From Wenzhouxiangella marina (GTDB lineage: Bacteria; Pseudomonadota; Gammaproteobacteria; Xanthomonadales; Wenzhouxiangellaceae), in NCBI RefSeq assembly GCF_001187785.1, contig NZ_CP012154.1, positions 428,501 to 492,500 on the forward strand: a stretch of 64,000 nucleotides of DNA, read 5' to 3'. The translations under genes were made by a program, and so were the position numbers. Positions 1-64,000 of the stretch are shown here, piece by piece. How positions within the stretch are numbered: position 1 is the stretch's first letter; every line of letters starts with the position of its first letter. The notes beneath the pieces are model-generated. The model saw nothing but the letters and a program-made list of their open reading frames with translations, was not told the DNA's origin and did not search any database.

Positions 1-481
<481 letters not shown>

Positions 482-507
482 TCAATGCGTCGATGTGGGC
501 GCGGTTC

Positions 508-798
508 TCAGGACTCGATGACGGCCATGATGTCGTCTTCACGCATCACCAGCAGTTCTTCGCCGTCGACCTTGACTTCGGTGCCCGAGTACTTGCCGAA
601 CAGGACGGTGTCGCCGACCTTGACGTCCAGGCCACGCTGCTCGCCGTTGTCCAGGACCTTGCCGTTGCCGACGGCCAGGACTTCACCGCGAATGGGTTTC
701 TCGGCTGCCGAATCAGGAATGACGATGCCGCCAGGAGTGGTGCGCTCTTCTTCGACGCGCTTGACGATCACGCGATCATGCAAGGGACGCAGATTCAT
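508..798 (-). CDS. groES: Co-chaperonin GroES
   Basis: This is the 10-kDa heptameric lid of the GroEL chaperonin. The 96-residue product starts [20 protein letters not shown], contains the mobile-loop region ([16 protein letters not shown]) and ends ILVM-type with [11 protein letters not shown], a full-length GroES. A start 12 codons further upstream is open, but the family N-terminus and a GGGAGA ribosome-binding site just before the ATG at 796-798 fix the shorter start. It is first in the groES-groEL operon and is preceded by a sigma-32-like promoter about 150 bases upstream. Confidence 0.98.
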
Positions 799-954
799 GG
801 GTGTTCTCCCTTTCAATCCAATGGTTGGTTTCAAATGTCATTGCAAACCCGGCCCGGGATTCGATCTCGAATCCGCGCTCCGGAGGATCTGCTCGGGCGG
901 CCGGAACGGGCAGAAACTGCGTCGTGCCGGAACCGACTGCCGATACGCCACCCG

Positions 955-985
955 AAATGGAGCCCGCAGGCGAGCATTTCAAGGG
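955..985 (-). promoter_or_regulatory. Sigma-32 heat-shock promoter for groES-groEL
   Basis: Read on the minus strand there is CCCTTGAAA, a 14-base spacer, then CTCCATTT. This matches the sigma-32 (RpoH) consensus of a CTTGAA-type -35 and a CCCCATNT-type -10 with the expected spacing. Transcription would start near 947, giving a leader of roughly 150 bases before groES. No CIRCE operator (TTAGCACTC-N9-GAGTGCTAA) is visible between 799 and 1092, so HrcA control is not supported. The rest of this stretch holds no other clear feature. Confidence 0.72.
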
Positions 986-1092
986 CCCGCGTTCATCGAT
1001 CCTGATCGGCTACCCTTTCGCATCTGGGTTCCGATCGGCGATGGGCTGCCCCTGCGGTCGGCGAGTGAAAGGAGAAACCTTCGGGAGTGCGC

Positions 1093-1425
1093 ATGGATTC
1101 ACCCTTGTTGCTGGTACATACCACCGTCGGGGACAGGCAGGCCGCGGAACGTCTGGCCACGCTGCTGGTCGAAGGTCGGCTGGCGGCCTGCGTGTCGATC
1201 GGCGCGCCGATCACCAGCGTCTATCCCTGGGAGGGTCGGATCGAGTCGGCTGGAGAAGTGCCGCTGACGATCAAGACTTCGCCGGAGCGCTGGCCCGACT
1301 TGCGTCACGCTCTGGTCGAGGCACACTCGTATGATGTGCCCGAGTGTCTGGCCGTTCCGGTACTCGATGGCAACGAGGCCTATCTGGCATGGGCCCGAGA
1401 TTGGATGCATCAGGACAAGAAATGA
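1093..1425 (+). CDS. cutA: Divalent-cation tolerance protein CutA1
   Basis: CutA1 is a small trimeric ferredoxin-like protein linked to copper and other divalent-cation tolerance; its exact biochemical role is unsettled. The 110-residue product shows the family motifs: LLLVHTTVGDRQAAERLA, LAACVSIGAPITSVYPWEG and IKTSPERWPDL, then the C-terminal SYDVPECLAVPV and YLAWA. The ATG at 1093 is chosen because GGGAG lies five bases before it; a GTG at 1087 is also in frame. It overlaps dsbD by ATGA, the common cutA-dsbD pairing, so the two are probably translated together. Confidence 0.95.
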   Translation: MDSPLLLVHTTVGDRQAAERLATLLVEGRLAACVSIGAPITSVYPWEGRIESAGEVPLTIKTSPERWPDLRHALVEAHSYDVPECLAVPVLDGNEAYLAWARDWMHQDKK

Positions 1426-3677
1426 TTTCCGAATCAACGCTCTTCAGGCTGGCCGCGGCCGCCTTGCTCGCCCTCACCGGCAGCCTATCCCAGGCGCAGA
1501 TCAGCCCGGATGATCTGCTACCGGTCGAGGAGGCCTTCGCCCTCGAAGCTCGTGGGGAGGCCGGCCGGGTGGTGCTCGATTTCGACATCGCCGACGGGTA
1601 CTACCTCTACCGGCACGCCTTCCGTTTCGAGTCCCTTGGCGAAGGGCTTCGTCTCGGCGAGGCGCAGATTCCGCCAGGCGAGGCCGGCGAAGACGAGTTC
1701 TTCGGCGCCATCGAGACCTATCGAGATCGGCTGCAGATCGTTCTTCCGGTCGAGGCGGGTGCCGGTGCGGCGGAGATCGCGGTCCGCTTCCAGGGTTGCG
1801 CCGATCTGGGCGTCTGCTATCCACCGCACCGGCAGACCTTCGATCTTGAAGTGGCGTCCGCGCCCGCGGCGGCCCCGAGCGGCCTCGAGGCCCTGCTGGG
1901 GCGCCCGGGCGGTACCTTGGGACTGCCCCGGCAGGATGCCGGCGCCCTGCCGGAGGAACAGGCCTTCGTCTACGAGGCGATCGCCATCGATCCGGCGACG
2001 ATCCTGGTCCGGATGACCTCGGCGCCCGACTATTACCTCTACCGGGACAAGCTCGAATTCCAGCTCGATGATCCCGAGATCTCGATCGCGGCCATCGAAT
2101 GGCCGCCTTCGGTCTCGATCCACGACGAGTACTTCGGTGAGTCCGAGGTCTACTACGACCAGGTCGAAATTCCCGTTCGACTGAACCGTCCGCCGGGTGG
2201 CGTGCGCAGCGTCGAGCTGGGTGCGAACTTCATGGGCTGCCTGACCGATGGCATCTGCTACCCGCCGATGTCTCGCCGTTTGAGCGTCGAGCTACCCTCG
2301 GCAAGCGCGGAGGAGCTGGCCGCCAGTGCCGCAGCGATCGACGCTGGCACCGTGGATCAGGCGTCCGCGCCAGCGGCAGCGGCCAGTGAGCAGGATCGTC
2401 TGGCCCAGGCCCTGGCCGGCACACCGGTGCTGGCGCTGATGCTGTTCCTGATCGCCGGCGTGCTGCTGGCCTTCACGCCCTGTGTCTTCCCCATGGTGCC
2501 GATCCTGTCCGGCCTGATTGCCGGCGAGGGAGAGCAGATCACCACGGCCAGGGCTTTCCGCCTGTCGCTGGTCTATGTGCTGGCCATGGCCCTGGTCTAT
2601 ACGGCCTTCGGGGTCGTTGCCGGACTGTTCGGTCAGAACCTGCAGGCGGTATTCCAGCACCCGGCGGTGCTGGGTGGATTCGCCGCCCTGTTCGTCGTTC
2701 TTTCGCTGGCCATGTTCGGGTTCTACGAGCTGCAGCTGCCAGCGGCGCTGCAGACCCGATTGAACGCCATGTCCAACCGAGCCGAAGGCGGAACCCTGCT
2801 GGGCGCGGCGATCATGGGCGCCTTGTCGGCCCTGGTCGTCGGGCCCTGCGTCGCACCGGCCCTGATGGGCGCTCTGATCTACATCGGTCAGACCGGTGAC
2901 GCGGTGCTCGGTGGCGCTGCATTGTTCTCCATGGCCATCGGCATGGGCATTCCCCTGATGATCTGGGGCACCTCGGCGGGCAGTCTCCTGCCCCGTGCCG
3001 GTGCCTGGATGGTGGCGGTCAAGGCCGTGTTCGGTGTGGCGCTGCTCGCGCTGGCCATCTGGATGCTGGAGCGCGTCCTGCCTGGCGCGCTGATCATGCT
3101 CCTCTGGGGTGTGCTGGCGCTGATCAGTGGCGTGTACCTCGGCGCCCTCGATGGCCGTGCGGCGAGCGATTCCGGCTGGCGCACCCTGTGGCGAGGCCTG
3201 GGGGTGGTCCTGCTGGTGCTGGGTGCGGCCCAGCTGGTCGGCGCTCTGTCGGGGGGATCGGACTGGACGCGGCCGCTCGCTCACCTGCGGCCGGTGGCCG
3301 GAGGCGTCGCGACCAGCGCGGCAGCGGCCGAGTTCGAGAAGGTCGAGACCCTGGAACAGCTCGAGCAGCGCATCGCCGACAGCCAGCGCCCGGTCTTCGT
3401 CGACTTCTACGCCGATTGGTGCGTGGATTGCGTGCGCATGGAGCGTCGGACCTTTCCCGACCCCGGTGTGGCTCGTCGAATGGCGGAGTTCACCCTGATC
3501 AAGGTCGACGTCACCGATTACAACGACGCGCACAAGGAGATCCTCGCTCGCTTCGGACTGATCGGACCGCCGGCCTATCTGTTCTTCCGCGATGGCGAAG
3601 AACTCGATGGGCTGCGCATGTTCGGTTTCATGCCGCCCGAGGAATTCGGCGCACTGCTCGATCGGGTGACCCGATGA
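1422..3677 (+). CDS. dsbD: Thiol:disulfide interchange protein DsbD with duplicated N-terminal domain
   Basis: DsbD carries electrons from cytoplasmic thioredoxin across the inner membrane to periplasmic DsbC, DsbG and cytochrome-maturation partners. The 751-residue protein has a signal peptide ending near LSQAQ, then two similar DsbD-alpha-like domains, each with a YYLYR motif and a cysteine pair: GCADLGVCYPP (C126, C133) and GCLTDGICYPP (C273, C280). An eight-helix-type membrane part follows, with CVFPMVP and GPCVAPALMG, and a C-terminal thioredoxin domain with WCVDC (C667, C670). E. coli DsbD has one alpha domain and is about 565 residues. The start is the ATG overlapping the cutA stop. 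Confidence 0.96.
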   Translation: MISESTLFRLAAAALLALTGSLSQAQISPDDLLPVEEAFALEARGEAGRVVLDFDIADGYYLYRHAFRFESLGEGLRLGEAQIPPGEAGEDEFFGAIETYRDRLQIVLPVEAGAGAAEIAVRFQGCADLGVCYPPHRQTFDLEVASAPAAAPSGLEALLGRPGGTLGLPRQDAGALPEEQAFVYEAIAIDPATILVRMTSAPDYYLYRDKLEFQLDDPEISIAAIEWPPSVSIHDEYFGESEVYYDQVEIPVRLNRPPGGVRSVELGANFMGCLTDGICYPPMSRRLSVELPSASAEELAASAAAIDAGTVDQASAPAAAASEQDRLAQALAGTPVLALMLFLIAGVLLAFTPCVFPMVPILSGLIAGEGEQITTARAFRLSLVYVLAMALVYTAFGVVAGLFGQNLQAVFQHPAVLGGFAALFVVLSLAMFGFYELQLPAALQTRLNAMSNRAEGGTLLGAAIMGALSALVVGPCVAPALMGALIYIGQTGDAVLGGAALFSMAIGMGIPLMIWGTSAGSLLPRAGAWMVAVKAVFGVALLALAIWMLERVLPGALIMLLWGVLALISGVYLGALDGRAASDSGWRTLWRGLGVVLLVLGAAQLVGALSGGSDWTRPLAHLRPVAGGVATSAAAAEFEKVETLEQLEQRIADSQRPVFVDFYADWCVDCVRMERRTFPDPGVARRMAEFTLIKVDVTDYNDAHKEILARFGLIGPPAYLFFRDGEELDGLRMFGFMPPEEFGALLDRVTR

Positions 3678-4219
3678 GTCGCCTCGGGCTCTATATCGCC
3701 GTCGCGGTCGGGGGGCTGGCACTGGGTGCCGGTCTGGCCTGGTTCACGCGTCCGGCGCCGCCGCCCGTCGGCGTCGAAGGTGCCAGCGTGGGCGATCCGC
3801 GACCGCCTTTCCAGCACGCCGCCCTGGACGGTCGACAAGTGCATGTCGACGATTTCGACGATCAGCTCCTGCTGGTCAACTTCTGGGCCACCTGGTGTGC
3901 GCCCTGTCGCCGCGAGATGCCGCTGCTCGATCAGGCCCAGCGGACTCATGGTGATCAGCTGACGGTGCTCGGCATCGCCATCGACGATCCCGGGGCGGTC
4001 ATCGAATTCCTCGATTCGACCCCCGTGAGCTATCCGATCCTGGTCGGTTCGACGGACGTCGTGGCCACACAGCGAGCCTGGGGAAACGCCGCTGGCGCCC
4101 TGCCGTACACGGTGCTGGTCGATCGCGAGGGCATCATTCGCTGGCAGCATCTTGGTGAAGTCAGCGAAGAGGAACTCGCCGAGAAGCTCGCCGCCCATGG
4201 CCTGAGCACGCCGCTCTGA
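3674..4219 (+). CDS. TlpA/ResA-like membrane-anchored thioredoxin
   Basis: This is a periplasmic thiol-disulfide oxidoreductase of the TlpA/ResA/CcmG type, anchored by one N-terminal helix (about residues 6-24) with the thioredoxin fold outside. The active site is NFWATWCAPCRREMP (C75, C78), followed by VLGIAIDD and the cis-proline region GALPYTVLVD. It has 181 residues and starts with an ATGA overlap on the dsbD stop, so it is likely reduced by DsbD. A role in cytochrome c maturation or periplasmic thiol repair fits, but the exact partner cannot be read from the sequence. Confidence 0.9.
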   Translation: MSRLGLYIAVAVGGLALGAGLAWFTRPAPPPVGVEGASVGDPRPPFQHAALDGRQVHVDDFDDQLLLVNFWATWCAPCRREMPLLDQAQRTHGDQLTVLGIAIDDPGAVIEFLDSTPVSYPILVGSTDVVATQRAWGNAAGALPYTVLVDREGIIRWQHLGEVSEEELAEKLAAHGLSTPL

Positions 4220-4231
4220 TCCTTGCTGCCG

Positions 4232-4251
4232 CGATCCGGCGGTCCGGATCG
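4232..4251 (+). terminator. Hairpin after the cutA-dsbD-tlpA operon
   Basis: CGATCCGG and CCGGATCG form a perfect 8-bp stem with a four-base loop, 12 bases after the stop codon, and weaker pairing extends the stem outward. There is no T-run after it, so it may be an mRNA 3' end-stabilising hairpin or a weak terminator rather than a classical one. Confidence 0.4.
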
Positions 4252-4384
4252 TGGCTCGGCAGGCCCTTCGCTGGCGCGGGGCTCCGGGAGCAACTTCTTT
4301 CAATTCCTGCCCAACGTCGCCTAACGTGTGGACATTGGCGCCCTGATGGGGCACACTGCCCGTCTTTGAGAGGGCCTGTCCATC

Positions 4385-4831
4385 ATGACTGCCATTCTGG
4401 TGCTGCACGGACCGAATCTGAACCTGCTGGGTCGTCGGGAGCCGGAAATCTACGGCACGGCCACGCTGGACGAGATCAATGCCAGCCTGGCACGGTTCGC
4501 GGCCAATGCCGGTGTGGAGTTGAGCTGCTTCCAGTCCAACGCCGAGCACGAGCTGGTCGAGCGAATCCAGCGCGCGGCGGAGGATGGCACCGATTGGATT
4601 CTGATCAATCCGGCTGCGTTCACGCACACTTCGGTGGCCATTCGTGATGCGCTGGCAGCCGTGGACCTGCCCTTCATCGAAATTCATCTAAGCAATCCGG
4701 AGCGGCGCGAAGCGTTCCGTCAGCACAGCTATTTTTCCGACCTGGCCGTGGGCAAGATCTGCGGATTCGGAGCGGATTCCTATCTGCTGGCGCTGCAGGC
4801 CGTCGTCAACCGGATCGACACCACGGGGTAG
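4385..4831 (+). CDS. aroQ: Type II 3-dehydroquinate dehydratase
   Basis: AroQ removes water from 3-dehydroquinate to give 3-dehydroshikimate, the third step of the shikimate pathway, as a cytoplasmic dodecamer. The 148-residue sequence has the type II landmarks: [18 protein letters not shown] with the lid Arg and catalytic Tyr, [39 protein letters not shown], and [19 protein letters not shown]. It sits ten bases upstream of accB, the frequent aroQ-accB-accC arrangement, so all three are probably co-transcribed. Confidence 0.97.
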
Positions 4832-4841
4832 TGGATTCATC

Positions 4842-5321
4842 ATGGACTTGAGAAAGATTAAGAAGCTGATCGAGCTGCTCGAGGAGTCAGAGCTGGCCGA
4901 GATCGAGATTCACGAGGGTGAGGAATCGGTTCGCCTGATTCGTTCGCATCCTCAGCCGGCCGCCAGCCAGACCTGGCAGTTGCCGCCTGCCGCGCCGGCA
5001 CCGGCTCCCGCTGCTGCCGCGCCCGCTGCAGCCCCGGCTGCGACGGCAGATGCCGGTGCGGACACCGCGGATCTGCCGGACGGCGATGTCGTTCGTTCGC
5101 CCATGGTCGGCACCTTCTACTCGGCACCGAATCCGGATTCCGACCCCTTCGTCAAGGAAGGCGGCACGGTCAGCGCCGGGGACACGCTCTGCCTGGTCGA
5201 AGCGATGAAGATGTTCAACCAGATCGAGGCCGAGTTCTCCGGCAAGGTCGTCAAGATCCTCGTCGAGGATGGTCAGCCGGTGGAGTTCGACGAGCCCCTG
5301 TTCGTGATCAAGCGGGGTTGA
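4842..5321 (+). CDS. accB: Acetyl-CoA carboxylase biotin carboxyl carrier protein
   Basis: AccB carries the biotin that shuttles carboxyl groups between AccC and the carboxyltransferase in the first step of fatty-acid synthesis. The 159-residue product has the N-terminal [16 protein letters not shown] helix, an Ala/Pro-rich flexible linker (about residues 45-75), and a C-terminal biotinyl domain with [20 protein letters not shown] and the biotinylation motif EAMKM, where K123 is the acceptor lysine. The stop is one base from the accC start, so the pair is translationally coupled. Confidence 0.98.
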
Positions 5322-5322
5322 T

Positions 5323-6669
5323 ATGGCTCCGTTCAAGAAGGTTCTGATCGCCAACCGGGGCGAAATCGCCCTGCGTGTGATGCGCGCCTGTCAGGCGATG
5401 AACATCCGCACGGTGGCGGTGCATTCCACCGTTGACCGCAACCTCAAGCACGTCGGCATGGCCGACGAATCGGTGTGCATCGGACCGGCACCGGCAGGCC
5501 AGAGCTACCTCAATGTGCCGGCCATCATCGCCGCCATGGAGGTCACCGATGCCGAGGCCGTGCATCCCGGCTACGGATTCCTGGCCGAAAATGCCGACTT
5601 CGCCGAGCGCGTGGAAGAGTCCGGCTTCACCTTCATCGGGCCGCGCGCGGAGACGATCCGCTTGATGGGGGACAAGGTTTCGGCCATCAACGCGATGCGT
5701 CAGGCCGGCGTGCCCTGCGTTCCTGGTTCGAACGGCCCGCTGGACAACGATGAACGGCGGTCGGCGCGCCTGGCAGCGGAGATCGGCTTTCCCGTGTTGA
5801 TCAAGGCCGCCGCGGGCGGTGGCGGTCGCGGCATGCGCGTCGTCGAACAGCCCGAGGACCTGATCAAGTCGATCAATCTGACCCGCCAGGAAGCCAAGAG
5901 TGGTTTCGGTGACGATACGGTCTACATGGAAAAGTACCTGACCAATCCTCGTCACATCGAAATTCAGGTGCTGGCAGACAGCCATGGCAACGCGGTTCAC
6001 CTCGGCGAACGCGACTGCTCCATGCAGCGCCGCCACCAGAAAGTGATCGAAGAGGCGCCCGCCCCCGGCATCACGGCCGAAGAGCGGGAACGCATCGGCA
6101 GGATCTGTACCGATGCCTGCCGGCGGATCGGGTATCTGGGTGCTGGAACCTTCGAATTTCTCTACGAGAATGGCGAGTTCTACTTCATCGAGATGAACAC
6201 GCGGATTCAGGTCGAGCATCCGGTGACCGAATGCATCACCGGGCTGGATCTGATCCGGGCGCAGATCCTGGCCGCCGCCGGCGAGCCGCTGCCCTTCGAC
6301 CAGTCCGACGTGGTCATCACGGGCCATTCCATCGAGTGTCGTATCAACGCCGAAGACCCGGAGAAATTCATTCCCCAGCCCGGTACCGTGGAAGCCTTTC
6401 ATGCGCCGGGCGGGCCCGGCATCCGGGTCGATTCACACATCTACGATGGCTACCGGATTCCGCCCAATTACGATTCGATGATCGGCAAGCTGATCGCCCA
6501 TGGCGAGAGTCGGGAAGCGGCGATTGCCCGCATGCGTGTCGCGCTCGATGAGATGGTCCTGCGCGGCATCGTCAGTAACATCCCGTTGCACCAGCGTCTG
6601 ATCCGGGATTCGGGCTTCATCGAAGGCGGAACCAATATCCACTACCTGGAGAAGCTGCTCAAGGCTTGA
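5323..6669 (+). CDS. accC: Acetyl-CoA carboxylase biotin carboxylase subunit
   Basis: AccC uses ATP and bicarbonate to carboxylate biotin on AccB. The 448-residue, full-length protein has the N-terminal [33 protein letters not shown], the glycine-rich ATP loop [45 protein letters not shown] and the C-terminal [13 protein letters not shown]. Spacing from accB is one base. A strong terminator lies about 45 bases after the stop, so accC closes the aroQ-accB-accC operon. Confidence 0.98.
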
Positions 6670-6713
6670 GCGGTGCAGACCTCGGGGCGGTCGCCACCCA
6701 GCCCCGGAAAGCA

Positions 6714-6740
6714 GAAAGCCCGCTCGAGAGCGGGCTTTTT
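6714..6740. terminator. Rho-independent terminator, accC / chpC-like convergent gap
   Basis: AAAGCCCGCTC and GAGCGGGCTTT pair as an 11-bp stem with a very short loop, followed on the plus strand by T residues. The A-run before the stem gives a T-run on the minus strand, so it can end transcription of accC and of the opposing chemosensory operon. Confidence 0.9.
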
Positions 6741-6763
6741 GATGCTCCGAAGGCGGCATCGCT

Positions 6764-7237
6764 TCAGCTGGTCAAGGGCAGGGCGCCGAAGGCAGCGTGC
6801 GCGACCAGGTGGCCGAGGCGGTCCAGATCGGGGACCAGGGCTTCCGTGCTCTCCACGATCACCTTTCCAGCCACAGCAATCGGCTTGCTGTCCATCGGGA
6901 CTTCCGTGAGGTTGTCCTCGGTAATGGTGGTCAGGCGAGGAAAGCCCTGGGCCAGGATCGCCACATAGGGCATGCGCTCGTTCTGAATCAGTGTCTTGGT
7001 GATGCAGAAGCGCGCGCCGTTCGTGCGCTCGGTTTCGGCCGTTTCGGTAAGGGCGGCAAAGCTGATCAGGGGCACTTGCCAGCCGCGCCACAGAAAGGTC
7101 CCCAGCAGCCATTCAGGCGCATCCGGCACCGGCTGTGGATCAGAGTATCCAACGACCTCGGCGACGGTCGCGTTGGGAACCAGAATGTGGGCGCCGCTGA
7201 TCGGCACCATCACGCTTCGGATTTCGGTCTCGGCCAT
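6764..7237 (-). CDS. CheW-domain protein, ChpC-like
   Basis: This is a 157-residue CheW-like adaptor at the end of the pilus chemosensory operon, seven bases after chpA. It has the fold's typical segments: VMVPISGAHILVPNATVAEVV, PDAPEWLLGTFLWRGWQVPLISF and the C-terminal PMDSKPIAVAGKVIVESTEAL. In Pseudomonas the equivalent position is held by ChpC, a second CheW-like protein proposed to link further receptors to ChpA; naming it ChpC-like rests on position and fold. Lower conservation than PilI is expected for this family. Confidence 0.8.
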   Translation of the reverse strand: MAETEIRSVMVPISGAHILVPNATVAEVVGYSDPQPVPDAPEWLLGTFLWRGWQVPLISFAALTETAETERTNGARFCITKTLIQNERMPYVAILAQGFPRLTTITEDNLTEVPMDSKPIAVAGKVIVESTEALVPDLDRLGHLVAHAAFGALPLTS

Positions 7238-7244
7238 GATTTAC

Positions 7245-10200
7245 TTATCCTTCCGGCGCGGTGATGTTCAACAGCTCGAAGACGTGCTTGACCAGATCCG
7301 CTTCCTGATAGGGCTTGGCCAGATAGTCGTTGACGCCGATCTCTCGGGCGCGCTGGCGGTGCTTCTCGCCGCTTCGCGAGGTGATCATCATCATCGGCAC
7401 CGCCTTGAGTCGCGGATCGTTGCGGACATGGGTAGCCAACTCGTAACCGTCCATACGCGGCATCTCGATATCGAGCAGGATCAGGTCCGGCACGCGTTCG
7501 AACATGCTTTCGACGGCGTCCAGGCCGTCTCGAGCGGTCATGACCTCCAGGCCACGATGTTCGAGTACGCGAGAGGTCACGCGGCGCATCGTGATCGAGT
7601 CGTCGACGACCATGACCAGCGGCGTCCGCTTGACTTCCTGGGCGCGCTCGGCTTCGAGAATATCGCCGCGGCCCGGCAGAATGTCACGGGCAAAGGCGCG
7701 GCGGATCAGCGGCCCGATGTCCAGGATCGGCACGACCTGGCCATCGCCCGTGATCGTGCCACCGAGGATGCCCGGAATCGAACTGATCTGAGGGCCGACG
7801 GGCTTGATCACGATCTCGCGATGGCCAAGCAGCTCGCTGACACGCAGGGCCGCGCGCTGATCACCGGCCTCGACCATGAGCAGCGAAAGGGTCCCGCTGC
7901 CGACTTCTTCGGGCGGGAAATCGAGCTGCGGTTCCAGTTCGAGCAGCGGATAGCTCTGGCCAGCGTATTCCTGCATGGGCTCCGAGCTGTCGATGGCCCG
8001 TGACCATTCGTCGGCCAGGATGCGGGTCACCCCGCGAACCGCCTGCAGGGGGATCGCGAACTGTCGATCCGAGGCGCGCACCATGATCGCCTGCATCACG
8101 GTCAGGGACAGGGGGATGCGGATGATGAACATCGCGCCCTTGCCGGTTTCGGACTGGGCGGTCACGCTGCCGCCGATCTGGCGGACTTCGTTGGCGACCA
8201 CGTCCATGCCGATGCCGCGACCCGCCAGCTCGCTGACCTGCTCGGCCGTCGAGAAGCCGGACTGGAAGATCATGTTGGTCAGAGTGGTATCGTCCGGCCG
8301 ATCTCCGGCGTCCAGCAGGCCGCGCTCGATGGCGCGCTTGCGGATGGCTTCCAGATTGATGCCCGCACCATCATCGCCGATTCGCATCACCAGTTCGGTG
8401 GCTTCGCGCGAAATGTCGATGCTGATGGTCCCGGTTTCCGGCTTGCCGGCCGCCTTGCGGCGGTCCGGCGTCTCGATGCCGTGGCTGATGGAGTTGCGAA
8501 GCAGATGCTCCAGCGGTGCCGTGATGCGTTCCATCACGTTCCGGTCGAGTTCACCTTCGCCGGCCATTTCCACCCGCAACTGGGCCTTCTTGCCCACTTC
8601 CCGGGCGGCGTTACGGATCACGCGGCGGAAGCGGGGTAGCAAGGTGTTGAAGGACACCATGCGGGCCTGCATCAGGCCTTCCTGCAGTTCCGTGTTGACG
8701 CGAGACTGCTGCATCAGCAGGGTTTCGGACTGACGGGTGGCATCGTCGAGGATGCCGGTCAGGCTGGTCAAGTCATTGACCGATTCCGCCAGGGCTCGTG
8801 ACAGCTGCTGGATCGTGGAGTAGCGGTCAAGCTCGAGCGGATCGAAGTCCTCTTCGCCCGGCCCATGCTCCCGCTCGTAACGCGCGAGAATCTGGGTTTC
8901 CGTTTCGATTTCCAGCTTGCGCAGCTGATCACGCAGTCGGATGACCGTTTCGTCGACTTCCCCGACGTTGTTGCGGAAAACGCTGATCTGCTGTTCCAGT
9001 CGCGAGCGGAAGATCGAGATTTCGCCCGCGTAGTTGACCAGCTCGTCGATGAGCGTCGAGGGAACGCGCAGGTTCTCGCCGCGCTGAGCACGGCCTTCTT
9101 CTTCGGTCGGACCCGCTTGCTCCACGGCCGGCGTCACTTCCTTGACTTCGACCTTGTCCTCGAGCTCTTCGGCTTCCTCCGCGAACAGCTCCTCGAGCGG
9201 TCGCATCGGTACGGCCTGTCGCTCGATCACCGCTTCGATCATGACGTGGAGATGGTCACAGCCGGTCTCCAGAGCATCGATGCGTTCGCGCGTCACGTCC
9301 TTCAGACCGGAGGCGATGCCTTCGAGCAGTTCTTCCATGACGTGGGCGACCTGACCGATCGGGTTCAGGCCGACCATTCGGGCCGAGCCCTTGATCGTGT
9401 GGAGATCGCGCTGCAGCGCCGTGACCAGAGTCTTGTCGTCCGGCGCTTCGCGCCACTTCTGGAGGACGCCATCGGCATGCTCGAGCAGTTCCTGACCCTC
9501 TTCGAGGAAGGCATCGAGGAGGTCGTCGTTGACTTCCGAGTAGTCGATCGTCACCAGATTGGTGTCCGCGCTTCCGGCGCTCGTCTCGACCTCGGCCACC
9601 GGCTCCGGGTGGGCTTCCTCCGGCGCCTGGAACTCGGGCTCTTCGTGCATGCGACGAGCCCATTCCGGCAGATCCTCTTCGGCCTCTGCTTCGGCCTCTG
9701 CTTCTGCTTCTGCTTCGGCTTCTGCTTCGGCTTCTGCTTCTGCTTCTGCTTCTGCTTCTGCTTCTGCTTCTGCTTCTGCTTCTGCTTCGGCTTCGGCTTC
9801 GGCTTCGGCTTCGGCTTCGGCTTCGGCCTCTGCTTCGGCTTCGGCTTCGGCTTCGGCTTCGGCTTCGGCTTCGGCTTCGGCTTCGGCTTCGGCTTCGGCT
9901 TCGGCTTCGGCTTCGGCTTCGGCTTGCGTCTCGGCTTCGGCTTCGGCTTCGGCTTCGGCTTCGGCTTCGGCTTCGGCTTGCGCCTCGGCTTGCGTCTCGG
10001 CTTGCGTCTCGGCTTCGGCTTGCGTCTCGGCTTCGGCTTCGGCTTCGGCTTCGGCTTCAGCTTCAGCTTCAGGCTCGGCTTCTTCGAACTCCGGCACTTC
10101 GGCCGTCAGCTCATCGCTGGACTCCGCCTCGGCCGAGACCTCCTCTTCGTCCATCTCGAAGAAGCCGAAGTCATCGTCGGTCGCTTCCACTTCGACATCC

Positions 10201-13148
10201 GAGCTGAATGCGGCTTCCTCCGCCGCCTCGGCGCTTTCCTGGGGCCGATCCGGTGCCTGGGCGCCGATCCGATCGCGATGCGCTCTGCTGTGCAATTCGC
10301 GCAGCTGTTCGGAAAGCTCAGAGCTGTCGAACATCTCATCGGCAACGGCTTCTCCGCACAGGCGTTTCAGGCGGTTGCGGATCAGTTCGGCGCAGCGCTC
10401 GATGGCATCCACGCCGGCTTGCGAGGGCTGCGCATTGCACAGCGACAGTTCTTCGAGGTACGACTCCAGGATCTGCGCCGTTTCTGTTTCGTCACCGATC
10501 GGGGCCAGGCGCATCGTGCCCTTCATCGTGTGCACGATCCGGACCAGGCTTTCATCCATATTGGGCATATGCCCGGTTTCCGCAATGTCGGCCAGCCAGA
10601 GATCGAGCGATTCGAGATTTTCGGACAGCTCCTTGACCATCAGGTCGATCAGGGTCGGATCGAGGCCTTCGAGCTCCGGAGGCAGGGCCGCTTCGGGTTC
10701 CGAGGCTTCGACTTCTACCGCGCCGATCTGATCCAGCTTGCCGTCGGCTGCCAGTCCGGCCCGATTCGCGATGGCTTCGCAGGCCGCTTCGTCAAGGCTG
10801 GCTTCGCCTTCGCCGCTGAGGCGAGCACGCATGCTCGGCAGCGCCTCGACGGCTTCGGCGACCAGGCCGGTGATGGCCGGTTCCGGTCGGAGCTGCCCAT
10901 CGATGACTCGATTGAGCATGTTTTCGACGTTCCAGGCAAACTCCCCGATCTCGGTTGCACCGGCCATGCGGCCGGACCCTTTCAGGGAGTGGAATGCACG
11001 CCGAATGGTGACCGTGTGTTCTTCATCAGCGGGGTTGTCCTGCCACTGCGGAACGATTTCTCGCAGTGACTCCAGTTCCTGGTCGAATTCTTCGAGAAAG
11101 ATCTCGACGATATCGAAATCGTCGAAAGCCGATGAACTCGTTTCCTCCGGCACATCCACCGGGGGTGCCGGCGGCTCCGGGGGAGCGCTGATCGGGGCTT
11201 CCGTCGGCTCGGCTGCTTCCGGCTCCGCCTCGGAGATGGCTTCGGCTTCCTCCTCGAATGCATCGAAATCGAAGTCGGCCAGTTCGGAATCGGCGGGCGC
11301 CTCCGCGGGGGCTTCGAAGGCGGGTTCGGCTTCGATCTCCTCGCTGACCGGGGCTTCGATTTCCTCGCCCGTCGCCGCCTCATCGTGCTCCGGCAATGCT
11401 TCGGCCGGGGCTTCCAGCGTCGGCGCTTCGACTTCTGCCTCCGCATCGACTTCGGTTTCGGCTGCGGCTTCGGCAGTTTCGCCGAGGTAGCCCAGTGCCT
11501 CGAGCCGCTGCCTGGCCGAGGCCAGATAGCGATGGCCGCGCTCGTCGTTCGTGGTCAGGCTTTCGAGGTAGAACTCCGTGACCGTCAGCGTTTCGGCCAG
11601 GGTGTCCAGCGCTTCGGGATCTCCTGGCGCCTTGCCGGGGCCGAGATGATCGACGGCCACTTTGGCTGCCGCCGTCAGCATGTTCGCGGCCAGATCCAGA
11701 TTGGCCATGTGCAGCGCGCCGGAAATCCGCTCCAGGATGCTGCCGGCCTCGTCGATCGCATTGTCATCGGCCTTCTGCCGATTGATCGCGTCCAGCAAGT
11801 GCTTGGCGTGCGCGAGATCTTCCAGCGCTTCCTTGACCATCTGCTTGACGACCCGGCGTTGCTCGGACGGAGGCAGCAGGGTGGCATCGCCTTCGGCAGG
11901 CTCTTCCTCGCCCGCCGTGCCCAGGTCGGCGGCCAGTCCGAAGCTTTCTTCGAGCTGCGATTCGACGACCAGCAGTTCGCGGGCGACCATCAGCAGGGCG
12001 GGGTCGTCCGGATTGTTACCCAGGTTTGCCAGCTTGCTGGCCTGTGCCTTGACTCGGGTGGCCAGGTGATCCAGCCCCAGCATGGCCAGGCTTTCACCGA
12101 CCGAATCGAGCAGGGCGGTCTGTTGATTGAGAATCTCGGGGTCGGAGTCGCGCTCGAGCTGCGAGCCCAACGCGTCCTTGATCTTGGCCAGGTCTTCCCG
12201 GGCCGCCTTGGTGACCGCGGAGAACAGGGCGCGATTGCGTCCGGCGAGAAAGACCTTGGCTTGCGCCAGCTGGTCGGGCGCGTGTTGATCGAGCTCGAAG
12301 GCCTGATAGACCTCTTGCGCCATCGGCGCCTCGGCCTTTGCCAGGGCGATCTGGAACAGGAAGCCGCGACACAGGTCGTCGGCCTTCGTCAGAGCTTCTT
12401 CGCTGTCGGCGTTATCAGCCAGTTCCTTCAGCGTCACGTCGGTGCGCGCGAACAGGCGAGTGATGTTCGGTCCCCCGCTGATCTGCTGGGCCTTCAATGC
12501 TTCGCAGAGGGCGGCGGCAGCCCAACCCACGCGGCGCATGGCCTCGGGGACCTGGCCGGAGTCGCGAATCTTGAGCGCCAGCTGCGCCAGGGTGTCGATC
12601 GCTTCGGCATCCTGGTGGTTGACCAGAAAGCCGCGCAGGGCGTGCTGATAGTCCCGCCGCAGTTCGGCCAGGCTGGCCTCGTTGGCGGCCTCGGGCAGCG
12701 ACACCTGATCGACGTCGGGGCGGAAGAACAGGGCTTCGTCGATCGGCGATTGCTTGGCCGATGAACGGAGATCGTTGATGGTCGGCAGCACCACGACCGG
12801 GGTGTCGTTCTGGGTGCTTTCCAGGTAATCCAGATAGTCCGGCAGAATCGCCGTTGCTTCGAGGATTCGGGTGATCGTTTCACCTTCGTCCTTGGATTTG
12901 CCCTTCTTCAGCGCTTCCAGCGCCAGGCCCATCGCCTCGGCGATCATCTGGCCGCTCTGGAATTCCATCACGGCCAGTGAGCCGGCCACCTTGTCGCAGG
13001 CCTCGATGGCTTGATCGAGATCACCTTCCTGGCGTTCCCGGTCTTCGTCACCGAAGCGTTCAACGGCCTGCCGGACATCGTCGAATAGCTCATCCAGCAG
13101 CGGACGAGTCCACTGCAGGGATTGATTGCTGATGTGCGCGCTACTCAT
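7245..13148 (-). CDS. chpA: ChpA-type hybrid chemotaxis histidine kinase
   Basis: This 1967-residue protein is the central kinase of the type IV pilus Chp system. From the N-terminus it has a long helical region with degenerate Hpt-like repeats; a Glu/Ala/Pro-rich stretch (about 560-660); Hpt domains with the phospho-acceptor motifs FHSLKGSGRMAG (near 719), VHTMKGTMRLA (near 872) and LHTIKGSARMVG (near 1249); a Glu-Ala repeat (about 1025-1157) before the third Hpt; and a dimerisation segment LRVPSTLIDELVNYAGEI (near 1360). It ends with the HATPase (HLLRNSISHGIE, GDDGAGI, GRGIGMDVV), a CheW domain (near 1690-1830) and a receiver domain with DLILLDIEMPRMDGYE. P. aeruginosa ChpA has a similar multi-Hpt plan. 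Confidence 0.95.
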   Translation of the reverse strand: MSSAHISNQSLQWTRPLLDELFDDVRQAVERFGDEDRERQEGDLDQAIEACDKVAGSLAVMEFQSGQMIAEAMGLALEALKKGKSKDEGETITRILEATAILPDYLDYLESTQNDTPVVVLPTINDLRSSAKQSPIDEALFFRPDVDQVSLPEAANEASLAELRRDYQHALRGFLVNHQDAEAIDTLAQLALKIRDSGQVPEAMRRVGWAAAALCEALKAQQISGGPNITRLFARTDVTLKELADNADSEEALTKADDLCRGFLFQIALAKAEAPMAQEVYQAFELDQHAPDQLAQAKVFLAGRNRALFSAVTKAAREDLAKIKDALGSQLERDSDPEILNQQTALLDSVGESLAMLGLDHLATRVKAQASKLANLGNNPDDPALLMVARELLVVESQLEESFGLAADLGTAGEEEPAEGDATLLPPSEQRRVVKQMVKEALEDLAHAKHLLDAINRQKADDNAIDEAGSILERISGALHMANLDLAANMLTAAAKVAVDHLGPGKAPGDPEALDTLAETLTVTEFYLESLTTNDERGHRYLASARQRLEALGYLGETAEAAAETEVDAEAEVEAPTLEAPAEALPEHDEAATGEEIEAPVSEEIEAEPAFEAPAEAPADSELADFDFDAFEEEAEAISEAEPEAAEPTEAPISAPPEPPAPPVDVPEETSSSAFDDFDIVEIFLEEFDQELESLREIVPQWQDNPADEEHTVTIRRAFHSLKGSGRMAGATEIGEFAWNVENMLNRVIDGQLRPEPAITGLVAEAVEALPSMRARLSGEGEASLDEAACEAIANRAGLAADGKLDQIGAVEVEASEPEAALPPELEGLDPTLIDLMVKELSENLESLDLWLADIAETGHMPNMDESLVRIVHTMKGTMRLAPIGDETETAQILESYLEELSLCNAQPSQAGVDAIERCAELIRNRLKRLCGEAVADEMFDSSELSEQLRELHSRAHRDRIGAQAPDRPQESAEAAEEAAFSSDVEVEATDDDFGFFEMDEEEVSAEAESSDELTAEVPEFEEAEPEAEAEAEAEAEAEAETQAEAETQAETQAEAQAEAEAEAEAEAEAEAETQAEAEAEAEAEAEAEAEAEAEAEAEAEAEAEAEAEAEAEAEAEAEAEAEAEAEAEAEAEAEAEAEAEAEAEAEAEAEAEAEAEEDLPEWARRMHEEPEFQAPEEAHPEPVAEVETSAGSADTNLVTIDYSEVNDDLLDAFLEEGQELLEHADGVLQKWREAPDDKTLVTALQRDLHTIKGSARMVGLNPIGQVAHVMEELLEGIASGLKDVTRERIDALETGCDHLHVMIEAVIERQAVPMRPLEELFAEEAEELEDKVEVKEVTPAVEQAGPTEEEGRAQRGENLRVPSTLIDELVNYAGEISIFRSRLEQQISVFRNNVGEVDETVIRLRDQLRKLEIETETQILARYEREHGPGEEDFDPLELDRYSTIQQLSRALAESVNDLTSLTGILDDATRQSETLLMQQSRVNTELQEGLMQARMVSFNTLLPRFRRVIRNAAREVGKKAQLRVEMAGEGELDRNVMERITAPLEHLLRNSISHGIETPDRRKAAGKPETGTISIDISREATELVMRIGDDGAGINLEAIRKRAIERGLLDAGDRPDDTTLTNMIFQSGFSTAEQVSELAGRGIGMDVVANEVRQIGGSVTAQSETGKGAMFIIRIPLSLTVMQAIMVRASDRQFAIPLQAVRGVTRILADEWSRAIDSSEPMQEYAGQSYPLLELEPQLDFPPEEVGSGTLSLLMVEAGDQRAALRVSELLGHREIVIKPVGPQISSIPGILGGTITGDGQVVPILDIGPLIRRAFARDILPGRGDILEAERAQEVKRTPLVMVVDDSITMRRVTSRVLEHRGLEVMTARDGLDAVESMFERVPDLILLDIEMPRMDGYELATHVRNDPRLKAVPMMMITSRSGEKHRQRAREIGVNDYLAKPYQEADLVKHVFELLNITAPEG
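9676..10072 (-). repeat. Hexanucleotide (Glu-Ala)n tandem repeat inside chpA
   Basis: About 400 bases are built almost only from the coding hexamers GAAGCC and GAAGCA, giving a near-uninterrupted Glu-Ala dipeptide tract of about 130 residues with a few Thr-Gln or Gln substitutions. Homogeneous blocks of each hexamer run for tens of bases, the longest about 90 bases near 9836-9923. The period is a multiple of three, so gain or loss of units would keep the frame and change only linker length. It separates the second and third Hpt domains. Confidence 0.95.
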
Positions 13149-13254
13149 GTCGGCCTTCCGGCGCGCCGTTTGATTTCATGACCACGCATGCGTCACTGAC
13201 CTCTCTGTCAGAATCCGTGAAACCGTGCTTGAGGTTGCTTGAATGCACGGTGCC

Positions 13255-15294
13255 TCAGGCGTCATCTTCCGGCAGGGTGAAGTCAGACACCGAATCGCGC
13301 AGATCGCGGACCAGCTCGGCAAGGTTGGCCACCGACTTGGCGGTCTGCCCGGTACCTTCCGTGGTCTGCACCGAGATGTCTCGAATGCTGTTCATCAGCT
13401 GAGCGATCTTGGTTGCATTGCGGGATTCGTCCTGCGCCTGCCGCGAAATGTTCTGAATCAGGCCGGCCAGGTCGTTCGAGACCGTTTCGATCGATTCGAG
13501 GGCCTCACCGGCATCCTCGGCCAGTCGAGCACCGGAAACCACCTGCGAGGTCGTCTGTTCCATGGAGTTGACCGCCTCGGCCGTATCGGCCTGAATGGTC
13601 TGGACCAGCGCTTCGATTCGGCGTGTGGCGTTCGTGGCACGTTCTGCAAGGCGCTGGACTTCGTCGGCAACGACCGCGAAGCCTCGACCGGCGCCACCGG
13701 CCGATGCGGCCTGAATGGCGGCGTTGAGTGCGAGGACGTTCGTCTGTTCCGAAATGCCGTTAATCAGTTCGACGATGTCTCCAATCTCCTGGGACGATTC
13801 ACCCAGACGCTTGATTCGCTTGGAGGTTTCCTGAATCTGGTCGCGAATATTGTCCATGCCGGAAATCGTCTGGCGCACCATGTCGGCGCCGCGGTTGGCG
13901 ATTTCGACCGAGTTCTGGGCGACGTCTGCCGACTCACTCGAGCGCTTGGCCATGTCGTCGAAGCTCTGCGCCATTTCGTTGATCGTGTCGGTGGCTTCGC
14001 GAATCTCGCGAGCCTGGTGCTCCGAGGCCTCGGCCAGCTGCATGGTCGTGGCCCGGGTTTCCTGGGCCTGTGCGGCCACCTGCTGGGCCGTGTTGTTGAC
14101 ACCGGCGACGAGGTCGCGAAGTGCTTCCACCGCGTAGTTGACCGAGTCGGCGATGGCGCCCGTCACGTCCTCGGTCACGGTGGCCTGTACGGTCAGGTCC
14201 CCGTCAGCGAGGGAGCTCATTTCGTCGAGGAGGCGGAGAATGGCGTCCTGGTTACGCTGGTTGACGTCGGCGGTGGCACGGGCTCGCTTGCGCTGGGCCA
14301 GATACGCGCCGAAACCGATCAGGAACAGGATGAACAGGGCGCCGCCGGCGAGCACCAGGCCGGCCAGCAGGGAGGGCCAGATCTGCCCTTCGCCCAGGTT
14401 GTTGTAACCGGTGGACAGGGCGCGTGCTTCATCGGTCAGGTCGGCCGCGTCGAGGAAGATCTGGTCGGCGGCTTCGCGCACTTCGAACAGGTCCGTGGAG
14501 GCGGTCAGGATCGTGTCGACGTCGAGGCGAATCTCCTCGAACACCGGCCGGACGGCGGCCAGTGCGTCCAGGACTCGCGGATTGCGCGAAGCGCCGAGGT
14601 TCAGCTCGCTGTCGCCTTCGATCAGCCCCTGCAGCACGCGACCGAACAGGGCGGAGTCGGCCCGGAAGGCATCGGCCGCCGTGATGGCGCCGGTGCCGCC
14701 GGCGAGAATGTCGCCGACGCGGCGCAGCATTCGGTCGGCCAGTACCAGCTGTCGGCCGCCGACGTAGATCTGTACCGGCGGCGCACCGGTCTCGATCATG
14801 GCTCGTACGACGTCATCCGACAGGGCCTGGAGTTGCGGGATGTTCTCGGAGAAGGCCACCGAGCTGTCGGCGAGTTCGAGCACGAGGTCCGTACGATCGA
14901 TGATCTGGCTGGTAAAGCCATCGATCTCGTTCCAGGTGTCTTCCAGCGTGGCCAGCTCGTCGTTGACGCTGTCGGGCGACGCCGGCAGTCCGGTCGCCTC
15001 ATTGCCCTCACGTAGAACGGTAATGGCTCGATCGATCGTGTTTCGAGTGGTCCGCAGTTCATCGAAGGCGTCGAGGTTACCGACAGCAGATTCACCAGCG
15101 GCCTTCGCCAGCTGCTGAGCTCGCACCTGGATGTCCGTGGTCAGCGCCAGATACTCGTTCTGTTGCTGGTTGCGCTGGTTGAGCAGATAGAAGTTGACTG
15201 CCACCAGGCCCAGAAGGGCGACCAGCAGCACGAACAGCAGTGCCTGCGCGGGCGACAGTTTCTGCTCGGTTGATTGCGAGACAACACTACTCAT
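13255..15294 (-). CDS. pilJ: Pilus chemoreceptor PilJ (methyl-accepting chemotaxis protein)
   Basis: PilJ is the membrane receptor feeding the Chp system. The 679-residue protein has a first membrane helix (ALLFVLLVALLGLVAVNFYLL, about residues 18-38), a large periplasmic helical region with two PilJ-type modules, a second helix (LAGLVLAGGALFILFLIGFGAYL shortened, about 305-330), a HAMP-like segment and a cytoplasmic signalling domain. The receptor hairpin tip is ISEQTNVLALNAAIQAASAG, followed by GRGFAVVADEVQRLAERA. The gene is the third of the operon, with about 200 bases between it and pilI and about 100 to chpA. Confidence 0.93.
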   Translation of the reverse strand: MSSVVSQSTEQKLSPAQALLFVLLVALLGLVAVNFYLLNQRNQQQNEYLALTTDIQVRAQQLAKAAGESAVGNLDAFDELRTTRNTIDRAITVLREGNEATGLPASPDSVNDELATLEDTWNEIDGFTSQIIDRTDLVLELADSSVAFSENIPQLQALSDDVVRAMIETGAPPVQIYVGGRQLVLADRMLRRVGDILAGGTGAITAADAFRADSALFGRVLQGLIEGDSELNLGASRNPRVLDALAAVRPVFEEIRLDVDTILTASTDLFEVREAADQIFLDAADLTDEARALSTGYNNLGEGQIWPSLLAGLVLAGGALFILFLIGFGAYLAQRKRARATADVNQRNQDAILRLLDEMSSLADGDLTVQATVTEDVTGAIADSVNYAVEALRDLVAGVNNTAQQVAAQAQETRATTMQLAEASEHQAREIREATDTINEMAQSFDDMAKRSSESADVAQNSVEIANRGADMVRQTISGMDNIRDQIQETSKRIKRLGESSQEIGDIVELINGISEQTNVLALNAAIQAASAGGAGRGFAVVADEVQRLAERATNATRRIEALVQTIQADTAEAVNSMEQTTSQVVSGARLAEDAGEALESIETVSNDLAGLIQNISRQAQDESRNATKIAQLMNSIRDISVQTTEGTGQTAKSVANLAELVRDLRDSVSDFTLPEDDA

Positions 15295-15377
15295 GCCTTC
15301 ACCTCATGTGTACTCATTCGAATTCCTTGGCCCCTGGTTGCTTCTCTACTGGAAAACAACGTGGACATGCGTTCTGG

Positions 15378-15392
15378 ATGGCAAATTGCCAT
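15378..15392. promoter_or_regulatory. Perfect palindrome upstream of pilJ
   Basis: ATGGCAA and TTGCCAT flank a single A, giving a 15-base perfect palindrome in the 196-base gap between pilI and pilJ. It could be an operator or an mRNA hairpin. No clear promoter hexamers were assigned, and nothing else is evident in this gap. Confidence 0.3.
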
Positions 15393-15490
15393 GATTTCCG
15401 GTCTAAAGCGGCCCTGCCACATCGCTGAACCGATGCCGGGTCGCACCCCTATACCGTTCGGCGCGAACCGAACCTTCGTACTTCAAGTTC

Positions 15491-16063
15491 CTAGTGTTCT
15501 CGCGATCCGTCCATGAAGTCGACGCGTCGCTGCAACTCTTCCACCTTGAAGACCCCCCAATCGTGTTCGCTGGTCGGGAAGTTCTGACTGACCAGGCCTT
15601 TCAATGCAGTGTCGTCCCAGCCGTCATCTGCCTCGAGATCGTCGGTGTGGAAATGGCGCTGGCCGAACACCTCGTCCACCACCAGCCCGGCCAATCTGCC
15701 CTGGATCTTGGTCAGGATGAGACGAGTCCGAGCGGTGACCGGCGTTCGGGTGCCGAACAGGTACCAGCCCAGGTCCGAAACGGGGGCGAGGTTGCCGCGG
15801 ACATTGGCCAGGCCGAGCAACCATTCCTTGGTGCCCGGTACCGGATAGAAGGGGGGGAAGGCGATGATTTCTTCGATCTGGTCGATTCGACAGGTCAGGT
15901 AATGGTCGCCAAGGCGGAAGACCACCCCGTCCCAGTTGCTGATCTGCTGCTGACGACTGGCTTCGCCGACGTCATGGCCCAGACTACGCTCTTCATAGTC
16001 CGCCAGCAGGCCAAGCAGCAGGCCTCCGGTCGAACTCGATTCGTTGCTGTGCTCCCCTTGCAT
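15491..16063 (-). CDS. pilI: CheW-like adaptor PilI
   Basis: PilI couples the receptor PilJ to the kinase ChpA. The 190-residue product has an N-terminal extension and then a CheW domain: WDGVVFRLGDHYLTCRIDQIEEII, VPGTKEWLLGLANVRGNLAPVSDL split over the canonical GL-NVRG motif, LTKIQGRLAGLVVDEVFG, and a C-terminal DWGVFKVEELQRR. It lies 37 bases after pilG. A pilH gene, which separates pilG and pilI in Pseudomonas, is absent here. Confidence 0.9.
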   Translation of the reverse strand: MQGEHSNESSSTGGLLLGLLADYEERSLGHDVGEASRQQQISNWDGVVFRLGDHYLTCRIDQIEEIIAFPPFYPVPGTKEWLLGLANVRGNLAPVSDLGWYLFGTRTPVTARTRLILTKIQGRLAGLVVDEVFGQRHFHTDDLEADDGWDDTALKGLVSQNFPTSEHDWGVFKVEELQRRVDFMDGSREH

Positions 16064-16100
16064 GGTCCCTCGTGAATCGCTGGTGCCGCGTCAACCTCGT

Positions 16101-16529
16101 TCAGGCAGACTCGGCGGGGTTGATCTGGTCGCGCACGGCCGCAAGCAGCTCGTCCCTGGTGAACGGCTTGGTCAGGTACTGGTCGGAGCCGACGATTCGG
16201 CCGCGAGCCTTGTCGAACAGGCCGTCCTTGCTGGTCAGCATGACCACGGGGACGTTGCGGAAGCGCGCGTTGTTCTTGATGATGGCGCAGGTCTGGTAGC
16301 CGTCCAGGCGCGGCATCATGATGTCGACGAAGATCAGATCCGGCTCGTGCTTGTGGATCATGGCCAGGGCTTCGAAGCCGTCGTTGGCCGTGATGACTTC
16401 GCAACCTTCACGGTTGAGCATCGTCTCGGCTGAGCGACGAATCGTTCGGCTGTCGTCGATCAGCATGATCTTCACGCCGTTGAGGTTCATGCCATCATTT
16501 TCCTGTGCTTGCTCTTGATCTGCGCTCAT
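16101..16529 (-). CDS. pilG: Response regulator PilG
   Basis: PilG is a single-domain CheY-like regulator that acts on pilus extension downstream of ChpA. The 142-residue protein has the acidic pocket IMLIDDSRTIRRSAET (D25, D26), the phospho-acceptor in FVDIMMPRLDGYQT (D69), and MLTSKDGLFDKARGRIVGSD followed by YLTKPF with the conserved lysine. The SRTIRRSAETML and DGLFDKARGRIVGSD stretches are characteristic of PilG rather than PilH. It is the first gene of the minus-strand operon; a shorter start at M14 is possible. Confidence 0.92.
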   Translation of the reverse strand: MSADQEQAQENDGMNLNGVKIMLIDDSRTIRRSAETMLNREGCEVITANDGFEALAMIHKHEPDLIFVDIMMPRLDGYQTCAIIKNNARFRNVPVVMLTSKDGLFDKARGRIVGSDQYLTKPFTRDELLAAVRDQINPAESA

Positions 16530-16590
16530 ATCCGGTTTACGGGTCCTAGATGATGGTGCAATCCTTGCTGAAGCCTAAGGTTAGTCGATC

Positions 16591-16618
16591 TTTGCAGGAT
16601 TTGCCAATCCGGTAGAAT
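16591..16618 (+). promoter_or_regulatory. Candidate promoter for gshB
   Basis: TTTGCA and TAGAAT lie about 16 bases apart in the divergent pilG/gshB region, which is visibly more AT-rich than its surroundings. The fit to a housekeeping promoter is fair but the assignment is tentative. Confidence 0.35.
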
Positions 16619-16631
16619 AGGTTATCTCAAG

Positions 16632-16662
16632 TTTATGGCGGAAAAGGACTTTTTGCCATAAA
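16632..16662. promoter_or_regulatory. Inverted repeat in the pilG/gshB divergent region
   Basis: TTTATGGC and GCCATAAA pair perfectly, and an inner AAAAG/CTTTT pairing continues the stem, giving a 31-base hairpin between the divergent pilG and gshB genes. It lies in the likely gshB leader, so it may be an operator or an RNA hairpin. Confidence 0.45.
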
Positions 16663-16715
16663 ACCGGTCGTCAATGTGGCCTGCATCACAGGCTGGACTC
16701 CACGCGAGAGTGAGT

Positions 16716-17654
16716 ATGCGCAAGAATCTGATCGTCGTCATGGACGATATTTCCCTCATCAAGATCGCCAAGGACACGAGCTTCGCGATGCTGCTGGAAG
16801 GGCGGCGCCGCGGCTATGCCCTGTTCTACATGAATGAGGATGGGCTGAGCCTCGCAGGTGGGGAGGCACGAGCGGCCATGCGGCCGGTTCGCGTGCGAGA
16901 GGATGCCGAGGACTGGTTCACTCTGGGGGCCGAGGTCGAACGTGGCCTGGGTCCGGATGATCTGGTGCTGATGCGCTCGGATCCGCCGGTGGATGCCGAT
17001 TACGTGTTCGCGACCTATCTGCTCGAGCAGGCCGAGCGCCAGGGTGCCCTGGTGGTCAATCGGCCACAGGCGCTCCGGGACTTCAACGAGAAGCTGGCGA
17101 TCGCCCGTTTTCCCGATCTGATGCCGGCGACCCGGGTCAGCGCCAGGTCGGCCGATCTCAAGCGCTTCGTTCATGAGCAGGGCCGAGCCGTGCTCAAGCC
17201 CCTCGATGGCATGGGCGGGCGCAGCATCTTCCTGACCCGGGCCGACGACCCCAATCTGAACGTGATTCTCGAAACCCTGACCGATGGCGGGCGACATCTG
17301 GCCATCGCACAGCAATTCCTGCCGGAGATCGACCAGGGCGACAAGCGAATCCTGATCGTCAACGGCCGGCCCGTGCCCTATCTACTCGCGCGCATCCCCA
17401 CCGGTGACGACTTCCGCGGCAATCTCGCCAAGGGTGGGCGCGGGGAAGGCCGCCCGCTGAGCGACAGCGACCGCCGGATCGCCGAAACGGTCGGTCCGGT
17501 GCTGCTGGAGCATGGCATCGTGTTCGCGGGTCTGGATGTGATCGGAGAGCGTCTGACCGAGATCAACGTGACCTCGCCGACCTGTGTGCGTGAACTCGAC
17601 GCCGAATTCGGGCTCAATATCATCGGTGATCTTTTCGACGCGATCGATCCATGA
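16716..17654 (+). CDS. gshB: Glutathione synthetase
   Basis: GshB joins gamma-glutamylcysteine and glycine with ATP to make glutathione in the cytoplasm. The 312-residue protein has the N-terminal VVMDDISLIKIAKDTSFAML, MRSDPPVDADYVFATYLLE, VVNRPQALRDFNEKL, and the ATP-grasp region VLKPLDGMGGRSIF, FLPEIDQGDKRILIV, FRGNLAKGG and INVTSPTCVREL. The ATG at 16716 is chosen over an upstream start because the family N-terminus begins there and a GAG-rich site precedes it. It overlaps the tonB-like gene by ATGA. Confidence 0.97.
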   Translation: MRKNLIVVMDDISLIKIAKDTSFAMLLEGRRRGYALFYMNEDGLSLAGGEARAAMRPVRVREDAEDWFTLGAEVERGLGPDDLVLMRSDPPVDADYVFATYLLEQAERQGALVVNRPQALRDFNEKLAIARFPDLMPATRVSARSADLKRFVHEQGRAVLKPLDGMGGRSIFLTRADDPNLNVILETLTDGGRHLAIAQQFLPEIDQGDKRILIVNGRPVPYLLARIPTGDDFRGNLAKGGRGEGRPLSDSDRRIAETVGPVLLEHGIVFAGLDVIGERLTEINVTSPTCVRELDAEFGLNIIGDLFDAIDP

Positions 17655-18514
17655 CCTCCAGCTGGCACCTGTCCGCGCGCGGTGACTCCCTGGCCCTGGC
17701 CCTGGCCGTGGCCATCGGGGTGCATGTGGTCGCCATCGGCCTGGTCCACTTCGATCTGTTCACCGGGCGGCCCGACAAGGTGCCCACGGCACTGGATGTC
17801 ATCCTGGTCCAGTGGGCCAACGAGACGCCGCCGGACGAGGCCGACTTTCTGGCCCAGGCATCCCAGCGTGGCGGTGGTGACAGCCCCGATCTGAAGCGCC
17901 CGGCCGAGCCGGTCCCCAGCGGCGAAGTATTGCCTGACCAGCAGCCCGAGCCGATCCAGGAGCTTGCTCAGGAGCAGACGATCGAGCAGACGCCGTCCGA
18001 GCTGGTGGCGGTCGAGGCTGCGGACGACGCCTTGCCCGAACCGACGCCCAGCGAAATGACGCGCAATGACCCGGTGGATTCGCGCGAGCTGATCCAGCAG
18101 TCCCTTGCCGTTGCTCGAGCCTCTCCCGACCGGTTGGCCGAGACGCAGGACTTTCCGAATCGCCTGCGGCGCAAGTTCATCTCCGCCAATACCCGCGAGC
18201 ATCTGTACGCCGGCTACATGCGCTCCTGGGTATCCAAGGTAGAGCGGGTCGGCAATCTGAATTACCCGGAGCAGGCCAGGCGGATGAACCTCGACGGGGC
18301 CCTGGTGCTCAGCGTCGACGTGCTGCCCGATGGCAGCGTCGAGCAGATTCGCGTGCTCCGATCTTCCGGCTACGACATTCTCGATGAGGCCGCCGTCCGC
18401 ATCGTCCGCCTGTCCGCGCCCTTCGCGCCGCTGCCCCCCGAGATCACTCGCGAGGTGGACGTTCTGACGATCACGCGAACCTGGCAGTTCTCGGCGCGCT
18501 CGGGCCTGTATTGA
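17651..18514 (+). CDS. TonB-family energy-transducing protein
   Basis: TonB-like proteins pass energy from an ExbB-ExbD motor to outer-membrane receptors. The 287-residue protein has one N-terminal membrane helix (about residues 14-34), an acidic, Pro/Gln-rich periplasmic stretch, and a C-terminal TonB domain: YPEQARRMNLDGALVLSVDV, LPDGSVEQIRVLRSSGYDIL, then DEAAVRIVRLSAPFAPLPPE. No exbB or exbD is adjacent. The gshB-tonB-yqgE-ruvX order is common in gammaproteobacteria such as Pseudomonas, so this looks like a housekeeping TonB paralogue. Confidence 0.88.
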   Translation: MTSSWHLSARGDSLALALAVAIGVHVVAIGLVHFDLFTGRPDKVPTALDVILVQWANETPPDEADFLAQASQRGGGDSPDLKRPAEPVPSGEVLPDQQPEPIQELAQEQTIEQTPSELVAVEAADDALPEPTPSEMTRNDPVDSRELIQQSLAVARASPDRLAETQDFPNRLRRKFISANTREHLYAGYMRSWVSKVERVGNLNYPEQARRMNLDGALVLSVDVLPDGSVEQIRVLRSSGYDILDEAAVRIVRLSAPFAPLPPEITREVDVLTITRTWQFSARSGLY

Positions 18515-18543
18515 CCGGCTTCGGCGGGTGATAGAATGCGCCC

Positions 18544-19098
18544 GTGAGTTACCTCGAACAACAGTTCCTGATCGCCATGCCGGGCATGGAAGACCCCAAT
18601 TTCACCCGCGGGGTGACGCTCCTGTGCCAGCACAATGACGAAGGCGCTCTGGGTATCACGATCAATCGCCCCTCCGATTTCACCCTCAAGGACGTGCTCG
18701 AGCAGATCGGTATCGAGTGCCACGACGAGTCCCTCGCCGAGCGACGGGTCTATGAGGGTGGTCCGGTGCATCCCGAGCGGGGCTTCGTGCTGCACAGCGG
18801 GCGACCCGACTGGGACTCGAGCATGCAGGTGGGCCCGGGTATCGCGGTGACGACCTCGCGCGACATCCTCGAAGCCATCGCCGAAGGCGCGGGTCCCGAC
18901 AAGTTCCTGCTGGCCCTGGGTTACGCAGGTTGGGGTGCGGGGCAGCTCGAAGACGAGATGCGCGACAACGCCTGGCTGAACGTGATGGCCAGGGCCGAGA
19001 TCGTGTTCGACCTGCCGGTGGAGCAGCGCTGGGCGAGCGCGGTCGCCAGCCTCGGCATCGACGTCGACAGTCTGCAGCCGGCCGGTGGCCATGCCTGA
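18544..19098 (+). CDS. yqgE: YqgE/AlgH family protein (UPF0301)
   Basis: This is a conserved cytoplasmic protein of uncertain molecular role, called AlgH in Pseudomonas. The 184-residue product shows the family landmarks FLIAMPGMEDPNFTRGVTLL, EGALGITINRP, VYEGGPVHPERGFVLH and LLALGYAGWGAGQLEDEM, and DNAWL near the C-terminus. The start is the GTG at 18544. The gene sits between the tonB-like gene and ruvX, which it overlaps by eight bases, the standard neighbourhood for yqgE-ruvX. Confidence 0.94.
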   Translation: MSYLEQQFLIAMPGMEDPNFTRGVTLLCQHNDEGALGITINRPSDFTLKDVLEQIGIECHDESLAERRVYEGGPVHPERGFVLHSGRPDWDSSMQVGPGIAVTTSRDILEAIAEGAGPDKFLLALGYAGWGAGQLEDEMRDNAWLNVMARAEIVFDLPVEQRWASAVASLGIDVDSLQPAGGHA

Positions 19099-19537
19099 GC
19101 GGACAGGCGGGCCCTGGCTCGCGATCGATTACGGTGAGCGCCTGGTCGGTCTGGCCATGGCCCACCCGATGACCGGCACGGCGCGCCCCCTGCCGCCGCT
19201 GCCCAACACCTCCCCCGAGCGGCTCGATCAGGACCTGAGCTCGGTGATCGAGGAGTGGCGCCCGGATCGCATCATCGTCGGTCTGCCCCTGGCCGGTGAC
19301 GGTGCTGAATCAGCAATGAGCCGCAAGGTGCGCCGCTTTGCCCGCCGCCTCGCCGAGCAGGTGGCGCCCGTCGAAGTCGAGCTCCAGGACGAGCGCATGA
19401 CCTCGGAGCTGGCGGCCCGCCAGTTTGCGGAGCGCCGTCGTTCCGGTCGCGCTCGTCGCAAGGATGCGGCCAGCCTGGATTCCCTGGCGGCCGCGGTGAT
19501 TCTCGATGCCTGGATGCGTGACCATGGAATCGTCTGA
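19091..19537 (+). CDS. ruvX: Putative pre-16S rRNA nuclease / Holliday-junction resolvase-like RuvX (YqgF)
   Basis: YqgF has an RNase H-like fold and is implicated in 5' maturation of 16S rRNA; a resolvase role was proposed earlier. The protein (148 residues from ATG 19091) has WLAIDYGERLVGLAM with the first catalytic Asp, DRIIVGLPLAGDGAESAMS with the conserved GLP motif, VELQDERMTSELA with the catalytic Glu, and KDAASLDSLAAAVILDAWM with the last acidic residue. A GTG six bases upstream is also possible. It overlaps both yqgE and pyrB. Confidence 0.95.
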   Translation: MPERTGGPWLAIDYGERLVGLAMAHPMTGTARPLPPLPNTSPERLDQDLSSVIEEWRPDRIIVGLPLAGDGAESAMSRKVRRFARRLAEQVAPVEVELQDERMTSELAARQFAERRRSGRARRKDAASLDSLAAAVILDAWMRDHGIV

Positions 19538-20453
19538 AATTTCGACCCGACATCTGCTCGATATCGCCGGACTGAGCAATCAGGACATCCGCTGGCTCCT
19601 CGATCGCGCACTCGAGCACGCCTCGGGGACGAACAACGCTCGCTGCCCGAATCTCTGCGTGGCCAACCTGTTCTACGAGGCCAGCACGCGAACCCGGGTC
19701 AGCTTCGAGCTGGCGGCACGCCGTCTCGGAGCGGACGTCGTCAATATCGAGCTCGCTCGATCGTCCACTCAGAAGGGCGAAACCCTGGTCGATACGGCCG
19801 CGACCCTGGCCGCCATGGGCGTCAATGCCCTGGTCCTGCGCCACCCCGACACCGGTGCGGTGGCGGAACTGGCGGGCCAACTGCTGCGACCCATGCACCT
19901 GCTCAATGCCGGCGACGGTCAGGGTGAGCATCCCAGCCAGGCCTTGCTGGACGCCGCGACCCTGGAACGCTCCGGCCTGAACTGGCCGGAGGCCAAGCTG
20001 AGCATCGTCGGCGATCTCCGTCATTCGCGTGTGGCGCGTTCGAACATCGCCCTGCTGCGCCGGCTCGGCCTGGGCCATCTCTGTCTGGCCGGCCCGTCGG
20101 AGTTGTTGCCTGACTGGGTCGATGACGAGCAGGTCGAGGTCTGTGGTTCCCTCGAGCAAGCGCTGCACGATGCCGATGCGGTCATGATGCTGCGGGTGCA
20201 GCACGAGCGCATCGACCGCACGGCCTGGCCGGATCCCGCCGACTATGCCCGGCACTGGTGTCTGCGGCCCGAGCATCTCGCGCTGGCCGGACCCGATTGC
20301 CGGATTCTGCATCCCGGGCCGATCAACCGAGGCATGGAAATCGATTCGGCCGTTGCCGACGGTCCACGGTCCCTGATCCTGGATCAGGTAGGGATGGGCG
20401 TGGCGACGCGAATGGCGATCTTCGAGTGGCTGCTCAAGATGGAAGCAAGCTGA
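19524..20453 (+). CDS. pyrB: Aspartate carbamoyltransferase catalytic subunit
   Basis: PyrB condenses carbamoyl phosphate with aspartate, the committed step of pyrimidine synthesis. The protein (309 residues from ATG 19524) has LFYEASTRTRVSFELAARRL with the carbamoyl-phosphate STRTR motif, SSTQKGETLVDT, LVLRHPDTGAV, GEHPSQALLDAATL, SIVGDLRHSRVARSN, MMLRVQHER and LHPGPINRG. No pyrI regulatory gene is adjacent and no pyrC follows. The 5' end overlaps ruvX by 14 bases; an upstream alternative start at 19506 exists. Confidence 0.96.
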   Translation: MESSEISTRHLLDIAGLSNQDIRWLLDRALEHASGTNNARCPNLCVANLFYEASTRTRVSFELAARRLGADVVNIELARSSTQKGETLVDTAATLAAMGVNALVLRHPDTGAVAELAGQLLRPMHLLNAGDGQGEHPSQALLDAATLERSGLNWPEAKLSIVGDLRHSRVARSNIALLRRLGLGHLCLAGPSELLPDWVDDEQVEVCGSLEQALHDADAVMMLRVQHERIDRTAWPDPADYARHWCLRPEHLALAGPDCRILHPGPINRGMEIDSAVADGPRSLILDQVGMGVATRMAIFEWLLKMEAS

Positions 20454-20574
20454 GTCGGCCGAGCTTCCGGCCCCGATTCCTTACGGTGGGGCTTGTACAC
20501 TACGCGTATGACTATTCTTCTCGCCCGGAACCGGTGCAGGGGCTGCCTCGTCCGGCGGCACGGAGCCCTCGAAC

Positions 20575-21273
20575 ATGACTGATGATCAAGACCAGGAACT
20601 GGATCAGGTCGGTTGGCCACGGCGCGTTCGAAGCTTCGTGCGCCGGCCGGGTCGCCTGACCCCCGGACAGCAGCGCGCCCTCGACGAGCTCCTTCCGAAA
20701 TATGGCGTTGCTGCCGACGTTCGCGATCTGCGAGCACTGTTCGAACGCGATGCGCCGCTGGTGGTCGAGATCGGTTGTGGCAATGGCCAGGCCATGGCCT
20801 ACATGGCGGCCAACGAGCCCGAGTTCGATTTCGTCGGAATCGAAGTGCATGAGCCCGGCGTAGGGCGCCTGCTGAAAGCCATCGATGACCGGGGGCTAAG
20901 CAATGTCCGCGTGGCCATGCGCGATGCCGTCGAAGTGCTCGCCGAGCAAGTGGTTCCGGGAAGCCTCGAACAGGTACGGATCTACTTTCCGGATCCCTGG
21001 CCGAAGAAGCGCCACCATAAGCGCCGCTTGATCCAGGCGCCCTTCCTCGAGCGTCTCGCCGAGGCACTGCGGCCCGGCGGTCTGCTTCATCTGGCCACGG
21101 ACTGGACGCCCTATGCCGAGTGGATGCTCGAGGCCCTGGCCGAAGTGGATGCGTTCGAGCTGCTTGGCGATCCGGGCGTGCCCCGGCCCGCCTGGCGGCC
21201 GCAGACGCATTTCGAAACGCGTGGACAGCGACGAGGCCATGAGATCGTCGATCTGCTCTGCCGGCGCCGCTGA
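20575..21273 (+). CDS. trmB: tRNA (guanine-N7-)-methyltransferase
   Basis: TrmB adds a methyl group to N7 of G46 in the variable loop of tRNAs using S-adenosylmethionine. The 232-residue product has the SAM-binding motif VVEIGCGNGQAMAYMA, FVGIEVHEPGVGRLL, and the signature VRIYFPDPWPKKRHHKRRLI, then LHLATDWTPYAEWML and FETRGQRRGHEI at the C-terminus. It starts 121 bases after pyrB and stands alone before the transporter gene. Confidence 0.97.
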   Translation: MTDDQDQELDQVGWPRRVRSFVRRPGRLTPGQQRALDELLPKYGVAADVRDLRALFERDAPLVVEIGCGNGQAMAYMAANEPEFDFVGIEVHEPGVGRLLKAIDDRGLSNVRVAMRDAVEVLAEQVVPGSLEQVRIYFPDPWPKKRHHKRRLIQAPFLERLAEALRPGGLLHLATDWTPYAEWMLEALAEVDAFELLGDPGVPRPAWRPQTHFETRGQRRGHEIVDLLCRRR

Positions 21274-21373
21274 GTCGAATCGCCGGGAGAAAACCCTGCC
21301 CAATGCGCAGGTGATGGGTTAAGGTAATCGGCAAGCACGTCTTTTTCGATAGAAGCGAGGACCCTCTGCGGCC

Positions 21374-23212
21374 ATGGAAGGCAGTCTGACCCTGAGTGGC
21401 GACATGATTCTCGTACTCATGTTGCTCGGCTTGACGGTCGTCCTGTTCGCTTTTGAAATCGTCCGCATCGATATCGCCGCGATCTGCATCATGGTGCTGA
21501 TCGGTCTGTTCGGCCTGGTGCCCGGCGATGAGCTCTTCAATGGCTTTGCCTCGAACGCCGTCATCTCGGTCATCGCCGTGATGATCATCGGTGCGGGACT
21601 CGATCGCACCGGCGTGATGAACGTGGTCGCCAACTTCATCGTCAAGGTCGGGGGGCGATCCGAATCCAGGATCATGTCGATGGTCTCGGCGACCGTCGGA
21701 TTCAGTTCGGCCTTCATGCAGAACACCGGCGCCACGGCGCTGTTCCTGCCCGTGGTCAGCCGCATCTCCGCGCGCCTCGATCTGCCGCTTCCTCGTCTGC
21801 TGATGCCGCTGGGTTTCTGCGCCATCGTTGGCGGCACGATCACCATGGTCGGCTCCTCGCCGCTGATCCTCCTCAACGACCTGATCCTGACCTCGAACCG
21901 CTCGCTGCCCTCCGGGGCCGAGTCCCTGCAGCAGTTCGGCCTGTTCTCGGTCACGCCGATCGGCCTGGCCCTGCTCGGCGCCAGCATTCTCTATTTCCTC
22001 GTGCTCGGCCTGCGTCTCCTGCCTCACACGGAGACCAAGCGGCCGGCGTCGCCGGGTCGAACCAAGAATTACTTCGCCGAGGTCTATGGCATTCAGGGCG
22101 ATGTCTACGAGATGCTGGTCACCGTGGACTCGCCCCTGGTAGGGATGCGCATTTCCGAGGCCGAGAAGCTCGAGGGAGCACCGCTGTTCCTGGCCATCCA
22201 GAACACGGACAAGCCGCGGCTGGCGCCCCCGGCCGACGAGATGATCTGGGTGGGCACGGTGCTGGGTGTGATGGGGACCCGCGACCAGGTCGGTGAGTTC
22301 GCGCTGGCCAACGAGCTGCGCCTGCAGCCCCGCCTGAAGACCTTCGGCGCCCTGTTCAATCCGACCCGGGCCGGAATTTCCGAGGTCGTCATTCCGCCGG
22401 GCTCGAAGCTGATCGGCCAGACCATTGCCGAAGCCCGCCTACGGTCTCGTATGGGCGTGTCCGTGCTGGCCATCAATCGTCGCAACGACATCATGACCGA
22501 AGGGCTCCGCGAGGAACCCCTGCAGGCCGGCGATTGCCTGGTCAGTCATTCGACCTGGCGCGACCTGGCCGCCGTGGCGCGGGACAAGGACTTCATCGTC
22601 GCCACCGATATTCCCAAGGAAGAGCAGCGCCCGCAGAAGGTCGGCTATGCGCTCGGCTTCTTCCTGCTGTCGATGGTGCTGATCCTGTTCACCGATTTCC
22701 GTCTGTCGATCGCCTTGCTGACCGGCGCCATGGGCATGGTGCTGACCGGGGTGCTGAGCATCGACGAGGCCTATCAGTCGGTCAGCTGGAAGACCGTGTT
22801 CCTGATGGCCAGCCTGATTCCACTCGGCTATGCCATGGAAGTGACCGGCACGGCGGCCTGGCTGGCCGAGCAGGTGCTGGGTCTGGTCGGAGGGCTGCCC
22901 GGACTGGCCGTCCAGATCCTCCTGGTGGCCCTGGCCACGGTATTCACTCTGGTGATGTCGAACGTCGGTGCGACGGTGCTGCTGGTGCCCATCGCCATCA
23001 ACCTGGCCCTGGCCACCGATGCCAATCCCGCAGTCTATGCCCTGATCGTGGCCCTGGCGACCTCCAACGCCTTCATCCTGCCGACCCACCCGGTCAACTC
23101 CCTGATCATGGGCCCCGGGGGCTACAAGGTGAAGGATTTCATCCGCGTCGGTGGCCTGATGAGCCTCCTGTACACGGTCGTGATGCTGGCGATGGTCAAC
23201 CTGGTCCACTAA
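21374..23212 (+). CDS. SLC13-family transporter with two RCK_C (TrkA-C) domains
   Basis: This 612-residue inner-membrane protein resembles the DASS/SLC13 group of sodium-coupled sulfate or dicarboxylate carriers with inserted regulatory domains. The first membrane half carries the SNT-like motif FMQNTGATALFLPVV, and the second carries MSNVGATVLLVPIAINLAL and the TSNAFILPTHPVN signature. Between the halves are two RCK_C modules, about residues 233-312 and 332-410, of the kind that bind ligands and gate transport. Similar proteins are annotated as anion permeases; the substrate cannot be assigned from sequence alone. A hairpin terminator follows. Confidence 0.88.
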   Translation: MEGSLTLSGDMILVLMLLGLTVVLFAFEIVRIDIAAICIMVLIGLFGLVPGDELFNGFASNAVISVIAVMIIGAGLDRTGVMNVVANFIVKVGGRSESRIMSMVSATVGFSSAFMQNTGATALFLPVVSRISARLDLPLPRLLMPLGFCAIVGGTITMVGSSPLILLNDLILTSNRSLPSGAESLQQFGLFSVTPIGLALLGASILYFLVLGLRLLPHTETKRPASPGRTKNYFAEVYGIQGDVYEMLVTVDSPLVGMRISEAEKLEGAPLFLAIQNTDKPRLAPPADEMIWVGTVLGVMGTRDQVGEFALANELRLQPRLKTFGALFNPTRAGISEVVIPPGSKLIGQTIAEARLRSRMGVSVLAINRRNDIMTEGLREEPLQAGDCLVSHSTWRDLAAVARDKDFIVATDIPKEEQRPQKVGYALGFFLLSMVLILFTDFRLSIALLTGAMGMVLTGVLSIDEAYQSVSWKTVFLMASLIPLGYAMEVTGTAAWLAEQVLGLVGGLPGLAVQILLVALATVFTLVMSNVGATVLLVPIAINLALATDANPAVYALIVALATSNAFILPTHPVNSLIMGPGGYKVKDFIRVGGLMSLLYTVVMLAMVNLVH

Positions 23213-23222
23213 GGACGGTCTG

Positions 23223-23254
23223 ACCCTGCCCGGTTGGAGCGGGTAGGGTTGTTC
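23223..23254 (+). terminator. Terminator after the SLC13 gene
   Basis: ACCCTGCCCG pairs with CGGGTAGGGT (one G-T pair) around a seven-base loop, followed by a short T-rich tract. It starts 11 bases after the stop codon. Confidence 0.6.
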
Positions 23255-23279
23255 AGGGCTTCCCCAGATGATGATGCTT

Positions 23280-23294
23280 GGGGCCAGAGGCCCC
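23280..23294 (-). terminator. Weak hairpin after the solute-binding protein gene
   Basis: GGGGCC and GGCCCC flank AGA just downstream of the minus-strand stop codon at 23301. There is no T-run, so termination is only suggested. Confidence 0.35.
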
Positions 23295-23300
23295 GAGCAC

Positions 23301-24128
23301 TCAGTTCAGGTAGCGCTCCAGCAGTGCCGCGTAGCTGCCGTCGTCCTTCATCGCCTGTAGCGCGGCATTGACTGCCTCGACCTGTTCGTCGGCCACGCTC
23401 TGACGGCTGAACAGGAGTTGCACTTCACCGGAACCGAAGTCCAGGTCCAGGGGCTCGATCGCCTCGCCGGCGCTGCGTCGCCGCTGGATGGCGGCGGCCA
23501 CGAAGGGGTCCTCGAAGAAGCCGTCGATCCGGTAGTCGAGCAAGGCATTGAAGTTCAGCTCACCGATCGGGGCTTCGATGAACTGCCCTTCGAAGCGGGG
23601 GTCGGACTGCAGCGCCGAGATCGCCTCTGGATAGACATAGCCTTGCGTGATGCCGGCGCGGAATCCGTCCTCGAGCAAGGTCTCGAGCGGGCGTCCGGCC
23701 CAGCGATCGAGCTCGTCGCCGCGCACGAACAGGGCGAAGCGTTCCTCCCGATAGGGGATAGAGAAGCGCGCGAAGGATTCGCGCTCCGGAGTGCGGGTGG
23801 CGCCCGCCAGCACATCGAGCCCACCGCTTTGCAGCTGGTGCAGCAGGTCGGCCCAATTGCCTTGCACGAGGTCGAACTGACAGCCGATCCGCTCACCGAT
23901 CATGCGCACCAGCTCGACGTCCAGGCCCTGCACGGAACCGCCGGCAGCCGAGAAGTGGTACGGCTCCCAGGGGTCCCAGCCCATCGAGAGATGGCATTCG
24001 GGGGCGGATCGAGATTCGGCCGCGGCCGTTGTGCTTTCGGCTTCGGGGGCGGGCTCGCTGGCCGGCTGGCAAGCGGCGAGGCTCAGGGCCACAAGAGAGG
24101 CCAGAAGAAGGGCTGAGAAATGGCGCAT
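23301..24128 (-). CDS. Family 3 extracellular solute-binding lipoprotein
   Basis: This is a periplasmic amino-acid-type binding protein (SBP_bac_3). The 275-residue product has a lipoprotein signal with the lipobox LSLAAC, a Glu/Ala-rich spacer, then the two-lobe domain: LDVELVRMIGERIGCQFDLV, DLLHQLQSGGLDVLAGATRT, FSIPYREERFALFV and FSRQSVADEQVEAVNAALQ with MKDDGSYAALLERYL at the end. The start at 24128 puts the signal peptide at the N-terminus. No ABC permease or ATPase gene is adjacent, so it may serve a distant transporter or a sensing role. Confidence 0.88.
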   Translation of the reverse strand: MRHFSALLLASLVALSLAACQPASEPAPEAESTTAAAESRSAPECHLSMGWDPWEPYHFSAAGGSVQGLDVELVRMIGERIGCQFDLVQGNWADLLHQLQSGGLDVLAGATRTPERESFARFSIPYREERFALFVRGDELDRWAGRPLETLLEDGFRAGITQGYVYPEAISALQSDPRFEGQFIEAPIGELNFNALLDYRIDGFFEDPFVAAAIQRRRSAGEAIEPLDLDFGSGEVQLLFSRQSVADEQVEAVNAALQAMKDDGSYAALLERYLN

Positions 24129-24215
24129 GGCATCGACTCCCGTTCGGCATGCTCTGCGCCTACTGTAGCTCAGCGCTCCCATGATCGGCAAACGCGACGG
24201 CGCCGTGACCCGGGC

Positions 24216-24569
24216 TCAGCCCTCGGGAGCGCAGGGTTCCAGCTGGATTCGTCCGTCGAGTTCTCGCACCTCGACGGGAGTAAGCGACGCGTTTCGGCAG
24301 GGTCCGGAGACGCAAAGGCCCGCGTCGGGCTCGAACACCGCTCCGTGGGCGGCGCAGACCAGCTGTCCCTGATCGTCCTTGAGGAACTGGTTCGGTGCCC
24401 AGTTGAGGGGGCGGCCCTGGTGCGGGCAGCTGTTCATCCAGACGCGAGGCTCGCCTCGATGGCGGGTGCCGACCATGAACATCGGGCCCCGATCCATGTC
24501 GATCTGCAGTTCGACATACTGGCCTTCGACCAGTTGATTCGAATCACAGAGGAACTTGGCTTCGTCCAC
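24216..24569 (-). CDS. Rieske [2Fe-2S] domain protein
   Basis: This is a small (117-residue) soluble Rieske-fold protein. The cluster ligands are present as SCPHQG (C48, H50) and CAAHGAVF (C72, H75), followed by GLCVSGPC. It resembles the stand-alone Rieske ferredoxins found in many proteobacteria rather than the bc1 subunit: there is no membrane helix or signal. No oxygenase partner is adjacent, so the electron acceptor is unknown. It is transcribed away from a small membrane protein gene, with 16 bases between the two starts. Confidence 0.88.
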   Translation of the reverse strand: MDEAKFLCDSNQLVEGQYVELQIDMDRGPMFMVGTRHRGEPRVWMNSCPHQGRPLNWAPNQFLKDDQGQLVCAAHGAVFEPDAGLCVSGPCRNASLTPVEVRELDGRIQLEPCAPEG

Positions 24570-24585
24570 GCAGTCTTCCCTAGGT

Positions 24586-24849
24586 ATGAATGATCCTTTC
24601 CGGCAATTCTATCAGCCGCCACAGAGTCCCCTGGCCCGCTTCGGTCTGGTGCTGCTCGGTCTGGCGATTCTTGGTCTCAGCCTGATGCTCGGCCTGGTCT
24701 TTCTCGCCGTGGCGGCGGGCCTGGCCATCATCGGCGGAGTCGTGCTGACCCTGCGCCGCTGGTTGGGAATGGGCGGCAACAAGCCGGCCCAGGATCAGAC
24801 CATCGACGTCGAGTATCGAGTCATTCGCAGAGAGCGACGGAACGACTGA
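24586..24849 (+). CDS. Small membrane protein of unknown function
   Basis: The 87-residue product has two closely spaced hydrophobic segments (about residues 17-57: FGLVLLGLAILGLSLMLGL, then FLAVAAGLAIIGGVVLTL) and a basic C-terminal tail ending DVEYRVIRRERRND. It is not recognised beyond a general resemblance to short two-helix inner-membrane proteins. The ATG at 24586 follows an AGG and gives the charged N-terminal MNDPFRQFYQPP; ten extra upstream codons are open. It is convergent with the antiporter operon. Confidence 0.65.
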   Translation: MNDPFRQFYQPPQSPLARFGLVLLGLAILGLSLMLGLVFLAVAAGLAIIGGVVLTLRRWLGMGGNKPAQDQTIDVEYRVIRRERRND

Positions 24850-24900
24850 CGCTCCGCCGGATGAGCCGCGCTGCTGCCTCTGCCAGCGCGGATCCGGGCC

Positions 24901-26583
24901 TCAGACCAATAGGCTCAGCACCAGGAACGCTGCCAGGACCACGGCCATCCAGAAGGCGGTGTGACCCATTGGCGCTCGGCTCGAGAAATACCGGTAGCTG
25001 TTCTGACGAAGACCGGCGACGATCACGCTGCCGGCACTCAGTCCCATTCGCACCAGTGCTTCCCTCGCCCGCCCCAGGGCCCGATCGATCTTGCCCGACA
25101 GCGCCGGAATCGCGCGGCGGTAGATCCAGTCAACGTCGAGGCTGACGGTCTCGGTGCGCTTCATCAGGGGCAGCAGCACGAAGAAGGCCAGGCCGGCGAA
25201 CAGCAGCAGCTGCAGCTGGGTGACGACGTGGTCAGCGGTGTAGGGCACGTAGTCGACCGGGTAGGGCAGCAGGCTGTAGAGCAGCTGCGGGAAGACTCCG
25301 AGCACGATGCAGCCGGCCGCGAACAGGATCATCGCGATGCGCATGTTCCAGGGCGCCTCGGGCGGGCGCAGGCCCGAGTCCTTCTGGAAGAACACGAACC
25401 AGGGGAACTTGATGCCGGCGTGCAGGAAGACACCCGCCGAGGCGGCCACCAGCAGGAACCAGACCACGCTCAGATGCTCGTAGGCGGCCGAGGACGAGAT
25501 CATCGACTTGGAAATGAAGCCCGAGGTCCAGGGGAAGGACGAGATCGCCAGGGCGCCGATCGTGCCGCAGATCGTGGTCAGCGGCATGGTCCGGAACAGG
25601 CCGCCGAGCTCGGAGCACTTGCGCACGCCGGTCTGGTAGAGCACGGCACCGGCGCTCATGAACAGCAGGGCCTTGTAGATGATGTGGGTAAAGGCGTGGG
25701 CAGCGGCGCCGTTGAGGGCCAGCTCGGTGCCGATGCCGATACCCGTGACCATGAATCCGACCTGGTTGACGATCGAATAACTGAGAATCCGACGCATATC
25801 GTTTTCGAGCAGCGCGAAGATGATCCCGTAGAAGATCATGAACAGGCCGATCCAGATCAGCAGGGGCTGGCCCGGGAACAGCAGGATCAGGGCCAGCACC
25901 GCGGTCTTGGTCGTGAAGGCCGACAGGAACACCCCGCCCATGGGGCTGGATTCCGGGTAGGCGTCGGCCAGCCAGGCGCTGATCGGCGGCGCGGCGGCGT
26001 TGATCAGCACACCGATGAAGATCATCCAGGTGGCGAAGCTGTCCAGGGTCAGGGCCTGGATCTCCAGTGAGCCGGTGGCGACGTAGAACCCTTCGATACC
26101 GATCTTGAGGATGATGCCGCCGACCAGGTGGATGATGGCGTAGCGGATGCCCGCGGCACGGGCCGTTTCCGTGCCGCCGCACCAGACCACCACCGTGGAG
26201 AACAGGGCCATCAGCTCCCAGAAGATGAACAGGGTGATCAGGTCGCCGGCAAAGCTGACGCCGATGGCGCCGGAAGCGTACATCAGTGCGGCCGATAGCT
26301 CGTGCCATTTCGACTGGCGGAAGGCGAACAGCACGCCGCCGAAGCCCATGATCGCGAAGACGGTGGCGAACAGGCGGCGCAAGTCGCTGCCCTCGACCAT
26401 CTGGATCTCGTAGCCCAGGAAGGTGGTGGTCAGCTGGACGCCATCGGGCACCTGCCAAACGGCATACAGGGTGATCAGCGGGGTGATCAGTGCCAGCACC
26501 GGGCGAATGGCCTCGCGCGACAGGGCGACGACCAGGGCGCCGGTGATCATCACGAAGGCCGGTGGCATGACGAACTCAAACAT
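24901..26583 (-). CDS. NuoL/MrpA/MrpD-like antiporter subunit (third copy in the cluster)
   Basis: This 560-residue polytopic protein belongs to the proton-translocating antiporter-like family of complex I and Mrp. Family features include LITLFIFWELMALFSTVVVW with the conserved membrane Glu, FTTKTAVLALILLFPG, an NDMRRILSYSIVNQVGFM segment (the TM-helix Lys/His-type DDMK/LxYSS region) and HAFTHIIYKALLFMSAGAVL with the conserved His and Lys. It is the last gene of the operon and has a longer C-terminal part than the other two copies. The start ATG overlaps the previous stop by eight bases. Its exact Mrp counterpart is unclear. Confidence 0.85.
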   Translation of the reverse strand: MFEFVMPPAFVMITGALVVALSREAIRPVLALITPLITLYAVWQVPDGVQLTTTFLGYEIQMVEGSDLRRLFATVFAIMGFGGVLFAFRQSKWHELSAALMYASGAIGVSFAGDLITLFIFWELMALFSTVVVWCGGTETARAAGIRYAIIHLVGGIILKIGIEGFYVATGSLEIQALTLDSFATWMIFIGVLINAAAPPISAWLADAYPESSPMGGVFLSAFTTKTAVLALILLFPGQPLLIWIGLFMIFYGIIFALLENDMRRILSYSIVNQVGFMVTGIGIGTELALNGAAAHAFTHIIYKALLFMSAGAVLYQTGVRKCSELGGLFRTMPLTTICGTIGALAISSFPWTSGFISKSMISSSAAYEHLSVVWFLLVAASAGVFLHAGIKFPWFVFFQKDSGLRPPEAPWNMRIAMILFAAGCIVLGVFPQLLYSLLPYPVDYVPYTADHVVTQLQLLLFAGLAFFVLLPLMKRTETVSLDVDWIYRRAIPALSGKIDRALGRAREALVRMGLSAGSVIVAGLRQNSYRYFSSRAPMGHTAFWMAVVLAAFLVLSLLV

Positions 26584-26929
26584 TGCCCGGAGTCTCCTTG
26601 CCCTGCTTGATCGCTTCTTCGAGGTCCTCGTCGAGCGCGCTCGGTGCCAGTTGGGTCGGTTCGATGTAGTAGTCGTCCGGGCGCTTGAGCCACCAGCCCA
26701 GCACCTTGGCAAACAGCACCATGGCCACGCAGCTCAGGAAGCCGTAGGCCGCATAGAAGCCGGGCCAGCCATCGACGCCGAAATGGGCGTGCACGTGCAC
26801 CCACCGCTGGGCCACGACGGTCAGGGCCAGGATCACGCCGAATACCCACCACAGGATGCGGATGGTGCGCGGCTGAACCAGCCAGTGCTTGGCGCCCTCG
26901 CGCAGGGCCTGTTCGCGATCCTGGCTCAT
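26576..26929 (-). CDS. Small membrane protein of the antiporter operon
   Basis: A 117-residue protein with two hydrophobic segments (about residues 26-42 and 56-78) and an acidic C-terminal tail after LKRPDDYYIEPTQ. It is not a classical Mrp subunit, and I do not recognise a catalytic motif. It is translationally coupled on both sides: its ATG overlaps the stop of the preceding NuoM-like gene, and its stop overlaps the start of the last one. Its place in the operon suggests an accessory or assembly subunit. Confidence 0.8.
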   Translation of the reverse strand: MSQDREQALREGAKHWLVQPRTIRILWWVFGVILALTVVAQRWVHVHAHFGVDGWPGFYAAYGFLSCVAMVLFAKVLGWWLKRPDDYYIEPTQLAPSALDEDLEEAIKQGKETPGNV

Positions 26930-28392
26930 GGGGCGACCTCGAGAATGCGGGTTTCGATGTCCACGATGGGTCCGTTCAGTACGAAGAAGGCCAGCACCAG
27001 GACCGCGGTGACGCACAGAGCGGTCACCATCGGCCAGGGCGCTTCACCATGGTCGATCTCGGGCCGTTCGTCCTCGGGCCGGAAGAAGGCGCGGAAGACG
27101 ATCGGCAGGAAGTAGGCGGCGTTCAGGCCGGTGGAGAGCATCAGCACCGCCAGGGTGAAGTAGCTCTCGACCTGGAAGGCGCCGGCGATGATGTACCACT
27201 TCGACACGAAGCCGGCGGTCGGCGGCACGCCGATCATCGACAGGGCACCGATCGTGAAGGCAATCATGGTCAGGGGCATGCGCAGGCCGATGCCGCGCAG
27301 CTGGTCGACCCGGGTCTTCTTCGAGGCGATGTAGATCGCGCCGGCGCAGAAGAACAGGGTGATCTTGCCGAAGGCGTGCGCCACGATGTGCACCGCCGCG
27401 CCGATCTCGGCGAAGGGCGCCAGCACCAGGGCGGCCATGACGATGTAGCTCAACTGGCTGATCGTCGAGTAAGCGAGCATGCGCTTGATCTCGACCTGCT
27501 TCAGGGCGATGACCGAACCGGCCACGACCGTGAAGCCGGCCAGATAGATGAGGTATTTCTCCAGCGGGACTTCGGCCAGGAAGTCCAGGCCGAAGATGTA
27601 GATCACGACCTTGGTGATGGTGAATACCCCCGCCTTGACGACGGCCACGGCGTGCAGCAGGGCCGAGACCGGCGTCGGCGCGACCATGGCGGCGGGCAGC
27701 CAGCGATGCACGGGCATGACGGCGGCCTTGCCGACGCCGAGCACGAACATCGCCAGCAGGATGGCGGCGCTGCCCGGACCCATCAGGCCGTAGAGGATGC
27801 CGCCCTGGGTGAAGTCGACGGTGCCGGCCACGGACCAGGTCCAGATGATCGCCGGCAGCAGCAGGCCGATCGAGGTCACCAGCAGCACGCCCAGATAGGT
27901 GCGTCCACCGGCGCGGGCGGCGTCGTTCTGCTTGTGGGTCACCAGCGGCCAGGTACTGATCGTCAGCACTTCGTAGAAGATGAACAGGGTCAGCAGGTTG
28001 CCGGCGGTGGCCACGCCCATCGCGCCGCTGATGGCGATCGCGAAGAAGACGTAGAAGCTGGTCTGGCGAGGCTCCTTGTTGCCGCGCATGTAGCCGATGG
28101 CGTAGACCGAGGTCACGAACCACAGCAGGCTGGCCAGCAGGGCGAAGATCAGGCCCAGGGGTTCGAGGTTGAAGGCGATCGCCAGGCCGGGTACCGGTTC
28201 GGCCACGGTCAGGCCGACCTCGAAGCGGTCGACGACCGGCCGGATCAGCTGGGTGGCCAGGCCGAACAGGGTGGCCGCCGTGGTCAGGGTGACGCCTTCG
28301 CGGATGTTGGGCCAGCGCCCGGTCAACGCGATCAGTACCGCGCCGATCAGGGGTGTCAGGATCAGCGCGGGGATCAGCAGGTTCGGGTTCAT
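26926..28392 (-). CDS. NuoM/MrpD-like antiporter subunit (second copy)
   Basis: A 488-residue polytopic antiporter subunit. It carries the family features: LLTLFIFYEVLTISTWPLVTH with the conserved Glu, GVGKAAVMPVHRWLPAAMV with the conserved Lys, LLHAVAVVKAGVFTITKVVI, VEIKRMLAYSTISQLSYIVM, and HIVAHAFGKITLFFCAGAIY. These helices form the ion path in complex I and Mrp complexes. The start ATG overlaps the preceding stop (ATGA). It could stand in for the N-terminal, NuoL-like part of MrpA, which is otherwise missing here. Confidence 0.88.
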   Translation of the reverse strand: MNPNLLIPALILTPLIGAVLIALTGRWPNIREGVTLTTAATLFGLATQLIRPVVDRFEVGLTVAEPVPGLAIAFNLEPLGLIFALLASLLWFVTSVYAIGYMRGNKEPRQTSFYVFFAIAISGAMGVATAGNLLTLFIFYEVLTISTWPLVTHKQNDAARAGGRTYLGVLLVTSIGLLLPAIIWTWSVAGTVDFTQGGILYGLMGPGSAAILLAMFVLGVGKAAVMPVHRWLPAAMVAPTPVSALLHAVAVVKAGVFTITKVVIYIFGLDFLAEVPLEKYLIYLAGFTVVAGSVIALKQVEIKRMLAYSTISQLSYIVMAALVLAPFAEIGAAVHIVAHAFGKITLFFCAGAIYIASKKTRVDQLRGIGLRMPLTMIAFTIGALSMIGVPPTAGFVSKWYIIAGAFQVESYFTLAVLMLSTGLNAAYFLPIVFRAFFRPEDERPEIDHGEAPWPMVTALCVTAVLVLAFFVLNGPIVDIETRILEVAP

Positions 28393-29861
28393 GGCTGGCC
28401 TCCGAGCAGGATGCGGGCCCCTTCATAGGCCACGTCCAGGGTCAGTCGCGTATCGATGCCGAAGTAGAAATTGGCGACGATCAGGATCCACATCGGCAGC
28501 AGCAGGCCGAGGCGCGCCTCACGCACGGGAGGCCGGCCTTCGGGTGCCGGCTTCAGCCAGGCGGCTTCGGCCACCTTGCCGATGTACATGACGGCCAGCA
28601 GCGAGCCGATCAGCACGACGGCGACGGCCAGCCAGAGACCTTGAGCGATGGCGGCCTCGATCAGCACCCACTTGCTGATGAAGCCGGCGGTCAGCGGCAC
28701 GCCGATCAGACTCAGTCCCGCCAGCACGAAGGCCAGCATCGTCAGGGGCATCTGACGGCCCAGGCCCTGGAAGGCTTCGATGCGCGCCGAGCCGGTCTGG
28801 TAGATCACCGTGCAGACGCACATGAACAGGGCCGCCTTGATCACCGCGTGGTTGAACAGATGGACCAGGCCCGCGGCCAGGCCGGTGACCGACAGCAGAC
28901 TGATGGCCAGGATGATGTAGCCGACCTGTGCCACGCTGGAATAGGCCAGCAGGCGCTTGACGTTGTCCTGCTCGATGGCCCAGACCGAGGGCAGCAGGAT
29001 GCCGACCAGGCCGAGGATGAAGAAGATTTCACCGTAGGGCATGGACGAGGCGAAATCGACCCCGAAGACGGTGAAGACCAGGCGCAGGACCACGTAGACG
29101 GCCACCTTCGTGGCGGTCGACGACAGGAACACCGTGATCGCCGAGGGCGCGTTGGCGTAGGCGCCGGGCAGCCAGCGATGCAGCGGGAACAGGGCCAGCT
29201 TGACGCCCACCCCGACCAGGATGAAGCCGAAGGCCGCCTGGACGGCCCGCGTGTCGGCGACCTCGGGCAGGCGCTCGGCAAGGTCGAGCATGTTCAGGGT
29301 GCCGGTCATGATGTAGATCAGACCGACCCCGATCAGGTAGAAGGTCGCGCCCAGGGTGCCCATGATCAGATAGCGGAAGGCCGACAGCGGCGCGGCCTTC
29401 GCTCGACCCTGGGCGACCAGGGCGTAGGTCGACAGCGAGGAGATTTCCAGGAACACGAACAGGTTGAACGCGTCCCCGGTCATGGTCATGCCCATCAGGC
29501 CGGAGAAGGCGAGCAGGAACAGGGCGTAGAACAGGCCCTGGTTCTCGGGCACTTCCTGGTTCACGCTGATCCGCGCCCAGGGCAGGATCACCACGGCCAT
29601 CACGCTGACCAGCAGGCCGATGAAGCCGTTGACCGCATCGGTCCGGAATTCGATGCCGATCGGCGGGGCCCATTGACCGAAGGCGTAGCGGATCGGTTCG
29701 TCGATCGCCGCGGGCAGCACCTGGGCCATGATCACGGCCGAGCACAGGGTGGCCAGCATGGCCAGCAGCCAGGGCAGGAAGCGACCGGGCAGCAGCGCGC
29801 ATATCGGTGCGGCGATCAGCGGCACCAGCACGCTGAAGGGCATCAGTTCATTCAGGGTCAT
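28389..29861 (-). CDS. mnhD: Na+/H+ antiporter subunit D (MnhD/MrpD)
   Basis: A 490-residue NuoN/NuoM-like subunit that helps form the cation and proton path. Visible motifs are FNLFVFLEISSLSTYALVA (conserved Glu), GVGVKLALFPLHRWLPGAYA (conserved Lys), FLSSTATKVAVYVVLRLVF, IEQDNVKRLLAYSSVAQVGY, HLFNHAVIKAALFMCVCTVI and GVPLTAGFISKWVL. It directly follows mnhC with an ATGA overlap, the standard mrpC-mrpD order, which supports naming this copy D. Confidence 0.92.
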   Translation of the reverse strand: MTLNELMPFSVLVPLIAAPICALLPGRFLPWLLAMLATLCSAVIMAQVLPAAIDEPIRYAFGQWAPPIGIEFRTDAVNGFIGLLVSVMAVVILPWARISVNQEVPENQGLFYALFLLAFSGLMGMTMTGDAFNLFVFLEISSLSTYALVAQGRAKAAPLSAFRYLIMGTLGATFYLIGVGLIYIMTGTLNMLDLAERLPEVADTRAVQAAFGFILVGVGVKLALFPLHRWLPGAYANAPSAITVFLSSTATKVAVYVVLRLVFTVFGVDFASSMPYGEIFFILGLVGILLPSVWAIEQDNVKRLLAYSSVAQVGYIILAISLLSVTGLAAGLVHLFNHAVIKAALFMCVCTVIYQTGSARIEAFQGLGRQMPLTMLAFVLAGLSLIGVPLTAGFISKWVLIEAAIAQGLWLAVAVVLIGSLLAVMYIGKVAEAAWLKPAPEGRPPVREARLGLLLPMWILIVANFYFGIDTRLTLDVAYEGARILLGGQP

Positions 29862-30226
29862 CGGGCCGGCTCGTCGTCGATGGGATCGTCTTCGCTCAGT
29901 TCATCGTCTTCGATCGAACCGAAGTTCTCGCGCACGCGGACCGCCAGGGCCAGGCCCACGGCCGTGGTCGCGATGCCGACCACGATGGCGGTCAGGATCA
30001 GGACGTGAGGCAGCGGGTTGGAATAGACCTCCACCCCCTCGCGCAGGATCGGGGTCGAACCGCCGAGAATCTTGCCCGCCGAGATGAACATGATGAACAC
30101 GGAGGTCTGGAACAGGTTCAGACCCATGATCTTCTTGGCCATGTTGCCGCGGGCGACAACGGCGTAGAAGCCGATCATCATCAGCACCACGACCACCCAG
30201 TAGTTGAAGTGTCCCAACCAGCCCAT
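29858..30226 (-). CDS. mnhC: Na+/H+ antiporter subunit C (MnhC/MrpC, NuoK-like)
   Basis: A 122-residue, three-helix NuoK-like subunit. It shows YWVVVVLMMIGFYAVVARG, MAKKIMGLNLFQTSVFIMFI and the third helix LPHVLILTAIVVGIATTAVG followed by LALAVRVRENFG. The acidic tail is a few residues longer than in short family members. Its start overlaps the mnhB stop by one base and its stop overlaps mnhD. Confidence 0.93.
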   Translation of the reverse strand: MGWLGHFNYWVVVVLMMIGFYAVVARGNMAKKIMGLNLFQTSVFIMFISAGKILGGSTPILREGVEVYSNPLPHVLILTAIVVGIATTAVGLALAVRVRENFGSIEDDELSEDDPIDDEPAR

Positions 30227-30669
30227 CAGCCTTGCTCCTCGGAGTCGGTCAGCAGCTCGCGCCGGCGGACGAACAGGGTGAAGATCAGCATGACCACGGT
30301 GGCGACGGTGATGCCGATGCCGAATTCGACGGTGATGATGCCGAACTGCTGGGCCGCCTTCGGATCGTCCAGCAGCGGCGTGTACTCGAGAAAATGCCCA
30401 CCCATGAGCACGCCGGCGATGCCGACGGCGCAGTAGAGCATGACCCCGACGAGCATCAGCACGTACATGGCTCGCTCGGGAATGACGTCGAGGGCCGCGT
30501 CCAGGCCATAGATCAGCACGAACAGGATCCAGGCGGCGGCGAACACCACACCCGCCTGGAATCCGCCGCCGGGCGAATACTCGCCGTGGAACTGGATGTA
30601 CAGGGCGAACAGCATGATCAGCGGGATCAGGAAACGCGCGACGATGCGCAGAATGCCGTTTTCTCTCAC
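30226..30669 (-). CDS. mnhB: Na+/H+ antiporter subunit B (MnhB/MrpB)
   Basis: A 147-residue membrane subunit of the MnhB family with four hydrophobic segments. The signature is near the N-terminus: LIMLFALYIQFHGEYSPGGG, then FQAGVVFAAAWILFVLIYG, and a later GVLMGGHFLEYTPLL. It starts with GTG overlapping the preceding stop (GTGA). Its position after the MbhD/MbhE-like gene matches Mrp group 2 and membrane-bound hydrogenase-type operons. Confidence 0.93.
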   Translation of the reverse strand: MRENGILRIVARFLIPLIMLFALYIQFHGEYSPGGGFQAGVVFAAAWILFVLIYGLDAALDVIPERAMYVLMLVGVMLYCAVGIAGVLMGGHFLEYTPLLDDPKAAQQFGIITVEFGIGITVATVVMLIFTLFVRRRELLTDSEEQG

Positions 30670-31223
30670 TCTCGCGACTCCTTGCGGCGCTGCGGCCGGC
30701 GCCGGCGCGTGGCCAGCAACGAGTACACGGCCAGGCCGGCGGTCAGGATCACGAAGCCCTCGCCCAGGGTATCGATCGAACGATAGCTGGCCAGGACCGC
30801 GGCAACGATGTTGGGCACGCCCATGTCGTTGTAGGTTTCATTGATGTAATAGGGCGCGACGTGGGTCTGGATCGGATTGTCGGCCCGGCCGAATTCCGGG
30901 AAGTCGGCGGTGGCATAGATCAGCACGGCGCCGGTGATCACCACGATGGCCAGGGCCGGCCAGTTCGAGCGCGTCGGCGGCGCTTCCTGTCGCGGCACCA
31001 GGGCCAGCAAGGCGAGCACCAGGATGGTCGAGATGCCGGCACCGACGGCGGCCTCGGTCAGGGCCACGTCACCGGCGTCGAGCACGGTGAACAGCGCCGC
31101 CGAGAGCAGGGAATAGATGGCGAACAGCATGGCCGCCGTGAACAGGTCACGGCTGCGCACCACCGCCACGGCGATGATGATCAGGAAGATCAGCAGGCCG
31201 ATGTCGATCAGGGTTTCGATGAC
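30666..31223 (-). CDS. MrpA C-terminal-like subunit (DUF4040/MbhD plus MbhE-type)
   Basis: The product, about 185 residues, combines a MbhD-like segment (SRDLFTAAMLFAIYSLLSAA then LFTVLDAGDVALTEAAVGAG) with a MbhE-like segment ending MGVPNIVAAVLASYRSIDT and LGEGFVILTAGLAVYSLLA. In Mrp systems these two modules form the end of MrpA; here they are a separate gene. The family N-terminus (I-E-T-L-I-D) has no ATG, GTG or TTG: the position where Met is expected reads GTC, followed by ATC. Translation may use a rare start coupled to the mnhG stop, so the start is uncertain. Confidence 0.85.
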   Translation of the reverse strand, partial: VIETLIDIGLLIFLIIIAVAVVRSRDLFTAAMLFAIYSLLSAALFTVLDAGDVALTEAAVGAGISTILVLALLALVPRQEAPPTRSNWPALAIVVITGAVLIYATADFPEFGRADNPIQTHVAPYYINETYNDMGVPNIVAAVLASYRSIDTLGEGFVILTAGLAVYSLLATRRRRPQRRKESRE

Positions 31224-31546
31224 GGCGTCCTCCGGGTTTCGGCGTCGACCTTCGGCTCCACACCGTCGACCAGGGCCGCGCGCGCCAGGGCATGGCTGGC
31301 GGTCGGTGCGGTGAACAGCAGGAACAGCAGAATCAGCGCCAGCTTGAGGGTCAGGATGCTGAAGCCCGCCTGCAGGATCAGGCCGCCGACGATCAGCAGG
31401 GCGCACAGGGTGTCGGCCACGCCGGCCGCATGCAGTCGCGTGTAGAAGTCGGGGAAGCGGACCAGGCCGAGACCGCCGATCACTCCGAAGGCGCCGCCGG
31501 TCAGCAGCAGGATCCAGGACAGGATGTCGATCGCCAGCTCAGCCAT
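31208..31546 (-). CDS. mnhG: Na+/H+ antiporter subunit G (MnhG/MrpG)
   Basis: A 112-residue subunit with three membrane helices. It shows ILSWILLLTGGAFGVIGGLG, the family motif LVRFPDFYTRLHAAGVADTL, then ALLIVGGLILQAG and a third helix rich in Leu followed by TAPTASHALARAALVDG. The start at 31546 lies inside the end of mnhF (eight-base overlap). Its 3' end overlaps the beginning of the MbhD/E-like gene by about 15 bases. Confidence 0.92.
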   Translation of the reverse strand: MAELAIDILSWILLLTGGAFGVIGGLGLVRFPDFYTRLHAAGVADTLCALLIVGGLILQAGFSILTLKLALILLFLLFTAPTASHALARAALVDGVEPKVDAETRRTPSSKP

Positions 31547-31832
31547 CGGTGATGTCTCCTTCGCCGGCTTCACCGAGGTCGCCCATCTTGACGAGCTTGA
31601 GCACGGCGACCACGGCGATGAAGTTGATCAGGGCGTAGACCAGGGCAACGTCGACCAGGTCGGCGTGCCCGGTGATCAGGGTGATCAGGGCGACCACCAG
31701 CACGGTCTTCGTGCCGAACACGTTCACGGCCAGGATGCGGTCGTAGATGGTCGGGCCCTTGAGGGCTCGAGCCAGTGCCAGGGCCATGGTCGTGAAGACC
31801 AGCAGAGTGGTCAGGACAAGCACGGTGTTCAT
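31539..31832 (-). CDS. mnhF: Na+/H+ antiporter subunit F (MnhF/MrpF)
   Basis: A 97-residue three-helix subunit. It has ALARALKGPTIYDRILAVNV with the conserved P-x-x-x-D-R-I-L-A-x-N motif, FGTKTVLVVALITLITGHAD and VDVALVYALINFIAVVAVLK. It lies three bases after the mnhE stop and overlaps mnhG, in the order E-F-G seen in Mrp operons. Confidence 0.93.
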   Translation of the reverse strand: MNTVLVLTTLLVFTTMALALARALKGPTIYDRILAVNVFGTKTVLVVALITLITGHADLVDVALVYALINFIAVVAVLKLVKMGDLGEAGEGDITDG

Positions 31833-31835
31833 GGA

Positions 31836-32321
31836 CTACTTTGCCCCTTGGTCGTGTTGTTCGAGCCAGGCGATGCGTGCGGCCATGTGGCCGGCTTGCA
31901 GATCCTCGGCCGAGCCCGCGTCGAGCACGTGTGCGGTCAACTCATCGGGTTCGAGCTGGAGCGTCACGGTGCCCGGTGTCAGGGTGCAGGAGTTGGCATA
32001 GGTGACCTTGGCGACCTTGCTCTCGAGCGGCACCGGCACGCGTACGATCTGCGGACGGATCCGAGCCGGATTCAGGACCAGCTTGGCAACCGTCAAATTG
32101 GCCTTGATGATCTGGCCGACCAGCCAGGCCCAGTAGACCGGCAGGCGCCAGGAGTACAGCGCAGGGTTGTGCTCTACGCCCACCACGTCCATCCGTCGCG
32201 ATAGCCAGACCACCACGAGGACCGATGCGGCACCGAGCATGAACATCAGCGGCTTGTAGACACCGGAGATGCCGAGCCACAGGGCGGCCAACAACAGAGA
32301 GAGTGAGATTAGGTAGCGCAT
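31836..32321 (-). CDS. mnhE: Na+/H+ antiporter subunit E (MnhE/MrpE)
   Basis: A 161-residue subunit and the first gene of the operon. It has two N-terminal helices (about residues 3-40), LPVYWAWLVGQIIKANLTVA, VRVPVPLESKVAKVTYANS and the motif LTPGTVTLQLEPDELTAHVL, then an amphipathic tail. The promoter should lie in the AT-rich 128-base gap shared with the divergent AAA+ gene. Operon order E-F-G-(A-tail)-B-C-D-D2-small-D3 differs from the classical A-B-C-D-E-F-G order. Confidence 0.92.
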   Translation of the reverse strand: MRYLISLSLLLAALWLGISGVYKPLMFMLGAASVLVVVWLSRRMDVVGVEHNPALYSWRLPVYWAWLVGQIIKANLTVAKLVLNPARIRPQIVRVPVPLESKVAKVTYANSCTLTPGTVTLQLEPDELTAHVLDAGSAEDLQAGHMAARIAWLEQHDQGAK

Positions 32322-32449
32322 AAGCCGTCAATATTACCAACACCGATGTGATTATCCAAAACATTCGGACCCGTTTCGGCCCCGGTCTCGGGCACAATGA
32401 AGGGCGATCCGAGGGGGATTCTTATTAATAGATCGATGGAGCTTGAGAC

Positions 32450-33967
32450 TTGAAGGAGCTGGATTTTCTGCCCGATGCGCCGGTCAACCCGGCCGAGCTG
32501 GCCTCACTGGCCTCGATGATCCGGGCCGGCACCCCCCTGATCGTGATCGAGAGCCATGATGAGCCGCATGCGCATGCGCTGTTCATGGCCCTCCGGCACC
32601 AGATGCACCGACCGGTCCTGATCTGGACGGCCACGCGGGGCCTGGTGCGGGCCGACCGGGATCTGGTGATGGCCCCGGACTTCGCGGATGCCGGCAAGGC
32701 GCTGGCCCATATCGCCCAGCGCAGCGATCGGGCCCTCGTCCTGCTGATGGACTTCCACCCCTACCTGGACGACCCGGTGATCGTGCGCCAGCTCCGTGAG
32801 ATCGGGCGCCGCGCCGACGACCGACAGGCACCGACCGTGGTGCTGATCAGTCCCGAGATCACGCTTCCGCCGGAGCTGACCGCCCTGTCCCGGCGCTTCG
32901 ACCTGCAGGCCCCCGAGCCCGCCACCCTCGAAGCCATGGTGCGCGCGGAGGCAAGCCGCTGGGGCAACGAGCGTGGCCTGAAGCCCGCCGAGATCTGCGA
33001 AGAGGCTCTGGTGCAGCTGATCAACAACCTGCAGGGCCTGACGATGAAGGATGCCCGTCGCCTGGCCCGCAATGCCATCTTCGACGATGGCGTGCTCGAT
33101 CACAGCGATCTGAAGCCGGTGATGCAGGCCAAGTTCGAATTGCTCGATCCCGGGGGCGTGCTGAACTTCGAGCTGGAAACCGCCCGCTTCAGCGAGGTGG
33201 CCGGTCTCGCCAATCTGCGTCGCTGGCTGGAGCTGCGGGCCGGCGTTTTCCGCTCGGCCGAGGCGCCGCCGGGGCTCGATCCACCGCGGGGGATGCTGCT
33301 GTTGGGGGTCCAGGGCTGCGGCAAGTCCCTGGCGGCACGCGCCGCGGCCGGCCTGTTCGGGGTGCCCTTGCTGCACCTCGACTTCGCGACCCTGTTCGAT
33401 CGCTACCACGGCCAGAGCGAGCGCAACCTTCGTCAATCCCTCAAGGCGGCCGAACTGATGGCGCCCTGTGTGATGTGGATCGACGAGATCGAGAAGGGCC
33501 TGGCGACCTCGGACAGCGACGGCGGAACCTCGCGGCGGATGCTCGGGAGTTTCCTGACCTGGCTGTCCGAGCATCGCTCGCGAGTGTTCGTGGCGGCCAC
33601 CGCCAACGACATCAGTCGCCTGCCGCCCGAGTTGATGCGCAAGGGACGCTTCGACGAGGTGTTCTTCGTCGATCTGCCGGAGCGCGCCACCCGGGCCGAG
33701 ATCATGGCGATCCACCTTCGCCGGCGCGAGCTCAAGCCCGAGCTCTATCCCCTCGATCGTCTGGCCGAAGCCACGGAAGGGTTTTCCGGCGCGGAGCTCG
33801 AACACCTGGTCGTCTCCGCGCTGTACGTGGCCCATGCCCAGGGCGTGACCCTGGCCATGGAGCATCTGAGCGAGGAACTCGCCCGGACGCGACCCCTGTC
33901 GGTCCTTCGGGGCGAGTCGATCGCGTCGCTCCGAGCCTGGGCGAGGGAGCGGGCCGTGCCCGCATGA
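32450..33967 (+). CDS. Ycf46-like AAA+ ATPase
   Basis: A 505-residue cytoplasmic AAA+ protein. The N-terminal half (about 1-230) is a degenerate nucleotide-binding-like region; the C-terminal half is the AAA+ module with Walker A GVQGCGKSLAARA (about residues 284-291), Walker B CVMWIDEIEKGL, sensor region FVAATANDISRLPPELMRKG with the arginine finger RFDEVFF, and a helical lid. This layout fits the Ycf46 family, whose role is poorly known in bacteria and linked to CO2 use in cyanobacteria. The start is a TTG at 32450 with GGAG eight bases before it. It is divergent from the Mrp operon. Confidence 0.85.
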   Translation: MKELDFLPDAPVNPAELASLASMIRAGTPLIVIESHDEPHAHALFMALRHQMHRPVLIWTATRGLVRADRDLVMAPDFADAGKALAHIAQRSDRALVLLMDFHPYLDDPVIVRQLREIGRRADDRQAPTVVLISPEITLPPELTALSRRFDLQAPEPATLEAMVRAEASRWGNERGLKPAEICEEALVQLINNLQGLTMKDARRLARNAIFDDGVLDHSDLKPVMQAKFELLDPGGVLNFELETARFSEVAGLANLRRWLELRAGVFRSAEAPPGLDPPRGMLLLGVQGCGKSLAARAAAGLFGVPLLHLDFATLFDRYHGQSERNLRQSLKAAELMAPCVMWIDEIEKGLATSDSDGGTSRRMLGSFLTWLSEHRSRVFVAATANDISRLPPELMRKGRFDEVFFVDLPERATRAEIMAIHLRRRELKPELYPLDRLAEATEGFSGAELEHLVVSALYVAHAQGVTLAMEHLSEELARTRPLSVLRGESIASLRAWARERAVPA

Positions 33968-33974
33968 CGGTGCC

Positions 33975-34006
33975 TTGATGCAATGCGCCGCGCCCTGCGG
34001 TACACT
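33975..34006 (+). promoter_or_regulatory. Candidate promoter for metK
   Basis: TTGATG and TACACT lie 20 bases apart, followed by an AT-rich TATATA stretch that could supply an alternative -10. The spacing is longer than ideal. No known SAM-type riboswitch fold was recognised in the short leader that follows. Confidence 0.35.
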
Positions 34007-34045
34007 ATATATCTCTCTATCCTGATCAAAAGATACATTCCGACC

Positions 34046-35263
<1,218 letters not shown>

Positions 35264-35305
35264 TCTCAAGCCTTCAACCCATACCGAATTCGAAAGAGGA
35301 CTCCA

Positions 35306-36766
35306 ATGAGCGCCAACCCCGAAACCCAAGCGAAGAGCGTGCTCTTCGACGACAGCATCGCGCCGACCGACAAGGACTACTGCGTTGCCGACGAAAGCCT
35401 GGCGGCCTTCGGTCGCAAGGAGATCGAAATCGCCGAGACCGAAATGCCCGGTCTGGTGCAGACCCGTCAGGAATTCGCGGCCGACAAGCCGCTGAAAGGT
35501 GCCCGCATTGCCGGCAGCCTGCACATGACCATCCAGACCGCCGTCCTGATCGAGACCCTGGTCGAGCTCGGCGCCGATGTGCGCTGGGCCTCCTGCAACA
35601 TCTACTCGACCCAGGACCACGCGGCAGCGGCGATGGTCGCTCGCGGGATTCCCGTGTTCGCCTTCAAGGGCGAGAATCTGGTCGAGTACTGGGAGTTCAC
35701 GCACCGCATCTTCCAGTGGCCGAATGGCGAAACCGCCAACATGATCCTGGACGATGGCGGTGATGCCACCCTGCTTCTGAACCTGGGTGCCCAGGCCGAA
35801 GAAGATCCCTCGATCCTGGACAACCCGGGCAGCGAAGAGGAACGGGCCCTGTTCGCTTCGATCAAGAAGCGCCTGAGCAGCAACCCGGGTTGGTACAGCG
35901 AAGCGCTGAAATCGATCCAGGGCGTGACCGAGGAGACCACCACCGGGGTCAACCGTCTGTACCGCATGCAGAAGGAAGGCAGCCTGAAGTTCCCGGCGAT
36001 CAACGTCAACGACTCGGTGACCAAGTCGAAGTTCGACAACCTCTATGGCTGCCGTGAGTCCTTGGTCGACGCGATCAAGCGCGCCACCGATGTGATGATC
36101 GCCGGCAAGACCGCCATCGTCTGTGGCTACGGTGATGTCGGCAAGGGTTCGGCCCAGTCCCTGCGAGCCCTGTCGGCCAACGTCTGGGTGACCGAGGTCG
36201 ATCCGATCTGCGCCCTGCAGGCCGCCATGGAAGGCTACAAGGTGGTCAACATCGACGATGAAGGCGTGCTGGAAGCGGCCGACATCGTGGTCACCGCCAC
36301 GGGCAACTACAACGTGATCACCCACGACCACATGATGCGCATGAAGGACGAGACCATCGTCTGCAATATCGGTCACTTCGACAACGAGATCGACGTGGCC
36401 AGCATCGAGAAGTACGAGTGGGACGAGATCAAGCCCCAGGTCGATCACATCACCTTCCCGAACGGCAAGCGGATCATCCTGCTGGCGCGCGGTCGCCTGG
36501 TGAACCTCGGCTGCGCCACGGGGCATCCGAGCTTCGTCATGTCGAACTCCTTCACCAACCAGACCCTGGCTCAGATCGAGCTGTGGAAGAACGGTGATCG
36601 CTACGACAACGAGGTCTACGTCCTGCCGAAGCACCTCGACGAGAAGGTCGCCCGCCTCCACCTGGCCCGCATCGGTGCGCGCCTGACCCAGCTCAAGCCG
36701 GAGCAGGCCGATTACATCGGTGTGGCCGTCGAAGGTCCCTACAAGCCCGAGCACTACCGCTACTGA
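35306..36766 (+). CDS. ahcY: Adenosylhomocysteinase
   Basis: AhcY hydrolyses S-adenosylhomocysteine to adenosine and homocysteine with bound NAD, removing the inhibitor formed by methyltransferases. The 486-residue protein has [34 protein letters not shown], the NAD-binding [20 protein letters not shown] and the C-terminal [15 protein letters not shown]. It contains the insertion typical of the longer bacterial/plant-type enzymes. An AGAGGA site precedes the ATG. It lies 42 bases after metK, and a hairpin follows before metF. Confidence 0.98.
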
Positions 36767-36780
36767 TTGCTCGGCGATTC

Positions 36781-36816
36781 GATGGCGGGTCCCTCGTGGG
36801 CCCGCCATCCGCTTTC
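36781..36816 (+). terminator. Hairpin terminator after ahcY
   Basis: GATGGCGGG and CCCGCCATC form a perfect 9-bp stem, with further G-C pairing inside the 11-base loop, and a short T-run follows. It could end metK-ahcY transcripts or attenuate reading into metF. Confidence 0.6.
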
Positions 36817-36873
36817 CCGGGGCGGTGATCGAAGGCGTCGATCACCCGCTTCGTTGCCGGAGTCTCCCGCGCC

Positions 36874-37728
36874 ATGAGCACACCGTCACCCCAGCACAGC
36901 TTCGAATTCTTCCCGCCTCGCGATGACGACGCCAGGGCCGATTTCCTCGTCGCACGTGATCGTCTGGCCAGGCTGGGACCGGCCTACATGTCGGTGACCT
37001 TCGGCGCCGGTGGATCGACCCGCTCGCGAACGCGCGATACGGTGCTGGCCATCCATTCGGAGACGGGCGTGCCCGCAGCGCCCCATATTTCCTGCATGGC
37101 GGAAGATCACGACAGTCTGCACGAACTGCTCGACAGTTACCGGGGCGCCGGCATTCGGCGCTTGGTGGTGCTGCGAGGCGATCGTCCCTCGGGCGGTGGC
37201 AGCGGCGTGATGGATCACGCCATCGATCTGGTCCGTTTCATCCGCCGGCATTACGGCGATCACTTTCACCTGGAAGTGGCCTGCTACCCGGAGCATCATC
37301 CGGAGTCGCCCACACCGGAGAGCGACCTGCGGCATTTTCGGGCCAAGGTCGAGGCCGGCGCCAACGGCGCCATCACCCAGTACTTCTTCAATGCGGATGC
37401 CTACTTCCGTTTTCTGGACGAGGCACAGCGGGTCGGTGTCGACGTGCCGATCGTGCCGGGGATCATGCCGATCACCAATTATGCGCGCCTGGCTCGATTC
37501 TCGAATCTCTGTGGGGCCGAGCTGCCGCTCTGGATCGCCAAGCGACTTCAGGCCTGGGAGTCGGACGGCGATCGGGAGTCGATCCGTGCCTTCGGCGAAG
37601 AGGTCGTCACCCAGCTATGCCGACGCCTGCTGGAGGGTGGGGCACCGGGCCTGCATTTCTACACCCTCAATCGGGCCGCACCGACCCTCGCACTTTGCCG
37701 AAATCTGGGCCTGGGCCCGTCGGCCTGA
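36874..37728 (+). CDS. metF: Methylenetetrahydrofolate reductase
   Basis: MetF reduces 5,10-methylenetetrahydrofolate to 5-methyltetrahydrofolate with FAD, supplying the methyl group for methionine synthesis. The 284-residue product has FEFFPPRDDDARADF with the catalytic Glu, YMSVTFGAGGSTRSRT, PHISCMAEDH, RRLVVLRGDRPSGGG, VACYPEHHPESP and ITQYFFNADAYFRFLD, then VPIVPGIMPITNYA and LHFYTLNRA. It sits downstream of ahcY, completing the methyl-cycle group. The ATG at 36874 follows ahcY by 107 bases. Confidence 0.97.
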   Translation: MSTPSPQHSFEFFPPRDDDARADFLVARDRLARLGPAYMSVTFGAGGSTRSRTRDTVLAIHSETGVPAAPHISCMAEDHDSLHELLDSYRGAGIRRLVVLRGDRPSGGGSGVMDHAIDLVRFIRRHYGDHFHLEVACYPEHHPESPTPESDLRHFRAKVEAGANGAITQYFFNADAYFRFLDEAQRVGVDVPIVPGIMPITNYARLARFSNLCGAELPLWIAKRLQAWESDGDRESIRAFGEEVVTQLCRRLLEGGAPGLHFYTLNRAAPTLALCRNLGLGPSA

Positions 37729-37749
37729 CGGGATCGCGTCGACCCCGGA

Positions 37750-37932
37750 TCAATCGCCTTCACGGCGGATGATGGGTGGCTGATCCGGCCAGGCGGGCCG
37801 ATCGATGAGAATCGGTGCGCAGCAGACGCTACAGTCCTGCACCAGCTGCTGACCCAGCTCATCCGGGTCCTGGGGCAATTGATTGAGCTCCCCGCACCAG
37901 GGGCAGGGAAACTCGAAGGAATCCAGCAGCAT
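37750..37932 (-). CDS. CPXCG-motif cysteine-rich small protein
   Basis: A 60-residue protein with two Cys pairs, FEFPCPWCGELN and QDCSVCCAPI, a likely single zinc site, and the acidic stretch PQDPDELGQQLVQ. It matches the widespread CPXCG family, which has no established function. It overlaps the start of the gene downstream of the isoaspartyl peptidase by one base (its ATG is at 37930-37932, where the peptidase gene stops), so both are probably on one transcript. Confidence 0.85.
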   Translation of the reverse strand: MLLDSFEFPCPWCGELNQLPQDPDELGQQLVQDCSVCCAPILIDRPAWPDQPPIIRREGD

Positions 37933-38960
37933 CAGGGTTCGTTCGCTGCCGTGGGTGCGTCTTCCGAATCGCGATAGATCGCCACTTCCATGCGGCCGTC
38001 CCGATGAATGGCGGCACGGTACATCCCGGAAGTGTTGAAGGGCATGGCGATCCGACCCTGGCGGTCGATTGCGATGACACCGCCGCTGGCGCCGGCGCTG
38101 GCCAGCACCTGGTTGACGACTTCATCGGCGGTCTGTGCAAGTGGGCGAGCCGTATAGGCCATGCGGGCGCAGATGTCGTAGGCGACGACGTAGCGAATGA
38201 AGAACTCCCCGTGCCCCGTGGCCGACACCGCGCAGGTCTGGTTGTTGGCGTAGGTGCCGGCGCCGATGATCGGAGAATCGCCGACGCGACCCCAGCGCTT
38301 GTTGGACATGCCGCCGGTGGACGTGGCCGCGGCCAGGTTGCCGCTGCGGTCGATGGCCACGGCGCCGACCGTCGAGTACCAGGGTTCGGGGCCGCTCAGG
38401 CGGGCCTGCTCGGCGGACTGGATCCGACGCAGCTCCTCACGCCGGAAGTCGGTGATGAACCACTCCGGATCCTCGGTCTCCAGATCGAATTCGGCGGCGA
38501 AGGCTTCCGCACCTTCGCCGATCAACATGACATGGGGCGAATCGCTCATGACCCGCCGGGCGGCCTCGATCGGATGGCGCAGGCCGGTCACGCTCGCGAC
38601 CGCCCCGGCGTTCAGCGTCGCGCCATCCATGATCGACGCATCCATTTCGACGCGCCCGGCTTCGGTCAGTACCGAGCCGCGACCGGCATTGAACTGGGGG
38701 GCGTCTTCGAGAATCCGGATCGCGGCGGTGACCGCGTCGAGGCTGCTGCCGCCGGCCTCGAGCACGGCGTGACCGGCCTGCACCGCGCGTTCGAGCGCGT
38801 CCCGGATGTCGCGCTCGCGCTCGGCGCTCATGGCTTCACGGCTGATGGTGCCGGCGCCGCCATGAATGGCGATCGCGATCGGGTGATCGGTCTGGGCCAT
38901 CGATGGGTCTCCAAGCGACATGAGTAGGCCGAGGATCAGAAGCGTCGGAAACGTCTTCAT
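37932..38960 (-). CDS. Isoaspartyl peptidase/L-asparaginase family protein, exported
   Basis: This is an Ntn-hydrolase that cleaves isoaspartyl dipeptides or asparagine after self-processing. The 342-residue precursor has a signal peptide (about residues 1-22, ending PSMAQ) and the family motifs IAIHGGAGTISRE, FNAGRGSVLTEAG, MDASIMDG, and the autocleavage site with the nucleophile Thr in WYSTVGAVAIDRSGNLAAAT, then STGGMSNKRWGRVGDSPIIG. Periplasmic forms are known in several proteobacteria. Export and stop/start overlap with the CPXCG gene are visible. Confidence 0.93.
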   Translation of the reverse strand: MKTFPTLLILGLLMSLGDPSMAQTDHPIAIAIHGGAGTISREAMSAERERDIRDALERAVQAGHAVLEAGGSSLDAVTAAIRILEDAPQFNAGRGSVLTEAGRVEMDASIMDGATLNAGAVASVTGLRHPIEAARRVMSDSPHVMLIGEGAEAFAAEFDLETEDPEWFITDFRREELRRIQSAEQARLSGPEPWYSTVGAVAIDRSGNLAAATSTGGMSNKRWGRVGDSPIIGAGTYANNQTCAVSATGHGEFFIRYVVAYDICARMAYTARPLAQTADEVVNQVLASAGASGGVIAIDRQGRIAMPFNTSGMYRAAIHRDGRMEVAIYRDSEDAPTAANEP

Positions 38961-39043
38961 GGGTGCTCTCTGCAGGGTTCGGGGCGATGACGATCGAATA
39001 TAGCACGCGGGTATACTGGGCTCTGTTCACCCGGAAATGCCCC

Positions 39044-39454
39044 GTGGCCCTGACGATTTCCCTGTTCTATGCCGGCCTGCTCGGCCTGATCCTGCTCGCC
39101 CTGTCCTGGCGCGTGGTCGCCCTTCGTCGTCACCACAAGGTCGGGATCGGTGCCGGTGAGCGCTCCGATCTCGAGCTGGCCATCCGAGCCCACGCGAACT
39201 TCAGCGAGTACGTGCCGCTGGTGCTCTTGCTGCTGGTGATCCTGGAAGCCTCGGCGGCGATGCCGGCTCTGGTGCTGCATCTGCTGGGCGCCACGCTGGT
39301 CATCGCCCGCCTCCTGCACGGCTTCTTCGGCCTGAATCGCTCGGCAGGCGTTTCGCAGGGGCGCTTCCTCGGCACCTTGCTGACCTGGCTGGTGCTGCTG
39401 GCCAGCGCCCTGCTGGCAGCGGGGGTCGCGATCGCTCGCTGGGTGCTGGTCTGA
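39044..39454 (+). CDS. MAPEG-family membrane protein
   Basis: A 136-residue protein with four hydrophobic segments. It has LFYAGLLGLILLALSWRVVA, RHHKVGIGAGERSDLELAIR with the family pattern, AHANFSEYVPLVLLLLVIL and LHGFFGLNRSAGVSQGRFLG. MAPEG proteins include glutathione S-transferases and leukotriene synthases; this YecN-like group is of unknown substrate. I chose the GTG at 39044 because the hydrophobic first helix begins there; ATG 38987 and GTG 38963 are alternatives giving basic N-terminal extensions. Confidence 0.82.
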   Translation: MALTISLFYAGLLGLILLALSWRVVALRRHHKVGIGAGERSDLELAIRAHANFSEYVPLVLLLLVILEASAAMPALVLHLLGATLVIARLLHGFFGLNRSAGVSQGRFLGTLLTWLVLLASALLAAGVAIARWVLV

Positions 39455-39465
39455 GCCCGCCTGAT

Positions 39466-39990
39466 TCAGCGCGAGCCGGTCCAGTAGAGCGCCGCGTAGA
39501 TCTTCGGGTCGAGCTGCTTGCCCTCCCGGCGCTGCGCCTGCAGCCAGGCGTCGATGTCACGCTCGGGGATGGCGTGCACCGTGATGTCTTCGGAGCCCGT
39601 GCCGCCGCCCGGGCCGACCTGTTCGAGGGACTCGGCGTGCAGAAAAACGGCCATCTCGTCGCTCATTCCCGCCGAGGTGGGGCAGCGCATCAGTTCCGTC
39701 AGGCGCCCGGCCCGCCAACCGGTCTCCTCCTCCAGTTCACGGTTTGCCGCATCCAGCAGCGCTTCATCTTCGCTGCCGACCTCATCCCCGACCAGGCCGG
39801 CGGGGAGTTCGATGGTTCGCGCCGCGATCGGTTCGCGGTACTGCTCGACCAGCAGCAGTTCCCTCGCCGGTGTCCAGGCGACCAGCACCACCACCGGGTG
39901 CTGGCGGTGGACGAATTCCCAGTGCTTTCTGGAGCACAGGCTGAGATAGGCCCCGCGGTGGAGTTCCTCGATATCGGCTTCTGGTAGCAT
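39466..39990 (-). CDS. NUDIX hydrolase (ADP-ribose pyrophosphatase type)
   Basis: A 174-residue NUDIX protein likely to hydrolyse ADP-ribose or similar nucleotide sugars. It has ARELLLVEQYREPIAARTIE, LPAGLVGDEVGSEDEAL and the NUDIX core ANRELEEETGW with the metal-binding Glu residues, then CPTSAGMSDEMAVFLHAES. The glycine-to-glutamate spacing of the box is slightly altered by an insertion. The frame stays open far upstream on the minus strand, but the ATG at 39990 gives the normal family length. It is convergent with the MAPEG gene. Confidence 0.88.
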   Translation of the reverse strand: MLPEADIEELHRGAYLSLCSRKHWEFVHRQHPVVVLVAWTPARELLLVEQYREPIAARTIELPAGLVGDEVGSEDEALLDAANRELEEETGWRAGRLTELMRCPTSAGMSDEMAVFLHAESLEQVGPGGGTGSEDITVHAIPERDIDAWLQAQRREGKQLDPKIYAALYWTGSR

Positions 39991-40077
39991 GCGGCGATCG
40001 TTCAGGATGGATTGTGGAACGAATTGGACGTCGGGCAGTCCGAGTCCCCGTCGATCAACAAGCATACAGGACAGATC

Positions 40078-41541
40078 ATGACGCTCAAGACAATCGGCCT
40101 CCTGCTGGCTGCCAGCTTCTGCGTGGCCGGCGCCCCGCTCACGGGCCTGGCCCAGGAGACGGATCGCCAGGCCTCCGCAGCTCAGAGCGAACGCCCGCCG
40201 CTGGAGGAAATGCCGCAGCGATTCCAGATCGCCTTCTGGCTCAATCAGGCCGCCCTGGCCTTCGACGATCAGGACTATGAGGATTGGGCGCAGGCCACCG
40301 AGCGGCTGCACGCCCTGCGTCCCTACAACCAGGATTTCATGACCCACCTGGTGCGAGCCTACGCGCACCAGGAGCGCTTCAGCGAAGCCTACAACATGAT
40401 GCTGATGATGCAGCAGCAGGGCCTGGCCGCCGACTGGTCCCAGTTCGAGGAGCTCGAGCCGATGCACGAACACCGGCTCTACCAGCATCTTTCCCAGCTC
40501 ATGAACGATGCCTTCCAGCCTTTCGGAGAAGCCCGCGAAGTCGATACGCTCGATCAGATCGAGATGCCGGAAGCGCTGGCCCATGATCCCGCATCGGGTC
40601 GCCTGTTCATCGGTGGGATCCGTGACGGGCAGATCCTCGTGTCCGACGGGGACGGTGGCGACTGGCAGGTCTTTGCCGGCCCGGACAGCAATGACGAGTT
40701 GATGGCGGTGCTCGATCTCGAGGTCGATAGCGAACGCGGACACCTGTGGGTGGCCACGGCAGCCCTGACCCAGTTCAGGGGCTTCCGCGAGGCCGATCAG
40801 GGTCGAACCGCTCTGCTCAAGCTCGATCTGGAGACCGGTGAGCAGCTGTCCAGCCATCGCCTGATTCCCGATCGCATGCCGCATGTCTTCGGGTCCCTCG
40901 CCGTGGCGGCCGATGGCACGGTGTTTGCCGCGGACACGGCCACGCCGGGCATCTACCGCCTGTCGCCGGGCGAGCGTCATCCGCAGCCTTTCTTCGGTCA
41001 TCCGAACTTCTCGAGCATGCGCGGAATCGCCCTGTCGGGCGATGGCAGCAAGCTCTATCTGGCCGACTACGAGGTCGGAATCTTCGTCGTCGACACCGCC
41101 GATGCCAGCCGGGCCTGGAAGCTGGCGACCCCGGAAAACCTCAACGAAGGCGGCATCGACGGACTGTACTGGTGGGACGGCTTTCTGGTCGCCATCCAGA
41201 ACGGCATCAACCCCGAGCGGATCCTGCGTCTGAAGCTCGGTGACGATGGTCTCGGCGTCATCGAGGTTGCACCCCTGGCCGCGTCCCTGCCGGAGTTCGA
41301 TACGCCGACCTACGGCGTGATGGTCGGCAACGAGCTGGTCTTCCTCGCCAACAGCCATTGGCATCACGTGGACGCTCGTGGCCGCCGCACCGGTCGATCC
41401 ATGCCGCCGGTTCACCTCATGGCCACGCAGATCGATTCCGCTCGCGTGCTGGGCGTGGGTCAGGAAATGCTCGAAGAGTTGCTTCGCCGCCGGGGCGAGT
41501 CGCAGGGTCAGGCGCAGCCGGAGGACGATGGCGAGGGCTGA
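40078..41541 (+). CDS. Exported protein with NHL/SMP-30-like beta-propeller
   Basis: A 487-residue protein of unknown function. It has a signal peptide (about residues 1-24), a helical TPR-like segment (about 35-150) with AFWLNQAALAFDDQDYEDWA and MTHLVRAYAHQERFSEAYNM, then a propeller of repeated blades such as DPASGRLFIGGIRDGQILV, LAVAADGTVFAADTATPGIY and IALSGDGSKLYLADYEVGIF. The fusion of a helical repeat with a propeller is visible; no catalytic motif is. The ATG at 40078 is chosen for the signal peptide. It is divergent from the NUDIX gene and convergent with the exonuclease gene. Confidence 0.75.
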   Translation: MTLKTIGLLLAASFCVAGAPLTGLAQETDRQASAAQSERPPLEEMPQRFQIAFWLNQAALAFDDQDYEDWAQATERLHALRPYNQDFMTHLVRAYAHQERFSEAYNMMLMMQQQGLAADWSQFEELEPMHEHRLYQHLSQLMNDAFQPFGEAREVDTLDQIEMPEALAHDPASGRLFIGGIRDGQILVSDGDGGDWQVFAGPDSNDELMAVLDLEVDSERGHLWVATAALTQFRGFREADQGRTALLKLDLETGEQLSSHRLIPDRMPHVFGSLAVAADGTVFAADTATPGIYRLSPGERHPQPFFGHPNFSSMRGIALSGDGSKLYLADYEVGIFVVDTADASRAWKLATPENLNEGGIDGLYWWDGFLVAIQNGINPERILRLKLGDDGLGVIEVAPLAASLPEFDTPTYGVMVGNELVFLANSHWHHVDARGRRTGRSMPPVHLMATQIDSARVLGVGQEMLEELLRRRGESQGQAQPEDDGEG

Positions 41542-41547
41542 GACCGC

Positions 41548-42471
41548 TCAGGGCGCAGCGAGACCCGCCATCCGCTGACGATGAAGCCGCTCGCGCAGCG
41601 GGCGGCCGAAGCCGAGGCCATCGAGCAGCGCATCGAGCAGGTCGGCATTGCCGCCGGTGCGATCCACCGCCGGCGCTTCGCCGAGGTGCTCGATGGCCGT
41701 CTCCAGGCCGGTAAGCTGCCGGGCCAGGCGGGCAGCGGCCTCGTGCTCGCGGAGTTTCGCCGCCAGGCCCTTGGCCCCGCGAATCTTCAACCACGCCACC
41801 TCTTCGAGCCGGTCGTAGAGCGCGTCCAGGCTGCCGAAATGCGCCAGCAGGGCGGCTGCCGTCTTCGGACCGATGCCGGGTATGCCGGGGATGTTGTCGA
41901 CCGCGTCTCCGGTCAATGCGAGGTAATCGGCGATCTGATGCGGGTGCACGCCGAAGTGCGCGTGAACGCCGGCGGCATCCAGGCGTCGGTTCCGCGCGAA
42001 GTCCCACCAGTGATCCCCCGCTTCGACCAGCTGTGCCAGGTCCTTGTCGCCGCTCACCACGCAGACGTTTCGCCCGGATCGCCGACTGTGACCGGCCAGG
42101 GTGGCGAGCAGGTCATCGGCCTCGAAGCGTGCGTCCGCGTAGACCGGCAGCCCGAGATGCCGAGCCAGGTCCTTGCACCAGGCGAACTGACGCTTGAGTT
42201 CTTCGGGGGCCGGATCGCGGTTGGCCTTGTAGTCGGCGTAGATCTCGTTGCGGAACGAACTGGTCAGGGACTCATCGAAAGCCACGGCGATGGCGGGCGC
42301 TTCGGTCTGCTCGATCAGTTCGCAGAGGAATCGGGCGAAGCCGTAGACCGCGTTGGTGGGGCGGCCGGCCGAGTCCTCGAAGCGATCGGGCATCGAGAAC
42401 CAGGCCCGGAAGATGTAGACACTGGCATCGACCAGGTAGACCGGGGCGGCGGGCGATCGGATGGCGGACAT
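41548..42471 (-). CDS. 5'-3' exonuclease (DNA polymerase I N-terminal domain type)
   Basis: A 307-residue stand-alone FEN-type nuclease, like the N-terminal domain of DNA polymerase I or Xni. It has YLVDASVYIFRAWFSMP, VAFDESLTSSFRNEIYADYK, ARFEADDLLATLAGHS and VVSGDKDLAQLV with the metal-binding acidic residues, and the H3TH segment LTGDAVDNIPGIPGIGPKTA. The polymerase part is absent. Probable role is removing flaps or RNA primers at replication or repair sites. Convergent with the propeller-protein gene. Confidence 0.9.
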   Translation of the reverse strand: MSAIRSPAAPVYLVDASVYIFRAWFSMPDRFEDSAGRPTNAVYGFARFLCELIEQTEAPAIAVAFDESLTSSFRNEIYADYKANRDPAPEELKRQFAWCKDLARHLGLPVYADARFEADDLLATLAGHSRRSGRNVCVVSGDKDLAQLVEAGDHWWDFARNRRLDAAGVHAHFGVHPHQIADYLALTGDAVDNIPGIPGIGPKTAAALLAHFGSLDALYDRLEEVAWLKIRGAKGLAAKLREHEAAARLARQLTGLETAIEHLGEAPAVDRTGGNADLLDALLDGLGFGRPLRERLHRQRMAGLAAP

Positions 42472-42556
42472 CGGACGTGGGCTTGGGGATGAATACGCGT
42501 CCGATTCTACGTCAGTCGGACCCCGCGCGGCTCTCGCGACGGTGGCCGCGTCGGCA

Positions 42557-43177
42557 TCAGCTGCCTTGCAGCAGCTCGGCGTGCTCGCGGCTCAGGCGCT
42601 GGCGCAGGATGGAGTGGCGGGGGAAGTGCGCGACCAGGAACTCCATCTGATCGGCCAGGATTCTTCGCCCCTGCAGGTAGACGTATTCGGCGTGGGTCGG
42701 GGCGAAGGGAATGGCGATCAACTGCATGTCGGCTTCCTCCGGCGTTCGCGCTGCCTTGTGGTTGTTGCAGCGTTTGCAGGAGGTGACCACGTTCTCCCAG
42801 GTGTCGACGCCGCCCTGCGCCAGGGGCTTGACGTGATCGCGCGATAGCTCGAACTCCGGGAAGTGTCGGCCGCAGTAGAGGCAGAGATGCTCATCGCGGC
42901 GGAACAGGGCGCGGTTCGAGAGCGGCGGCGTGTAGCGGTCGTAGAAGTGGTGGGCATTGGGGTGCGAGCCATGGGTCGCCACGATGGCGTTGACCGGGAT
43001 CTCGGTTCGTCTGCCGGACTGGGCGTTGATGCCGCCGTGCAGGCGATAGAGCTCGCGGCCGAGCGAGTAGCAGACCTGATCGAGGACGATCAGCTTGACT
43101 GCATCCTGGTAACCGATCCATTCGAGCGGCATGCCGGTCGCGTCGGTCCTGAGAACTTGCTGGTCCAGGCTCAACAT
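42557..43177 (-). CDS. HNH endonuclease
   Basis: A 206-residue HNH-fold protein. The core is HLCLYCGRHFPEFELSRDHV with C-x2-C and the catalytic His, then PLAQGGVDTWENVVTSCKRC and CNNHKAARTPEEA, giving the second C-x2-C pair for zinc. The N-terminal part includes a conserved VLDQVCYSLGREL stretch found in a widespread single-gene bacterial family of unknown target. No restriction methylase or phage gene is adjacent. Confidence 0.88.
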   Translation of the reverse strand: MLSLDQQVLRTDATGMPLEWIGYQDAVKLIVLDQVCYSLGRELYRLHGGINAQSGRRTEIPVNAIVATHGSHPNAHHFYDRYTPPLSNRALFRRDEHLCLYCGRHFPEFELSRDHVKPLAQGGVDTWENVVTSCKRCNNHKAARTPEEADMQLIAIPFAPTHAEYVYLQGRRILADQMEFLVAHFPRHSILRQRLSREHAELLQGS

Positions 43178-43370
43178 CTTGTGCTCCGTTTCTTCCCCCA
43201 GCCCAATATCTTGGGTAGGTGCCGGTGGCTCGGCTTATCTGACCACCGTTCGGCCACAAATGCAAGCCACCCTTCCGAGCGGCCCCGGGAGCCCGTGATC
43301 GTGGCCGCGAAACCTTGACAACGCCGGCGCTGTCATACTGCACACATTCCACACAGTCCATCGCTGAACG

Positions 43371-44732
43371 ATGATCAAGCCTTCGATGTTCCTTGGCCTG
43401 GTCCTGCTGCCGGGTCTGCTGCTGCCGATGCTCGGTCGCGCCGCGCTGCCGGCCGAGGTCGATGGCCAGCACCTGCCGTCCCTGGCCCCGGTGCTGGAGG
43501 GGGTGACGCCGGCCGTGGTGAATATCTCGACGCGGACACGGGTGCAGGTGCGCACCAGTCCGTTCTTCGACGATCCCTTCTTCCGGCGCTTCTTCGACAT
43601 GCCGAGCATGCCGCGCGAGCGCATCCAGCAGTCGCTCGGCTCCGGCGTGATCGTCGATGCCGAAGCCGGTTACATCCTGACCAACAACCACGTCATCGAC
43701 GGTGCCGACGACATCGCCGTCACCCTGCAGGACGGGCGCGAGTTCGTGGCCGAGTACATCGGTTCCGATCGCGACACGGACCTGGCCGTCGTCCGCATCG
43801 AGGCCGAGAACCTCGCCGAATTGCCCCTCGATGATCGCGACGGCCTGCGCGTCGGCGATTTCGTGGTGGCCGTCGGCAACCCATTCGGACTGGGCCAGAC
43901 CGTGACCTCGGGCATCGTCTCGGCGCTCGGGCGCTCCGGCCTGCGTGGCCTGGAGTACCAGAACTTCATCCAGACCGACGCCTCGATCAATCCAGGCAAC
44001 TCCGGCGGCGCGCTGATCGATCTGGCCGGCCGCCTGATCGGGATCAATACGGCGATCTTCACCCCGTCCGGCGGCAACGTCGGCATCGGTTTCGCGATTC
44101 CCGCGAGCACGGCGGCCTACGTCATGGACCAGCTGCTGGCCTATGGCGAAGTCCGCCGCGGTTCCCTGGGCGTCGAAGTGCAGGATCTGAGCACCGAGCT
44201 CCGGGAGGCGCTGGAGCTGGAGCGGATCGGCGGCGCAGTCGTCACTCGTCTGGGTCCGGAGTCGGCGCTGGCCGAGGCCGGGCTGCGCGCCGGGGACGTC
44301 ATCGTGGGGATCGATCGGCGGCCGGTGGAGAATACCCAGGGGCTTCGCAACATCGAGGGCCTGCTCAGCGTCGGCAGTGAAGTCGATGTGGTCTTCGTTC
44401 GTGAGGGCGAGGAACGTGAGGTCCGGGTGTTGATCGAGGAGGACCTCGATGCTCGCATTTCCGGACGTCGTCTCGACGAGCGTCTCGATGGCGTCGTGTT
44501 GGCCCGGCTGCCGGACCGGACGCGCGCGCAGGGCTCCCTGATCGAAGAAGTGCGCAGAAACTCCGCGGCCTGGGAGGCGGGGCTGCGGGCAGGTGATGTC
44601 ATCGTGGCGATCAACCGTCAGACCGTGCGCTCTCTGCGCGAACTGCGCGGTCAGTTCCCAGTGGAGTCGTCGCGGGAACTGGCGATCGAAATCCGGCGCC
44701 GCGGTCGAGCGTATCTGGCGGTGCTGAAGTAG
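43371..44732 (+). CDS. degQ: Periplasmic serine protease DegQ/HtrA with two PDZ domains
   Basis: A 453-residue exported quality-control protease. A signal peptide (about 1-24) is followed by the trypsin-like domain with SLGSGVIVDAEAGYILTNNH (catalytic His), SDRDTDLAVVRIEA (Asp) and QTDASINPGNSGGALIDLAG (Ser in GNSGG). PDZ1 begins near 275 (RRGSLGVEVQDLS, EAGLRAGDVIVGIDRRPVEN) and PDZ2 near 380 (AAWEAGLRAGDVIVAINRQT). It is close in size to E. coli DegQ. The stretch before it contains AAACCTT and GTCATA 15 bases apart, a possible sigma-E promoter. Confidence 0.94.
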   Translation: MIKPSMFLGLVLLPGLLLPMLGRAALPAEVDGQHLPSLAPVLEGVTPAVVNISTRTRVQVRTSPFFDDPFFRRFFDMPSMPRERIQQSLGSGVIVDAEAGYILTNNHVIDGADDIAVTLQDGREFVAEYIGSDRDTDLAVVRIEAENLAELPLDDRDGLRVGDFVVAVGNPFGLGQTVTSGIVSALGRSGLRGLEYQNFIQTDASINPGNSGGALIDLAGRLIGINTAIFTPSGGNVGIGFAIPASTAAYVMDQLLAYGEVRRGSLGVEVQDLSTELREALELERIGGAVVTRLGPESALAEAGLRAGDVIVGIDRRPVENTQGLRNIEGLLSVGSEVDVVFVREGEEREVRVLIEEDLDARISGRRLDERLDGVVLARLPDRTRAQGSLIEEVRRNSAAWEAGLRAGDVIVAINRQTVRSLRELRGQFPVESSRELAIEIRRRGRAYLAVLK

Positions 44733-44778
44733 GGTCCGCCCCGGACACGGCGGCGGTTCCGATCGTGACCAGAACGGG

Positions 44779-44794
44779 CGATCTATACTGATCG
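44779..44794 (+). promoter_or_regulatory. Candidate -10 with flanking palindrome before the APC permease
   Basis: TATACT is flanked by CGATC and GATCG, so the -10-like hexamer sits inside an inverted repeat 40 bases before the permease start. A regulator could bind here. No convincing -35 is visible. Confidence 0.3.
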
Positions 44795-44833
44795 TCCGTC
44801 GAACGAGCGATCAGGCGCCAAGGAACCCGTCTC

Positions 44834-46159
44834 TTGCCAAGCAAGCACCCGTCCCGATCCTGCCATCGAAGCCGGGGCAAGACCCTCGGCGTGCCGGAGC
44901 TGATCGCGATCGCGCTCGGTGGCATGGTCGGCGGTGGCATCTTCAGCATTCTCGGGATCTCGGTGGCCCTGGTCGGCGTGTACACCCCGCTGGTCATCGC
45001 CATCGGGGGAGTGCTGGCCGGCCTGGCCGCCTATTCCTACATCAAGCTCGGCGTGTTCTTCCGCGATGAGGGCGGCGCCTATTCCTTCTTCAAGCGGAGC
45101 TTTCCGGCCTCGCCGTTCGCCGCCTCGCTGATCGGCTGGTGGGTGATCTTCGGCTACATCAGCACGCTCGCGCTCTACGCCTATACCTTCTCGTCCTACG
45201 CGATCAGCGGCTTCGGTTTCGCCGACGACGAGCCGGTCAGGAAACTGGTGGCCGGCGGGATCATCCTGGTCTTCACGCTGATCAACCTCTGGAGCGTGCG
45301 CGGCATGGGCCGGATCGAGGATCTGATGGTCTACACCAAGCTGGTGATCCTCGCGATCGTGTCCTTCGTGCTGATCGACAACGGGGAAGCCTCGCTGCCG
45401 ACCCTGCTCGAGGGACAGGCGCCGGTGGGCCTGTTGGCGGTCCTGATCGTGGCCGCCCTGACCATCGTCGCCTACGAGGGCTTCGAACTGGTGATCAACG
45501 CGATCGAGGAGATGGATACGCCGGAACGGAACATTCCGCGCGCAATCTACGCCGCGATCGTTCTCGCCACCCTGATCTACCTGGTCATCGGTGTCGGTGC
45601 CATCCTGGCCATTCCCTTCGACGAGCTGATCGCCAACAAGGAGTACGCGCTCGCTGCGGGCGCCGAAGGCATCCTCGGCGACTGGGGCACGGAGCTGGTG
45701 ATCATCGGCGCCCTGCTGGCCACCAGCAGCGCGATCAGCGGGACGGTCTTCGGTGCTTCCCGACAGATGGCGGCGATCGCCGATGACGGGTTCATGCCTT
45801 CACTGCTTGCCCGGCGATCCGGCCACATTCCCGTGGCGGCGATCGTGTGCATGTCATCCATGGCCTTCGGACTGATCCTGATCGGCAACCTGGAGATGAT
45901 CCTCGAATTCGGCAGCATCACCTTCCTGCTGGTCTCGCTTCTCATGGCCTGGGCCAATCTCAGAATGCGCGATCGCACCGGCGCATCGGCGCCATTGATC
46001 TGGCTGGCCCTTGTCGGGCTGCTGCTCGGCACGGTGCTGATCCTCTACTATGAATGGACCAACGAACCACGGCAGCTGATCTTCATCATGGGCCTGTATC
46101 TGGCGCTGACCGTTTCGGCCAGGCTGTTTTCCAGCGACCGGCGTTCCCATCGCCGGTAG
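44834..46159 (+). CDS. APC-family amino-acid permease
   Basis: A 441-residue inner-membrane transporter with about 12 hydrophobic segments. It has the first-helix signature IALGGMVGGGIFSILG, AAYSYIKLGVFFRDEGGAYS, IVAYEGFELVINAIEEMDTP (helix 6-7 loop), ERNIPRAIYAAIVLATLIY and FGASRQMAAIADDGFMPSLL. This pattern fits APC superfamily amino-acid/polyamine permeases; substrate is not evident. The start is a TTG at 44834, so initiation is likely weak, or a downstream start is used. Confidence 0.88.
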   Translation: MPSKHPSRSCHRSRGKTLGVPELIAIALGGMVGGGIFSILGISVALVGVYTPLVIAIGGVLAGLAAYSYIKLGVFFRDEGGAYSFFKRSFPASPFAASLIGWWVIFGYISTLALYAYTFSSYAISGFGFADDEPVRKLVAGGIILVFTLINLWSVRGMGRIEDLMVYTKLVILAIVSFVLIDNGEASLPTLLEGQAPVGLLAVLIVAALTIVAYEGFELVINAIEEMDTPERNIPRAIYAAIVLATLIYLVIGVGAILAIPFDELIANKEYALAAGAEGILGDWGTELVIIGALLATSSAISGTVFGASRQMAAIADDGFMPSLLARRSGHIPVAAIVCMSSMAFGLILIGNLEMILEFGSITFLLVSLLMAWANLRMRDRTGASAPLIWLALVGLLLGTVLILYYEWTNEPRQLIFIMGLYLALTVSARLFSSDRRSHRR

Positions 46160-46162
46160 CGA

Positions 46163-46924
46163 TCAGGGCAGGGGGCGCGCCAGTTTCAGGGGATGGGTTT
46201 CGAGTTGCCGTCGGGCGGCTTCGCCAGCCAATGCGTTCGCCACGGTTTCGAGCGCCGTCAGGCGGGCATGGCGCTTGGAGTTGGCGGCGATCAGTGTCCA
46301 TGGGGCAGCGGGTGTGTCCGTGCGCTCGAACATTTCCTCGGCGGCTTCCGTGTACTGGTCCCACTTGGCCCGGTTCCGCCAGTCCTCATCGGTCATTTTC
46401 CAGGATTTGTAGGGGTCGGCGAGCCGCGCCTCGAAGCGGCGCAGCTGCTCGTCGGGGGCGACATGGAACCACAGCTTGCGCAGGATCACGCCGTCGTTGA
46501 CCAGGCTGGCCTCGAACTCGTTGATCTCGCGATAGGCCTGGCGCCAGCGCTCGGGGCTCGCGAAGCCTTCGATGCGCTCGACGAGGACCCGGCCGTACCA
46601 GCTGCGGTCGAAGATCACCAGCTCACCGGGTGATGGCACCTTGGTCCAGAAGCGGTAGAGATAGTGCTTCTCCTGCTCCCAGCGTTCCGGGGCACCGATT
46701 CGATAGACCTTGTAGCCGCGCGGATCGAGGCGCTTGACCAGGCGCCGGATGGCGCCGCCCTTGCCGGCCGCGTCCATGCCCTCGATGTTGACGATCATCC
46801 GGCCCCCGTCGCGCAGCACGGACTGCTGCAGGCTGAGCAGATCGTACTGCCAGGCGTCCAGTTCCCGCCGGTATCGGTCCTTGTCGACGTCGACCTCCTG
46901 GTCGAGTTGCTCGAGTCTTGCCAT
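46163..46924 (-). CDS. ppk2: Polyphosphate kinase 2 family protein
   Basis: PPK2 enzymes phosphorylate nucleoside mono- or diphosphates with polyphosphate. The 253-residue, single-domain protein has the Walker A motif NIEGMDAAGKGGAIRRLVKR, the lid region GAPERWEQEKHYLYRFW and the Walker B motif VIFDRSWYGRVLVERIEGFA. Downstream, KSWKMTDEDWRNRAKWDQYT matches the short PPK2 class. Direction of the reaction (GDP, ADP or AMP as acceptor) cannot be decided here. Convergent with the APC permease gene, three bases between stops. Confidence 0.93.
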   Translation of the reverse strand: MARLEQLDQEVDVDKDRYRRELDAWQYDLLSLQQSVLRDGGRMIVNIEGMDAAGKGGAIRRLVKRLDPRGYKVYRIGAPERWEQEKHYLYRFWTKVPSPGELVIFDRSWYGRVLVERIEGFASPERWRQAYREINEFEASLVNDGVILRKLWFHVAPDEQLRRFEARLADPYKSWKMTDEDWRNRAKWDQYTEAAEEMFERTDTPAAPWTLIAANSKRHARLTALETVANALAGEAARRQLETHPLKLARPLP

Positions 46925-47049
46925 GGGCTGCTCCCTGCCGGACAGAGATCCAGAATAGCAGCGAAGCGGGCATCGAAATGCCGGCGTAACAAGAACCGGC
47001 TACACTGCCGGGCGCGATTGCTTGAAACCACACCAAGGGACCCACGCCG

Positions 47050-50000
47050 ATGTACGCTCCGTCGCTCAAGTCTTGGCTGCTGATGGCCACGCTTTTCCTG
47101 TCCACCACTGCGCTTGCCGGGGCGCCCATTCCCTGGTTCGACGAGGACTTCGTGACCTTTGCCGGGGCCGGCTTCTCCGCCACGCCGGCGGCCGGTCAGC
47201 TCGACTCGAATCAGTGGCGAGTCCAGGGCCTGAGCGATGGTCCGGGCAGCTTCGGTGGCGAGTTCACCTCGGGTGACTTCGCTCGCGGAGCGACGACGGG
47301 GGGCGCCAGTAGCGGTGGTATCTACGCCCTCAGTACCGGAACGGCGATCGCGCTCGGTGCGCAGCCGACCGGCGCTGATTTCACACCGGGCAGTTTCGAC
47401 CTGCGCATCGTCAACAACACGGGCGACACGATCGAGGCGGTGGACATCAGCTACCTGATCTGGACCTACAACGACCAGCCCCGCGCCAATTCACTCAATT
47501 TCGAGTACTCGCTGGACGACAGCAACTGGACGCCCGTGCCCGGCCTCGACTACACCAGTCCGGAAGCGTCCGACGGCAGCCCGGCCTGGGTCAGCACGCC
47601 GCGTTCGACGACCCTGACCGGCCTCGGGCTGGCTGTCGGCAGCCCGCTCTACCTGCGCTGGACCAGTGACGATGTGTCCGGCGGCGGATCGCGCGACGAG
47701 CTCGGCATTGGCGCTGTGCAGGTCGATATCATTCCGCCGCCGACCCTGCTGGCCAGCAAGACCGGGTCGGCCTTTGCTCGTGTGGGTGACACCATCACCT
47801 ACAACCTCGAGATCAGCAACGTGGATGCCACCGAGACGGTGACCGATGTCGTTCTTAGCGATCTCCTCCCCGGCAACGTGAGCTACGTCAGTGACACCAG
47901 CGGCCTGCCGCTGACCCAGCCCATCCCGGGCATCTACGAATGGGATCTGGGCGATCTGGCGGCAGGACAGAGCTTCAGCTTCGACCTGGTGGTCAGCGTG
48001 AACGGCGGTGCGGCCGGTGATCTGGTCAACAACTTCAACGCTTCCGGCCTGCTGGGCGCGCAGATCGTGACGGCTCAGGCGGAATGGGCCACCACGGTTG
48101 TGCCCGAGGTCAGCATCTACGACATCCAGACCGTGGTCGATCCCGGCGCCGACGATGCCTCGCCGCTGCTCGGTCAGACCGTCTTCGTCGACGGCATCGT
48201 CACCGCCGCGCCGGGCGAGATCGAGAACGGCGGCGTGGCCGTGATCCAGGAAGCCGCCGGTGGCCCCTACAGCGGCCTGGTCATCGATGCCGATTTCGCT
48301 GGCCTGGGTCTGGCTCGCGGGGACGAGATCCTCGTCGTTGGTGAGGTCACCGAGCTGTCCAGCCAGACCCGCCTGGCGGCGAGCCGGGTCGAGCTGCTCG
48401 CTTCGCCGGGTGAGCTGGCGCCGATTCTGCTTCCGACCAGCGATTTCCCGGCCGCCCTGGCGGCGACCTCCGAGCCCTGGGAGTCCGTGTTCATCGAATT
48501 CCAGAGCGTCGAGGTCACCGCAGAGTTGAGCTTCGGAGAATGGGAGTTCGACGATGGCACGGGTCCGGCCGTGGGCGACGACCTGGGCAGCATCACCCTG
48601 AGCCCGGCGCTCGGCGATCAGTACGGTTTCCTGCGCGGCATCGGCTGGTACAGCTTCGGCGCCTTCAAGGTCGAGCCGCGCAACAACGACGACCTGGATT
48701 TCATCGCGCCACTGTTCGAGATCTACGAGATCCAGGGCGAAGGCCTGCGCTCACCGCTGGCGCCGGCCACCGGCAACGGCACGGGTGCGGTGGTTCGCTC
48801 GGAAGACAACATCGTGACCGCGGTGACGGCCGATGCCTTTACCATTCAGATGCCCGACGAGCGCGACTCCAGCGCCATGCCGCTCGCTTCGCGTGGCCTC
48901 TACGTGTACACCGGTTCGGCCCCGACGGTGCAGGTCGGTGACCGGGTCAACGTCCAGGGCGCGGTGGTCGAGTTCTTCGATCTGACCCAGATCGGCTTCC
49001 CGGACGCGGTCGAGATCCTCGATTCGGGCAATCCCCTGCCGACGGCCACCCTGTTCGATGCGGGCACGCCCTCGTCCGATCCGACGACGCCGAGCTGCGG
49101 GGTGAACAACTTCGAGTGCTTCGAGTCGATGCGGGTCACCGTGCCGAACGGTTTCGTCACCGCCCCCAGTCAGAATTTCGTCAGCGATCCGGTGGCCGAG
49201 GCCGTGGTCAGCGCCGGCGGTGACCGGGTCCTGCGCGGCCCGGGCGTGGAATTCCCCGGCCTGGGCGGTGCCTGCCCGGGCTGTCCGGTCTGGAGCGGCG
49301 CGCCCGAGCGTTTCGAGCTGGACCCCGATCGCGTCGGGCTCCCGAACGTGACCCTGGCCGGCGGCACGAGCTTCAGCGCCATCGGTGTGATCGGCTACGA
49401 CTTCGGTGATTACGAACTCTGGCCAACCGAACTGACGATCGACTCGACCCCGCCGCTGCCCGTTCCGGCCCCGGCCTCGGGTCCGACCGAGCTGAGCATC
49501 GCGTCCTTGAATGCGCTCGATCTGTTCGATGACGTCGACGACCCCGATCGTCCGATTCCGACCTGCGACGCTGGCTACATCGCCTCCAACCGCGTCGTGC
49601 TGTCGCCGGCCGAGTACCAGCTCAAGCTGGCCAAGCTGGCGGACACCATCACCCAGGGCCTGAACTTCCCGGACGTGATCGCCCTGCAGGAAGTCGAAAG
49701 TCTGACGACCCTGCAGGACCTGGCCGACGCGATCTCGGCCGCTCGCGGCTTCACCTACACGCCGTATCTGGTTCCCGGCAACGACCGTGGCGAGATCAAC
49801 AACGGCTTCCTGGTCGCCGAAAGCCGCGTCGCGGTCGATGCGATCATCCAGGAAGGCGGCGACGAGTGCCTCAGCTCGGACAACACGCCGCTGCACGATC
49901 GCCCGACCCTGACCCTGGAAGCGCGCTTCATCGCCAACGGCGAGAACTGGCCCTTCGTGGTGATGAACAACCACTTCCGCTCCCTCGGCGGCATCGACTC

Positions 50001-50526
50001 CGATGCTCGTGTCCGGCTCAAGCGTCACGAGCAGGCCCAGTCCGTCGCGGCCCGGGTTCAGGCACGCCAGAGTGCCGATCCCCTGCTGCCGATCATCCTG
50101 GTCGGCGACAAGAACGCCTTCCAGTTCAGCGATGGCTACGTCGACCTGGTCGGCCTGCTCAGCGGCACCTCGGTCGAATCGGAGAACCTGGTCAACCTCG
50201 AGAACGCCGGCGTGCCGGGCTTCGACCCGAGCAATCAGGTCATCCCGTCCCTGGTCAACCCCTTGCTGACGCTGCCGGCAAGCGAGCGCTACTCCTTCAT
50301 CTTCCAGGGCGTGGCCCAGACCCTCGATCACGCGCTGCTCAACCGTGCCGCCGAGCTCTACTTCAGTAATTTCGGTTACATGCGCGGCAATGCCGACTAC
50401 TGGGAAGGCTTTGCCGAGGACGAGCTGTCGGTGGCGCGCTCGTCCGATCACGACGGTTTCGTTCTGGTGCTCGAGCCAGGGCGTGACATCGATGCCCTGT
50501 TCGAGGATCGCTTCGAATCGCCCTGA
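47050..50526 (+). CDS. Large secreted endonuclease/exonuclease/phosphatase-fold protein (ExeM/NucH-like)
   Basis: An 1158-residue exported protein, resembling ExeM/NucH extracellular nucleases. A signal peptide (about 1-24) is followed by a beta-rich region, a DUF11-like domain (about 238-330: AFARVGDTITYNLEISNVDA), OB-like YhcR-type domains (about 360-620), then the EEP nuclease domain (about 815-1145) with IASLNALDLFDDVDD, VIALQEVES, FVVMNNHFRSLGG, VGDKNAFQF and ARSSDHDGFVLVLEP. It ends DIDALFEDRFESP, an acidic/aromatic tail seen at the ends of exported proteins in related bacteria. Likely substrate is extracellular DNA. A strong terminator follows. Confidence 0.88.
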   Translation: MYAPSLKSWLLMATLFLSTTALAGAPIPWFDEDFVTFAGAGFSATPAAGQLDSNQWRVQGLSDGPGSFGGEFTSGDFARGATTGGASSGGIYALSTGTAIALGAQPTGADFTPGSFDLRIVNNTGDTIEAVDISYLIWTYNDQPRANSLNFEYSLDDSNWTPVPGLDYTSPEASDGSPAWVSTPRSTTLTGLGLAVGSPLYLRWTSDDVSGGGSRDELGIGAVQVDIIPPPTLLASKTGSAFARVGDTITYNLEISNVDATETVTDVVLSDLLPGNVSYVSDTSGLPLTQPIPGIYEWDLGDLAAGQSFSFDLVVSVNGGAAGDLVNNFNASGLLGAQIVTAQAEWATTVVPEVSIYDIQTVVDPGADDASPLLGQTVFVDGIVTAAPGEIENGGVAVIQEAAGGPYSGLVIDADFAGLGLARGDEILVVGEVTELSSQTRLAASRVELLASPGELAPILLPTSDFPAALAATSEPWESVFIEFQSVEVTAELSFGEWEFDDGTGPAVGDDLGSITLSPALGDQYGFLRGIGWYSFGAFKVEPRNNDDLDFIAPLFEIYEIQGEGLRSPLAPATGNGTGAVVRSEDNIVTAVTADAFTIQMPDERDSSAMPLASRGLYVYTGSAPTVQVGDRVNVQGAVVEFFDLTQIGFPDAVEILDSGNPLPTATLFDAGTPSSDPTTPSCGVNNFECFESMRVTVPNGFVTAPSQNFVSDPVAEAVVSAGGDRVLRGPGVEFPGLGGACPGCPVWSGAPERFELDPDRVGLPNVTLAGGTSFSAIGVIGYDFGDYELWPTELTIDSTPPLPVPAPASGPTELSIASLNALDLFDDVDDPDRPIPTCDAGYIASNRVVLSPAEYQLKLAKLADTITQGLNFPDVIALQEVESLTTLQDLADAISAARGFTYTPYLVPGNDRGEINNGFLVAESRVAVDAIIQEGGDECLSSDNTPLHDRPTLTLEARFIANGENWPFVVMNNHFRSLGGIDSDARVRLKRHEQAQSVAARVQARQSADPLLPIILVGDKNAFQFSDGYVDLVGLLSGTSVESENLVNLENAGVPGFDPSNQVIPSLVNPLLTLPASERYSFIFQGVAQTLDHALLNRAAELYFSNFGYMRGNADYWEGFAEDELSVARSSDHDGFVLVLEPGRDIDALFEDRFESP

Positions 50527-50549
50527 TTCAGGCGCTCATGAACGATCTC

Positions 50550-50580
50550 GCGGCCCGGTCTTCCGGGCCGCACTTCATTC
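50550..50580 (+). terminator. Terminator after the secreted nuclease
   Basis: GCGGCCCGG and CCGGGCCGC form a perfect 9-bp stem with a TCTT loop, followed by a T-containing tract. It starts 24 bases after the stop codon. Confidence 0.75.
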
Positions 50581-50661
50581 TGCCGGGGCTGACTTGGCGC
50601 CGTTCCGGCGGTAGGATGCAGCGCTTCGGAGAACGTTCGACGAGCGAGGAGCTCATCCCCA

Positions 50662-51342
50662 ATGGCAAAGGAATCGATCGAACGGGCCGTGGTGCTGCTG
50701 TCCGGCGGCCTGGATTCGGCCACCGTGCTGGCGATGGCCCGCGATCAGGGCTTTGAGTGTCACACCCTGTCGGTGGACTACGGGCAGCGCCATCGCTCGG
50801 AGCTCGAGGCCTCGCGCCGCTTGAGCGAATCACTGGGTGCGCGATCGCATCGGGTGGTGTCCGTGGACCTGCGGGCCATCGGTGGCTCGGCCCTGACCGA
50901 CGACATCGACGTGCCGACGGAGATGGGTGAAGGCATCCCGGTAACCTACGTGCCTGCGCGCAACACCCTGATGCTGGCCCTGGCCCTGGGGCATGCCGAG
51001 GTTCAGGCGGCTCGGCATCTGTTCATCGGCGTCAACGCCGTCGACTATTCCGGCTACCCGGACTGCCGGCCACAGTTCATCGCCGCCTTCGAAGACCTCT
51101 GCAGCCTGGCCACCAAGGCCGGTGACGAGGGTCAGCGCTTCGAGATTCACACGCCGCTGATTCACCTGAGCAAGGCCGAGATCATCCGCCAGGGAACGGC
51201 GCTGGGAGTGAATTACGCCGACACCATCTCCTGCTACCAGGCCGACGAGCAGGGTCGCGCCTGCGGTGTCTGTGACTCCTGCCGACTCCGCAAGGCGGGC
51301 TTCGAGGACGCGGGCATCAAGGATCCGACGCGCTACGTCTGA
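50662..51342 (+). CDS. queC: 7-cyano-7-deazaguanine synthase
   Basis: QueC converts 7-carboxy-7-deazaguanine to preQ0 with ATP and ammonia, a step in queuosine biosynthesis. The 226-residue protein has the PP-loop [66 protein letters not shown], and the zinc ligands [20 protein letters not shown] in the C-terminal region. No queD or queE is adjacent. Confidence 0.97.
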
Positions 51343-51423
51343 GCCTGCTGCGCCCTGCCAGGCCAGGTTGCCTGCCAAGGGGACCCGGCGCTAGAGTAGG
51401 GCCGAGTCAGAGGGAGCCTGAAC

Positions 51424-52559
51424 GTGAAAACCATCCTGAAGTGGGGAGGGCGCGCCGTGCTGGCGGTCCTGGGCCTGGTCGCAGTCGCGCTGGTCGCCGT
51501 TTTCGGTGTCAGCCAGTGGAAGCTCGACAAGGAATATGCCGTGCCGGCCGAGGTGCTGGCCCCTACTAGTCCAACCGTAAGTATTGCCTCATTCAGGGCT
51601 CCGGACGGATTCGCCTGCAAGGCAGAGTACCGAAGGCATAGCCATTCTACGTCGAGGTACTTTAACGCCGCAGGCGGATTCGTCCGGAGCCCCCGCAGGG
51701 CTTGCCTCTCAGCGCCCGTGGACTGCGTTGTTGGCGCTCAACGTAGGCCCGGCTACGCACTTCGCGTCAACGCCTTGCCACGAGCGCTGAGAGACAAGCT
51801 GAATGAGGCAATACTTACGGTTGGACTAGTAACGTCGACATGGCCGATCCGGCACTGATCGAGGAAGGCGAGCGCCTGGCCACGATCACCGGCTGCAATG
51901 GCTGTCACGGCCCGACCATGGCCGGCAAGGTCTTTCTCGACATCCCGAAGGTCATGCGTCTGATCGCGCCCAATCTGCCGGCGCTGGCGCAGCAGGCCTC
52001 GGACGCCGATTTCGTGCGCGCGGTGCGCCATGGCGTTCGACGTGACGGTCGCAGCGTGGTCGGCATGCCTTCGGTCGGCCTTCATCACCTCACAGACCGG
52101 GATCTTGCGGCGATCATCGCCTACATCCGGAGCCGGCCCGTCGAAGCGGATGGGACCGATGAGGTCAACGCCTATCGAATCTTCGCTCGACTCGGCATGG
52201 CCCTGGGCCAGTTCCCGCTGCCGGCGGCCGAGATCCAGGCCGGCGTCGAGGCCCTGCCGTCACGCCAGTCGGGTGACCCGGCCGCCCTGGGCGCCTATGT
52301 GGCCGCGATTTCCTGTTCCGATTGCCATGGCACCGATCTCCAGGGCAATCCCCATCTGCCGGCGCCTTCCCTGGCCATCGTTCGTGGCTACTCTCGCGAG
52401 CAGTTCGAGCGGCTGATGCGTGAAGGACTGGCCGTCGGCGGCCGAGAGGTCGGTCTGATGAGCGAAGTGTCGCGGCTGCATTTCAGTGCGCTGACCCAGG
52501 CCGAGGTGGATGGCCTGTATGCCTACCTCAGCACGATGGGGGCGGGCGGATCGGACTGA
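51424..52559 (+). pseudogene. Membrane-anchored diheme cytochrome c gene, split by an inverted-repeat element
   Basis: The 5' part encodes a cytoplasmic start and one membrane helix (residues about 9-30, GRAVLAVLGLVAVALVAVFG) from GTG 51424. The 3' part from 51831 encodes two c-type heme sites, TGCNGCHG and SCSDCHG, with distal MPSVGLHHLTDRDLAAIIAY and SEVSRLHFSALTQAEV. Between them lies a 258-base element. Removing it with one copy of the duplicated TA rejoins both parts in one frame, giving 291 residues. As it stands, the downstream ORF (ATG 51840) has no export signal, so heme attachment in the periplasm is unlikely. The insertion therefore probably inactivates the gene. Confidence 0.88.
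51569..51826. mobile_element. 258-bp MITE-like element with 32-bp perfect terminal inverted repeats
   Basis: The ends are perfect inverted copies over 32 bases counted from ACTAGT at 51565 and back from 51830 (start ACTAGTCCAACCGTAAGTAT). There is no transposase. The interior is two nested hairpins: GGGCTCCGGACGGATTCGCC pairs with GGCGGATTCGTCCGGAGCCC (near 51595-51615 and 51671-51691), and CTTGCCTCTCAGCGCCCGTG pairs with its near-complement near 51775-51797. The CTAG at both ends with a TA duplication suits IS630/Tc1-type mobilisation in trans. It interrupts the cytochrome c gene. Confidence 0.88.
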
Positions 52560-52577
52560 GCTGCAGCTCGGCTCGGC

Positions 52578-53492
52578 TCAGTACTCGCGGTTGACCATCT
52601 TCCGGCCCAGCCAGAGCAGGGCGGAGGTGTCGCCGGAGAGTTCCGACAGGGCGCTGGCCGCGACGCGGCTGAGTTCATCGATGCGCTTGCGGGCGGCTTC
52701 CACGCCGAACCGGCCGGGCCAGCTGGCCTTGTCGTGCGCCTCGTCCGAGCCGGCCGTCTTGCCGATGACGCCCGTCTGACCTTCGATGTCGAGCAGGTCG
52801 TCGCGAATCTGGAAGGCCAGACCGACGGAGTCGGCGAAGCGGCGCAGGGCCTGGACCTCCGTTTCGGGCAGCTCGGGGCGGGCGGCGGCGGCCATCATCA
52901 CGCTGGCCCGGATCAGGGCACCGGTCTTGAGCGCGAACATTCGTTCCACGCTGGCCGGCTCCGGTGACTGGCCTTCCATGTCCAGGTCCAGGGCCTGGCC
53001 ACCCGCCATGCCCCTGGCGCCGCAGGCAGAGGTCAGTTCGCGGATCATGGCCAGGCTGATCTCGGGGTGCGCGACCTGCGCCGGGTCCCTGGCCAGGCAT
53101 TCGAAAGCCAGCGCCTGCAGGGCATCGCCGGCCAGGATCGCCAGGGCTTCATCGAAGGCCAGATGGGTCGTGGGGCGTCCGCGGCGCAGATCGTCGTCGT
53201 CCATCGCCGGCAGGTCGTCGTGAACCAGGGAGTAGCAGTGGATCAGCTCGACGGCACAGGCCGGGGCATCGAGGGCGTCCAGGGGCAGGCCCAGGGTCTG
53301 TCCGGTGGCGTAGACCAGCAAGGGGCGAAGGCGCTTGCCGCCGTTGAACACCGAGTAGTGCATGGCCTGGCAGAGGCGTTGTTCACCCGGTGCGTCGACC
53401 AGCAAGGCCTCCAGTGCCTGATTGGCGCGCTCGACCAGCGTTTTCGCCCGGACACCGAAGTCCGGCGCCGGGTCGGCGATCGTCGAGCTCAT
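52578..53492 (-). CDS. ispA: Farnesyl/geranyl diphosphate synthase
   Basis: IspA extends dimethylallyl diphosphate with isopentenyl diphosphate to C10 and C15 chains for quinones and cell-wall lipid carriers. The 304-residue protein has GGKRLRPLLVYATGQTLG, the first Asp-rich motif LVHDDLPAMDDDDLRRGRPT, KTGALIRASVMMAA and the second motif FQIRDDLLDIEGQT. The usual xseB-ispA-dxs neighbours are absent; here the gene follows bamD on the minus strand with a seven-base gap. The longer open frame upstream is out of the family length. Confidence 0.95.
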   Translation of the reverse strand: MSSTIADPAPDFGVRAKTLVERANQALEALLVDAPGEQRLCQAMHYSVFNGGKRLRPLLVYATGQTLGLPLDALDAPACAVELIHCYSLVHDDLPAMDDDDLRRGRPTTHLAFDEALAILAGDALQALAFECLARDPAQVAHPEISLAMIRELTSACGARGMAGGQALDLDMEGQSPEPASVERMFALKTGALIRASVMMAAAARPELPETEVQALRRFADSVGLAFQIRDDLLDIEGQTGVIGKTAGSDEAHDKASWPGRFGVEAARKRIDELSRVAASALSELSGDTSALLWLGRKMVNREY

Positions 53493-53499
53493 CGGGGCT

Positions 53500-54327
53500 T
53501 CAGTCGAAGGGCCACAGTCGGCGCAGGAAGCCGGGCTGGCTGTCGCGCATCTGCTGCAGCTGATCGGAGTAGTTGAGTTCGAGCACGCGCCGCGTGTCCT
53601 CGGCCAGGTCCGGCAGGTCGAGCTTCTGGTAGGCGCGTTGCAGCACGTCCAGCGCATTGACGTTGGCGGGTGCGCCCGGGTAGTTCTCGATCACGTAGCG
53701 GGCCCGATTGATCGAGGCGATATAGGCCTGGCGGCGGAAGTAGTACTCGGCCACGGTGATCTCGTACTCGGCCAGCACGTTGCGCAGAAAGACCATGCGC
53801 TGCCGCGCGTCGGCCACGTAGCGGCTCTGCGGGTAGCGCTGGATCAGTTCCTGGAAATCCTGGAAGGCGCGGCGGGCGCTTTCCTGGTCACGGTCCACGA
53901 CCTGACCGGGGAACAGGCGGCGCAGCATGCCCATCGCCTCGTCGTAGTGGACCAGGCCCTTCAGGTACCAGGCGTAGTCGATGTTCGGATGGGTCGGGTA
54001 GGTGCGGATGAAGCGATCGAGCGTGGTCAAGGCGTCTTCCGGCCGACGACCCTGCTGCATCGCGTAGGCCATGTCCAGCTGCGCCTGTTCGGCGTGCCGG
54101 CCGAAGGGATACAGGGTGGTCAGGCGCCGGTAGCGATCGATGGCGGTCGAATAATTGCGACCGTCGAGCGCGGCCTTGGCATCGGCGTAGAGTTCTTCGG
54201 CCGGACGGGTCTCGTCGCGCTCTTCGCGACTGCAGCCGGCCAGGGCCAGGACCGAACAGACAAGCAGCAGGCCGAACAGTCGCCAGTGCTGCCTCGAATG
54301 GGGATGATTTTGCATAATAGTGCGCAT
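53500..54327 (-). CDS. bamD: Outer-membrane assembly lipoprotein BamD
   Basis: BamD is an essential TPR lipoprotein of the BAM complex that inserts beta-barrel proteins. The protein (275 residues; a shorter start at 54315 is possible) has a lipobox LALAGC, then TPR repeats: AEELYADAKAALDGRNYSTA, YPFGRHAEQAQLDMAYAMQQ, YPTHPNIDYAWYLKGLVHYD and QELIQRYPQSRYVADARQRM, ending with LRRLWPFD. It is divergent from rluD, the usual bamD/rluD arrangement. Confidence 0.96.
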   Translation of the reverse strand: MRTIMQNHPHSRQHWRLFGLLLVCSVLALAGCSREERDETRPAEELYADAKAALDGRNYSTAIDRYRRLTTLYPFGRHAEQAQLDMAYAMQQGRRPEDALTTLDRFIRTYPTHPNIDYAWYLKGLVHYDEAMGMLRRLFPGQVVDRDQESARRAFQDFQELIQRYPQSRYVADARQRMVFLRNVLAEYEITVAEYYFRRQAYIASINRARYVIENYPGAPANVNALDVLQRAYQKLDLPDLAEDTRRVLELNYSDQLQQMRDSQPGFLRRLWPFD

Positions 54328-54392
54328 GCGCCGAATTCTAGCAGTAAGCGGCCCCGGCCGTGGGTCCCGACAACGCGCCCCCGAGTGTCGGG

Positions 54393-55361
54393 ATGTCGAC
54401 TGAGTCCGTGTCCGGGAGCGCGACCGAAGCGGTCCGGCAGACCCTGGTCATCCCGCCAGAGGCCGCCGGCCGCCGGCTCGATCAGGTGCTCTCCGAGGCC
54501 TGGCGGGACTACTCGCGCAGCCGCCTGGCGGCCTGGATCCGCTCCGGCGAGATTCTACTCGATGGCCAGCCAGTCAAGCCGAAGCAAGCGGTCATGCCCG
54601 GTCAGCGGGTCGAGCTGGATGGCCGGCTCGAAGCGCACCCGGACAATCCCCGACCGCAGGACATCGAGCTCGAAGTGCTGGTCGAGGATCCGGAACTGTT
54701 CATCGTCAACAAGCCGCCGGGTCTGGTCGTGCATCCCGGCTCCGGCAATCCCGACGGCACCCTGGTCAACGCGCTGCTGCACCGTGACCCGAACCTGGCG
54801 CCCCTGCCGCGGGCCGGCCTGATTCATCGTCTCGACAAGGACACCAGCGGCTGCCTGGTGATCGCGCGCACGCTCAAGGCCCATCGGTTCCTGGTGGCGG
54901 CAATGAAGCGGCGCGAGATCAAGCGACACTACAAGGCCCTGGTCTGGGGCGAGTTGATTGCCGGAGGCACCGTTGACGAGCCCCTCGGGCGGCATCCCGT
55001 CGATCGTCGACGCCAGGTGGTCAGGCCCGACGGGCGTCGGGCCGTGACCCACTATCGAATCGACCGCCGTCTCTGTGGTGCGACCTTGCTGGACGTGGAG
55101 CTGGAGACCGGTCGAACGCACCAGATCCGGGTGCACATGGCGCATCTTCGCCATCCGATCATCGGCGACCCGGTCTATGGCCGGCGTGGCGCGCCCGCCG
55201 GCCTGAGTGAGGCGCAGCGCGACGCCTGGCAGGGATTCGGTCGTCAGGCCCTGCACGCCTGGCGAATCCGCCTGCCGCATCCGGACGGCGATCACGAGGT
55301 CAGCGCCGAGGCGCCCCTGCCGCGCGACCTGCTCGACTTGCTGGACGTGCTCGAGCCGTGA
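54393..55361 (+). CDS. rluD: 23S rRNA pseudouridine(1911/1915/1917) synthase
   Basis: RluD makes three pseudouridines in helix 69 of 23S rRNA. The product (322 residues from ATG 54393) has an N-terminal S4-like domain (RRLDQVLSEAWRDYSRSRLA), the catalytic motif LIHRLDKDTSGCLVIARTLK with the Asp, and LDVELETGRTHQIRVHMAHL followed by GHPIIGDPVYG-type sequence. An in-frame GTG at 54360 is an alternative start. It overlaps pgeF by GTGA. Confidence 0.95.
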   Translation: MSTESVSGSATEAVRQTLVIPPEAAGRRLDQVLSEAWRDYSRSRLAAWIRSGEILLDGQPVKPKQAVMPGQRVELDGRLEAHPDNPRPQDIELEVLVEDPELFIVNKPPGLVVHPGSGNPDGTLVNALLHRDPNLAPLPRAGLIHRLDKDTSGCLVIARTLKAHRFLVAAMKRREIKRHYKALVWGELIAGGTVDEPLGRHPVDRRRQVVRPDGRRAVTHYRIDRRLCGATLLDVELETGRTHQIRVHMAHLRHPIIGDPVYGRRGAPAGLSEAQRDAWQGFGRQALHAWRIRLPHPDGDHEVSAEAPLPRDLLDLLDVLEP

Positions 55362-56113
55362 AGCGCTTCGGTGTCGAGGTCCTGGTTCCCGAGTGGGCGG
55401 CACCGAGCGGCGTGTCGGCGCTGGCCACGACTCGCTCGGGAGGCGTCAGCCGTGGCCCCTGGGCAAGTTTCAATCTGGGTCTTCACTGCGGCGATGACCC
55501 GGACGCCGTGGCCGAAAATCGGCGGCGCCTGGGCGAAGGGCTGCCCGAATCGCCGCGCTGGCTGCAGCAGGTCCACGGCAGCGGCTTGATCCACCTGGAC
55601 GACTGGCGAGCCGGCATCGAAGCCGATGCGGCCTGGACGGATCGGCCGGGCCAGGTCTGCGCGATCCTGACGGCGGACTGCCTGCCGATCCTGCTCTGTG
55701 ATCGCGAAGCTCGCCTGGTGGCAGCCGTGCATGCGGGCTGGCGAGGCCTGGCGGCGGGCATTCTCGATCGCGTCGTCGAGCAACTGCCCGTGCCCGGCGA
55801 GGCCCTGCTGGCCTGGATCGGCCCGGGCATTTCGGCCGCGGCCTACGAGGTCGACGATCGTCTGCGTCAGACCTTCATCGAACTGGATGCCTCGCTGGCC
55901 GCTGCCTTTCAGTCCAGTCGCCAAGGGCACTGGCTGGCCGACCTGAAAGCGATCGCGACGCACCAGCTGCATCAGGCCGGCGTGCTCGAAATCAGCGATG
56001 CTAAGCTGTGCACCGCGAGCGATTCCGAGCGTTTCTTTTCCCATCGTCGAGACCAGGGCCGAAGCGGCCGGCAGGCCAGTCTGATCTGGCTCGACGAATC
56101 GACCGAAGCGTGA
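55358..56113 (+). CDS. pgeF: Peptidoglycan editing factor PgeF (YfiH family)
   Basis: PgeF (earlier called a polyphenol oxidase/laccase-like protein) keeps peptidoglycan composition correct by removing wrongly incorporated residues. The 251-residue protein has TTRSGGVSRGPWASFNLG, QQVHGSGLIHLDD, AILTADCLPILLCDREA with the zinc-site Cys, VAAVHAGWRGLAAGILD with the His, and FFSHRRDQGRSGRQASLIWL. The start is a GTG overlapping the rluD stop. It is followed within six bases by the GltS-like gene. Confidence 0.94.
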   Translation: MKRFGVEVLVPEWAAPSGVSALATTRSGGVSRGPWASFNLGLHCGDDPDAVAENRRRLGEGLPESPRWLQQVHGSGLIHLDDWRAGIEADAAWTDRPGQVCAILTADCLPILLCDREARLVAAVHAGWRGLAAGILDRVVEQLPVPGEALLAWIGPGISAAAYEVDDRLRQTFIELDASLAAAFQSSRQGHWLADLKAIATHQLHQAGVLEISDAKLCTASDSERFFSHRRDQGRSGRQASLIWLDESTEA

Positions 56114-56118
56114 CTTCA

Positions 56119-57642
56119 ATGAGCGAGATTCTGGATCTGTCCCTGCGCGTGCTGCAGTTCATGGCCGCCCTGTTCGTGCTGGTGATCGGCCTGCTGGTGC
56201 TCACGGGCCTGGTCCTCTGGGTGATCGATCGCACCCAGACGCGCCACAGCATTCGCCGTAACTACCCGGTGATCGGGCGTTTTCGCTACGTGTTCGAGCA
56301 CCTGGGCGAGTTCTTCCGCCAGTACTTCTTCGCCTTCGATCGCGAGGAGCTGCCCTTCAATCGCGCGCAGCGATCCTGGGTCTATCGGGCGGCGAAGAAC
56401 GTCGATCACACGGCGGCCTTCGGTTCGACCCGGGATCTCCGTCCCGAAGGCACGACGATCTTTCTCAACTGCGCCTTTCCACGTCTGGACGAGGAGTCGG
56501 CGCCGCCGGCGGAGCTGACCTTCGGCCCGGACTGTCGCTACCCCTACACCACCGACAGCTTCTTCAATATTTCCGGCATGAGCTACGGGGCGCTGTCGAA
56601 ACCGGCCGTGCAGGCCCTGTCGGCCGGTGCCGCCGAGGCGGGCATCTGGCTCAATACGGGCGAGGGGGGCTTGAGCGACTGGCATCTGGAAGGGGGCTGT
56701 GACCTGGTCTTCCAGATCGGCACGGCGAAATTCGGGGTCCGGGACGCGGACGGCAATCTCAGTGAGGAGGCGCTGGCGCGCATCGCATCGATCGAACGCG
56801 TCCGCATGTTCGAGCTCAAGCTGGCCCAGGGCGCCAAGCCGGGCAAGGGCGGGATTCTACCCAAGGCCAAGATCACCGACGAGATCGCCCGGATTCGCAT
56901 GGTCAGCAAGGATCAGGATGCGATCAGTCCGAATCGCCATCGCGAGATCGCCAACGTCGAGGAGCTGCTCGACATGATCGGCCGGATCCGGTCGATCACC
57001 GGCAAGCCCTGCGGCTTCAAGATGGTGCTGGGGCAGGCCGATGCGCTGGATGATCTCTGCCAGGCCATTCATCGTCGAGGCCCGAGCTCGGCGCCGGATT
57101 TCATCACCATCGACTCCGGTGACGGCGGCACGGGCGCCGCGCCGATGACCCTGATGGACGACGTCGGCCTGCCCCTGAGCGAGGCCTTGCCGATGCTCGT
57201 CGATAAACTCAACGAATACGGCCTCAAGTCGCGCATTCCGGTGATCGCCTCCGGCAAGCGAATCAACCCGGTCGACGTGGCCTGGGCCCTGTGCGCCGGT
57301 GCCGACGTGGTGCAGGCCGGCCGTGGTTTCATGTTCGCGCTGGGCTGCATCCAGGCCATGCAGTGCAACAAGAACACCTGCCCGACCGGTGTCACCACCC
57401 ACGACAAGCATCTGCAGCGGGGTCTCGTGCCCGAAGACAAGGCGAAGCGGGTCGCCTGGTACGCTCGCCACATGGTTCGCGAGGTCTCGATCATCGCCCA
57501 TTCCTGCGGGGTGACCCGACCGCGGCTGCTGCGCCGTGAGCATGCGCGAGTGGTCGTGTCCGGCGGGCGGTCGGTGCTGTTGAGTGAACTCTGGCCGAAC
57601 CGGACGCCGCTCGAGCCATACCGTGATCTGGCCGATGCGTAG
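56119..57642 (+). CDS. FMN-binding glutamate synthase-like membrane protein
   Basis: A 507-residue member of the Glu_synthase central-domain family without the glutaminase half. An N-terminal membrane helix (about residues 8-36) is followed by the FMN-barrel: FNISGMSYGALSKPAVQALS, WLNTGEGGLSDWHLEGG, KPGKGGILPKAKITDEIA, TIDSGDGGTGAAPMTLMDD and RIPVIASGKRINPVDVAWAL, and a 3Fe-4S-type Cys set in GCIQAMQCNKNTCPTGVTTH. The family includes archaeal-type GltS and functionally unassigned bacterial proteins. It overlaps the octaheme cytochrome gene by eight bases. Confidence 0.88.
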   Translation: MSEILDLSLRVLQFMAALFVLVIGLLVLTGLVLWVIDRTQTRHSIRRNYPVIGRFRYVFEHLGEFFRQYFFAFDREELPFNRAQRSWVYRAAKNVDHTAAFGSTRDLRPEGTTIFLNCAFPRLDEESAPPAELTFGPDCRYPYTTDSFFNISGMSYGALSKPAVQALSAGAAEAGIWLNTGEGGLSDWHLEGGCDLVFQIGTAKFGVRDADGNLSEEALARIASIERVRMFELKLAQGAKPGKGGILPKAKITDEIARIRMVSKDQDAISPNRHREIANVEELLDMIGRIRSITGKPCGFKMVLGQADALDDLCQAIHRRGPSSAPDFITIDSGDGGTGAAPMTLMDDVGLPLSEALPMLVDKLNEYGLKSRIPVIASGKRINPVDVAWALCAGADVVQAGRGFMFALGCIQAMQCNKNTCPTGVTTHDKHLQRGLVPEDKAKRVAWYARHMVREVSIIAHSCGVTRPRLLRREHARVVVSGGRSVLLSELWPNRTPLEPYRDLADA

Positions 57643-59461
57643 GCTGTTGCCGTTGATGCTGGTCGGCCTGCTCAGCGGGCCGAGTCACGCCGACTCGGAA
57701 TGGGCCGGTTCGGAGACCTGCCACAGCTGTCATCGCGATCAGTACAGCAGTTGGCATCGCACCTACCATCGGACGATGACCCAGGAGGCGAGTCCGGAGG
57801 CCGTACAGGGCCGTTTCGACGGCCAGCCGATCCGGGCCTGGGGCATGGAGGTGCGACCGGTGCGCCGCGGTGATCGCTACTGGTTCGAGTATTTTCGTCC
57901 GGGCGACACTGCGCCCGTGGCGCGCTACCGGGTCGAGCGGCTGGTGGGCTCGAACCGCTATCAACAGTACCTGACCCGGGAAGAAAACGGCGGCACCTAC
58001 TACCGCCTGCACCTGCTCTGGCACAACGAGGAGGAGCGCTGGGTGCACATGAACGCGGCTTTCCTCGGGCCGGATGATCAGCACTTCGATTCCAACGTCT
58101 CGGTCTGGAACCACAACTGCATCTTCTGCCACAACACGGGGCCGCAGCCAGGGGTCGTCAACTACGACGAGATGCTGGCCCGCGCGAGCGCCGGCCAGGC
58201 GGTGGATTCGGCCAGCGAGGCGCGCTACGAGTCCAGCGTCGCCGAACTGGGGATTGCCTGTGAGGCCTGCCATGGTCCGGCGCAGGACCACGTCGACAAG
58301 CAGTCGAACTGGCTGACCCGCCTCGCACACACCCTGAGCGGCCGCAGTGATGGCACGGTCGTCACCCCGGACCACCTCGAGCAGGATCGGGCCAATCAGG
58401 TCTGTGGTCAGTGCCACGGACAGCGCCTGCCGGTGGACGGCGAGATGCTTCGTCGCTTCATCGACGAGGGGCCGGTCTATCGCGCCGGCGATGACCTGTT
58501 CGAGTCCGTCGAGCTGGTCTGGCCGGAGACGCCCAATCCGATGACCGGGCACGCGGACGATCTGTTCGGGCTGCGCTTCTGGCCCGACCGCACGCCGCGG
58601 CTCAGCGCCTACGAATACCAGGGGCTGACCCTGTCGAAGTGTCACGAGGAATCGGAACTGACCTGCATGAGCTGCCACGACATGCACGGCGGTGACCGGC
58701 ACGGCATGATCAGCGAACAGGCCCGCGCCGGCGCACCCTGCCTGGCCTGTCACCAGGAGCTGGCCGAGGACATCGAGGCGCATACGCACCATCCCGTCGA
58801 TGGTGAAGGATCGAACTGCTATTCCTGTCATATGCCGGAGGTGGTCTACGGGGTGATGGAGATTCACCGGTCCCATCGCATCGAAGTGCCGGCGCCTGCC
58901 GAACAGGCGGCGGCGGGTCGACCGAATGCCTGCAACCTCTGCCACCTGGACCAGTCGGTCGCCTGGGCAGAGGCAGAAACCGCTCGGTTGTGGGAGCGAG
59001 ACGCGCTGCCCGTCGAACGTGCCGATGGCGCCGATCCCCGGCTCCCCGATGGCGTGGCCCGCCTGCTGGCCGGCGACCCGGTCGAGCGCGCGGTCACGGC
59101 AACGGCCATCGGCCGGGCGGTGGATCGCGGTCAGCTGGAGCATGCCGAGGATTGGCAGCCCTACCTGGTCGGGGCCATGCGCGACGACTATCCGGCCGTT
59201 CGGCGCTTCGCGCGCCGTTCCCTGGAGCAGACCGCCGAGGCCGTGCCCGCGAGTCGCGAGGCCATCGCCGCCTTTGCCCGACGCTATGACTTCATCGGGG
59301 CACCCGAGGCCCGCGAGCTGGCCCTGGCCGACCTGATGCTGCGCTATTCGACCCTGGCCGCGCCCGACTCGGATTCGGCCATCTACCTGCCGCCGGAGCG
59401 CATCGAGGCCCTCCGTCGCATCGGTCTGGAGCGCTCCGAGGCGATCAATATCGGCGAATGA
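57635..59461 (+). CDS. Octaheme c-type cytochrome, exported
   Basis: A 608-residue periplasmic protein with a signal peptide (about 1-20, ending SHA) and eight CXXCH heme-binding motifs: CHSCH, CIFCH, CEACH, CGQCH, CMSCH, CLACH, CYSCH and CNLCH, spread over about residues 29-442. The C-terminal 150 residues lack heme motifs and look HEAT-like (WQPYLVGAMRDDYPAVRRFA). The pattern resembles the cytochrome c554-type group rather than hydroxylamine oxidoreductase, and redox partner and substrate are unknown. Its start overlaps the FMN protein, so the two are coupled. Confidence 0.86.
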   Translation: MRRLLPLMLVGLLSGPSHADSEWAGSETCHSCHRDQYSSWHRTYHRTMTQEASPEAVQGRFDGQPIRAWGMEVRPVRRGDRYWFEYFRPGDTAPVARYRVERLVGSNRYQQYLTREENGGTYYRLHLLWHNEEERWVHMNAAFLGPDDQHFDSNVSVWNHNCIFCHNTGPQPGVVNYDEMLARASAGQAVDSASEARYESSVAELGIACEACHGPAQDHVDKQSNWLTRLAHTLSGRSDGTVVTPDHLEQDRANQVCGQCHGQRLPVDGEMLRRFIDEGPVYRAGDDLFESVELVWPETPNPMTGHADDLFGLRFWPDRTPRLSAYEYQGLTLSKCHEESELTCMSCHDMHGGDRHGMISEQARAGAPCLACHQELAEDIEAHTHHPVDGEGSNCYSCHMPEVVYGVMEIHRSHRIEVPAPAEQAAAGRPNACNLCHLDQSVAWAEAETARLWERDALPVERADGADPRLPDGVARLLAGDPVERAVTATAIGRAVDRGQLEHAEDWQPYLVGAMRDDYPAVRRFARRSLEQTAEAVPASREAIAAFARRYDFIGAPEARELALADLMLRYSTLAAPDSDSAIYLPPERIEALRRIGLERSEAINIGE

Positions 59462-59509
59462 ACGAAAATTGAGCCCGAGGTCGAGGCGGCCGGGCCGGGC
59501 TTGGGATAG

Positions 59510-62019
<2,510 letters not shown>

Positions 62020-62024
62020 GGTCT

Positions 62025-64000
<1,976 letters not shown>

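Follow-up and report, generated by a model that had tools for sequence, protein, structure and literature searches.

The usual explanation of MITEs is that they are decayed copies of a single transposon, in which the ends are conserved and the interior is drifting, and some of them (e.g. Stowaway and Nezha) are derived from IS630/Tc1-mariner transposons. The element described in this work, from the genome of Wenzhouxiangella marina, shares with this latter group its short length, the lack of coding sequence, inverted repeats, a TA duplication and, presumably, movement in trans. However, it differs from them in that its interior is conserved and structured and is common to elements with unrelated ends, and the ends are more variable than the interior. 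Of the other systems that are comparable, MITEPsy1 from Pseudomonas syringae (100 bp) is likewise a gammaproteobacterial MITE with IS5-like ends; its target is CTAG/YTAA, its transposition has been shown and it has been traced to one IS, viz. ISPsy2, but no two-hairpin interior is reported in the excerpts of its description on which this comparison is based (PMC3189936). The QMITE1 and QMITE2 elements of Coxiella burnetii are also structured gammaproteobacterial MITEs, which are transcribed, but going by their description they have other direct repeats, and QMITE1 was reported to be without homologues in other genomes (PMC5896051). Lastly, REP and BIME sequences are similar in being palindromic hairpins that are dispersed and frequently paired in inverted orientation, but their units are of 20-40 bp, whereas the motifs described here are of about 97-100 nt and are enclosed by transposon ends whose targets are TA or TTAA (PMC3733652). 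A further difference from the REP/BIME sequences is that a Y1 transposase was not found in several of the carriers of the present motif.

The window, by which is meant the whole stretch of 64,000 nucleotides that was analysed, contains this element at G000:C1:480065, where it sits between the membrane anchor and the haem domain of a diheme cytochrome c gene. In our assessment it is highly probable that an IS630/Tc1-mariner-type MITE has broken this gene at a TA, and that the interior of the element is a conserved passenger and not an IS remnant. The element is bounded by two perfect 32-base inverted repeats (51565-51596 and 51799-51830; 33 bases if the outer T/A is counted), and no transposase gene is found inside 51565-51830. 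In these respects, and in the location of the element between the anchor and the haem domain, the results agree with the original prediction, which was made from the letters of the DNA. Between the repeats there are two hairpins, A and B, whose arms are at 51596-51618/51670-51692 and 51700-51721/51778-51799, respectively, and the folding energy of the element is -180 kcal/mol (z = -18.5 vs shuffled sequences). The two hairpins share a single structural motif when each is read from its own end of the element towards the centre, and the covariance model of this motif is referred to below as R1. The features of the locus are as follows:

51424..51563, + strand: 5' part of the cytochrome c gene, with GTG start and membrane anchor (ORF and joined-frame translation)
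51564..51565, no strand: left copy of the probable TA target duplication (from the empty sites in the ABC gene and in the nested element)
51565..51596, + strand: left 32-bp terminal inverted repeat, consisting of the A of TA plus CTAGTCCAACCGTAAGTATTGCCTCATTCAG (of equal length in family copies)
51596..51692, + strand: hairpin A, inward-facing, with the CAAGGC / CATAG-N-CTACGTC / AACGC motif (R1 match at 51610-51678, + strand, 71.7 bits)
51693..51699, no strand: short linker separating hairpins A and B (from the fold; equivalent position in other elements)
51700..51799, - strand: hairpin B, inward-facing, with the same motif as hairpin A (R1 match at 51715-51785, - strand, 71.1 bits)
51799..51830, - strand: right 32-bp terminal inverted repeat
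51830..51831, no strand: right copy of the probable TA target duplication (from the same empty sites as the left copy)
51832..52559, + strand: 3' part of the cytochrome c gene, with two cytochrome c domains (Pfam PF13442 and PF00034, two stretches each)

It had been predicted that a 258-base element was inserted into CTAG, and that an exact excision of 260 bases restores a frame of 291 codons. The restoration of the frame is seen, but the version of it that follows from the target site is different: removal of 266 bp from the window leads to a 289-aa diheme cytochrome frame with the junction ..AEVLAP^NVDMADPAL... Both the 260-bp and the 266-bp deletions (each leaving the remainder 2 modulo 3) are in frame, and due to this the frame alone could not decide between them. 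If the target of the element is TA, then the flanks of other copies, when they are joined with one TA, should correspond to uninterrupted sequences. One example of this kind is provided by an element inside an ABC-transporter gene (L036; loci and genomes are designated here by L and G numbers), where such joining gives GFVFQSF^NLIPEMSV, a stretch that is contiguous in PDB homologues (LolD- and MacB-type structures). In another case (L170), the element is nested in an arm of an older element, and the sequence obtained by joining the flanks with one TA gives a gap-free alignment to intact relatives (73/76). Based on these two empty-site comparisons, the target is TA, which is also the target of IS630-dependent elements, and the insertion adds 266 bp, comprising a mobile part of 264 bp (51566-51829, with TA on either side) and one TA. 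The element length, the CTAG target and the size of the excision in the original prediction are thus replaced by these values, while the TA duplication that it proposed is borne out. A TA is present directly outside CTAR...YTAG in most family copies, those lacking a clean TA pair being L035, L045, L059, L098 and L101. Further, in uninterrupted homologues from the genus (L061, L063 and L065) the gene forms one open frame encoding 296-318 aa, and the linker is similar, as expected if it has been split by the element in the window. That this insertion is fairly recent, as also suggested originally, is supported by the 98.5% identity of the window copy to the copy at 545 kb, by its perfect ends and by the open downstream frame.

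The window element is a MITE: it is short and non-coding, has terminal inverted repeats and the TA duplication, and is one of five full-length copies dispersed in the W. marina genome. A search of this genome for further copies located the other four at 545, 1256, 2086 and 2355 kb, and judged by their flanks these full copies look intergenic. The same genome also has solo ends at 918 and 1169 kb and, at 2941 kb, a remnant of 55 bp. The copy at 545 kb has an additional hairpin of 63 bp. Such an optional sub-hairpin, at a fixed position in hairpin A or B, is observed in several species (L004, L005, L051, L058 and L109), and copies with and without it coexist. Matches to the element are present in 22 of the 61 genomes searched (host included), all from the same family, and by pattern scan the carriers are Wenzhouxiangella and Wenzhouxiangellaceae. 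Plasmid, phage and viral collections queried with the window element, one arm and the hairpin patterns gave no match; an exception among plasmids, found via a class relative, is the Azotobacter chroococcum plasmid pAcX50f, which carries one motif hairpin (L356:1493-1561, 37 bits) near a RidA-family gene.

The interior of the element has a much wider distribution. The motif comprises an outer stem that is about 22 bp long, CAAGGC facing AACGC, an inner stem of 8 bp whose sequence is free and in which covariation is strong, and an apical (CA/TG)TAG-N4-5-CTA(C/T) loop. In the window the R1 model gives two matches of 71-72 bits, the next best being 16.7, and among the sampled Gammaproteobacteria it matches 101 of 369 genomes and 82 of 272 genera, often with at least 13 matches per genome among the matches listed. 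About 21 of the fetched loci contain an inward-facing pair (+ left and - right), mostly 105-170 bp apart, and of the ten representative elements that were folded those with two hairpins share a three-way junction. The occurrence of this structured interior across the class, and with the ends of unrelated transposases, was missed in the original prediction. No relevant match to the element or the motif is found in Rfam, and a partial coverage of the literature yielded nothing matching the motif, the TTAACCCGG-ended MITEs or the shared interiors, so that an earlier description is possible. Elements with a single hairpin also exist (L313, L303, L128 and L141); in the single-hairpin L303 and L311 (genomes G760 and G668) the ends, ATATACTTCTC(T/G)CG, match no IS end that was recognised.

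In the Wenzhouxiangellaceae the arms are of 32 bp and comprise about ten or more sequence types, the two arms of an element changing together; those of L130 and L050 have little in common with the window arm beyond their length and the CAG end. The ends are mostly no more alike than shuffled sequences and the hairpin cores are above every shuffle. An interior that is more conserved than the ends is the reverse of what is expected for a MITE. An element of the genus with the same architecture (L111) has ends ATTAACCCGGCACGAATGTAGATC, which are of the type present in the IS630 copies of G027 and G033. A transposase flanked by inverted ends of the ACTAAT...GCCTCAT type is present in a decayed IS630 from the genus (L085); the scores of these ends against the arm types are 17 and 16, compared to maxima of 15 and 16 in 500 shuffles, the right-end match thus equalling the best shuffle. 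In the IS630 copy of G518 (L349) the surviving end matches a MITE end from the same genome beyond the repeat, including TGTTCAGCCGC, and an IS630 in G752 (L326) has CTAGTGTAGTGCGTCA ends that are close to L310. For these three IS630 elements the matches are to arm types of the group other than that of the window, the match to the exact arm of the window being partial. A view that IS630 is unsupported, since the IS630 ends in G027 and G033 differ from the window arms, was also considered, and it was overturned by the occurrence of those ends in L111 and by the ACTAAT-type ends of L085. The assignment to the IS630 type made in the original prediction is upheld by the TA target and by the IS630 copy of the genus whose ends match. 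The IS630-type transposase with the same ends for which it proposed a search was not found in the host genome; in the genus there is the decayed L085, whose ends match other arm types.

The ends of the single-hairpin element L313, viz. CTTAAGGAAACGCTGATCAATTCG with TTAA (a YTAR-type target) on both sides, are near-identical to those of the annotated IS5-like element ISBmu23 from Burkholderia multivorans, and other IS5 elements are also bounded by near-identical ends; for the two-hairpin elements L308 and L321, the IS5 assignment is based on end similarity. The interior thus looks like a passenger that has been joined to ends from two or more transposase families unrelated to each other, and exchange of ends between such families may have given it this variety. 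The window element would have been moved by an IS630-family transposase acting in trans through the terminal repeats, as judged from the ends and the target. No IS630 (PF13358, DDE_3) or DDE_Tnp_1 (PF01609) transposase gene is found in the host genome, and the high-copy genomes G020, G030 and G035 also gave none; due to this the copies may now be stranded. Likewise, no autonomous element was found that combines these arms and hairpins, the arm pairs all being at most about 456 bp apart, and the solo arms examined are truncated copies.

If the element were an ordinary MITE, i.e. if it were derived by internal deletion from one IS630 that had hairpins in its interior, then the TA target and the IS630-type ends would be accounted for. 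However, IS630 copies with such ends run straight into the transposase gene, no hairpins were seen between the end and the transposase gene in any IS630 or IS5 copy examined (ISBmu23 included), and the same interior is found with unrelated ends. Derivation of the interior from a parent IS, which is optional in some MITE definitions, is therefore not what these hairpin-less IS copies indicate. It is unlikely that the interior is an internal-deletion product of one IS, because it remains recognisable while the ends change among the IS630 and IS5 types, and we give this explanation as a whole a small chance. The existence of single-hairpin elements could also be taken to mean that the hairpin itself is mobile by means of a structure-recognising enzyme (IS200-like Y1 or attC-like), the arms being incidental, and an association of REP hairpins with Y1 proteins is indeed described in the sections of the source relied on here (PMC2817692). 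This is very improbable, as no Y1_Tnp was found in G020, G030 and G006, which sets these elements apart from the REP/RAYT systems, and the 2-bp TA, or TTAA, signature is found at the arms and not at the hairpins. The candidacy of Y1/RAYT as the mobiliser was rejected as inconsistent with its absence from several carriers. Similarly, the precise 266-bp removal that restores the frame hardly justifies the view that the insert is spliced out of the transcript like an intron and that the cytochrome remains functional: the frame is restored by chance in 1/3 of cases, the other full host copies look intergenic, no intron family in Rfam matches, and the probability of this explanation is close to nil.

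The compensating changes in the internal hairpins, from which selection on folding had been predicted, are confirmed: in a set of 21 elements, changes on both sides are seen in 53 of the 107 pairs, with 94.6% remaining paired, a result not reached in any of 500 shuffles, although relatedness among the elements inflates both this count and the wobble counts that follow. In 44 class-level hairpins, the mismatches on the inward strand are G-T in 53 cases and A-C in 16 (p = 9e-6; 26 hairpins vs 5), the outer stems being unpaired in R1. Within the family the corresponding numbers are 96 and 13, mostly from four fixed columns. Counts of this kind on MFE-derived inner stems were set aside, since the fold itself favours G-U. 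The covariation, together with the predominance of G-T mismatches over A-C ones on the inward strand, suggests selection on folding of a single strand, either RNA or ssDNA. Long perfect palindromes can be corrected by template switching or by conversion between the arms, and such correction could have produced the covariation with no selection on folding; the inversion of hairpin A in L042 indicates that arm-to-arm rearrangement does occur. However, recurrent non-pairs persist, as at arm position 25, where a mismatch is present in 25 of the 46 arm pairs (a few of these pairs being shifted registers of one element) in comparison to 5 or fewer at every other position. In addition, the wobble pairs are at fixed positions and are G-T, not A-C, on the inward strand, in unrelated hairpins too, and the bases of the loop and internal loop are conserved. 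Correction of palindromes is thus an unlikely, though not negligible, source of the covariation.

In contrast to these alternatives, we tentatively put forward, as a possibility with somewhat less than even chances, that the paired hairpin is a structured passenger in its own right, occurring across the class, which persists by exchanging its ends among transposase families that are unrelated to one another (IS630, IS5 and perhaps others) and acts via a folded single strand read inward. The most likely role of the passenger would be such folding from either end: for a polymerase or ssDNA entering from either side, the first hairpin met would be the correctly oriented one, and it is proposed that folding would aid the persistence of the element or limit damage to host transcripts. 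If this is correct, then there is selection on the interior, whether for its own spread or for some effect on host transcripts, and R1 provides a concrete motif for searching, annotation and testing. Many of the palindromic repeats that are unannotated in gammaproteobacterial genomes could also be explained by the passenger.

Several individual elements also exhibit rearrangements. In L042:1476-1740 it is the inner part of hairpin A that is inverted relative to other copies, which suggests inversion between palindromic arms. Arms-only palindromes of about 45-50 bp, which are apparent deletion products of the element, are seen in L099 (G016:C216:9544-9594) and L182:1022-1066. Elements with differing end types are nested in one another in L306:1380-1800 and L298:1180-1690, and in a TTAACCCGG-ended element of the family (L224:1339-2119; G019:C1, about 1203 kb) a gene for an IS200-like Y1 transposase is nested between the hairpins.
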